Assembly: GCA_002702685.1 (NCBI GenBank)
Contig: PABD01000148.1
Span: 1 to 36,019, forward strand
DNA from: Planctomyces sp.
GTDB taxonomy: Bacteria; Planctomycetota; Planctomycetia; Planctomycetales; Planctomycetaceae
Direction: 5' to 3'
DNA: 36,019 nucleotides
Part shown: piece by piece, positions 1-36,019 of the stretch
Numbering within the stretch: position 1 is the first letter of the stretch
How the letters are laid out: each line of letters opens with the position of its first letter
Made by a program: the position numbers and the translations under genes
Notes under the pieces: model-generated
The model's database searches: none
What the model was told of the DNA's origin: nothing
The model's input: the letters and a program-made list of their open reading frames with translations, nothing else

Positions 1-18
1 GCGAGGCGAGTCTTTCCG

Positions 19-1458
19 ATGTCGGCCGATACAGAATCCATTCCCCGCATTCTGTTCCTCACCGGTCGACTCGCGGAACCTGCGCTGCGTGACCTGCTCC
101 CGCGATTAGCGAAGCAACATCAGTTCGAGTACGACATTGAAGTTCTCGGCATCAGCGTCGCCGCCTTGATGCATACCGACTGGGTTACGCGGAAGCTGAA
201 TCAATCGAAACGACGCCCCGGCATTTCCCCCGATCAGTTTCACAAGGTGGTCGTCCCGGGTTGGTGCCAGGGATCTCTCGACCAGCTCTCCGCCGAGTTC
301 TCCATTCCGTTCGAGCGAGGCCCCAAGGACATGTATGATCTTCCGCTTTACTTCGGTGCGTCGGAACGGGAACCGCCGGACTTGAGTGAATACACGACGG
401 AGATCATCGCCGAGATCAACCATGGTCCGCGGATGACGGATGCAGCGATCATGGAGATGGCATCCCGGTTCCGCGCGTCGGGAGCGGACCTCATCGACCT
501 CGGATGCATTCCGGGCGAACAATGGTCGCGCGTCGGAGACGTCACGCGCTTGCTAGTCAAAGAAGGGTTCCGTATCTCTGTCGACAGTTTCGACGAACGC
601 GAAGTCAGTGAGTCTGTCGCTGCGGGGGCGGAACTGGTCCTCAGTTGCAATCAAAGCAACATTGCCTGGGCGAAGAAACTGGGAGTCGAACTGGTGGCGA
701 TTCCCGATCGTCCTGATGACCATGCCTCACTCGAACGAACAGTCGCAGAGCTGACGGAACAGAAAGTCCCATTCCGGATTGATCCCATCCTCGAACCGAT
801 CGGGTTCGGTTTCGCGGCTTCACTCGCGCGATATTACGACGCGCGACAGCGGTGGCCGGAACTGCCGATGATGATGGGGATCGGGAATCTCACCGAGTTA
901 TCCGAAGTCGATTCGGTCGGTATCAATTTTCTGCTGGCCGGAATCTGCCAGGAACTCAGGATCCGGAGTGTGCTGACGACCGAAGTCATCAACTGGTGCC
1001 GCACCGCTGTTCAGGAATTCGATCACGCCCGGCGTTTGATGCACTTCAGTTTCGGACTGGGGACGCTGCCCAAGCACATTGACTCAAGCCTGGTTATGCT
1101 CCGCGACCCGCGTCTGCATGAACGAGGGGAGGAAGCCCTTGAGCAAATGCAGTCACAAATCCGCGATCGCAACTTTCGCATATTTGCGGAACGGGGAGAG
1201 CTGCATCTGCTGAACCGCGATGGTTACTGGCACGGGACCGATCCGTATGAACTCTTCGATCGCATCGTCGCGGAGTCAGGTGATCTCGACGCATCGCACG
1301 CATTTTATTTAGGCTACGAGTTGTGCAAGGCGACCACGGCGCTGAACCTCGGCAAACAGTACCAGCAGGATCAAGCACTTAGCTGGGGCTTCCTCACTGT
1401 CCCCGAGGTGAGTGCTCATGAACGCCGACGGCAGGAGAAGCAGAATACGTCGGGATAA
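19..1458 (+). CDS. DUF6513 / dihydropteroate synthase-like protein
   Basis: The 479-aa protein resembles the dihydropteroate synthase-related family of archaea, methylotrophs and planctomycetes. An N-terminal DUF6513-type region covers about residues 1-135. A pterin-binding TIM-barrel-like region follows at about 140-350, with AEINHGPRMTD near 130, the ADLIDLG strand near 155 and the ISVDSF strand near 190. The last ~120 residues are family-specific. In organisms that use tetrahydromethanopterin (H4MPT) for formaldehyde oxidation, this family is placed in H4MPT cofactor synthesis or function; the exact reaction is unsettled, so I infer only a pterin role. The ATG lies 18 bases from the window edge with a purine-rich GAGGCGAG upstream. 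Earlier genes of the pathway may lie outside the window. No neighbour inside the window belongs to this pathway. Confidence 0.85.
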   Translation: MSADTESIPRILFLTGRLAEPALRDLLPRLAKQHQFEYDIEVLGISVAALMHTDWVTRKLNQSKRRPGISPDQFHKVVVPGWCQGSLDQLSAEFSIPFERGPKDMYDLPLYFGASEREPPDLSEYTTEIIAEINHGPRMTDAAIMEMASRFRASGADLIDLGCIPGEQWSRVGDVTRLLVKEGFRISVDSFDEREVSESVAAGAELVLSCNQSNIAWAKKLGVELVAIPDRPDDHASLERTVAELTEQKVPFRIDPILEPIGFGFAASLARYYDARQRWPELPMMMGIGNLTELSEVDSVGINFLLAGICQELRIRSVLTTEVINWCRTAVQEFDHARRLMHFSFGLGTLPKHIDSSLVMLRDPRLHERGEEALEQMQSQIRDRNFRIFAERGELHLLNRDGYWHGTDPYELFDRIVAESGDLDASHAFYLGYELCKATTALNLGKQYQQDQALSWGFLTVPEVSAHERRRQEKQNTSG

Positions 1459-1534
1459 TTGCGATTGGTCATTCACTGGCCATTTCCAGATCCAGTGGCT
1501 CTTTCCAGAATCAGTGACGTCAGTTTTACCTTCT

Positions 1535-1540
1535 TATAAT
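1535..1540 (+). promoter_or_regulatory. possible -10 box for the MDR oxidoreductase
   Basis: A perfect TATAAT lies 32 bases before the ATG at 1573 in the 114-bp gap after the DUF6513 gene. No good -35 hexamer sits at the expected distance. Just upstream (about 1485-1520) is an imperfect direct repeat, TTTCCAGATCCAGTGG and TTTCCAGAATCAGTGA, which might bind an activator. The downstream gene has a clear AGGAAG ribosome site. Confidence 0.35.
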
Positions 1541-1572
1541 TCACACCATCATTTTGATCAGGAAGTTCATTA

Positions 1573-2580
1573 ATGCGCGCTTACCACATTGAAAAAACAG
1601 GAGAGATTTCAGGGTTGAAGCAGGTCGACCTGCCGCAACCGACTGCCGGCCATGGTGAAGTCATCGTCCGTGTAAAAGCGTGTTCGCTCAACTACCGCGA
1701 TCTGATGGTGATCAAAGGGCAGTACAATCCAAAGATGCCGGTTCCAAGAATCCCCTTGTCCGACGGAGCGGGGGAGATTGTTGAAGTGGGACCGGGGGTC
1801 GAAAGCCTCGAAAAGGGGGACCGGGTCGCAGGCTGTTTCATGCCGGGCTGGCAGGCAAGCGGTTGTGATAACGCGGCGCAGCGGACTGCTCTGGGGGGCG
1901 AAGCAGACGGAATGCTGTCCGAATACGTCAAATTGCCCGCCACGGGCGTCGTCAAGTTTCCGGAGCATCTCTCATTCTCAGAAGCCGCTACATTGCCCTG
2001 CGCAGGCGTTACGGCGTGGCACGCCATCTTGAGCGGCAAACCCGCCTTGCCGGGTCATACGGTGCTCTTGCTGGGAACAGGGGGGGTCAGCATCTTCGCG
2101 CTGCAGTTCGCCAAACTTGCCGGCGCCCGTGTGGTCGTAACGTCGAGCAGCGACGACAAGTTGAACTTCGCGCAGAAACTTGGAGCGGACTTCACCGTCA
2201 ACTACCGCAAGGACCCCGACTGGGACAAGACGGTACTGCAGTGGACGGGGGGAGTCGGGGTCGACCATGTCGTCGAAGTTGGCGGTGCGGGAACGCTGCC
2301 GAAATCCATCAATGCCGTCCGCATGAGCGGTCATATCGCTCTCATCGGCGTGCTCAGCGGGACAGGGGATTTCAACCCGATCTCGATTCTGATGAAGAGC
2401 ATCAACGTGAGAGGGATCTATGTCGGCAGTCGAGAAATGTTCCAGAGCATGAACAAGGCGATCAGCGTCAACGAGCTCAAGCCGGTGATTGATCGTTCGT
2501 TCAAGTTTGAGGAAGCGCCGAAAGCTTATGAATACCTGGCGTCCCAGAATCACCTGGGCAAGATCGTCATCGAAATGTGA
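1573..2580 (+). CDS. MDR-family zinc-independent NAD(P)H oxidoreductase
   Basis: This 335-aa protein has the usual length and order of quinone-oxidoreductase-like medium-chain dehydrogenases. A GroES-like N-terminal domain (about 1-130) carries SLNYRDLMVIKGQY near 38-51 and the PLSDGAGEIVEVG strand near 61-73. A Rossmann domain has LLLGTGGVSIFALQFAKLAGA at about 165-185. The usual catalytic-zinc cysteine is replaced by N40/Y41, and the four-Cys structural zinc lobe is absent, so the protein is expected to reduce quinones or enoyl/carbonyl compounds rather than act as a zinc alcohol dehydrogenase. The substrate cannot be told from sequence. AGGAAG lies 7 bases before the ATG. The next gene converges on it from the minus strand, so it is probably monocistronic. 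Confidence 0.85.
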   Translation: MRAYHIEKTGEISGLKQVDLPQPTAGHGEVIVRVKACSLNYRDLMVIKGQYNPKMPVPRIPLSDGAGEIVEVGPGVESLEKGDRVAGCFMPGWQASGCDNAAQRTALGGEADGMLSEYVKLPATGVVKFPEHLSFSEAATLPCAGVTAWHAILSGKPALPGHTVLLLGTGGVSIFALQFAKLAGARVVVTSSSDDKLNFAQKLGADFTVNYRKDPDWDKTVLQWTGGVGVDHVVEVGGAGTLPKSINAVRMSGHIALIGVLSGTGDFNPISILMKSINVRGIYVGSREMFQSMNKAISVNELKPVIDRSFKFEEAPKAYEYLASQNHLGKIVIEM

Positions 2581-2628
2581 TTCGGGACCTGCCGCGCGTC
2601 ATCGCATGATGAAAGCCGTTTGTGAATT

Positions 2629-4053
2629 TCAAGCGAGCAACTCCCGCATAACCTTGGCGCCGGTGACCTCAGCGTCGGTCAGTCCAACTTCGCGGCCTTC
2701 ATGCGGTAGCGTGAGGCGGTGATGGTTAATTCCGAACAGAGAAAACAGGGTCGCGTGCAGATCGTGTACGTTGACGTTGTTTTCAACGGCGCTGTACCCG
2801 AAGTCATCCGTCGCCCCGTGCGCGTAACCCGATTTGAATCCTCCACCGGCGAACCAGAGCGAGAACGCATGCCGGTTGTGATCGCGGCCATCTGTTCCCT
2901 GTGATACGGGGAGTCGCCCGAATTCGCCCCCCCACATGACGATCGTGTCATCCAACAGACCCCGACGTTTGAGGTCAATGACGAGTGCCGCGCTCGGTTT
3001 ATCGGTGCGGGCACACAACCCTTTCAATGTCTCCGCGTTCTTGCTGTGGGTGTCCCAGGGTTGTCCGCTCAGAAAGAGTTGCACGAATCGCACTCCACGC
3101 TCGATCAACCGGCGGGCGAGCAGGCACCGTTTCCCGTATTCCGCAGTATCCGGATGATCAAGACCATATAGCTCGTGGGTTTCCTTCGTCTCTTTGGAGA
3201 TGTCGAGGACTTCGGGAACGGCCAGTTGCATCTTCGCCGCCGTTTCAAAGTTCTGCAATCGGGCCGTGAGTTCCGTGTTGAAGGGGTCCTGTTTCAAGTG
3301 CCGTTCATTCAGTTTGCGGAGCAGTTCCAGTTGCTGGCTGCGGGCGGCGAGCGGGATTCCTTCGGGTGTCTTCAGATTGGATACGACCGACGGCCCCGAT
3401 CGAAAGGGGGTTCCCTGATAAACCGCGGGTAACCATTCCGAAGACCAGTTCCGCTCCCCGTCCACCGGGAGTCCACCGGGATCGGTGAGAACGACGTAGG
3501 AAGGAAGATTTTCATTACTGGAACCGAGCGCGTACGTGACCCAGGAGCCCATGACCGGCATACCGGCGAGGAACTTGCCGGTGTGAATCAAGCGGAGGGC
3601 CGACTCATGGTCTACCGACTCGGTCTGCATCGAACGAATAAGCGTGATGTCGTCGACGATGCCGGACGTGTGCGGGAGAAGTTCGCTGAGTTCCATACCG
3701 CATTCGCCATGTCGAGCGAACTGATACGGAGCTCCGAGCACATTCCCCGCCTGTTTATCAAAATGGATTTCGAGATCGCCCCCCGGGTACGGTTTGCCAT
3801 GCCACTTATTGAGTTCGGGTTTGTAATCGAACAAATCCATCTGGCTCGGGCCCCCATGCTGGAAGAGACAGATCATGTTCTTCGCTTTGGGGGGAAAGAA
3901 CGTCTCGTTCGGTAATCCTTCGGCGGAGACCGAATTCGCATAAGTCGGCTGTTGCAGCAACTGCGACAGCGCAAGACCACCGATACAGGTGGCCGAGCTA
4001 CCGAGGAATGCGCGGCGAGTCAGTTGTTCATAGCTGAGAAATGGGTTCGGCAT
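2629..4053 (-). CDS. DUF1501 family Tat-exported protein (copy 1)
   Basis: This 474-aa protein belongs to the planctomycetal DUF1501 family, distant relatives of the sulfatase/alkaline-phosphatase fold whose reaction is not established. I chose the ATG at 4053 because it gives a compact twin-arginine signal, LTRRAFLG at residues 11-18 followed by a hydrophobic stretch ending near LLQQPTYA. Family blocks follow: LFQHGGPSQMDLFDYKP, GSWVTYALGS, RRLIERGVRFVQLF, MWGGEFGR and GRDHNRHAFSLWFAGGG, and the C-terminal VHDLHATLFSLFGINHHRLT. The frame stays open upstream to 4314, but that stretch is basic low-complexity sequence overlapping the preceding gene. It lies 55 bp downstream of a PSC1/DUF1549/DUF1553 gene on the same strand, the standard partner, so the two are likely co-transcribed and exported together. 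A paralogue is at 12643-14064. Confidence 0.93.
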   Translation of the reverse strand: MPNPFLSYEQLTRRAFLGSSATCIGGLALSQLLQQPTYANSVSAEGLPNETFFPPKAKNMICLFQHGGPSQMDLFDYKPELNKWHGKPYPGGDLEIHFDKQAGNVLGAPYQFARHGECGMELSELLPHTSGIVDDITLIRSMQTESVDHESALRLIHTGKFLAGMPVMGSWVTYALGSSNENLPSYVVLTDPGGLPVDGERNWSSEWLPAVYQGTPFRSGPSVVSNLKTPEGIPLAARSQQLELLRKLNERHLKQDPFNTELTARLQNFETAAKMQLAVPEVLDISKETKETHELYGLDHPDTAEYGKRCLLARRLIERGVRFVQLFLSGQPWDTHSKNAETLKGLCARTDKPSAALVIDLKRRGLLDDTIVMWGGEFGRLPVSQGTDGRDHNRHAFSLWFAGGGFKSGYAHGATDDFGYSAVENNVNVHDLHATLFSLFGINHHRLTLPHEGREVGLTDAEVTGAKVMRELLA

Positions 4054-4108
4054 CGGTGATGCTTCTCGCTCGGGGCAAGGGTAATGGGGACTTGTGATTG
4101 TTTGAATC

Positions 4109-7100
4109 TTACTGAATATACAGGAACTCGCTGGAGGCGAGCAGCATCTGACAACAGTCGATCCACGCATGTCTGGCCGGGTTGGCCTCTTCCTCGTAGA
4201 ACGATTTCTGCTGCTCGAGGAATCCGGAGAGCAGAGTAGTTTCGTCGGCGGAAGGTCTTCTCGCGTAGACAATCTGGAATACCTGCTCGACCTGTTCCGT
4301 CGTGGAATTATCATCGTCCAGCCGCGCAGCCAGTTCCGCGGCGCGGCGCCGAATGAAGTCCGAGTTCATGAGCGATAACGATTGGAGAGGGGTAGTCGAG
4401 ACGTTTCGACGGGTGCAGTTAAAGACGATTTTGGGTGCGTCGAAGACCTGCAACATGTCGGGAATCTGGGTGCGGCGCTGGTAGAGATAGAGCGAACGTC
4501 GATGCGCCCCCGGCGTTGTTTCATCGACGACGGTGACTCCGGCATCATCCCGCGAGGTCATCACGGATGGCCCTCCAGTAGCAGTATCCAACGATCCTGC
4601 CACATACAACATGGCATCGCGCACCCCTTCCGCGTTCAGCCGCTGCCTCGGGAACTTCCAGTAAAGTTTGTTGTCCGGATCCACGGTATAGGCGTCTTCA
4701 TTGTGCTGGCTGGACTGCTTGAACAGACGCGAGTGCAGGACCAACCGATGCACGTCCTTACGACTCCATCCGTGCTCTACGAAATAACTCGCGAGAAACT
4801 CGAGAAGCCCCGGATGAGTGGGGCGGTCGCCGCTGTAACCGAGGTTATCGGGGGTCGAGACGATCCCTGTTCCGAAGTAGTGCTGCCACAACCGGTTCAT
4901 CTGCACGCGCGCCATCAGCGCCGCGGGACGTGAATTCTCGCGCGTCACCCAATTCGCCCAGGCGGTGCGACGTCCGGTGGAATCGGCATGCGGAGGCGTA
5001 ATTTTAAATTCCGGAAGTTCGCCATTCTCATCACTGTCGCAAAGGATCGAGAAAGGGGCGGGCTCGACCAGTTCGCCGGGATCGGAATGACCTCCGCGGA
5101 CGAGCAGCGGTACATCAGGGGCGTCGCCGGAATAATCCGCGACCCACGCGATGCGGCCCGGTTTGGTGGTCAGATGATCGGTCAGTTCCTGCCGCAGCGT
5201 ATCAATTTCGTCGCGGCGTTTTTGATCCTCCTCATGGTACGCCTTCCACGCGATGTCAAAATCGTCGGAGTAGAGCGGTGTCCGTTCAATACGCACGTTG
5301 TCAACGATGAAACTGCGGCCCTGATAATAAACAAAACCGAAACCTCCCGCGGGAAGTTGATTCGGTTTCAGGTGCTGCGTGCGTCCTTCAGGAACGCCAT
5401 CAACAAGGTGTTGCAGTTCCACCTTGTCCTCGCCGGTACGCGTCAAACGGACGCCGTAGTTGTGACCGGGTGCATACTCGCGATCACCAATACGGTCCAT
5501 GGGGACCGAGTCTCCGCCGGGGAGATCGTAGTACATCGCCGCGCCGCCCCCCGGAACGCCGCCTTCAAAAACAACATTCCCTCCACTGATACTTGAGTTG
5601 TCGTTGTAATCGTGGAGGGCGATACCATAGCCAATGCGGAGTGCCGCGGGTGACTCCGAATTCAGGCGGTTGTCCACCAGATCGAAGCTGACCTGGATCC
5701 ATTCCCCGATCTCTGCAGGCGCCCATTCGAACATCTGCTGCGTGGAGTTCCAACTGTCCTGACCAGCGGCCTGGCTGGCATCAATTACCAGATGGCCGGC
5801 GTCGTTACTGTAGAAAGCGGGAACTTCCGAGGGTTCGCCGATTTTGATGGGGAGCGAACTGCCGGGTACATCATCGCCGGGGGCGGTATCGCTCCAGCGT
5901 AGTTTGAGATCGAGGTTGCTGGTCGTGAAGTCATCTTCAAACAGCATTTCGCCCTGCGGACGATTTTCGCGCGACCATGTACGCAGGTCTTCCTCAAGCG
6001 TTGCCAGTCGCATTTCCCGTTCGTTCTTTTCTGTTTCCCATACCGCCAGTTCTGCGGGGAGTGCGGCCTCAACGATTCGCGTCGCGGGCTTCTGCCATTT
6101 CTCGACATTAAAGGCAGGATAAAAGAACGATTGGAATTGATAGTATTCTTCCTGGGAGATCGGTTCAAACTTGTGCGAGTGACAGCGGGCACATTGAATC
6201 GTCAATCCCAGTAGAGATGTCGATACGTTCTGCATCGTCCCTTCAATGGCGCTGTAGCGGTCCGTTCGCAGTTCGTCCGGGTTGCCGTCACTGCTGTCGG
6301 TACCATCCTGCGCATTGCGGAGATAATGTGTCGCGGTCAACTGCTCGATCATCTCCGGTGTCACTTCGGCATCAGGGCGATATCCGGACAACTCGTCTCC
6401 GGCGATCTGCTCACGGATGAATTGATCAAAGGGCTTATCATCGTTGAAGGCGTCAACAACATAGTCGCGGTACTTCCACGCGAGAGGTCGCGGGGTATCG
6501 GCATTGAAGTAGCCATTGCTGTCGGCGTAGCCGGCGGCATCCAGCCAGAACTTGCCCCAACGCTCACCGTAGTGGGGTGAGGCGAGGTAGTACTCGACGA
6601 TCTGATCGTACACATCGGCATCGCTGTTGTTGAGAAACCGTTCCTGCTCATCGAGCGTCGGCGGTATGCCGGTCAGCATCAGACTGACGCGCCGAAGCAG
6701 AGTGGCCGAGTCGGCTTGCGGACTGAAATCGAGTCCCGACGATTTCAAACCGGGCAGAAGGAAATGATCGATCGGATTTTCGGCAGCGACGTTGCTTGCT
6801 TCCGCGGCGGAAGGAATGAGTTGGTCCGTCGCCTGCAGACTACGGAAGGACCAGTGAATCAAATCCTCGGGGGTTACTTTCTCCGGCAATCCCGGCGCGC
6901 CCGTCTCGATCCATGCTTGCAGAACCTGTCGCGACTCCTCGTCGAGCGGAGCCTCGGGCGGCATTTCGTGCGCGGCTACGCGCTGCCAGAGCGGACTGTC
7001 CTCGAGGTTCCCCCGGCTGACGGCGGCTCCGCTATCGCCCCCATTCAGAATCGCGGCCGGTGTGCTGAGATCCAGAGATCCCTCGGGGCCGAGAGGTCCG

Positions 7101-7315
7101 TGGCACTTCACGCATTGGTTCTTGAGAATCTGCTGCACTCGCGCAAATGAAACATCGGCCGGTTCGGCGCTCAGGCATTCCGCAGGAAAGAGACCAGGCA
7201 AAAACAAGGGCAGGCAAGAGGCCAGCAGCAGGTGGCAGATCGTTGCCCGGGTGGGACGAGGCACGGTTCGACTCCAGAGATAGAGACGGGGTGGGACCAG
7301 ATCAGTATAAAGCAT
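4109..7315 (-). CDS. PSC1 cytochrome / DUF1549 / DUF1553 protein with concanavalin-like insert
   Basis: Large exported planctomycetal protein (1068 aa from the ATG). After a hydrophobic signal (about 25-50) comes a planctomycete cytochrome-C-type domain with CVKCH at 68-72 and an HEMPPEAP segment as possible distal ligand. DUF1549 follows, with HYGERWGKFWLDAAGYADSNG and a second CARCH, then DUF1553 with ALMARVQMNRLWQHYFGTG and RRSLYLYQRRTQ. Between them lies an insert of about 220 residues (SFDLVDNRLN...GGFGFVYYQGRSF...VDNVRIERTP) that resembles a jelly-roll carbohydrate-binding module. These proteins are proposed to work at the cell surface or periplasm in polysaccharide use; that role is inference. 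Start choice is uncertain: the ATG has GGAGG directly against it, while an in-frame GTG at 7264 has GGAG seven bases upstream and gives a tidier signal peptide. DUF1501 copy 1 follows. Confidence 0.9.
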   Translation of the reverse strand: MLYTDLVPPRLYLWSRTVPRPTRATICHLLLASCLPLFLPGLFPAECLSAEPADVSFARVQQILKNQCVKCHGPLGPEGSLDLSTPAAILNGGDSGAAVSRGNLEDSPLWQRVAAHEMPPEAPLDEESRQVLQAWIETGAPGLPEKVTPEDLIHWSFRSLQATDQLIPSAAEASNVAAENPIDHFLLPGLKSSGLDFSPQADSATLLRRVSLMLTGIPPTLDEQERFLNNSDADVYDQIVEYYLASPHYGERWGKFWLDAAGYADSNGYFNADTPRPLAWKYRDYVVDAFNDDKPFDQFIREQIAGDELSGYRPDAEVTPEMIEQLTATHYLRNAQDGTDSSDGNPDELRTDRYSAIEGTMQNVSTSLLGLTIQCARCHSHKFEPISQEEYYQFQSFFYPAFNVEKWQKPATRIVEAALPAELAVWETEKNEREMRLATLEEDLRTWSRENRPQGEMLFEDDFTTSNLDLKLRWSDTAPGDDVPGSSLPIKIGEPSEVPAFYSNDAGHLVIDASQAAGQDSWNSTQQMFEWAPAEIGEWIQVSFDLVDNRLNSESPAALRIGYGIALHDYNDNSSISGGNVVFEGGVPGGGAAMYYDLPGGDSVPMDRIGDREYAPGHNYGVRLTRTGEDKVELQHLVDGVPEGRTQHLKPNQLPAGGFGFVYYQGRSFIVDNVRIERTPLYSDDFDIAWKAYHEEDQKRRDEIDTLRQELTDHLTTKPGRIAWVADYSGDAPDVPLLVRGGHSDPGELVEPAPFSILCDSDENGELPEFKITPPHADSTGRRTAWANWVTRENSRPAALMARVQMNRLWQHYFGTGIVSTPDNLGYSGDRPTHPGLLEFLASYFVEHGWSRKDVHRLVLHSRLFKQSSQHNEDAYTVDPDNKLYWKFPRQRLNAEGVRDAMLYVAGSLDTATGGPSVMTSRDDAGVTVVDETTPGAHRRSLYLYQRRTQIPDMLQVFDAPKIVFNCTRRNVSTTPLQSLSLMNSDFIRRRAAELAARLDDDNSTTEQVEQVFQIVYARRPSADETTLLSGFLEQQKSFYEEEANPARHAWIDCCQMLLASSEFLYIQ

Positions 7316-7497
7316 CCTCCGTAAGATGAACACGTATTTCCCATGCGACTGGCTAATCCTTGAGATATATCGCGGCCCCGCGAAGGAGACGAATGAGTCC
7401 GATGACGGCTCCAATCTGGACGTCGCGTGATCCGGTGGGTTACCATGAATTTCCCACCCAACTGTCCCACCCGCTCCTCCCACCACAGGAACGCTTC

Positions 7498-9534
7498 ATG
7501 CCTGCTTTTAAGCTGCTGCTCTCTTTCGTCCTCTGCTTGGTCTGTGCCTTTGCTTATGCCGAGCCGATGCGGCGCTATGTCTCTCCCACCGGGAACGACC
7601 AGGCGTCAGGTTTTGTCGATCAGCCCTTCGCCACGCCAGCCAAAGCACTCGAGGCGATCAATACGCTCCACTCGAACAACCAGATTCCCGCCGAGGGAGT
7701 GGTTGTCACGTTGGCGGAAGGCGACTACGAGTTGACAGCGCCATTGGAATTCAAGGGGCTCAACAGCGAGAACCAACCGGTCGTCCGGTTTGAAGGCGAA
7801 GCCGGAAAGACGGTTCGCCTGCTGGGATCACGCATCGTGCCGGGATTCGCTCCGCTCGCGCAACAGAGTGTTTTAAAGAAGATCGACGAAGCGGCGCACG
7901 GCCATGTCATGGTGACAGACCTGATCCAGGTCGGACTTGATGACCTCGGGACGGTTGCCGAGGCGGGTAAGCGGTCGGAACTTTTCTATCTCCACCAACC
8001 GATGCAACTGGCGCGGTGGCCGAATGAAGGGTTCGTCACGATTCAGGAAGTCGTCGGCGCGACCAGGTTCAAGAGCCACGGAATACCGGGCACCCGCGAG
8101 GGCTGGTTCACTTATGCCGATGATCGCGCGGATCGGTGGGCGGATGCTTCCGACGTCTGGTTACACGGCTACTGGTTCTGGGACTGGTCGGACTCGTTCG
8201 AGGAAGTTGAGAGCGTCGATGCGGAAACCAACACCATCCGTTTGAAACCGCCGTACCACAACTACGGATTCCGAAACAAGCAGCGGTATTACGCGGTGAA
8301 TATCCTTTCCGAACTCGATCAACCGGGCGAATGGTATCTCGATCGCCAAACCCGCCAGCTTTACTTCTGGCCGCCGGGTGAAATCACTCCTGGCGACGTG
8401 ATGCTTTCCGCGATTTCTTCCGTGGTGACGATCGACGATTGCCGGAACATTCAGTTCAGCAACCTCACCTTCGAAGCATCCCGCTCCACACTGGTGGATA
8501 TCAGGAACTCGGACTCCTGCCTGATCGATCACTGTCGCCTCCTGAATGGCGGTAGCGTGGGCGTCCACATCCGCGATGGTAACGCGTGCGTCGTGCAGCA
8601 CTGCGAGGTCTTCGATGTCGGGGAAGGGGGGATTACGTTGCTCGGTGGTGACCGCCCGTCATTGACGCCAGCTGGACACGTGGCTTTCAGCAATCATATT
8701 CATCACTTCGGGCGGTTGTATCGCACTTATCGTCCCGGAGTCTCGGTGCAGGGTGTCGGCAACCGGGTCGCGCATAATCTCATCCACGACGGACCGCACA
8801 ACGCCATTCAGCTGGGCGGGAACGATCACATCATCGAGTTCAACGAGGTCCACAACGTCTGCTACGAAACGGGGGACGTGGGCGCATTCTATATGGGTCG
8901 CGACTGGACCGCGCGGGGGACGGTCATCCGGCACAACTTCTTTCATGACATCAAAGGGCCGGGCCTGCACGGGGCCATGTCGGTTTATCTCGATGACGCC
9001 GCGAGCGGGATCGAAATCACGGGCAACCTGTTTCTCCGCGCGAGCCGGGCGGCTTTCATCGGCGGGGGTCGGGATAACCTGGTCGAGAACAATATTTTCG
9101 TCGACTGTGCTCCCTCGGTGCATGTCGACGCCCGCGGTGTGGGCTGGATGCACGAGACGATCGATACCACCTTGCCCGAGCGTCTCAAAGCAATGCCTTA
9201 TGAGAGCGAACTGTGGCGCGAACGGTATCCGCACCTGATCAACATCCTCGACGACGAACCGGGTAAGCCGAAGTATAACGTCGTTCGCAGGAATATCTCG
9301 GTGGGTGGTCGCTGGAGCGACATTGAAGAGAAAGCCAAACCACTCGTCGTTCAGGAAAACAACCTGATCGATGAAGATCCGCACTTCACAGGTAATCCCC
9401 AAGCCGAATCGGCCACGGCGGCGGACTTTGACCTCAAACCGGATTCACCCGCGTTTGATCTCGGGTTCGAACCGATCCCGGTAGAGCGGATCGGTCTTCG
9501 TCCGAGCGCAGAGTCCGCGAAAGCCGCGCCGTAA
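7498..9534 (+). CDS. secreted right-handed parallel beta-helix protein
   Basis: This 678-aa protein starts at an ATG with AGGA seven bases upstream. It has a clear Sec signal peptide (KLLLSFVLCLVCAFAYA, cleavage near residue 21-22). The mature N-terminus has the RRYVSPTGNDQASG and QPFATPAKALEAI pattern typical of polysaccharide-degrading or -binding beta-helices. Central repeats such as NIQFSNLTFEASRSTLVDI, SCLIDHCRLLNGGSVGVHI and NRVAHNLIHDGPHNAIQLGG are classic NxIxxNxIxxx coils (about 300-540). It may be a lyase or glycosidase on host or algal glycans, but no catalytic residues can be assigned. It diverges from the cytochrome/DUF1501 pair with a shared 182-bp gap, which fits a common polysaccharide theme. 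The frame continues upstream to 7360, but without a signal peptide or ribosome site there. Confidence 0.9.
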   Translation: MPAFKLLLSFVLCLVCAFAYAEPMRRYVSPTGNDQASGFVDQPFATPAKALEAINTLHSNNQIPAEGVVVTLAEGDYELTAPLEFKGLNSENQPVVRFEGEAGKTVRLLGSRIVPGFAPLAQQSVLKKIDEAAHGHVMVTDLIQVGLDDLGTVAEAGKRSELFYLHQPMQLARWPNEGFVTIQEVVGATRFKSHGIPGTREGWFTYADDRADRWADASDVWLHGYWFWDWSDSFEEVESVDAETNTIRLKPPYHNYGFRNKQRYYAVNILSELDQPGEWYLDRQTRQLYFWPPGEITPGDVMLSAISSVVTIDDCRNIQFSNLTFEASRSTLVDIRNSDSCLIDHCRLLNGGSVGVHIRDGNACVVQHCEVFDVGEGGITLLGGDRPSLTPAGHVAFSNHIHHFGRLYRTYRPGVSVQGVGNRVAHNLIHDGPHNAIQLGGNDHIIEFNEVHNVCYETGDVGAFYMGRDWTARGTVIRHNFFHDIKGPGLHGAMSVYLDDAASGIEITGNLFLRASRAAFIGGGRDNLVENNIFVDCAPSVHVDARGVGWMHETIDTTLPERLKAMPYESELWRERYPHLINILDDEPGKPKYNVVRRNISVGGRWSDIEEKAKPLVVQENNLIDEDPHFTGNPQAESATAADFDLKPDSPAFDLGFEPIPVERIGLRPSAESAKAAP

Positions 9535-9582
9535 TACAGTTCTGCCTGGGAAGGCATCCGTTGAAGACGGTCACTCAGTGAC

Positions 9583-10038
9583 TCAGGCCCGTTGAGGTTC
9601 CCGTTTCTGACTGATCGTGAGGAGGCGTTCCTCTTTCGCTTCATGTTCGTGAAGGTGATCGAGGAAGTCATCGAAGTCTTCCCGTACTTGATGCCAGCAG
9701 TGATAGGCGCCTTCACACAGTCTGAGCCTTTGGCTGAACTCATCGAGTTGACGCAGCATTTCCGCGTGTTCACGATGCAGTTCCTCGACCTGCTCAGATG
9801 CGGATGACGTTTCGGATGTTGGCGTGAAGAGATCGGGCCGTTGTTCTTCGTGCTCGATATGAGCTTCCAGTTCTCGACGGAACTGTTCAACTCGTGTCGC
9901 CATTTCCTCGTACTTCGGACCATCACCGAGTTCGTCCACCTGATGCCAGAACCGTTTCAGGTCATCGATACGGCGGGCGAGCTCTTCATGATCGTTGAGA
10001 TACGCCTCCTGCACTGTTTTGATATGAGCGCTGCACAT
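9583..10038 (-). CDS. hemerythrin-like HHE domain protein
   Basis: This 151-aa, mostly helical cytosolic protein has the spacing of a hemerythrin-type di-iron four-helix bundle: H17 in NDHEEL, H60/H63/E64 in HIEHEE, H88/H91 in HREHAEM, and H128/H130/H132 with E133 in HLHEHEAKEE. Bacterial members bind O2 or NO or take part in iron or redox stress sensing; the ligand here is unknown. An excellent ribosome site (AGGAGG, 8 bases from the ATG) fixes the start. A loop of about 20 residues rich in Ser/Glu (70-85) separates helices 2 and 3. A strong intrinsic terminator lies in its own 5' leader (10092-10133), so expression is probably controlled by attenuation. A receiver-ANTAR antiterminator gene diverges from it. 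Confidence 0.85.
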   Translation of the reverse strand: MCSAHIKTVQEAYLNDHEELARRIDDLKRFWHQVDELGDGPKYEEMATRVEQFRRELEAHIEHEEQRPDLFTPTSETSSASEQVEELHREHAEMLRQLDEFSQRLRLCEGAYHCWHQVREDFDDFLDHLHEHEAKEERLLTISQKREPQRA

Positions 10039-10091
10039 GGTTCTTTCCTCCTATCTGCGAGTCGCTTGGAGTCGGGTCCACACCCGATACG

Positions 10092-10133
10092 AAAAAAGCC
10101 CGATAGCCGCTCTCTACAGCAGCCATCGGGCTT
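10092..10133 (-). terminator. intrinsic terminator in the hemerythrin leader
   Basis: On the minus strand the arms AAGCCCGAT (+ strand 10125-10133) and ATCGGGCTT (10096-10104), extended inward by GCTGCT/AGCGGC with one mismatch, close a six-base loop GTAGAG and are followed by TTTTTT (10097-10092). It sits 54 bases before the hemerythrin ATG, so it acts in the gene's own leader or ends a separate short RNA. Confidence 0.75.
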
Positions 10134-10177
10134 TCTTCGCCGAAACAGACAACCCTCATCAGCAGCCTGTTTTATCT
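10092..10177 (-). promoter_or_regulatory. attenuator-like leader of the hemerythrin gene
   Basis: This is the predicted transcribed leader between a minus-strand promoter and the terminator. The 13-mer CTCTACAGCAGCC that forms loop and arm of the terminator (10112-10124) is repeated upstream with two mismatches as CTCATCAGCAGCC (10155-10167). A repeated arm of this kind could compete with the terminator helix. An AAACAG/CTGTTT pair flanks the upstream copy. The divergent neighbour encodes an ANTAR protein, a family that acts on such leaders. The 308-bp gap (10039-10346) holds nothing else coding. Confidence 0.4.
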
Positions 10178-10183
10178 ATCGGT

Positions 10184-10212
10184 ATAATAGCACCTTTTTA
10201 TCCAGTTGGAAA
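10184..10212 (-). promoter_or_regulatory. predicted sigma70-type promoter for the hemerythrin leader
   Basis: Read on the minus strand, TTTCCA (10212-10207), a 17-base spacer and TATTAT (10189-10184) give a fair housekeeping promoter. Transcription would begin near 10177 and meet the terminator after about 85 nt. Confidence 0.4.
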
Positions 10213-10216
10213 GGCT

Positions 10217-10232
10217 TTTTCGCGTGCGAAAA
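10217..10232. promoter_or_regulatory. dyad TTTTCGC-GT-GCGAAAA, possible operator
   Basis: Perfect 7-bp inverted arms around two bases, followed by a CGAAAACG motif that recurs within 10 bases (10227-10242). It sits just upstream of the -35 of the minus-strand promoter and about 115 bp before the ANTAR regulator gene, so it could be an operator shared by the divergent genes. Confidence 0.35.
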
Positions 10233-10346
10233 CGTCGAAAACGATTAAGCTGAAATAGTCTCCTTTTTTCCTGCGCTATCATAGTATCCATGTCCGCACG
10301 GGTCGCAGGCTCCTCCGATATCGACATTGAAACACACCACATGATC

Positions 10347-10934
10347 ATGTCCACTTCACTCAGAATTGCCATCGCGGAAGACGACCCGATTGAGCTTCGC
10401 GATCTGGAAGAAACACTCGTGTCTTACGGGCATGTGGTGGCGATCAAAGCTCGTTCCGGCGAGGAATTGATTCAGCTCTGTCATGCGGATCCGCCGGAGC
10501 TGATCGTGACAGACATTCGTTTTCCCGGAATCGATGGCCTGGAGGCGGTCGCGCATTGCCGCGAAGACCACCCTGTGCCGATCGTCATCGTTTCCGCTTG
10601 TCATGATCCGGAATTGATGAAACGGGCTTTCAAAGAATACGTGATGGCCTACCTCGTCAAGCCGATCAACGCCGAGAGTCTCGAGGCGTCGATTGAACTC
10701 GCGATGCAACGGTTTCGCGAATTCCGAGCGCTGCAACAGGAATCGATAAATCTGCGCCAGGCACTTGAAGATCGCAAAATCATCGAACGGGCGAAGGGCC
10801 TGTTGATGGCGCGCACGCAGATGTCCGAACCGGAAGCATTCAAGCGTCTGCAATTGCTATCCAGCCAGAAAAACAAAAAGTTGATCGAGATCGCACGCAC
10901 CATTGTGGAAGCAGAAGATTCTTTCAAACTTTGA
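10347..10934 (+). CDS. response regulator, receiver plus ANTAR RNA-binding domain
   Basis: This 195-aa protein has a CheY-like receiver (5-120) with acidic pocket E11/D12/D13, phospho-acceptor D56 in IVTDIRFPG, S83 and K105 in YLVKP. A linker helix (118-140) leads to an ANTAR domain (136-190; RKIIERAKGLLMARTQMSEPEAF split over the domain start, then KKLIEIARTIV). This AmiR/NasT-type layout belongs to regulators that, once phosphorylated, bind paired RNA hairpins in leaders and prevent termination. No cognate kinase is adjacent. The start is unsure: ATGs at 10290, 10341 and 10347 are in frame and none has a strong ribosome site; I took 10347 because the receiver fold begins at once. It is flanked by a leader with a terminator (minus strand) and by a predicted sRNA downstream, both plausible RNA partners. 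Confidence 0.9.
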   Translation: MSTSLRIAIAEDDPIELRDLEETLVSYGHVVAIKARSGEELIQLCHADPPELIVTDIRFPGIDGLEAVAHCREDHPVPIVIVSACHDPELMKRAFKEYVMAYLVKPINAESLEASIELAMQRFREFRALQQESINLRQALEDRKIIERAKGLLMARTQMSEPEAFKRLQLLSSQKNKKLIEIARTIVEAEDSFKL

Positions 10935-10996
10935 TTGTCTTTCTCTGAGGAACTGACCACCTGAATAAAATTCGGGCGAGACGGTAAATCCACGTA

Positions 10997-11025
10997 TTGA
11001 CAACTAGATATGCTTGTCGTATTTT
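10997..11025 (+). promoter_or_regulatory. strong sigma70 promoter for a predicted sRNA
   Basis: TTGACA (10997-11002), a 17-base spacer and TATTTT (11020-11025). The -35 is perfect and the spacing ideal. No gene starts nearby downstream; instead a terminator follows about 60 bases after the predicted start. Confidence 0.65.
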
Positions 11026-11031
11026 AAAGCT

Positions 11032-11123
11032 CAGACATTGAAGATCGATGTCGAGACCGCTTCGGTCTTTAGATTGGCGATGACAGCCCCGGTTGCACAC
11101 TCCGTGCACTCGGGGCTTTTTTT
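11032..11123 (+). ncRNA. predicted free-standing small RNA (~90 nt)
   Basis: The interval runs from the predicted start of a strong promoter to the end of an intrinsic terminator. It can form an AGACCG/CGGTCT hairpin with a CTT loop (about 11054-11069) and the terminator hairpin. It lies 98 bp after the ANTAR regulator gene and ends 80 bp before the BON gene. An 11-codon frame (from ATG at about 11048) is inside but has no ribosome site. It matches no RNA family I recognise. Canonical ANTAR hexaloops (A at 1, G at 4) are not evident. Confidence 0.55.
11085..11123 (+). terminator. intrinsic terminator of the predicted sRNA
   Basis: Outer arms AGCCCCG (11085-11091) and CGGGGCT (11111-11117), inner arms TGCAC/GTGCA with loop ACTCC, followed by a run of seven T. 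This is the strongest terminator in the window. Confidence 0.85.
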
Positions 11124-11203
11124 ATTCGCCAGTCGCCAGTCTGTAGCAGCAATGTCTTCCACCGGGTGAAACTTACTTTTACATAAAGGAATGAGAAAGT
11201 CCC

Positions 11204-11467
11204 ATGGGAACGAACGTCACCCTTCCTGATCACCGTGAGCAACTGCCGAACACGCATCCTGTTTACGGATCTATCTGTCGCAATGCCATGGACAATTTGA
11301 ATCGCAGCGGATTGATTCCGTTGCAACATGTACTGGTTGTCGAAGATGGCAGCCGGTTGAAATTGAAAGGATGGGTGCCCTCTTATCATATGAAACAGAT
11401 GGCGCAGGCACTGGTGATGAAAACCGAAGGGGTCGAATCAATTCAAAACGATATTGAAGTCTGGTAG
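11204..11467 (+). CDS. BON-domain small protein
   Basis: This 87-aa protein is almost entirely one BON domain: a helix (ICRNAMDNLNRSGLIPL), then LVVEDGSRLKLKGWVPSYHMKQMAQALVMKTEGVESIQNDIEV split over the strand-helix-strand core (about 42-86) with the usual conserved glycine at the hairpin. BON domains bind phospholipid or partner proteins and often occur in periplasmic stress proteins such as OsmY, but no signal peptide is seen here, so cytoplasmic or peripheral membrane location is more likely. AAAGGA lies about 14 bases upstream, which is long for a ribosome site. It sits between the predicted sRNA and Hsp20 in a stress-flavoured cluster, but has no shared transcript that I can demonstrate. 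Confidence 0.75.
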   Translation: MGTNVTLPDHREQLPNTHPVYGSICRNAMDNLNRSGLIPLQHVLVVEDGSRLKLKGWVPSYHMKQMAQALVMKTEGVESIQNDIEVW

Positions 11468-11686
11468 CCAGCGGGCACAAGAACCTGCATGACAAAGGAG
11501 CCAACTCCAGGAACGGCAGGCCTGCAAAAACTCATTTACATCATTGACTGTCTGAAATTATTTGCATCGCCATTAGATCGATCGGACCTCTGTTGCCGAA
11601 AGTCCGTCCACTCAAAACAGGTGACAGCAATCGGAATCCGGTCGACGTGATTCCCCAATCAACCTGATAGTCCAGGGAGTTCTGAA

Positions 11687-12154
11687 ATGAGTAAGACATT
11701 ATCAAAACAAAAAAGTCGTGACCTTACCTCGTGGTTCAGTCGCGATCCATTTGCCGCCCTCCGTGAAGAAATGAACGACGCCCTCAGCCGGTTTACGTCG
11801 GAATCGAACGGGGATTGGCTCGCCGGCGAACACATCCCGTCGATCGACCTTTCGGAAACCGGGAAAGAAATTGAAGTCAAAATGAACGTTCCCGGTGTTC
11901 AGCCCGACGAGATCGAAGTCGAAGTCAGCGGCAACACGCTGAGAGTTTCAGGAGAACACAAGGAAGAACGCGAAGAAAAAGGACGCAAGTACCATCGGAC
12001 CGAACGCCAGACCGGATACTTCAGCCGGACGATCGCACTTCCCAGCGCCGTGTCGGAAGATAAGGTCGAAGCCCGTTGCCAGAATGGAACGTTGACGATC
12101 ACTCTTCCCAAAGCGGCCGCAAACAGCCATAAGAAAATCACCGTGAAGTCGTAA
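11687..12154 (+). CDS. Hsp20 family small heat-shock protein
   Basis: This 155-aa ATP-independent holdase has the typical length. The N-terminal arm (1-45) has WFSRDPFAALREEMNDAL, as in many bacterial class A sHsps. The alpha-crystallin domain (about 47-145) shows IPSIDLSETGKEIEVKMNVP, GVQPDEIEVEV, GNTLRVSGEH and the conserved NGTLTITLPKA near 135-145. The C-terminus KKITVKS supplies an I-x-V motif for oligomer contacts. AGGGAG lies 7-8 bases before the ATG, and a strong terminator follows at 12181, so the gene is monocistronic. The 219-bp upstream gap has no CIRCE element or clear heat-shock RNA thermometer that I could find. Confidence 0.95.
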   Translation: MSKTLSKQKSRDLTSWFSRDPFAALREEMNDALSRFTSESNGDWLAGEHIPSIDLSETGKEIEVKMNVPGVQPDEIEVEVSGNTLRVSGEHKEEREEKGRKYHRTERQTGYFSRTIALPSAVSEDKVEARCQNGTLTITLPKAAANSHKKITVKS

Positions 12155-12180
12155 CACCGCCGCAGGAAGGGTGTATGTCA

Positions 12181-12214
12181 AAGGTGGTCTCCCGCGGGGG
12201 AGGCCACCTTTTTT
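12181..12214 (+). terminator. intrinsic terminator after hsp20
   Basis: AAGGTGG-T-CTCCC and GGGAG-G-CCACCTT arms around a GC-rich loop, followed by six T on the plus strand. It separates the convergent hsp20 and YciI-like genes and may also act weakly on the minus strand. Confidence 0.85.
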
Positions 12215-12229
12215 CACAAGCGGAATGAG

Positions 12230-12613
12230 TCACGCTTGCTGTTGATCCGCATGCGGAATGCTGACGGGCAGGTTGGGAACTTCCATCACCGGCCGCACTT
12301 CGGCGACACCGCGCCTTGGGCCGGGCAAGCGGGCGGCGATGCCGATGGCCTCGGCGATATCCGCCGCTTCGATGAGAAAGTAGCCGCCGAGTTGTTCTTT
12401 CGTCTCCGCGAACGGGCCGTCGGTAACGACTGTCTTCCCCTCCCGCACGCGCACGCACGCGGCGGTCGACGGGGGCTGGAGCGGGGCGGCACTCAGGTAC
12501 TGTCCCTTGTCGTGCAGTTCCTGGCAGACCGCGACCGATTCCTGAACAGCGAGGGCATGTTCCTCCGGCGGCCAGACACCTTCTTCAGCATACATCAGGA
12601 GGAGAAACTTCAT
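12230..12613 (-). CDS. YciI-related (DGPF domain) protein
   Basis: This 127-aa protein has the family hallmark DGPFAETKEQLGGYFLI at 65-81, the N-terminal MKFLLLMYAEE strand and the AEAIGIAARLPG helix of the ferredoxin-like fold. DGPF proteins are often encoded beside ECF sigma factors in planctomycetes and actinobacteria; no sigma factor is present here. The function is unknown. It begins 29 bp after the stop of DUF1501 copy 2 on the same strand, so it may be the last gene of that transcript, although the only purine-rich ribosome-site candidate (AATCGAG) is weak. Confidence 0.85.
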   Translation of the reverse strand: MKFLLLMYAEEGVWPPEEHALAVQESVAVCQELHDKGQYLSAAPLQPPSTAACVRVREGKTVVTDGPFAETKEQLGGYFLIEAADIAEAIGIAARLPGPRRGVAEVRPVMEVPNLPVSIPHADQQQA

Positions 12614-12642
12614 CTCGATTTATTCTGTCTCAAGGAGTCGAA

Positions 12643-14064
12643 TTACGCCAGAATCTCTTCCACGACATGTCCATGCACGTCGGTCAAACGGAAGTCGCGG
12701 CCCTGGAAGCGGTAGGTCAGTTTTTCGTGGTCGAAGCCGAGTTGGTGGAGCAGGGTGGCGTGGAGATCGTGTACGTGGACTTTGCCTGATGTGACGCTGA
12801 AACCGAGGTCGTCCGTTTCGCCGTGCTGGTAGCCGGGCTTGAAACCACCGCCGGCGATCCAGAGACTGAAGGCGTCGATGTGATGGTCGCGACCGGGATA
12901 GTCCTCGCGAACTTCGCCCATCGGGGTCCGGCCGAATTCACCTCCCCAGATAACGATGGTGTCCTCGAGCAGACCACGCTGCTTCAGGTCTTTGACGAGC
13001 GCGGCTGAGGCGGCGTCGACTTCGCGACAGCGTTGTTCCAGCGGTTCGCCGAGGTTATCTCCCTTGTTGCCGTGGTGGTCCCAGTCCGTGTGATAGAGCT
13101 GCACAAAGCGCACGCCCCGTTCCACCATCCGACGGGCCAACAGGCAGTTGTTGGCATACGAGTTGGCTCCCGGTTCTGCGCCGTACATATCGAGAATATG
13201 TTTCGGTTCCGAACTGATATCCATCAGCTCCGGGGCGCTCGATTGCATCCGATACGCCATTTCACTCGCGGCAATGCGGGTTTTGATTTCCGGATCGCGG
13301 GTGATGTCGTAGCGCTGCCGGTTGAGATCACCGACGAGGTCATAGAAGCCCCGTTCGCGTTCGCGGTCGAACCCCTCCGGACTCGTCAGGTTGAGGATCG
13401 GATCCCCCGTCCCGCGAAAGGGGACGCCTTGATGAGAGCTGGGGAGGAAACCGCTCGACCAGAGGGCGTTGCCGCCGCGGGGGCCGCGCGGACCGGATTG
13501 CAGTACGACGAATCCCGGGAGGTTTTCCGATTCACTTCCCAGACCGTAAGTGACCCAGGAACCGAGGCTCGGACGGCCGGGGACCTGAAAACCGGTGTTC
13601 ATAAACAGCTTGGCGGGACCATGGTTGAAGACATCGGTGACGACCCCGTTCAACATGCAGACGTCATCGGTAATATCGCCGAGGTGCGGCAGCAGTTCAC
13701 TCAGGTGGAGACCGCTCTCCCCGTGATGTTGGAACCGGCGATTGCTCCCCAGCAACTTCGCCCCTTTGCCGATGAACGCAAAGTTCTTTTCCTTGGGGAA
13801 AAACGAATCGGGCGCAACCTGCCCGTTGAGCTCGCGTAATTTCGGTTTGTCGGAGAAGAGTTCGAATTGCGACGGCCCGCCCGCCATGAACATGTAGATG
13901 ACGTTCTTCGCCTTGGGGGCGAAATGGCTGCGGAGCGCCGGCTTAGTCGACGTATTCGCGCGGGCCTCGTTACCGGCGAGGATGTTCGCGAGCGCCAGGG
14001 AACCAACCCCCATCGCGCAGTCGCTGAAAAAATGTCGTCGAGTTCGATCAAGTAAATTCGACAT
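12643..14064 (-). CDS. DUF1501 family Tat-exported protein (copy 2)
   Basis: This 473-aa DUF1501 protein has a twin-arginine signal (RTRRHFFSDCAMGVGSLALA, 8-27) and the blocks MFMAGGPSQFELFSDKP, GSWVTYGLGS, RRMVERGVRFVQLYHTDWDHH, IWGGEFGRTP and GRDHHIDAFSLWIAGGG, ending in VHDLHATLLHQLGFDHEKLT. AGGAAG five bases before the ATG supports the start. It lies 9 bp after the cytochrome-type gene on the same strand and is almost certainly co-transcribed. Compared with copy 1 it shares length and all motifs but differs in many positions, so the pairs are old paralogues rather than a recent duplication. Confidence 0.93.
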   Translation of the reverse strand: MSNLLDRTRRHFFSDCAMGVGSLALANILAGNEARANTSTKPALRSHFAPKAKNVIYMFMAGGPSQFELFSDKPKLRELNGQVAPDSFFPKEKNFAFIGKGAKLLGSNRRFQHHGESGLHLSELLPHLGDITDDVCMLNGVVTDVFNHGPAKLFMNTGFQVPGRPSLGSWVTYGLGSESENLPGFVVLQSGPRGPRGGNALWSSGFLPSSHQGVPFRGTGDPILNLTSPEGFDRERERGFYDLVGDLNRQRYDITRDPEIKTRIAASEMAYRMQSSAPELMDISSEPKHILDMYGAEPGANSYANNCLLARRMVERGVRFVQLYHTDWDHHGNKGDNLGEPLEQRCREVDAASAALVKDLKQRGLLEDTIVIWGGEFGRTPMGEVREDYPGRDHHIDAFSLWIAGGGFKPGYQHGETDDLGFSVTSGKVHVHDLHATLLHQLGFDHEKLTYRFQGRDFRLTDVHGHVVEEILA

Positions 14065-14073
14065 GCTAACTTC

Positions 14074-17000
14074 CTATTCCCGGGTGAGAAACTCATCCGT
14101 ATTCATAATCGCCCGCGCCACGGCAGTCCAGGCGGCGGCGTTTTCAGTTGAGGTGATTTCAGCCAGCTGCTCATTAATGACGGCCTTCGCTGCTTCAGGC
14201 TCGGCGGTGAACAACTCTCGCTGCCGGGCTTCAAAAGCAAGCACCCGTTCGACTTCGTCGGCCGAGGGGGGGCGGGCGTAGCACAACCGGTAGAGACGTA
14301 CGACCCGCTCCCGGCGGGCGGAATCGTCTTCTCCCTTGACCTCTGACAGCACTCGTAGCGCGAGGCCTTGAGCCAACTCAAAAATGGACGCGTCATTCGC
14401 CATCGTCAATGATTGCAGCGGCGTATTCGAACGAACGCGGCGGGTGCAGACCGACTGCATGTCGGGCATGTTGAACGTCGTCAGGAAGGGGTAGGGGGCG
14501 CTTCGATAGAAGAAGGTGTACATGCCGCGGCGATAACGATCGCCATCAGTGTCGGCCGTCCAGTCCTTCTTGCTCTGAGTAAAGGAGTAGACCCCCTCCG
14601 GTTGCGGCGGATGCACGCTGGGACCGCCAATTTCGGAATTCAACAGACCACTCGCCGAGAGACTGACGTCCCGCAGGATCTCCGCATCGAGCCGTATCCG
14701 ATTCTGCCGACCCAGCAACTGGTTGAGCGGATCCACCGCCTCGAGTTCTTCCTGGTTCCAGGAAGATTGCAGATACGTTTCTGAGGTGACGATGAGCTTG
14801 TGCAGCTTCTTCATCGACCAGCCTGATTCCATAAAGTAGTGGGCGAGCCAGTCGAGCAGTTCCGGATGAGTGGGATACGAGCCTTGCGTTCCGAAATCGT
14901 TCTCTGTTTTGACGAGCCCTTCACCGAAGTAACGCATCCAGATTCGATTCACGGTGACCCGCGCCGTCAGCGGGTTGTCATCGCTCACCAGCCAGCGCGC
15001 GAGGTCGAGCCGGTTGGCGCGCTCTCCCGTTTTTTCGAGGGGCGGGAAGACCGCTGGCGTATCGGAGAAGAGCAGTCCCGTCTTTTTATCCTTCCGGGTG
15101 AAGTCACCGCGAATATGGATGTAAGTTTCGCGCGGTTGCGCGATCTCCTGCATCACCATCGCATTGACTTCTTTACCGAGACCGAGATCCCGTTTGAGCC
15201 CGGCAAGTTTCCGACGCGCTTCGGCCAGTTCCACATCATGATCGGCGAACTTCGTCGCCAATTGTTTCTTCTGTTCGTCGCTCCGTTTGTCGGCGGGCGT
15301 TCTCACCAGTTGAAGAAGCGATTCGTCGCTCAGCGGCGCGGGCGCGGTAGGAGACACATCGAAGGCAAACCGGCCGATGTTGTAGGTATCATTCAACTCG
15401 TGCCGCATGATGATCGTGACAGGGCCATTGGCGGGGAGCAGCGGTTCCTCCAGGGTGAAGTGCGCCTCGTGGGCCGCATTCATTTTCGCGCCGGGAGCGG
15501 AACCGTTGCCGATATTGATTGCCCAACCGGAATCGGGCTTGCCATTGACGGCATCGGAGATCGGATAGTCCGGCTGCGAATGATCGGCCTGAGCGAGCGT
15601 GACGCCCATCGGTTTCCCGTTCTGCAGGAACTCAATCGAGGTCAGCACAAAGTTCCCGTTCGAGGCGAGCCCCGGTCCCTGTTGTGGCAGGCTCTCATGG
15701 GGGAGCACGCGCAATCGCAACGCCGCGATCGGTGCCGTGGGGGCCGCGTAAGTGAGCGTGTAAACATCCCGCGCGGTTTGGGTTTCTATCAACTGCGAGC
15801 CGTCATCGAGTGTTGTGAACTTTGTTTCCGACAAACCCTGCGCATCCGTCGGTTCGATCGGAGTCCACTCGGTGACCGGCTGACTTGCTGACGACTCCAA
15901 CAAGGATTGTTCCCATTTGATCTGCCGACTTGCTTGACTCTGATTCAATTCCTCGAGTTGCCGTTCCGCGAGCGCAATCTCTTCCAGCCTCTCGGGGTCA
16001 ACGTCGTCGAGCAGCATTTCTCCTGCGCTCACTTTTACCGTCGGACCGTCGTTGTTGACGTCTGCGGTGTGGTTGAAGAAGTCAAACAGCTGGAAGTATT
16101 CACGATGTGTGATCGGGTCAAATTTGTGCGTATGACATTGAGCACACGCCACAGTCAATCCGAGCCAGACGGCCCCGGTGGTATTCACGCGGTCGACGAC
16201 TTCTTCATTGCGGAACTGCTCGTCGTCGGTTCCCCCTTCCTGGTTGATCAAAGTGTTCCGATGAAAGCCGGTGGCCACCTGTTGCGACTTCGTCGGCTCG
16301 GGAAGCAAGTCGCCCGCGAGTTGCTCGATCGTGAACTGATCGAACGGCATGTCGTCGTTGAGTGCATTGATCACCCAATCGCGATAAGGCCACATGTTCC
16401 GGGCGCTGTCGATCGTATAACCGTGCGAGTCGGCATAGCGGGCCTGATCGAGCCAGTGTCTGCCCCAGCGTTCGCCGTAATGTTTGCTGGCGAGCAATTC
16501 GTCCACGAGTTCATCAATGACTTTCTCACGGTTCTCTTCCCAGGCGGAAAGGAACGCGTCAACCCGTTCGGGTTCCGGTAACAGGCCGATCAGGTCGAGA
16601 TACAAGCGGCGAATCACCGTCTCCGGTTCGGCCGCAGGAGCAGGGGAGAGCCCCTGTTGTTCGAGCTTTCGCACAATGAAACGATCGATGGGATGATCGA
16701 CGCCCGGATGCTCCACAATCGGAGGTTCATCATCCCGGATCGGCAGGAAGGCCCAATGCTCCTGGTATTCCGCCCCCTGGTCGATCCACTTCCGCAGCAG
16801 TTCGATCTCCTCGGGGGTCAATTGCTTTTTCGTCTCGGCGGGAGGCATCCGCAGATCAGGATCACTCTCCGTGACCCGCAACAGGACAGAGGAATGCTCC
16901 GCGTCCCCCGGTTTGATCGGGGCGAGATCCCCGATATTCGCAATCGCGCTCTCGCGCAGATCGAGCCGCATATCCACCGCGCGCGACTCTTCATCCGGTC

Positions 17001-17136
17001 CATGACATTGAAAGCAGTTGTCGGACAGGATCGGCCGGATATCGCGATTGTACTCCACCCGCTCTTCCGCCTTTAGACGCGGTGCAGAGAGAGAGCCCAC
17101 CAGCAGCAGGGCGAGAGAAAAACAAAAATAGCGCAA
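14074..17136 (-). CDS. PSC1 cytochrome / DUF1549 / DUF1553 protein (copy 2)
   Basis: This 1020-aa exported protein has a Sec signal peptide (1-23), a planctomycete cytochrome-type domain with CFQCH at 41-45 and a likely distal Met in DLRMPP (M97), DUF1549 with HYGERWGRHWLDQARYADSHG and a second CAQCH, and DUF1553 with LTARVTVNRIWMRYFGEG and RRGMYTFFYRS. A mid region (about 430-640) contains a beta-rich module with ALRLRVLPHESLPQ and VTIIMRHELND, the sort of discoidin-like segment seen in this family; it differs from the insert in copy 1. The start codon appears to be TTG, with GAGG in a good position upstream. DUF1501 copy 2 follows after 9 bp. Its likely role in surface glycan handling is inferred from the family. 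Confidence 0.92.
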   Translation of the reverse strand: MRYFCFSLALLLVGSLSAPRLKAEERVEYNRDIRPILSDNCFQCHGPDEESRAVDMRLDLRESAIANIGDLAPIKPGDAEHSSVLLRVTESDPDLRMPPAETKKQLTPEEIELLRKWIDQGAEYQEHWAFLPIRDDEPPIVEHPGVDHPIDRFIVRKLEQQGLSPAPAAEPETVIRRLYLDLIGLLPEPERVDAFLSAWEENREKVIDELVDELLASKHYGERWGRHWLDQARYADSHGYTIDSARNMWPYRDWVINALNDDMPFDQFTIEQLAGDLLPEPTKSQQVATGFHRNTLINQEGGTDDEQFRNEEVVDRVNTTGAVWLGLTVACAQCHTHKFDPITHREYFQLFDFFNHTADVNNDGPTVKVSAGEMLLDDVDPERLEEIALAERQLEELNQSQASRQIKWEQSLLESSASQPVTEWTPIEPTDAQGLSETKFTTLDDGSQLIETQTARDVYTLTYAAPTAPIAALRLRVLPHESLPQQGPGLASNGNFVLTSIEFLQNGKPMGVTLAQADHSQPDYPISDAVNGKPDSGWAINIGNGSAPGAKMNAAHEAHFTLEEPLLPANGPVTIIMRHELNDTYNIGRFAFDVSPTAPAPLSDESLLQLVRTPADKRSDEQKKQLATKFADHDVELAEARRKLAGLKRDLGLGKEVNAMVMQEIAQPRETYIHIRGDFTRKDKKTGLLFSDTPAVFPPLEKTGERANRLDLARWLVSDDNPLTARVTVNRIWMRYFGEGLVKTENDFGTQGSYPTHPELLDWLAHYFMESGWSMKKLHKLIVTSETYLQSSWNQEELEAVDPLNQLLGRQNRIRLDAEILRDVSLSASGLLNSEIGGPSVHPPQPEGVYSFTQSKKDWTADTDGDRYRRGMYTFFYRSAPYPFLTTFNMPDMQSVCTRRVRSNTPLQSLTMANDASIFELAQGLALRVLSEVKGEDDSARRERVVRLYRLCYARPPSADEVERVLAFEARQRELFTAEPEAAKAVINEQLAEITSTENAAAWTAVARAIMNTDEFLTRE

Positions 17137-17298
17137 GGGAATCCTCGACAGGTGTGAGAGTGAGGAGGGAGGTAGAGGAATGACGAATAAGGCAACGTTT
17201 ATACTATAGCATTTTCGAGGGAAATGAAGCGCGGGAATTGGGAGGAAGGCTCAGATACGGGCCGTTTTCCACCGTAAAGGACCAAGGTGACAGGCCAG

Positions 17299-17733
17299 TC
17301 ACTCTTGGGGCGGGGTTTCATTTTCCTCGGTTCGCGAAGAAGTGGCTATTCCGGCCCTCCTACGCTGAAACCATTCAAGCAGAAAAATAATTCCCACGAT
17401 GGCTGCAAAAAAAGCACTTATTGCGAGCGGCACCATCAAAGCCGCAGCGACAAATTCCCAGATAAGTTGACCAAATGAGACTTCGGATGCCGAGTTTTTG
17501 GCATCCTGATATTTTTCTGCTAACACAAGTGTTCCGAAAAACAAACCGGGAGCGACGACCATCACGACCTGCATTCCACCGTACCTGTCGCGGGCAAACC
17601 AGGAGAGCGCAAGACAAATGGGAAGGGCAATGATCAAAGTGGACCATAACGGCAGAAATATCGCCCAGCTGAGAGCGGTCAATGCAATCATAAACAGATT
17701 CAATGGGATGATATTGCGCTCGTTGTGGTCCAT
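17299..17733 (-). CDS. small polytopic membrane protein of unknown function
   Basis: This 144-aa protein has about four hydrophobic segments (near 10-27, 29-46, 54-73 and 88-118), an RDRYGG turn and a charged C-terminal tail (QRRRAG...RTEENETPPQE) likely in the cytoplasm. I recognise no family. The ATG at 17733 has only weak purine content upstream. It is isolated, with 162 bp to the cytochrome gene on one side and a divergent small-gene cluster on the other. Confidence 0.65.
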   Translation of the reverse strand: MDHNERNIIPLNLFMIALTALSWAIFLPLWSTLIIALPICLALSWFARDRYGGMQVVMVVAPGLFFGTLVLAEKYQDAKNSASEVSFGQLIWEFVAAALMVPLAISAFFAAIVGIIFLLEWFQRRRAGIATSSRTEENETPPQE

Positions 17734-17942
17734 AAGCTTACGTCATTCTGAAAATCATTCTCTCCGATTTCGGATAGTTCACTTTTTTAGCGAGCGTTGA
17801 CCATTCAGGAGTCGCTGTTTCAGATGGCAAACAAATTGGCTCCCGCCTGAAGCACTTTCATTTTGCTTCCCGAACCATTTTGGCCTGACCGTGTCCGAAA
17901 AAAAGAGAAAACTGATCGACATTCATTATCAGGAGGTTTCCC

Positions 17943-18002
17943 ATGAGTAATCAGCATCACGACCAGAACGACGAGCGGCCCTTTTTTCGAGACGATGAGT
18001 AA
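17943..18002 (+). CDS. 19-aa leader ORF coupled to the SEC-C gene
   Basis: A 19-codon frame ([19 protein letters not shown]) begins six bases after a perfect AGGAGG. It is polar and acidic with no membrane segment. Its last codons overlap the start of the SEC-C frame (ATGAGTAA shared in two frames), so ribosomes that finish it can restart on the next gene. It may be only a translation-coupling leader or a real micropeptide. Confidence 0.5.
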
Positions 18003-18162
18003 GCGTCGTCGTGGATTCCCGTCCGAGACACAAGTCGGACGGGGAGTGCGAATTGTCCACGGCGAGAAACAGCTGGAAGAAAAGCTGGGGAGGAACGACC
18101 TCTGCCCCTGTCATTCCGGTAAACGCTTCAAAAGATGTTGTCTGAAGAAAGGCTGCTTTTGA
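17995..18162 (+). CDS. 55-aa SEC-C zinc-motif protein
   Basis: This 55-residue basic protein begins MSKRRRGFP and ends in a clear SEC-C motif: [19 protein letters not shown] at about 31-49, with the CxC-x8-CC zinc ligands C37, C39, C48 and C49, plus a last Cys at 54. SEC-C motifs occur at the end of SecA and as small accessory modules that bind zinc and ribosomes or nucleic acid; here nothing else is attached. An in-frame stop at 17944-17946 and no other start codon fix the ATG at 17995. It has no strong ribosome site of its own and overlaps the 19-codon ORF, so translation is probably coupled. It is followed by an intrinsic terminator and then the kinase and Thg1-like genes. Confidence 0.7.
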
Positions 18163-18202
18163 TGGCGTGAACCGGGACCACTACTTTTAGACAGTGAATC
18201 AC

Positions 18203-18245
18203 AACAGCCCAACCGGTTCAGGGCATCGGTTGGGCTGTTTTATTT
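18203..18245 (+). terminator. intrinsic terminator between the SEC-C and kinase genes
   Basis: Perfect 13-bp arms AACAGCCCAACCG (18203-18215) and CGGTTGGGCTGTT (18227-18239) with an 11-base loop, followed by TTTATTT. It ends 12 bases before the ATG of the kinase gene, too close to leave room for a separate promoter, so kinase expression must come from read-through or from a promoter inside or before the hairpin. Confidence 0.85.
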
Positions 18246-18256
18246 GGGGCAGGCGA

Positions 18257-18697
18257 ATGGATGCGATCATCTTTATCGGACTACAGGCTTCGGGCAAATC
18301 GACATTTTACCGCGAACGGTTCTTCGACAAGCACGTGCGCATCAGTCTCGACCAACTGCGTACGCGATACCGTGAACAACGTATTCTCACCGCATGCCTC
18401 GAAACACAGCAACGTTTCGTGGTCGAAAACACGAATCCCCGGATTGCGGATCGAAAGAAGTATATCGACGTCGCACGGAAGGCCAACTACCGCGTTGTCG
18501 GGTATTACTTCCGGTCGCAGGTTTCGGAATGTCTCGCCCGCAATTCGGGTCGCAACAATCGAGTTCCGGACGTCGCCATCCTGGCAACGGCCGCGAAGTT
18601 GGAACTGCCTTCCATGGCCGAGGGCTTCGATGACTTGAAATACGTACGCCTTGGGGATTCCGGGTTTCTTATTGAGGATTGGAAGAATGAATTTTGA
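18257..18697 (+). CDS. P-loop polynucleotide-kinase-like protein (AAA_33)
   Basis: This 146-aa protein has the minimal T4-Pnkp-type 5'-kinase fold. Walker A is GLQASGKST at 8-16, a substrate-strand block ISLDQLRTRY is at 29-38, VVENTNPRIADRKKYIDVAR at 55-74 matches the vvDnTN...R..yi pattern of the kinase core, and the arginine-rich lid is CLARNSGRNNRVP at 92-104. Such kinases phosphorylate 5'-OH ends of RNA or DNA. The gene overlaps the Thg1-like gene by 11 bp, so the two proteins are probably made together. An RNA 5'-end repair role is inference: the kinase would supply the 5'-phosphate that Thg1-like enzymes need. The ATG with AGGCGA just upstream is preferred; the frame is open to 18194, but that part would be encoded by the terminator hairpin. 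Confidence 0.8.
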   Translation: MDAIIFIGLQASGKSTFYRERFFDKHVRISLDQLRTRYREQRILTACLETQQRFVVENTNPRIADRKKYIDVARKANYRVVGYYFRSQVSECLARNSGRNNRVPDVAILATAAKLELPSMAEGFDDLKYVRLGDSGFLIEDWKNEF

Positions 18698-19307
18698 TGA
18701 GTTCGACAGGAAGATGCGCGTTTTTGAAACAGCGTCTGACCAATGCGTGCTGCCGGAGATCTATATGGTGGCGCGCCTTGATGGACGCAGTTTCACACGA
18801 TTGACCAGGGAAGTCGCCCGGTTTGATGCTCCATTCGACGAGCGGTTTCGCGATTTGATGACCGAGACAGCGCGATCATTGATGACGTGCGGATTTCGAG
18901 TTCGTTATGCCTACACGCAGAGTGATGAAATCTCTCTGCTGCTTGATCGGGATGAAGCCCTGTTCGGACGCAAACTGCGAAAACTCAACTCGACCCTCGC
19001 GGGCGAAGCGAGTGCTCAGTTTTCTATTCGGCTCGGTCGACCTGCGTGTTTCGATTGTCGCATTTCCCAATTACCCAACCCGGAACTTGTCATCGACTAT
19101 TTCCGCTGGCGGAATGAAGATGCCGCTCGGAACGCGCTCAACGCCTGGTGCTACTGGACGCTCCGACGCAGTGGACGCGACCCGCAGACGGCGACCCGGG
19201 AAACGTTGGGTATGCCTGTCGCGGAAAAGAATGAACTGCTGTTCGGATTCGGCATCAACTTCAAAGACGTACCCGCCTGGCAGAAGCGGGGGACCGGTCT
19301 GTATTAG
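18687..19307 (+). CDS. Thg1-like 3'-5' RNA polymerase, ended early by an amber codon
   Basis: The 206-aa product belongs to the tRNA-His guanylyltransferase superfamily. It has VARLDGRSFTRLT at 28-40 (metal ligand D32), YTQSDEISLLL at 76-86 (D80/E81), the FDCRI strand at 122-126, YFRWRNEDAARNALNAWCYW at 138-157 and GFGINFKDVPAWQKRGTGLY at 187-206. The family adds nucleotides to RNA 5' ends in the 3'-5' direction; bacterial members repair truncated tRNAs. The frame is stopped by TAG at 19305-19307 directly after GLY, where relatives continue with an aromatic residue and a conserved tail. That tail is intact in frame for 45 more codons (19308-19445). The catalytic motifs all lie before the stop, so activity may be retained. 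It overlaps the kinase gene by 11 bp. Confidence 0.8.
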   Translation: MNFDEFDRKMRVFETASDQCVLPEIYMVARLDGRSFTRLTREVARFDAPFDERFRDLMTETARSLMTCGFRVRYAYTQSDEISLLLDRDEALFGRKLRKLNSTLAGEASAQFSIRLGRPACFDCRISQLPNPELVIDYFRWRNEDAARNALNAWCYWTLRRSGRDPQTATRETLGMPVAEKNELLFGFGINFKDVPAWQKRGTGLY

Positions 19308-19445
19308 GAAGAATACGACAAGCAGGGGACTGACCCACGAACCGGCGCGAGTGTCGTTTCCCGGAGACGGCGGATCTGTACGGACTTCGACCTCCCCTTG
19401 AAACATGCGTATGCGGACTGGATCGCCCGGCGTTTCCTGCTGTGA
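19308..19445 (+). pseudogene. in-frame C-terminal tail of the Thg1-like gene after the amber codon
   Basis: Beyond the TAG, the same frame reads EEYDKQGTDPRTGASVV, then SRRRRICTDFDLPLKHAYAD and WIARRFLL before a TGA at 19443-19445. This fits the tail of bacterial Thg1-like proteins (acidic start, PxTG turn, RRR cluster, DLP motif). With it the protein would be 252 aa, the normal length. The lack of further stops or frameshifts suggests a recent TGG-to-TAG change, a sequencing error, or stop-codon read-through. Confidence 0.7.
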
Positions 19446-19496
19446 ACTTGGGCATGGGAGTTTTCCCCACCCGCTGGCTCCCCACCATGCCCAAGT
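19446..19496. repeat. 12-bp inverted repeat hairpin after the Thg1-like frame
   Basis: ACTTGGGCATGG (19446-19457) and CCATGCCCAAGT (19485-19496) are perfect inverse copies; a GGGAG/CTCCC pair extends the stem inside. No T run follows on either strand, so it is not a standard terminator. It begins exactly after the TGA that would end the full-length Thg1-like frame. It could be an mRNA 3' stability element or a small dispersed repeat. Confidence 0.6.
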
Positions 19497-19543
19497 CTCG
19501 TCTCTTCACCCGCCCGGTACAAACTCAAGCGAGAGCTGCCAAA

Positions 19544-19588
19544 GATGTAAGGACAATGTGAAACATTTTTGCAACTTACGCTTACATC
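19544..19588. repeat. 8-bp inverted repeat upstream of the OB-fold gene
   Basis: GATGTAAG (19544-19551) and CTTACATC (19581-19588) are perfect inverse copies 29 bases apart, ending 17 bases before the ATG at 19606. They could be operator half-sites or form a leader hairpin near the ribosome site (GGGAG). Confidence 0.35.
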
Positions 19589-19605
19589 AATACGCGGGAG
19601 AAAAC

Positions 19606-20274
19606 ATGATGAATTCAAGACTTTTAGCGACCTCGCTTATGACACTTTCAGCGATTCTGCTGTGGAGTACAGCGGGCATGGCTCAGAACGAAAATCCATA
19701 TGCCCAGGCAGATGATACCTGGATCAGTCTGGATGGGACGGTCGATTCCGTCAGTGAAGATTCCTTCGTGCTCAACTACGGAGCGGGAACGATCTCCGTG
19801 GAGATGGATGATGACGATCGGGATTCCACCGAGTATCGCTTCGACAAGGGAATGAAAGTTCGCGTGACCGGCGTTATCGATGACGACTTCTTCGAAACGA
19901 CCTCTATCGATGCGAGCAGCGTCTATATCGAAGAACTCGGTACTTACTTCTTTGCCGACGCGGATACCGACGACTACGACTGGAGCAACTGGTGGTACAT
20001 GGACACGAACGTCGTCGCTCCTGCCGCCGCCACGATCCGGGGAACGGTAACCTCGGTTGATCCAGACGATGATGAATTCGTCATTAGTACCGGAACAAAC
20101 CAGCTGCGAGTCGAAACAGAAGAGATGTCCTATAATCCGCTTGATAATGACGGTTACCAGCGAATTGGCGTAGGAGATCGCGTCAGTGTAAGTGGCGAGA
20201 TGGATGAAGACTTCTTCGAAATCGAAGGTCACGTGGAACTCGTCGCCAACTCCGTCGTGGTGCTTTCCGACTGA
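19606..20274 (+). CDS. secreted tandem OB-like domain protein
   Basis: This 222-aa protein has a Sec signal peptide (about 1-26, ending STAGMAQ) and two similar beta-rich domains. Domain 1 (about 38-112) has SLDGTVDSVSEDSFVLNYG and KVRVTGVIDDDFFETTSIDA; domain 2 (about 135-220) has ATIRGTVTSVDPDDDEFVIS and RVSVSGEMDEDFFEIEG. The shared pattern GTVxSV...D.F.I..G, GxxVxVxGxxDxDFFE looks like an OB-fold of the DUF5666 or BOF type; no enzyme residues are seen. The linker is very acidic (DADTDDYDWSNWWYMD). GGGAG five bases before ATG-ATG supports the start. A terminator at 20327 ends the transcript. A role in periplasmic ligand or cation binding is only a guess. Confidence 0.75.
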   Translation: MMNSRLLATSLMTLSAILLWSTAGMAQNENPYAQADDTWISLDGTVDSVSEDSFVLNYGAGTISVEMDDDDRDSTEYRFDKGMKVRVTGVIDDDFFETTSIDASSVYIEELGTYFFADADTDDYDWSNWWYMDTNVVAPAAATIRGTVTSVDPDDDEFVISTGTNQLRVETEEMSYNPLDNDGYQRIGVGDRVSVSGEMDEDFFEIEGHVELVANSVVVLSD

Positions 20275-20326
20275 AACATCACTCGCTGATCTGACCTGAA
20301 TCAAATGGTCATCTGAATCAAAGGAC

Positions 20327-20364
20327 AAAGGCGTTCGGAATCTCATTTCCGAACGCCTTTTTTT
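20327..20364 (+). terminator. intrinsic terminator after the OB-fold gene
   Basis: Perfect 14-bp arms AAAGGCGTTCGGAA (20327-20340) and TTCCGAACGCCTTT (20347-20360) around a six-base loop, followed by more T. It lies between convergent genes and may serve the TPR gene on the minus strand too, though the T run there is interrupted. Confidence 0.88.
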
Positions 20365-20392
20365 CGTTTGTGTTGGCTAGCAGGGAATTTGC

Positions 20393-21184
20393 TTATTCCT
20401 CCTCAAGCGAAGCCGCCTGCTCCCGATCCGCCGACGCTTTGTCTTCGTCGCCGAGTGCGACGTAGGCCTCGGCGCGATTGCGCAATGCTACCGGTGAATT
20501 GGGATAGAGTTCGATTGTTTGAGTGAAATCGGCGATTGCGTTTTCGTATTCCTTCTGTTCGAGATAGATCTCTCCACGCGTGAAATAACCCGGGTGAGAC
20601 TCCGGAGCACGCTCGATATAAATGTCGATGTCCGCGAGTGCCTTTTCGAGATTCTTCGCATCCTGCCAGGTCCGCGCTCGCCACAGGTAGACAGCATCGT
20701 TTTTCGGATCGAGTTCCAACGCCCGGTTATAGTCCTCGATCGAACGATCCAAGTTTTTCTGGTGGTGGTAAGCGAAACCACGGTATTGAAAATCAATACT
20801 GGTTTGTCGGTAGTCGATAACACTGGTGTAGTCGGAAATTGCCTTATCGTATTCCCTGTTATGCAGATAGGCGGTTGCCCGCTCAAATAGAACCTCCGGG
20901 TCGCGAGAATCGATTTTGAGCGATTGAGTGTAATCAGCGACTGCTCTATCGAGCAGCAATGCCTCTCTGTGCGCTTTTCCACGCGCGATGTAAGCATCCC
21001 GGTAGTCCGGATCGAGACTGACCGCGATGGTGTATTCTTCTATCGCCGCCGCCTCGTTTCCCGCAGCCAGAAAAGTATCGCCCGCCGCCTTGTGCTCCTG
21101 CGGATTTCCCCGATTGCAGCCGGTGATCAGGAGCAGGGGAGACAGCGCGATCACGGCTAGATACGAATTGATTGTCTTCTTCAT
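20393..21184 (-). CDS. TPR-repeat lipoprotein
   Basis: This 263-aa protein has a lipoprotein signal with lipobox ITGC (Cys23), followed by about seven tetratricopeptide repeats from residue 33 to the end, for example AIEEYTIAVSLDPD, AVADYTQSLKID, AISDYTSVIDY, SIEDYNRALELDPK, ALADIDIYIERAPE and AIADFTQTIELYPN. The protein is probably anchored to a membrane facing the periplasm and used for protein-protein contact. GGAG six bases before the ATG supports the start. The C-terminus is acidic (EQAASLEEE). No clear partner gene is adjacent. Confidence 0.88.
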   Translation of the reverse strand: MKKTINSYLAVIALSPLLLITGCNRGNPQEHKAAGDTFLAAGNEAAAIEEYTIAVSLDPDYRDAYIARGKAHREALLLDRAVADYTQSLKIDSRDPEVLFERATAYLHNREYDKAISDYTSVIDYRQTSIDFQYRGFAYHHQKNLDRSIEDYNRALELDPKNDAVYLWRARTWQDAKNLEKALADIDIYIERAPESHPGYFTRGEIYLEQKEYENAIADFTQTIELYPNSPVALRNRAEAYVALGDEDKASADREQAASLEEE

Positions 21185-21357
21185 GGTTCACTCCGGAGAA
21201 ACGATAGAGAACGTGGCGGTTATCTCTCGTGTTGTTCGGGTGCGCGGCAGGAATATTGTATCAATCTCTTGATCTCACCTCAGAAAGAGCAATGAGACAA
21301 GTGCAGACCGGTCGATCGCGGCGATATTCCGGCGAAAACCAACGGCAGTCAGGAAAT

Positions 21358-21396
21358 GAAAAAAGACCTTGCTTCCTTAGAGAAAGCAAGGTCTTT
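21358..21396 (-). terminator. intrinsic terminator after tRNA-Arg
   Basis: On the minus strand AAAGACCTTGCTT and AAGCAAGGTCTTT form a 13-bp stem followed by T6, directly after the tRNA 3' end. This supports a single-tRNA transcript. Confidence 0.85.
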
Positions 21397-21399
21397 AAG

Positions 21400-21473
21400 T
21401 ACACCCGGAGGGATTCGAACCCCCAACCCCCGGTTCCGAAGACCGGTGCTCTATCCAATTGAGCTACGGGTGC
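21400..21473 (-). tRNA. tRNA-Arg (anticodon UCG)
   Basis: A 74-nt cloverleaf on the minus strand: acceptor GCACCCG/CGGGTGT, D arm GCTC...GAGC, anticodon stem CCGGT/ACCGG with loop CTTCGGA (anticodon TCG, reading CGA), T arm with loop TTCGAAT, and discriminator A. CCA is not encoded. The first acceptor pair is G1:U72, a wobble, which is unusual. A terminator follows directly and a plausible promoter lies upstream. Confidence 0.95.
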
Positions 21474-21496
21474 GTCCAGCATTGCTGGTGCGACGT

Positions 21497-21524
21497 AGTT
21501 TAGCAGAATCATTCAATTCCGCAA
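21497..21524 (-). promoter_or_regulatory. possible tRNA-Arg promoter
   Basis: On the minus strand TTGCGG, a 16-base spacer and TAAACT end 24 bases before the tRNA 5' end. Both boxes are imperfect but the position is right. Confidence 0.35.
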
Positions 21525-21601
21525 GTTACGCGGCAGCAACGATGTCGACACGGCGGGGCCGCGGCGAGTTCGGGATGAACTGGTGAAAAACAGTTTCGAT
21601 T

Positions 21602-22258
21602 TCAGAAGCCAAAGGACCGCTGAATGATTCCGAAGACCATTTCGTAAGCGTTCCCCCAGGAGTTTTCGCGGAAAAACTCCACCGGTTCATCCGGGCTGCC
21701 AATAAATGGGCGGAGAACCCAGCCCATTTGAATTCCTACGAAACTGTAAATGAGCAGCCAGAGGACGAGCATCAGCCGGTGCAGGGGATTCTGGCGAATG
21801 AGGGGGCGATAGAATTTGAGCAGAATGAACTGGGCCGAGATACTCGCCACGGCGAACATCAGCCCATTGAAGAGGATCGCCCGCCCATAGTCATCAAACG
21901 ACAGATACCAGAGGATGGTATAGGGCGCGAGCGAAAAAAGGATCACTGTCAGCCCAGCCTGAGTTGCCAGCAGGGCCGAAAGGACTTTGCCGAAATCATT
22001 TCGCAGTCCCGCCAGGGTATTCACGACGAAGAAACTGGGCAGACTGATGGAGAAGGTCGCGAGCAGGAGCAGGGGAACCTTCGTGCCGGAATACACCACC
22101 TGCCACAGCCGATCCGCCGACAATCCGCCGTATGTCCCCATCACCGCGCCGTACCCCCCTCCGAGTACGATCACCAGTAAGGGAAGCACACGCAGGGAGG
22201 GTAGAGCCTGCCCGCGGGGACGGAGCAGGTGGTCGGCCTGTTGCAGATAAGAGGCCAT
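21602..22258 (-). CDS. polytopic inner-membrane protein (paralogous pair, short member)
   Basis: This 218-aa hydrophobic protein has about five membrane segments. It aligns by eye with its upstream neighbour: KVPLLLLATFSISLPSFFVVN against KVPALFLLTLLITFPSLYVFN, ILLKFYRPLI against a similar LKFLL segment, and VGIQMGWVLRPFIGSP against VGAQMSWVLRPFIGDP. No family with known activity comes to mind; the layout is reminiscent of Yip1-like membrane proteins. I chose the ATG at 22258 with GAGGG seven bases before it; a GTG one codon upstream is also possible. It follows its paralogue by 12 bp, so they form an operon and perhaps a heteromeric complex. Confidence 0.75.
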   Translation of the reverse strand: MASYLQQADHLLRPRGQALPSLRVLPLLVIVLGGGYGAVMGTYGGLSADRLWQVVYSGTKVPLLLLATFSISLPSFFVVNTLAGLRNDFGKVLSALLATQAGLTVILFSLAPYTILWYLSFDDYGRAILFNGLMFAVASISAQFILLKFYRPLIRQNPLHRLMLVLWLLIYSFVGIQMGWVLRPFIGSPDEPVEFFRENSWGNAYEMVFGIIQRSFGF

Positions 22259-22270
22259 CACATCACCCTC

Positions 22271-23092
22271 TTACTGAAACAGACTGAGGAAGGTGTTCAC
22301 GACCGCCTCGAAGAAGTTAGAACTGCGCGGTCGAAACCACGCGAATTCCGTATTGGGGTCGCCGATGAAGGGACGCAACACCCAACTCATCTGGGCACCG
22401 ACCAGACCGAATACGACGATCCAGCAGCGGAAGACAGTCTTCACCTCGCCACCCAGAATCGGGCCGTAAAGTTTGGCCAGTGGCCCGCTGTTCTTCTCCG
22501 GTTCCTCGACGACCTCGATTTCAAAATCGTCGTTCGGAGGGTGACTCGCTTCCACGCTCTCCGGTTCCCCTTTCTCGTCCGCCGCGAGGATTGACATCCG
22601 ATGTAATGTCTGCAGGAGAAACTTCAGTCCGAGAAAGCCGGAGACCGTGAAGATAAAGACGTTCAGCAGAATCATGAACGCGTAACTTGTCGTACTGACG
22701 GAGAAGAAGGCGACAATCAGGCCGAGCGACCCGAGCATGGCCAGCGACACCCCCAGCGCGGCGATAATCAATCGCAGTAGTTCCACAACGCCAAACCGGG
22801 AGCCGACCAGCGCGTTAAAGACATACAGCGACGGAAAGGTGATCAAGAGTGTCAACAGAAAGAGGGCGGGGACCTTGATCATCGAGGCCAACGTCTGCAG
22901 GTGATGGCCGGGGTAGTTCTGCGTCATCGCGAAGACCGACATGCAGAGCCCATACAGCATCCCCAGCACGAGGATCATCACCACAATCCGCCCGAGGGAG
23001 ATATCGAGACTCGCTGTTCGCAGCGCCTGCGGCCGGGTCTTCTCCCCTCGCAGGATCTGATCAAGTTCACGCAGCGCGCGCCAGAAGAACAT
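22271..23092 (-). CDS. polytopic inner-membrane protein (paralogous pair, long member)
   Basis: This 273-aa protein has about six membrane segments. It has an N-terminal amphipathic part (MFFWRALRELDQILRGEKT), the block shared with its neighbour (KVPALFLLTLLITFPSLYVFN and VGAQMSWVLRPFIGDP), and an extra acidic cytoplasmic loop near 170-205 (ADEKGEPESVEAS, DDFEIEVVEEPEK) absent from the short member. AAGGAG seven bases before the ATG fixes the start. It is first in a two-gene unit preceded by a promoter with a perfect palindrome. The function is unknown. Confidence 0.78.
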   Translation of the reverse strand: MFFWRALRELDQILRGEKTRPQALRTASLDISLGRIVVMILVLGMLYGLCMSVFAMTQNYPGHHLQTLASMIKVPALFLLTLLITFPSLYVFNALVGSRFGVVELLRLIIAALGVSLAMLGSLGLIVAFFSVSTTSYAFMILLNVFIFTVSGFLGLKFLLQTLHRMSILAADEKGEPESVEASHPPNDDFEIEVVEEPEKNSGPLAKLYGPILGGEVKTVFRCWIVVFGLVGAQMSWVLRPFIGDPNTEFAWFRPRSSNFFEAVVNTFLSLFQ

Positions 23093-23144
23093 CAGCGACT
23101 CCTTGAAGAGGTATCACTCCGAAAGCACGAGCATTGGTGGCTGG

Positions 23145-23174
23145 ACTATAATTAACTTTGCACAGCAAAGTCAA
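23145..23174 (-). promoter_or_regulatory. promoter for the paralogous membrane-protein pair
   Basis: Read on the minus strand: TTGACT (23174-23169), an 18-base spacer and TATAGT (23150-23145). The predicted start, near 23138, is about 46 bases before the ATG at 23092. It separates this unit from the coupled trio upstream. Confidence 0.6.
23155..23171. promoter_or_regulatory. palindromic operator candidate overlapping the promoter
   Basis: ACTTTGC-ACA-GCAAAGT, perfect 7-bp arms, overlaps the -35 box and fills the spacer of the promoter above. A dimeric repressor bound here would block polymerase. No regulator gene lies beside it. Confidence 0.5.
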
Positions 23175-23215
23175 TGCTCGATCAGTTCTTTTTCAGCGTT
23201 CTTGACTGGCGTGCT

Positions 23216-24274
23216 TCAGTCAATGACGTCTTCCACTTTGAAGCTCTCTCCACCGGTGGGGGTGGCGAGGGCTTTGATTACCTCGGGGGCGATGCCCTCG
23301 CCGAACCATTGCACGGAGCCGTCGGCCATCAGGAAGAAGGCGCCACCAGTGAACCTACTGCCGAAACCGTGGGGAGATTTGCTGATGCCGAGAGCGGGGT
23401 CGCGGAAGTTACCCGGTTTGCCCCACGGCGGGAGGTTGTTGATGATATCCCCCGCCATGATCGTCTGACTGGTGCCATCCGTTATGGCGTCGCGCGTCAG
23501 TTTGCCCGAGATACTAAGCAGACGCGAGTTGGCACTGTAAGAGGTGAGCGCGTAGCCTGTTTTCGGATCGGTGGTCGGAATGTCTCCGGGAGAAGTGAAT
23601 AAATCGACCTCCGTCTGGAAGACCGGTTTGTTTTCGTCTGCAAACCAGGGTTTACTGAAGTCGATACGCCGATGCAGATCATTGGCCTCCATGTGCGGCA
23701 AAAGATGAGTCTGCCAACTGTGCGGAGGAGAAGCGATTTCAGCTTCTCCATCGTCTGTCTGGAAATGTCCATCGATGTCGTGAACAATGTGCTGCGCAAT
23801 TCCGAATCGCTTCAGGTTGTTGCGATCCATCGACCGGAAGACAGGTTCACGTCCATCACTGATCAAAGCTCCTTCGCTCCTGATCGTCCAAAGTGTCAGA
23901 TGCGTGAGACTGACGAAGGCGATCCCAACGACGAAGGCGGCAGTCGAAAGTGTCACCAATTTAGCTGTTCTCCTCCACGACCACCCGATCCCACCGAAAC
24001 GACTTCCCGCGACATGAATCAGCGCGATGAAGACACCGAAGGAGACCACTCCCAACAAGAGGGTTTCACGATTCCAGCTGTAGTTAGCGGGGGTCTGGAA
24101 GAGAAAATAAGCCCAGCCCAGTGAGAGATACCAGACTATCTGTGCCGGAAACACGATACCGCCGCAGAACATCAAGGGAAAGAGAGACAGAAGCAACGAG
24201 ACACAAATCTCCTTCCAGGTATACACACCTCGCCATTTATTGGGAGAATCACCCTGTGGATCCGGATCCGTCAT
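23216..24274 (-). CDS. DUF1559-like domain with multi-TM N-terminus (member B)
   Basis: This 352-aa protein has about four membrane segments (24-41, 43-60, 71-89, 105-127) followed by an extracytoplasmic domain with DUF1559 marks: SWQTHLLPHMEANDL, DPKTGYALTSYSAN, ITDGTSQTIMAGDI, PPWGKPGNFRDPALGI and GGAFFLMADGSVQWFGE, ending ALATPTGGESF. Planctomycetal DUF1559 proteins normally begin with a type IV pilin-like methylation segment; this one does not. Its start overlaps the previous stop by four bases (ATGA), with GGGGGAG upstream, so it is coupled to the preceding paralogue. The function is unknown; surface display of the domain is inferred. Confidence 0.82.
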   Translation of the reverse strand: MTDPDPQGDSPNKWRGVYTWKEICVSLLLSLFPLMFCGGIVFPAQIVWYLSLGWAYFLFQTPANYSWNRETLLLGVVSFGVFIALIHVAGSRFGGIGWSWRRTAKLVTLSTAAFVVGIAFVSLTHLTLWTIRSEGALISDGREPVFRSMDRNNLKRFGIAQHIVHDIDGHFQTDDGEAEIASPPHSWQTHLLPHMEANDLHRRIDFSKPWFADENKPVFQTEVDLFTSPGDIPTTDPKTGYALTSYSANSRLLSISGKLTRDAITDGTSQTIMAGDIINNLPPWGKPGNFRDPALGISKSPHGFGSRFTGGAFFLMADGSVQWFGEGIAPEVIKALATPTGGESFKVEDVID

Positions 24275-25305
24275 CGAACCGTCTCCCCCAGTTCAAAGGA
24301 TTCCCCACCATTGGGCGTGCTGAGTTTCTGCAGCAGCGCGGGGTCGGTATCTTCGTTGAAGTACTGCACCGATCCATCCGCCAGCACGAAAAAGGCGCCC
24401 CCGGCTACATGCCCGCCGAAACCGTGCGGACTTTTGTTGATACCGAGACCAGGATCGCGCCAGCCGCCCGGTTTCCCCCAAGGAGGCAGGTTCTGATTGA
24501 TCTCGCCGATCAGGAGCGTGTTCGACAGACCGTCTGTTATTTCATCGGGTGTAAGACGCTTCGAGGTGGCAAATAATCCGGCATTGGCCGAGTAACGTGA
24601 GAGCGCGTAACCGGATTTCGGATCGATGTACGGATCATTCCGATAGTCCATCGAATACTGCGGGATGGGCGTTGAGAAAGCAACTCTATTGTCGGGATGA
24701 TTCCAGGGCAGCCCCAGATCAATTTTTTCGTAGAGAGTGCTCTGGTTCATATGCGGCAACAGGTGCGTCTGCCAGTTGTGATCCGTTTTCGCACGCGAGC
24801 CTGTGTCAGCATAGACGGGAAAGGCTTTTTGGATTGCGGCGTAATTTTGAGTTGCGACCGCGAGGTCGCGGAGTACGCGCCGTCGTTGCACAAAGCGATT
24901 GAAACCGTTCTCGGTCCAAGCATCATCGTTCGGGTACGAGAGGCAAAACGTTGTAGCCCCGACCACGGCAAACCCCGACACAAACAGGGCGATGGTCAGT
25001 CCGACGATGGCGATGCTGCGTCCGATTGACCACGTGGTCGAAATCCAGCGGCGTCCGAAGAGATAAATCAACCCGAAGAGCAGCACGAGCGACATGCTTC
25101 CCACGAGGATGCTCTCTTTGTCGGCTCGGATTTCCGACAAATTGCGAATGAGGAAATGAATCCAGCCGGTCAATGCATAGAAGATCAACTCCGCGGGCAA
25201 CATGACGATGCGGAAGAAATAAAGAACGCCAAAGAAGATCAGTATGCCGATGATCAGTTTGGCGCGACGCGAAATTCGCCGAGGGGAGGGGGCCAAATCA
25301 TTCAT
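24271..25305 (-). CDS. DUF1559-like domain with multi-TM N-terminus (member A)
   Basis: This 344-aa protein is a close paralogue of the downstream gene. About four membrane segments lie in the first ~130 residues (LIIGILIFFGVLYFFRIVM, ILVGSMSLVLLFGLIYLFG, IAIVGLTIALFVSGFAVVG). The outer domain repeats the same marks: NWQTHLLPHMNQSTLYEKI, DPKSGYALSRYSANAG, ITDGLSNTLLIGEI, PPWGKPGGWRDPGLGI, GGAFFVLADGSVQYFNE and KLSTPNGGESF. It also lacks the usual pilin-like start. I took the ATG at 25305, which overlaps the upstream stop by eight bases (ATGAATGA); a start at 25329 is possible but lies deep in the upstream gene. Confidence 0.82.
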   Translation of the reverse strand: MNDLAPSPRRISRRAKLIIGILIFFGVLYFFRIVMLPAELIFYALTGWIHFLIRNLSEIRADKESILVGSMSLVLLFGLIYLFGRRWISTTWSIGRSIAIVGLTIALFVSGFAVVGATTFCLSYPNDDAWTENGFNRFVQRRRVLRDLAVATQNYAAIQKAFPVYADTGSRAKTDHNWQTHLLPHMNQSTLYEKIDLGLPWNHPDNRVAFSTPIPQYSMDYRNDPYIDPKSGYALSRYSANAGLFATSKRLTPDEITDGLSNTLLIGEINQNLPPWGKPGGWRDPGLGINKSPHGFGGHVAGGAFFVLADGSVQYFNEDTDPALLQKLSTPNGGESFELGETVR

Positions 25306-26074
25306 CGGAGCTGTTCTCCGACTGATCACTTGACTCTGGTTGATCGCTTCCGGAATCAGGCAGCAGTTTCTGCAGTTCCTGACCGTCGAGCAATGCCATC
25401 GACCCGTCAGTGAACATCACATACCGGGAACTGTCGACGATTCCCGGCTCCACGACGAGCGGTTTCGCCGCCGATTGTCCCCCCGGTTGCAGGCCACCGT
25501 AGTAGACGTATTGAATCTCGAACTGCCGCGGAACCGTCCAGGCTTCCGATGGAAAATCGGACTCTTCGATACTCTGCGGGAATTTCCCCTCGTGCTGCAA
25601 TGCGTAGACCCACAATTGCCCCTGCAAACGCTCCAGTTTCTGACGCCGTTCGATTCGAGCTGCTTCCTCGTCCGCCGGAGTGATCTCTTCGATCGTGGGT
25701 TCCTTGAGTTTATAGACAGCTCCGTTACGCTCCCATGCACCGGGCGTCATCAGTTCCCGCGCGCCGGAGATCATCGTCAGTACCAGCACGAACATCGCCC
25801 CCCAGATGGCGGTCGCCAGCAAGGCGGACTTGAATGTCAGCCGGGGGAGACGTTCGTAATCCTGTTGCAGGCTGTTCCAGACCTTGTAGATGACGAAAGT
25901 CGCACCGAGATATCCCGCCAGGAAGAACGAAAACGTCGAAATACGGTACACGCCATATTCCGTTAGATTGACCGTCGGCATGCCGGCGTAGAGCGGGGTG
26001 GGGGAGAGGTGTAGCAGGCCAATCGAGGGGATAAGCCTGATTGATCGTACAGCTGACAGCAGACGATGCCTCAT
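25298..26074 (-). CDS. membrane protein, first gene of the coupled trio
   Basis: This protein is about 258 aa from the chosen ATG. Two membrane segments (ISTFSFFLAGYLGATFVIY and LLATAIWGAMFVLVLTMIS) surround a short loop, then comes GARELMTPGAWERNG, a charged helix (EEAARIERRQKLERLQGQLW) and a small domain ending SSRYVMFTDGSMALLDGQEL. The DGS turn is the same as in the next two proteins, so this may be a reduced relative. The C-terminus is acidic (SDQPESSDQSENSSDE). The start is uncertain: an ATG at 25981 (MPTVNLTEYGVYR) begins the part that looks conserved, while 26074 adds a signal-like segment. It overlaps the next gene by eight bases. Confidence 0.68.
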   Translation of the reverse strand: MRHRLLSAVRSIRLIPSIGLLHLSPTPLYAGMPTVNLTEYGVYRISTFSFFLAGYLGATFVIYKVWNSLQQDYERLPRLTFKSALLATAIWGAMFVLVLTMISGARELMTPGAWERNGAVYKLKEPTIEEITPADEEAARIERRQKLERLQGQLWVYALQHEGKFPQSIEESDFPSEAWTVPRQFEIQYVYYGGLQPGGQSAAKPLVVEPGIVDSSRYVMFTDGSMALLDGQELQKLLPDSGSDQPESSDQSENSSDE

Positions 26075-26171
26075 ACGGGAAGGCCTTTGACTGTTCCGCT
26101 CGCGTGGATAGACAGGAATGAGCAGGGGAGCCGCGAACGAAGTGATGAGAGGTGGTGAGAGATGATGGGAC

Positions 26172-26215
26172 GAAAACAAAAACCTCGACTGCTTTCATAT
26201 TAGCAGACGAGGTTT
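26172..26215 (-). terminator. intrinsic terminator after the glycerophosphodiesterase gene
   Basis: On the minus strand AAACCTCG...CTGCT and AGCAG...CGAGGTTT form a stem followed by TTTTTGTTTT. It separates the phosphodiesterase gene from the membrane trio, which therefore needs its own promoter; I see no convincing one in 26075-26171. Confidence 0.8.
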
Positions 26216-26246
26216 ATTTGCCAATCCTTATTATCGGGCGGCTGAC

Positions 26247-27098
26247 TTATTTGTCCAGAACCGCCTGCATGTAACCGGGCCGGTCGGTGGTGATGCCATC
26301 GACCCCCGCGCGGGTAAGTCGCAGCATTTCCGCGGGATCATTCACCGTCCAGACATACAGTTCCAGCCCGGCGTCTTTGACCTGTTTGACGAAAGCGGCG
26401 TCGATCTTTTCGTTGGCATTCAAGTCGAGACCGTCAGCGTGAATCTGTTGCGCGGTCGCGATGAGTTCTTCCAGCGGCGGGCCCCACTCCCCGGTCTCCT
26501 TGTCACGGCGCTGTCCGGAAAGCCAGAAGACTTTGAGCTCCGGCATCACCTGTTTCACATCCCGACAGACATCGCTGTTGAAACTGATCACACAGGTCTG
26601 ATCGGCATCCTTACCCGCCCTGGCGAGATCATCCTTGAGAAAGGGAACGATCTCCGGCCCACATTTGACTTCAATGAAGAGTCGTTTGCTTTCCGGAATC
26701 GTCGGCAGAATCTCGTCGAGCGTCGGGATCGGTTCGCCCTTGTATTTTTCCTCCTTCCAACTGCCCGCGTCGAGCTTCTTCAGTTCGGCGAGCGTCTGAT
26801 CGACAATCGCGATATCCTGACCTCCGCCCGTGCGTTTCGTGGTCTTGTCGTGAAAAGCGACAATCTTGTTGTCTTTGGTCAGGTAAATGTCGATCTCAAC
26901 CGCGTCCGCGTTCTGCTCCCACGCCAGATTGACCGAGGCGAGCGTGTTCTCCGGCGCATCAAACGACGCTCCCCGGTGAGCAACGATCTCCACCGCATTT
27001 ACATGCGATGCCGAAAAGCCAAACGTGGTTGCCAGAGCGATCACCATGGCGGCGATTCCTGTTGAAAGTGTATTCATTGAACGCAAAATGCCTTTCAT
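26247..27098 (-). CDS. exported glycerophosphodiester phosphodiesterase
   Basis: This 283-aa protein cleaves glycerophosphodiesters to glycerol-3-phosphate and an alcohol. A Sec signal (about 1-35) ends ASHVNA. The GDPD catalytic set is complete: EIVAHRG with H41/R42, APENT with E50/N51, VEIDIYLTKD with E68 and D70, the general acid H83 in VAFHDKTTKRT, LFIEVKCG in the second half, and the final YVWTVNDPAEMLRLTRAGVDGITTDRP signature in two parts. It is expected to act in the periplasm on phospholipid head-groups. Neither ATG (27098 or 27077) has a strong ribosome site. A large inverted repeat lies just upstream and a terminator downstream. Confidence 0.93.
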   Translation of the reverse strand: MKGILRSMNTLSTGIAAMVIALATTFGFSASHVNAVEIVAHRGASFDAPENTLASVNLAWEQNADAVEIDIYLTKDNKIVAFHDKTTKRTGGGQDIAIVDQTLAELKKLDAGSWKEEKYKGEPIPTLDEILPTIPESKRLFIEVKCGPEIVPFLKDDLARAGKDADQTCVISFNSDVCRDVKQVMPELKVFWLSGQRRDKETGEWGPPLEELIATAQQIHADGLDLNANEKIDAAFVKQVKDAGLELYVWTVNDPAEMLRLTRAGVDGITTDRPGYMQAVLDK

Positions 27099-27114
27099 TG
27101 CTGTTAGGTAAAAT

Positions 27115-27167
27115 CCGGGGCGCGCATGGCCTCGGCAGAGTACGCCTCCAGTATAATCGCGCCCCGG
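27115..27167. repeat. 10-bp inverted repeat flanking the phosphodiesterase promoter region
   Basis: CCGGGGCGCG (27115-27124) and CGCGCCCCGG (27158-27167) are perfect inverse copies with a 33-bp spacer that contains the only AT-rich patch, TATAAT/ATTATA at 27152-27157. The right arm runs into GCCCCGGGGC, itself a palindrome. This may be an operator pair or a leader hairpin 17 bases before the ATG. Confidence 0.5.
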
Positions 27168-27204
27168 GGCAGGCTCACCCGACGATTCGACCATTCACAC
27201 GATT

Positions 27205-27747
27205 TTAAGCGATCGGTTGTTCCTCAAGCAGGTGAATCATCGCCCGGCAGAAATCAGGGAGATCACCGGGGCGGCGACTGCTGACGAAATGCCGATCGAC
27301 CACGACGGTCTTGTCTTCCCATTTCGCTCCAGCGTTGATGAGATCATCCTTGATACCGGGAGATCCGGTGACGGTGACTCCCTTGTAGATCCCGGCCGAG
27401 ATGGGCATCCAGCCACCATGACAGATGGCGGCGATCATTTTCTGTGCGTCGTGGAACTCTTTCAACAGCGAGAGCACCTTGGGATTACGGCGGAGCTTGT
27501 CGGGCATCCATCCGCCAGCACAGACCACGCCATGAAAGTCGGCCTCTTCCATATCGGCAATCAGACCATCACTCACGGCGGGGTAACCATGCTTGCCCTC
27601 GTAGGTTTCTCCCATTTCTTCACCCGCGAGCGTCACATGCGCGCCCGCTTCCTCAAGCCGGAGCTTCGGGTACCAGAGTTCAAGATCTTCGTACGCGTCG
27701 CCAACGAAAATAAGCACGCGGTATCCATCGAGTGGTTTGGAACTCAT
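27205..27747 (-). CDS. PfpI/DJ-1 superfamily protein
   Basis: This 180-aa protein has the class I glutamine-amidotransferase-like fold: VLIFVGDAYEDLELWYP at 11-27, CAGGWMPDKLR near 76-86 and the nucleophile elbow AAICHGGW at 106-113 with C109 and H110, plus an acidic residue near 20-23 that completes the usual site. Relatives act as proteases, deglycases or stress chaperones; members with AICHG most resemble the PfpI/YhbO type. A strong ribosome site (AGGGAGG, 7 bases) fixes the ATG at 27747. It is preceded by the second beta-helix gene on the same strand (72-bp gap) and followed by the phosphodiesterase. Confidence 0.92.
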   Translation of the reverse strand: MSSKPLDGYRVLIFVGDAYEDLELWYPKLRLEEAGAHVTLAGEEMGETYEGKHGYPAVSDGLIADMEEADFHGVVCAGGWMPDKLRRNPKVLSLLKEFHDAQKMIAAICHGGWMPISAGIYKGVTVTGSPGIKDDLINAGAKWEDKTVVVDRHFVSSRRPGDLPDFCRAMIHLLEEQPIA

Positions 27748-27810
27748 GATAAGTCCTCCCTTGAATTGCAATCTTGTGAACAAGTACCGCCGGAGCGGGA
27801 CAACGTACCG

Positions 27811-27822
27811 TGATAATTATCA
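27811..27822. promoter_or_regulatory. TGATAATTATCA palindrome before the PfpI gene
   Basis: A perfect 12-bp palindrome overlaps the stop codon of the beta-helix gene, 64 bases before the PfpI-like start. The GATAAT/ATTATC core resembles half-sites of Fur-type boxes but is too short to call. A second short dyad (CTTGT-GA-ACAAG, about 27772-27783) lies nearer the gene. Confidence 0.3.
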
Positions 27823-29217
27823 GGGAGCAGGATTCGGTTTGTCGACGCGGGCATCGATGAGTTCGACTTCCACATTCCACAGGTCCTGACCGAGGATCGC
27901 TTCGGCCCCATGGGGACTGCGAACATAGAGAGTGCCGAGAACGTCGTGTAAACCGTAATTGCTGCGTTCCTGATCAAAGCGGAGGGCTGGCGCGTATATT
28001 GTATCATTTACCGAGCACTGGTTGAATTCGATTCCACCGGGACGCTCTGTATAAGAAGGGCGCCGTACCTGAATCAGAATCGGGACGCGCGGTCCGCCGA
28101 AATCCTGGTGCCGCGAGACCCAGCTGTTTTTGATGGTACAGTTGCTGAAGATGACCTTCGCGCTGTCAGCGGATTTATCGAAGACCTTGATCCCTTCCTT
28201 ACCCGTGTTCTCCGTCGCGCAATTGATGAACTCAATTGTTCCCTGGGGACCGTCATCCTTGATGGCACCGACGGCGATCCCCGCCCAGCCGGTCAGCGTG
28301 GGGTCGATAAAGTCAGTCTTCTCCATCCCCGCTTCGCCCATCCGCGAGACACAGTTTTCAAAACGAATGGAGACATCTTCCGAATTGCGCGTCATCGGTT
28401 TCAGGTAAACCAGAATTTCGTGGCCACTGTTTCCCTGGAAAATGCAGTTGCGAACAACACAGTTGATGAATCGCTGATTTTCGCTGTCAGGCTCAAAGTC
28501 GATACCTGCTTCCGGAGGAGTTCCCCCTGTTTCCGCGAACATGCAATTTTCGACCAGCAGGTTCTGCGCGCTGATCACGCTCATCCCCTGTCGGTGATGG
28601 TCGAGGCAGACGCAGTTGCGAATGGTCACGTTGTCGCAGTAGTTGATATTGCTGCCACCATCGACATAGATGCCGTCGCCACCACTGCTTTCAATCTGCA
28701 GCCCCTCTACGAGAACGTTCTGACAACCGCGCAGGGAAAGCCCCATGCGCCATTCGGCTTTCTGATAGGGAGGCTGCTGGTAGTCCCGTTTCCACATCCG
28801 CCAGGTGGCGCCATAACCCCGGATCGTGAGGTTTTCGGCATCCCGGGCGGTGAACAGGGAATCGCCTCCCCCTTTGAATTCGCCCCGTTTGGCCAGAACC
28901 AGCGTTCCCGGTTCGAAGACGATCTCCAGATTGCTGCGCAGGGTCATCGGCCGGACAATCCAGTTGTTTCCGATGTTAGGAACGATCAATTTCTTGACCG
29001 GCGAATCGATCGCCTTCTGCAGAATGCTGGTGCTGTCGACGGGGTCGAATCCCCACCAGCCCGCGTTGGCAATCTCCCGTTTTCCCGCTTCGACTTCGGC
29101 GACCAGTTCCGGATTGGGTCGGCTGTCGAGAATCACATTGTCATTGGCCACGAGGGCGGACGAACAGAAAACCAAAGCGGTCAAAATCAGCCAGCAGCAA
29201 CAGGTAAGCAATCTCAT
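27820..29217 (-). CDS. secreted parallel beta-helix protein, pectate-lyase superfamily
   Basis: This 465-aa protein has a signal peptide (1-24, ending ALVAN). The first module begins NAGWWGFDPVDSTSILQKAI, a pectate-lyase superfamily start, with KLIVPNIGNNWIVRP and NLEIVFEPGTLVLAKRGEF as found in glycan-active beta-helices. Coils follow: NLTIRGYGATWRMWK, NVLVEGLQIESSGGDGIYVDGG, NVTIRNCVCLDHHRQGMSVIS, NLLVENCMFAETGG and ENQRFINCVVRNCIFQGNS. DGIYVDG and HHRQGMSV are where active-site residues occur in related glycosidases, but I cannot assign an activity. Its topology resembles the beta-helix protein at 7498-9534, but the sequences are not close. The PfpI gene follows after 72 bp. Confidence 0.88.
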   Translation of the reverse strand: MRLLTCCCWLILTALVFCSSALVANDNVILDSRPNPELVAEVEAGKREIANAGWWGFDPVDSTSILQKAIDSPVKKLIVPNIGNNWIVRPMTLRSNLEIVFEPGTLVLAKRGEFKGGGDSLFTARDAENLTIRGYGATWRMWKRDYQQPPYQKAEWRMGLSLRGCQNVLVEGLQIESSGGDGIYVDGGSNINYCDNVTIRNCVCLDHHRQGMSVISAQNLLVENCMFAETGGTPPEAGIDFEPDSENQRFINCVVRNCIFQGNSGHEILVYLKPMTRNSEDVSIRFENCVSRMGEAGMEKTDFIDPTLTGWAGIAVGAIKDDGPQGTIEFINCATENTGKEGIKVFDKSADSAKVIFSNCTIKNSWVSRHQDFGGPRVPILIQVRRPSYTERPGGIEFNQCSVNDTIYAPALRFDQERSNYGLHDVLGTLYVRSPHGAEAILGQDLWNVEVELIDARVDKPNPAP

Positions 29218-29657
29218 GGGGAGGAACCTTCGTTAATCGTCTGAGGATCGATATCGGGGTAAGCGAGCAAGGCAGGGGGAGGGGAAGGACCGGAATGAAA
29301 TTCCGGCAGAATGACTTCCGGCAGCAGCACGAAAAATTCGCTACATCCGCGATTATCGTTACCACCCGCGTGGCGAGACGAGGGGATGCCCGCTCCGTTC
29401 AATGAAAGCAGGTTGGGCGAAGGGTTGCAAGTGCAGGCCGTTTAAGACTTTCGGCGCAGTGCGTCAAAATTTTCATTTTTTGGCGATTGCGGGAAAAACC
29501 TTCCGCACATTCCCGAACGTGACCTATGTTTCTGAAAAGCAACGTCTCCTGGATCGGCAACGTCGATACAAGTCTCCGGGTTTTGCCGCTCGCTCGCAAT
29601 TCACTGTCCAATACACCACTCCTTCTTTATCTTCCTGCGTTACGTCAAGGAAATAAA
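29218..29657. other. 440-bp divergent intergenic region
   Basis: This gap separates the minus-strand beta-helix gene from the plus-strand membrane gene. It holds a perfect palindrome at 29290-29306, a nearby direct repeat TTCCGGCAG (about 29301 and 29316), and an AT-rich patch around 29465-29480. I see no coding frame with a ribosome site and no clear sigma70 promoter for either gene. Confidence 0.5.
29290..29306. promoter_or_regulatory. CCGGAAT-GAA-ATTCCGG palindrome, possible operator
   Basis: Perfect 7-bp arms around three bases, 73 bp upstream of the beta-helix gene start. The half-site core TTCCGG recurs 10 bases further on in the direct repeat TTCCGGCAG. This fits binding by a dimeric regulator, but none is encoded nearby. 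Confidence 0.4.
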
Positions 29658-29990
29658 ATGACTACTACCGCCCAAACCTCTGTCGTCCCGGTCGAAGAAC
29701 ACATCCTCCCGGCCAAATCACCGATGAGTCTCGTCGTGCGACTCGGCTGCGTCGTCGTGCTGCTCGCCAGCAGCTTCGTCCTCCCGCAGAGCCTGCTCCG
29801 GACCTTCTTCATCCTGTTCCTGCTGGGCAACACGATGTTCTACTTCAGCGAATACATCGAGCGGATGCCCGAGAAGTCGGACAACCTGTTCCTGCGTAAA
29901 GAGAGCCAGATCATCAACACCGTCCTGGTGGCGATGTCCAGCCTGGTCGCCATCATCGCGATCGCTCATCGGCTCCCCGTCTGGAACTAA
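29658..29990 (+). CDS. small membrane protein of unknown function
   Basis: This 110-aa protein has about three membrane segments (near 25-43, 45-65 and 86-105), with a polar N-terminus (MTTTAQTSVVPVEEHILPAK) and a charged loop (IERMPEKSDNLFLRKES). AAGGA six bases before the ATG supports this start; the frame is open upstream to 29526, but without a ribosome site. No family recognised. It converges on the RecQ-family gene. Confidence 0.7.
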   Translation: MTTTAQTSVVPVEEHILPAKSPMSLVVRLGCVVVLLASSFVLPQSLLRTFFILFLLGNTMFYFSEYIERMPEKSDNLFLRKESQIINTVLVAMSSLVAIIAIAHRLPVWN

Positions 29991-30007
29991 GTCGGCTTGC
30001 AGCAGGT

Positions 30008-30028
30008 AGCGCTCCTGCGGGGAGCGCT
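30008..30028. repeat. intergenic hairpin between convergent genes
   Basis: AGCGCTCC (30008-30015) and GGAGCGCT (30021-30028) with a five-base loop fill the 38-bp space between the membrane gene and the RecQ-family gene and abut the latter's stop codon. No T run follows, so it is at best a weak bidirectional terminator. Confidence 0.5.
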
Positions 30029-31483
30029 CTACTGTTCCGTCCTGTCCGGATACGGCAGTCCGAAGTAGTGGTGGATGTATTCTTTGCGATCATCTTCGCA
30101 CTGCACGTACTGCACCAGCGCGAGTAGCTTCAGTTGATCTCGCTGCAGTTTTGCGGCCAGACGCTCCTCATCCTGCAGGGCAGGGGGGAGGTCTCCCGTG
30201 ATCCGCAGTGATTGCCGGTTGGCATCGCCCTTGATGACGTCGTAGCGATCGAACATCGAGAGAACGGTATCCAACCGGAAGTCATGTTTCTTCCGGCCAT
30301 GCAGTTCTTCGCGGAGCCAGTCGAGACCGTAGGCATCGATCTTCTCGGTCTCGTGCTGAATCAGATCGTAGACGCGCTGGTAGTAGTCCGCATCCGGATT
30401 GCTCCAGCGGAGAAACTCCATCTGCGTCGCGAGATCACGTTCTTCGTAAAGCAGCGTGCAATCGGCATCGAGGCCGTCACGCCCCGCGCGACCGATTTCC
30501 TGGTAATAGGCTTCCATAGACCCGGGCAGATCGGCATGCAGCACGAAGCGAATGTCTTCCTTATCGATCCCCATGCCGAAGGCATTCGTCGCCAGTACAA
30601 CGGAACTGGGACTCTCCATGAATTCACGCTGAACGCGGCGTCGCTGTTTGCGTTCCAGATCTCCGTGATAGCAGAGATGCACTTTTCCCCGTTCCAGTAA
30701 CATATTGCTGAACTGGTCGAGGGTTTTGATCAACGTGAAATAGACGATACCGCTTCCCGTTGTGTGTGAGAACTTGTCAATCACCTGGATGATCTCGGCG
30801 AGCTTTTGGTCATCGCCCCACGTTTCAACGACATCCAGATGCAGGTTGGGACGATCGATCCCCTCGTGGAAGTGCTCAACTTCATCCGACTCGAGCCCCA
30901 GTTGCCGGATGATATCCGCCTGCACATCGGGCGTCGCCGTCGCGGTGAGGGCGATCGTTGTCGGGTTATTCACGATCGCGCGAAACTCCCGTAGCCGCGT
31001 ATAATCCGGTCGGAAGTCATGCCCCCATTCACTGATGCAGTGGGCCTCGTCAACAGCCAGCAGTCTGATGTCACGAGATTGAATTACGTCGACGAATTCG
31101 TCTTTCCGGAACCGCTCCGGTGCGACGTAGAGCAGGTGATAGTCCCCGTCGCGCACACGTCGATACCGTTCTTCGCGCTCTTCACGGGAGAGCGAGGAAT
31201 TGATGAACTCCGCATTGATCCCGCGTCGCTTGAGTGTATCGACCTGATCTTTCATAAGAGCGATCAGAGGTGAGATCACGAGCGTGAGCGCCGCTCCGGG
31301 CTGCTTTTTCTCCGCGTGGAGCAGCGCCGGTATCTGAAAACAGAGCGATTTCCCCATTCCGGTCGGCATGATGACCAGGGCATGCCGCCCCTGCATGATG
31401 GTTTCGATAATCTCCCCTTGCGGCGCGCGAAAGGAGTCGAATCCATAGTACTCTTTGAGAACGTGTTCAGCGGAAGCAGTCAT
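30029..31483 (-). CDS. short RecQ-family DNA helicase
   Basis: This 484-aa superfamily 2 helicase is expected to unwind DNA 3' to 5'. Seen motifs: motif 0 FRAPQ at 18-22, Walker A MPTGMGKS at 39-46, VISPLIALMKDQ, DEAH at 145-148 in the RecQ-specific DEAHCISEWGHDFRPDY, LTATATPDVQADI, then the second lobe with LATNAFGMGIDKEDIRFVLH and motif VI YYQEIGRAGRDG. The RecQ zinc-binding domain is reduced: QYVQCEDDRKEYIHHYFG keeps the end-of-helix pattern but the chain stops 10 residues later, before the usual CGNCDxC pair. Both winged-helix and HRDC domains are missing, compared with about 600 aa for typical RecQ. The stop is clean; I see no frameshift, so it looks like a naturally short member. Confidence 0.9.
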   Translation of the reverse strand: MTASAEHVLKEYYGFDSFRAPQGEIIETIMQGRHALVIMPTGMGKSLCFQIPALLHAEKKQPGAALTLVISPLIALMKDQVDTLKRRGINAEFINSSLSREEREERYRRVRDGDYHLLYVAPERFRKDEFVDVIQSRDIRLLAVDEAHCISEWGHDFRPDYTRLREFRAIVNNPTTIALTATATPDVQADIIRQLGLESDEVEHFHEGIDRPNLHLDVVETWGDDQKLAEIIQVIDKFSHTTGSGIVYFTLIKTLDQFSNMLLERGKVHLCYHGDLERKQRRRVQREFMESPSSVVLATNAFGMGIDKEDIRFVLHADLPGSMEAYYQEIGRAGRDGLDADCTLLYEERDLATQMEFLRWSNPDADYYQRVYDLIQHETEKIDAYGLDWLREELHGRKKHDFRLDTVLSMFDRYDVIKGDANRQSLRITGDLPPALQDEERLAAKLQRDQLKLLALVQYVQCEDDRKEYIHHYFGLPYPDRTEQ

Positions 31484-31775
31484 AACCCGGGGAGCGAATC
31501 TATGCGAGAAGAAAAGAAGCAGTGCGTTGCCAATGCCCCATTCTAGCGGACATCATCCAACCTGTCATTCAAAGGGGTTCCCCCGGCCGGTGGCAGAATC
31601 GGTCCAGACTGAATTTCATTGCGCGGCGTTGGAATCTGTACAGGAAGGCATCGCATAAACGATTCATTTTTCCGAAAATAGAGGCGTCCTGTCCAATTTT
31701 TGAGATCCCAAACGAATACCCTTCCGTTCCCGACATAGATTCTCTTCGTACACCTCTACCTCCGAGTTCGCCTCT

Positions 31776-31976
31776 ATGCTGCTCAAACTGGTACTGACCG
31801 CGGGCGTCATCTACTTCTGTGTGATGCTCGCACGGAAAGAAAACCGTTCACCCTTCATTTGGGGCATGATCGGCGGACTGATCTGCCTGGCGATTCCGTT
31901 CAAGATTCTGAGCGCCCCGATCGCGTTTATCGTCGTATTTCTCGGCCTCACCCTCGCTAACATTCTTCAAAGGTAG
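31776..31976 (+). CDS. 66-aa membrane protein of the SPFH operon
   Basis: This small protein has two hydrophobic segments (about 3-19 and 28-63) joined by a basic loop (ARKENRSPF). No family recognised. It ends 5 bp before the first SPFH gene and so is probably translated from the same mRNA. The ribosome site is weak. It may be a small subunit or assembly factor of the SPFH complex, though that is only inferred from position. Confidence 0.65.
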   Translation: MLLKLVLTAGVIYFCVMLARKENRSPFIWGMIGGLICLAIPFKILSAPIAFIVVFLGLTLANILQR

Positions 31977-31981
31977 CTCTG

Positions 31982-33730
31982 ATGAGTCGAAACAAGGACA
32001 GCTATATCTTCGATGATTCTTCTTCCGGCGGTTCCCCAATGCGCCGGATATTCCCGCGCATCCCGTGGGTCGCGTTCATTCTGGGAATCGTTTTCCTCAC
32101 GGTTGTCGCCAGCTACGTAGGCTACAACTCGTTCCTGATTGAAGTCCCCCCTGAACATATCGCTGTCCTGACGACCAAAACCGGCAAGGACCTTGCCAAC
32201 GATATGGAGGTCGCGCCCGGTCCCGAATACAAGGGGCTGCAGATCGAAGTCCTGCAGGAAGGACGTTACATCAAGAACCCGTATTACTGGGATTGGGAAA
32301 TCTACCCGATGGTCGTCATTCCCCAGAATAAAATGGGCGTCCGCATCCGCTTGAACGGAGAGGACCTGCAGCGTGGCCACTTTGTCGCCAGCAATGAGAA
32401 GCAGAAGGGGATTGTTAAAGAAGTTCTCGTCCCTGGTCGCTACACCATCAACGCGATCGTGATCGATGGCAAAACCAAGCAACAGATCAGCGTCCCCCGA
32501 CCGAAAGAAGATTATCTCGAGATCATTGAACTCTGGGATCCGAAAACCATCCCGGGCGGTTACAAAGGCGTCGTCACCAATCTCGCCGCCGACATGCCCG
32601 GCAATCCGAACCAACTCGTCTTCGCGGAAGAGACCGACGAAAACGGGAATACGAAAGAGGTGCGCGGAACGCAACTCGTCACGCTGGAACCTAAGACGTA
32701 TTACAAAAACCCATACATGTATCGAATCAACTCGATCGATTGCCGCAGTCAGCGTTTCAATCTGACGGAAGGGAAGGCGGACATGATCTTCCCGAGCAGA
32801 GACGGATTCCCGATTTCACTCGATGGCATCATTGAGTTTCGCGTCAATCCGGAACGGGCCGCGGAAGTCTATGTAACCTACAACGATGTCACCAACGACT
32901 CACTCGACTCCGGCGCGACTCGTATCTCGGAAGAAATCATCGCCAAGATTATTCTGCCGAATGCGCGCTCTTTCTGTCGTATCGAGGGCTCCAAGTCGTC
33001 GGCACGTGAGTTTATCAGCGGGGAGACGCGAACCAACTTCCAGGAAGCCTTCGAAGCTTCGATCCGCAAGACGTGCGCGGAGCAGGGGATTGAGATCGTG
33101 CAGGCATTGATTACCCGCATCAAGCCTCCGGACGCCATCGCCAAGCCGCTGCGGGACCGTGAGGTCGCGCGGCAGCAGTTGCAACAGTATCGGCAACAGA
33201 AAACACAGCAGTTGCAGGAAGCGAACCTCGCACGAGAAGCGGCGATGGTCGCTCAGAAAACCCAATTGGTCGAAGCCGAACGGGAAGTCGTGAAACTGAT
33301 CACCCGCGCGCAGGAAGATCAGGCCGTCGCACTATCCGGGGCCAATCGCGATAAGGAAGTTGCCGAACTGCAATTACAGGCGGCCCAGGATAAAGCGAAA
33401 GCGATTCTTTCCGAAGCGAAAGCAGATGCCTCCATTCTGAACTTTGAAAACGAAGCGGACGCCGCGGGTTGGAAAATCGCCGTGGACGCCCTCGGTGGCA
33501 AGGGACAGGCTTTTGCAACCTATGTCCTCTACCAGAAACTCGCGCCCGGATTCAAGCGGATCATGACCAATACCGCCGACAGTCCGCTGATGCGGGTGTT
33601 TGAAAACTTTGCCCCCGACCATAGTCAGGGTCCTCAGGTATTGCCGGTGGACAATCCTCCGGCAGAATTGAAGCCACCCACGCAGGCAGAAAGTTCCGAC
33701 AGCCCGGAGGTGGAAGTGAGCAAACAGTAA
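31982..33730 (+). CDS. large SPFH/band-7 membrane protein (HflK-like position)
   Basis: This 582-aa protein has a short cytoplasmic N-terminus, one membrane segment (about 28-46) and a long extracytoplasmic part, the HflK/HflC topology. Before and within the SPFH domain there are three similar segments: EGRYIKNPYYWDW at 93-105, PGRYTINAIV at 151-160 and PKTYYKNPYMYRI at 237-249, each followed by a strand such as GYKGVVTNL near 193-201. The SPFH2 part has DGFPISLDGIIEFRVNPERA and NARSFCRIEGSKSSAREF. A coiled coil of about 100 residues follows (390-490). The C-terminus is disordered and proline-rich. AAAGG eight bases before the ATG supports the start. It is expected to form a large ring with the next gene product. 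Confidence 0.85.
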   Translation: MSRNKDSYIFDDSSSGGSPMRRIFPRIPWVAFILGIVFLTVVASYVGYNSFLIEVPPEHIAVLTTKTGKDLANDMEVAPGPEYKGLQIEVLQEGRYIKNPYYWDWEIYPMVVIPQNKMGVRIRLNGEDLQRGHFVASNEKQKGIVKEVLVPGRYTINAIVIDGKTKQQISVPRPKEDYLEIIELWDPKTIPGGYKGVVTNLAADMPGNPNQLVFAEETDENGNTKEVRGTQLVTLEPKTYYKNPYMYRINSIDCRSQRFNLTEGKADMIFPSRDGFPISLDGIIEFRVNPERAAEVYVTYNDVTNDSLDSGATRISEEIIAKIILPNARSFCRIEGSKSSAREFISGETRTNFQEAFEASIRKTCAEQGIEIVQALITRIKPPDAIAKPLRDREVARQQLQQYRQQKTQQLQEANLAREAAMVAQKTQLVEAEREVVKLITRAQEDQAVALSGANRDKEVAELQLQAAQDKAKAILSEAKADASILNFENEADAAGWKIAVDALGGKGQAFATYVLYQKLAPGFKRIMTNTADSPLMRVFENFAPDHSQGPQVLPVDNPPAELKPPTQAESSDSPEVEVSKQ

Positions 33731-33789
33731 GCCACATTGGTTTGCCTGTCATCCTTCCATCATCCTCATCCATTCAGGGAACATGAACT

Positions 33790-35409
33790 ATGAACCGTAA
33801 AAAACTTATTACCGCTCTGGCTGTGGTTACCGTCTGTCTCGTATTGCCGCTGCTCTTCATTCTGCACTTCACCATCAACCGGATTTATGTGCCGGAAGGA
33901 CAGAGTCTGCAATTGCGTTATAAAGGTCCGCTCGTCTTCGGTGCCAAGAACTACGCCAAAAAAGGCTACTGGGCGGAAGAAGGTGAAATCGGTATCCGCA
34001 AAGAACTTCGCGGTCCCGGTCGACATTTCTACTGCCCGATCTGGTGGGAACGAACACTCGTTGATGATTACATCATCAAACCGGGCGAAGTCGGGGTCGT
34101 CCGTTGTAACCTGGGCGACGCGCTTCCCGAAGGAGAATTCCTCGTCGAAGGGGATGTCGGCAATTCCAGTTTCAAAGGGATTCTTCGCAAGGTACTTCAT
34201 CCCGGGAGGTATCGCATCAATCCGTATGGCTATCACGTGGAAGTCGTACAGACGCATAAATTCACTTCCGGTAACCAGGAAAAGCAGTCCGGTTGGGTCG
34301 AAATTCCCACGGGATACGTCGGCGTCGTGACTAACCTCTCTGAGAATAAAGCGACCGGTGAGCTTGGTGGTATCCAGGAAAAGGTACTGCCCGCCGGCAT
34401 CTATCCGATCAATGGTTCCGAGCAACAGATTGACGTCATCGACGTCGGTTACCGCCATACGACCATTCAAGCCGAGGTCGCGCGAGACGCCCAGATGAAT
34501 ATCCTCCTCGATGAAAAAGGAGAACCGACGATCGTCGACGATTCCGGCGGAATTCAATTTCCCTCGGCCGACGGCTTCAGCATCCACATCGACTTCACCG
34601 CCATCTGGGGCGTAATGCCCGATCAGGCTCCACACGCCATCAACACCTTCGGTAACATCCAGGCTGTGGAGAACACGATTGTCATTCCACAGATCGAATC
34701 GATCTGTCGTAACGAGGGTTCGCGTTATCAAGCCGTTGACCTGCTTACCGGTGACGACCGCGAGCGATTCCAGCAGCAGACGACCGAAGAGTTCAACAAG
34801 ATTCTGCTCGACAAAAAAATCCGGTTGCTGTATGGCCTCGTGCGCCACGTCTACATTCCGAAGGAAGTTCGGGAACCGATTCAGACCGCGTTCATCGCCG
34901 ACGAGTTGACCTTGACCCGTATCCAGGAACAGGAAACGGCGAAGGAAGAAGCGAACCTGCGTGAAGCCGAGCAGCAGGTTGACCTCGCCTCGGAGACGGT
35001 CAAAGTCGAAACCCAGAAGAAGGTTGCGGAAGTCGCCGCGCAAGGTGACCGGGAAGCACGCACGATTGAAGCGGAAACCGAACGCCAGGTGGCCGCCATC
35101 GCCGCGGAAACCGCCGCTCATCAGGCCGACGCGAAGACCGTTCTCGGCGAAGCCGAAAACAAAGGAAAGCAGATGGTCGAAGAAGCCCGGTCGGACCGGT
35201 TCCGCCTGGCTGTCGAAGCTTTCGGATCGCCCGAGGCATACAACAACTGGATCTTCGCCACCGGCCTGCCGGATGACGTCGACCTGCAACTGCTTTACGC
35301 AGGTGAAGGCACGCTCTGGACCGACATGAAGGACATCGGCATCCGCGGCACCTTCCCGATCAAACAGGGCGAGGAACAGAAACCGGCCGAGCCGAAAAAG
35401 AACAAGTAG
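33790..35409 (+). CDS. second SPFH/band-7 membrane protein (HflC-like position)
   Basis: This 539-aa paralogue of the preceding gene product has a membrane anchor at 8-28, then PGRHFYCPIWW at 76-86, PGRYRINPYGYHV at 138-150 and AGIYPINGSEQQI at 202-214, again a threefold motif, with GYVGVVTNLSE near 175-184. The SPFH2 core has DGFSIHIDFTAIWGVMPDQ. A long charged coiled coil (about 370-460, rich in EAE/AET heptads) and a C-terminal segment ending KPAEPKKNK follow. It is 59 bp after the first SPFH gene with AGGGA upstream; a five-codon ORF starts at 33783 and might interfere. A terminator at 35448 closes the operon. Confidence 0.85.
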   Translation: MNRKKLITALAVVTVCLVLPLLFILHFTINRIYVPEGQSLQLRYKGPLVFGAKNYAKKGYWAEEGEIGIRKELRGPGRHFYCPIWWERTLVDDYIIKPGEVGVVRCNLGDALPEGEFLVEGDVGNSSFKGILRKVLHPGRYRINPYGYHVEVVQTHKFTSGNQEKQSGWVEIPTGYVGVVTNLSENKATGELGGIQEKVLPAGIYPINGSEQQIDVIDVGYRHTTIQAEVARDAQMNILLDEKGEPTIVDDSGGIQFPSADGFSIHIDFTAIWGVMPDQAPHAINTFGNIQAVENTIVIPQIESICRNEGSRYQAVDLLTGDDRERFQQQTTEEFNKILLDKKIRLLYGLVRHVYIPKEVREPIQTAFIADELTLTRIQEQETAKEEANLREAEQQVDLASETVKVETQKKVAEVAAQGDREARTIEAETERQVAAIAAETAAHQADAKTVLGEAENKGKQMVEEARSDRFRLAVEAFGSPEAYNNWIFATGLPDDVDLQLLYAGEGTLWTDMKDIGIRGTFPIKQGEEQKPAEPKKNK

Positions 35410-35447
35410 GCTCACCCGATTTTTGATCAAGATCAACCACCAAAACG

Positions 35448-35488
35448 AAAGACTCCCTTGTTCATTGCAGAGCAGGGGAGTCTTTTTT
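35448..35488 (+). terminator. intrinsic terminator of the SPFH operon
   Basis: AAAGACTCCCTTG (35448-35460) and CAGGGGAGTCTTT (35473-35485) pair with one G:U, 12-base loop, followed by more T. It lies 39 bases after the stop of the second SPFH gene. Confidence 0.85.
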
Positions 35489-35566
35489 AATGGTGATATC
35501 TTCACTCGCAAGAAAATGATATATGCGAGATCGAATCGCGGGCGATTTTCTTGATCCAATGAGAAC

Positions 35567-35911
35567 TCAGCAGCCCGTCGCTCCGGGGCTCGCGTCAAAT
35601 TCGTACTCTGGCGTTTTCGGGGCTCCGAAATCGATCCCTTGAAACGGGGCATCTTCTTCCCCGATATGAATTGCCCGCACCTGGTTGATAAATCGTTCGA
35701 CTTCATAGTGGACCGGAGCCGTTTGCCGAATGAAGAGGACACCATCGTGCGCCGAGATGACACCGCTGCCGGCCACGGCATCCTCCCATTCACCCGTTTG
35801 TGCGATGATCAGCTTCATCATCTGTTCCGTCTTCGCGGCAAGTTTTTGGGGGCATCGTTTGCCATCAATCTCCGGAACCACTGCCAGGAGATAATCACGG
35901 ATGTCATACAT
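35567..35911 (-). CDS. small protein resembling the domain of planctomycetal secretin-like proteins
   Basis: This 114-aa protein has MYDIRDYLLAVVPEIDG at the start, then MMKLIIAQTGEWEDAV, GSGVISAHDGVLFIRQTAP and HYEVERFINQVRAIH, the order (YDVRDL, W..vgG.gsi, L.V.qt..vH..i...l..lr) seen in the repeat-like domain common in planctomycetal type II/III secretion-like and hypothetical proteins. It ends EFDASPGATGC. No ribosome site precedes the ATG, and the frame upstream hits a TGA after about 16 codons, so either it is a stand-alone domain with a poor start or the 3' remnant of a longer gene whose 5' part runs to the window edge. No signal peptide. Confidence 0.5.
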   Translation of the reverse strand: MYDIRDYLLAVVPEIDGKRCPQKLAAKTEQMMKLIIAQTGEWEDAVAGSGVISAHDGVLFIRQTAPVHYEVERFINQVRAIHIGEEDAPFQGIDFGAPKTPEYEFDASPGATGC

Positions 35912-36019
35912 CCGTTGAATCAGAAAATCGGTAGAAGCAGTCTCAATACCGTTTCAGAATAGTGAACAGGCAGGCGAGTTCGACGAAGCTCTGGAAGAGG
36001 TGCGCGTGGTATTCCCAGC

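Follow-up and report, generated by a model that had tools for sequence, protein, structure and literature searches.

RNA repair systems are said to be the subject of a 2016 study by Burroughs and Aravind. Thg1-like 3'-5' polymerases (TLPs) preferentially repair 5'-truncated tRNAs, adding nucleotides in the 3'-to-5' direction after adenylylating the 5'-monophosphate (PMC3701042, PMC6471195). In Anantharaman, Iyer and Aravind (2010; PMC2904730), a polynucleotide kinase (PNK) is the most persistent neighbor of bacterial Thg1, RNA ligase and MACRO neighbors are also noted, and the logic of a kinase providing the 5' phosphate for Thg1 is proposed from gene neighborhoods. The window, i.e., the whole analyzed stretch of 36,019 nucleotides (contig 148 of a 4.3-Mb draft genome, 66% complete), holds a further instance of this pair with a truncated polymerase; hence, neither the pair nor its explanation is new. 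The features of the locus are as follows.

17943–18002, + strand: leader ORF with an AGGAGG ribosome-binding site, proposed to supply the N-terminal part of the SEC-C protein
17982–17988, + strand: proposed shift site 1, TTT TTT C, where a +1 shift would join the leader to the SEC-C frame
17995–18162, + strand: SEC-C ORF as called, 55 aa, ending in TTT TGA (PF02810, 1.5e-8)
18157–18190, + strand: proposed shift site 2, TTT TGA (18157–18162), and the +1-frame tail DGVNRDHYF* (18161–18190); seen in 47/48 copies, with variation biased to third codon positions
18203–18247, + strand: intrinsic terminator-like hairpin (15-bp stem at 18203–18239, 7-nt loop, T-rich tail), a possible attenuator
18257–18697, + strand: polynucleotide kinase, 146 aa (Pfam AAA_33, 3.7e-13)
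18687–19307, + strand: TLP, 206 aa, ending at an in-frame TAG at 19305–19307 (Pfam Thg1, 3.8e-33)
19308–19445, + strand: C-terminal coding remnant of the TLP past the stop, homologous to intact relatives

The ORFs and Pfam matches bear out the core of an earlier, sequence-only reading of this DNA, namely, a 146-aa kinase at 18257–18697 overlapping by 11 bp a Thg1-like ORF that starts at 18687; its other boundaries need revision. The end of the locus had been placed at 19445, across the in-frame TAG, whereas the window TLP is 206 aa long. The SEC-C gene does lie upstream in the same direction, but the 55-aa ORF, taken for a complete protein, is probably the middle part of a recoded gene starting at 17943; it is also just upstream of the kinase, but with a strong terminator standing between the two.

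For the kinase, whose Pfam domain is AAA_33, the PNK-3'Pase model ranks first in NCBIfam, far below its equivalog cut-off, and the closest solved structures are mammalian PNKP kinase domains (E 1e-21). The P-loop, catalytic Asp, and lid arginines of polynucleotide 5'-kinases of the PNKP/T4 Pnk type are all present, and these motifs (P-loop, D32, and lid R95-N96-R99) are kept in 29 kinase homologues. The window protein has Glu57 in the DNTNP segment, where nearly all relatives have Asp. The conserved motifs and the resemblance to nucleic-acid kinases argue for the T4-Pnkp-type assignment made earlier.

The TLP matches both Thg1 (PF04446) and, more weakly, Thg1C (PF14413, 7.8e-11), and retains the metal-binding carboxylates D32, D80, and E81; its family profile matches the archaeal TLP 5axk (4e-46) and the Bacillus thuringiensis TLP 4kgk. 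The C-terminal domain is incomplete: the Thg1C match covers only 3–75 of 116 positions, homology continues past the TAG to a TGA at 19443–19445, and the last ~45–50 residues of intact relatives (249–271 aa) are missing. The truncation is either a real mutation or an assembly error. Given the truncation and the kinase Glu57, the window copy may be nonfunctional or decaying, and, judged from its sequence, the pair in the window is probably impaired. The possibility that a suppressor tRNA recodes the stop, as happens in Methanosarcina, was considered and rejected, ARAGORN finding no CUA anticodon on 30 tRNA loci of the incomplete source genome (35 Rfam tRNA hits in all). Separately, a second, isolated C-terminal TLP fragment was observed in the same-genus genome G001 (L159/L036, 8755–8898), ~1 kb downstream of an intact pair. 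Closely spaced tRNA genes were seen on contig 5 of the source genome (2439–3449; L140, L143) and in the related complete genome G043 (1:5966565–5967853; L183); these arrays hold 7–10 tRNA genes, mostly with low scores and with anticodons duplicated elsewhere, and may serve a mobile element as spare tRNAs.

The kinase and the TLP are adjacent, co-directional, and conserved as a pair. Of the 198 genomes in the set of relatives (source genome included), 41 have Thg1 and 35 a member of the kinase family; 34 have both (the source genome and 33/197 other planctomycete genomes), seven have Thg1 alone, and one has the kinase alone, with a masked stretch exactly where the TLP continues. The Fisher p of this co-occurrence is 4e-30, uncorrected for shared ancestry. 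Thirty planctomycete Thg1 loci were fetched, the window among them; in 29 the kinase lies directly upstream on the same strand, mostly overlapping by the identical 11 bp. The TLP is of the close type in 28 of these 29 loci and divergent in one, as it is in the sole locus without a kinase.

More than 500 relatives come up when 84,980 species are searched by TLP similarity. Among the 80 best loci, the kinase adjoins the TLP in 68, many with the identical overlap, although this fraction is biased toward the subfamily of the window TLP, since the loci were picked by similarity to it. The 68 loci span Cyanobacteria, Bacteroidota, Pseudomonadota, Bacillota, Chloroflexota, and other phyla, with the kinase gene first; the remaining 12 have no adjacent kinase, in two cases because the contig starts there. 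Distances between kinases correlate with those between TLPs (Mantel r 0.75, 0/999 permutations, 87 loci). TLPs of phages and plasmids are mostly more distant (~28–39% identity), and two that were inspected have no kinase; plasmid TLPs of Deinococcus and Embleya have one, while that of Thiodictyon does not. On the Thiodictyon plasmid (L031, 8016–9774), a nucleotidyltransferase comes after the kinase-less TLP, and BREX-2 genes lie a few kb away. Absence of the pair from relatives had been named as the observation that would speak against it; the pair is instead present, co-occurring, and co-diversifying. Of the suggested three-gene adjacency in planctomycetes, the kinase–TLP part stands, while SEC-C as a strict partner does not, 27/48 SEC-C copies having none of the eight searched repair families nearby.

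In subsets of loci, the pair adjoins recognized repair genes: the RNA ligase Rnl (PF09414) followed by an HD-plus-kinase protein (HD-PNK); bacterial Pnkp (TIGR04075, 1460 bits); Hen1 (TIGR04074, 742 bits); RlaP (PF10127); and a NIF-type phosphatase. In the planctomycetes G096, G118, G179, and G185 one large island holds most repair families. None of the searched families Rnl, Hen1, and HD-PNK is detected beside the window SEC-C gene, and no Pnkp/Hen1 or Rnl system is seen there; the kinase and the TLP have no PADLOC match, leaving membership in a defense system unsupported. RNA ligase, HD-kinase, Pnkp, Hen1, or RlaP accompanies the pair in many relatives, so it is read as an RNA-repair module.

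Our main reading, held at a probability of roughly 0.7, is that the kinase and the TLP constitute one translationally coupled module for RNA 5'-end repair. Going by family membership, the substrates, catalysis, and order of steps would be as follows: the kinase would phosphorylate 5'-OH ends made by metal-independent ribonucleases; the TLP would adenylylate the 5'-phosphate and then add the missing nucleotides 3'-to-5' with the complementary strand as a template, e.g., in a tRNA acceptor stem; elsewhere, neighboring ligase, phosphatase, and nucleotidyltransferase modules may finish the repair. The earlier suggestion that the kinase feeds 5' phosphate to the Thg1 polymerase for RNA healing is still the best reading, favored by the conservation and the likeness to nucleic-acid kinases, although it loses its novelty to the 2010 study and meets a shortened TLP in the window.

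A role in G-1 addition to tRNA-His, with the kinase incidental, is suggested by the family name and the founding Thg1 activity; it is highly improbable, as the TLP family has ARNALN-like residues where human THG1 has HINN (profile alignment), Thg1 occurs in only about a fifth of the relatives, and the tRNA-His gene of G043, a relative with the pair, appears to encode G-1 opposite C73, so that adding G-1 is not the likely job of the TLP; in the 66%-complete source genome the tRNA-His gene was not found. A closer contender makes the pair an accessory of a full ligation pathway, in which the main task of the kinase would be to make ends ready for an RNA ligase, with the TLP replacing lost 5' nucleotides before sealing, the window pair being a leftover or using a ligase encoded elsewhere. 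The frequent order PNK-TLP, Rnl, HD-PNK in planctomycete relatives (an RNA ligase lies within a few kb of Thg1 at about a dozen planctomycete loci), the several Nostoc and Calothrix pairs lying between Hen1 and Pnkp, the Deinococcus pair near Hen1 and two nucleotidyltransferases, and RtcB on another contig of the source genome all point this way; yet most non-planctomycete loci have no detected ligase within 7 kb, and PF09414 has no match in the source genome, itself 66% complete, which leaves this contender possible but doubtful. The statement that no ligase is nearby is, accordingly, right for the window genome, while many relatives have one next door, and the version described as compact, with two enzymes, may be a reduced one.

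Closer to even odds, but still short of them, is decay of the window copy into a pseudo-operon. The in-frame TAG takes away a conserved end of the TLP, kinase position 57 has changed from Asp to Glu, the complete same-genus genome G002 has neither kinase, nor TLP, nor SEC-C gene, and G001 has the stray second TLP piece; against this, the kinase ORF and the active-site residues of the TLP are intact, and the TAG may be an assembly error of the draft. With many more genomes than the 2010 study had, the pair supports RNA repair rather than tRNA-His maturation as the role of bacterial reverse polymerases; the candidates for assay are planctomycete, cyanobacterial, and Bacteroidota pairs that are intact.

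Unexpectedly, the SEC-C gene looks recoded, and it is this part of the locus that merits further work. Among 48 oriented planctomycete copies, a leader ORF with a ribosome-binding site precedes the SEC-C frame in 46, often ending in DEQPFF-like residues and never in the SEC-C frame; 29 copies need a +1 shift to enter it and 17 need -1 (or +2). The 55-aa frame reaches TTT TGA in 40 copies, TTT CGA in six, and CTT TGA in one; the 48th reads TTTTGT and carries an internal stop. Thus, 47/48 copies have a prfB-like site, a slippery codon before the stop position (41 TGA, 6 CGA) with a conserved +1 continuation, the DGVNRDHYF-like peptide, whose variation falls mainly at third codon positions (entropy 0.54, 0.47, 1.13). 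An SD-like tetramer lies at most 13 nt upstream of the shift site in 40/59 copies, a raw count with no background. TTT accounts for only 30% of Phe codons in long ORFs of the window. In a frame-aware alignment of 62 copies, lineage-specific breaks, nearly all of the +1 type, fall at residues ~11–17, 26, 43, 61–62, and 67–72, the exact residue depending on the alignment; in some homologues from other classes of the phylum (L284, L286, L295–L297) the tail is in frame. Distant copies (L244, L245, L246, L285, L287, L289, L290, L292, L293) have breaks elsewhere, either following residue 26 or at the Phe that precedes KKCC. Rfam finds no known RNA family in the leader.

Taken together, these patterns make recoding of the SEC-C gene by +1 frameshifts likely. 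The window gene (17943–18190) appears to need two such shifts for one protein of ~81 residues comprising the leader, the SEC-C core, and the DGVNRDHYF tail. Sequencing error or general decay is unlikely, because some of the copies are from genomes assembled as a single contig and relatives have intact kinase and TLP genes next to SEC-C. Three small ORFs linked by translational coupling could dispense with frameshifting altogether, and would suit the 17/48 copies in which the leader frame is off by -1, the leader stop overlapping the SEC-C ATG as ATGA in those examined; we find this improbable, as seven copies have no SEC-C ATG and so cannot start there, no separate start is clear for the tail, which shows coding-type variation in the +1 frame and which some homologues carry in frame, and the break points move between lineages yet stay nearly always of the +1 type. 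A frame-shifted SEC-C gene seems not to have been described previously, and two surveys of frameshifting make no mention of SEC-C genes in the text searched.

An RNA-repair family (of eight models) is found near 21/48 SEC-C copies, nearly always downstream on the same strand; the first repair gene (kinase, Rnl, HD-PNK, RlaP, Hen1, or NIF) mostly starts ~200–500 nt after the SEC-C start. The other 27 copies have none of the eight families nearby and mixed neighbors, on which ground a strict partnership between SEC-C and the pair was rejected. Two copies (L251, L260) lie upstream of a gene resembling, by eye, a ribosome hibernation factor; that of L260 is interrupted by an internal stop, and its shift site is altered. 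In SEC-C-bearing pair loci the terminator stem ends ~17–35 nt before the kinase ATG (17 nt in the window), leaving little room for a separate kinase promoter. In the eight loci of this kind that were measured, the hairpin follows the normal SEC-C stop by 40–56 nt and the +1-frame stop by 10–28 nt; several other loci with SEC-C have +1 reading that enters or passes the hairpin. From these distances, a shifted ribosome could block the terminator. Terminators also stand 3' of SEC-C genes with no repair genes nearby, so this one may be ordinary. A general attenuator before all kinase genes was rejected, the hairpin occurring mainly in SEC-C-bearing planctomycete loci and rarely in other phyla.

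A rather unlikely extension is that the SEC-C gene preceding RNA-repair operons in planctomycetes combines obligatory recoding by at least two +1 shifts with sensing of translation trouble. Shortage of a tRNA or release factor, as after ribotoxin attack, would make ribosomes slip and finish the SEC-C protein; the slipped ribosomes would run toward or into the terminator, and transcription would enter the kinase–TLP or ligase genes. Recoding by itself is far likelier than this whole circuit; if the gene is indeed read through several +1 shifts, the position of SEC-C before RNA-repair operons would suggest how these operons sense damage.

Compared with known systems, the window kinase shares the P-loop, the conserved Asp, the DNTNP-type segment, and the lid arginines with the mammalian PNKP kinase domain and the T4 and bacterial Pnkp kinases; unlike them, it is a stand-alone protein of 146 aa with no fused phosphatase or ligase. 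The TLP has the same two domains and catalytic carboxylates as the B. thuringiensis TLP (4kgk) and 5axk, likewise with no HINN, but stops at residue 206 and is paired with a kinase. The PNK–Thg1 neighborhoods of 2010 agree in adjacency, the occasional RNA ligase, and the 5'-phosphate logic, while the truncated TLP, the recoded SEC-C gene, and the terminator are window features absent from that account as excerpted (PMC2904730). Kinase-based healing of ribotoxin-cut RNA, as proposed for the pair, is also found in the Pnkp1-Rnl-Hen1 RNA repair complex (PMC4411300), whose Pnkp, Rnl-type ligase, and Hen1 genes adjoin PNK-TLP in several relatives and are absent from the window. The SEC-C gene resembles prfB (release factor 2), known for a programmed +1 frameshift (PMC12421855), in its slippery pyrimidine run at UGA and +1 continuation, one copy having the identical CTT TGA; unlike prfB, the SEC-C copies mostly have TTT instead of CTT and up to three lineage-specific +1 break points in ~82 codons, so that reading through several +1 shifts, if true, would make this gene an extreme example of recoding in bacteria.
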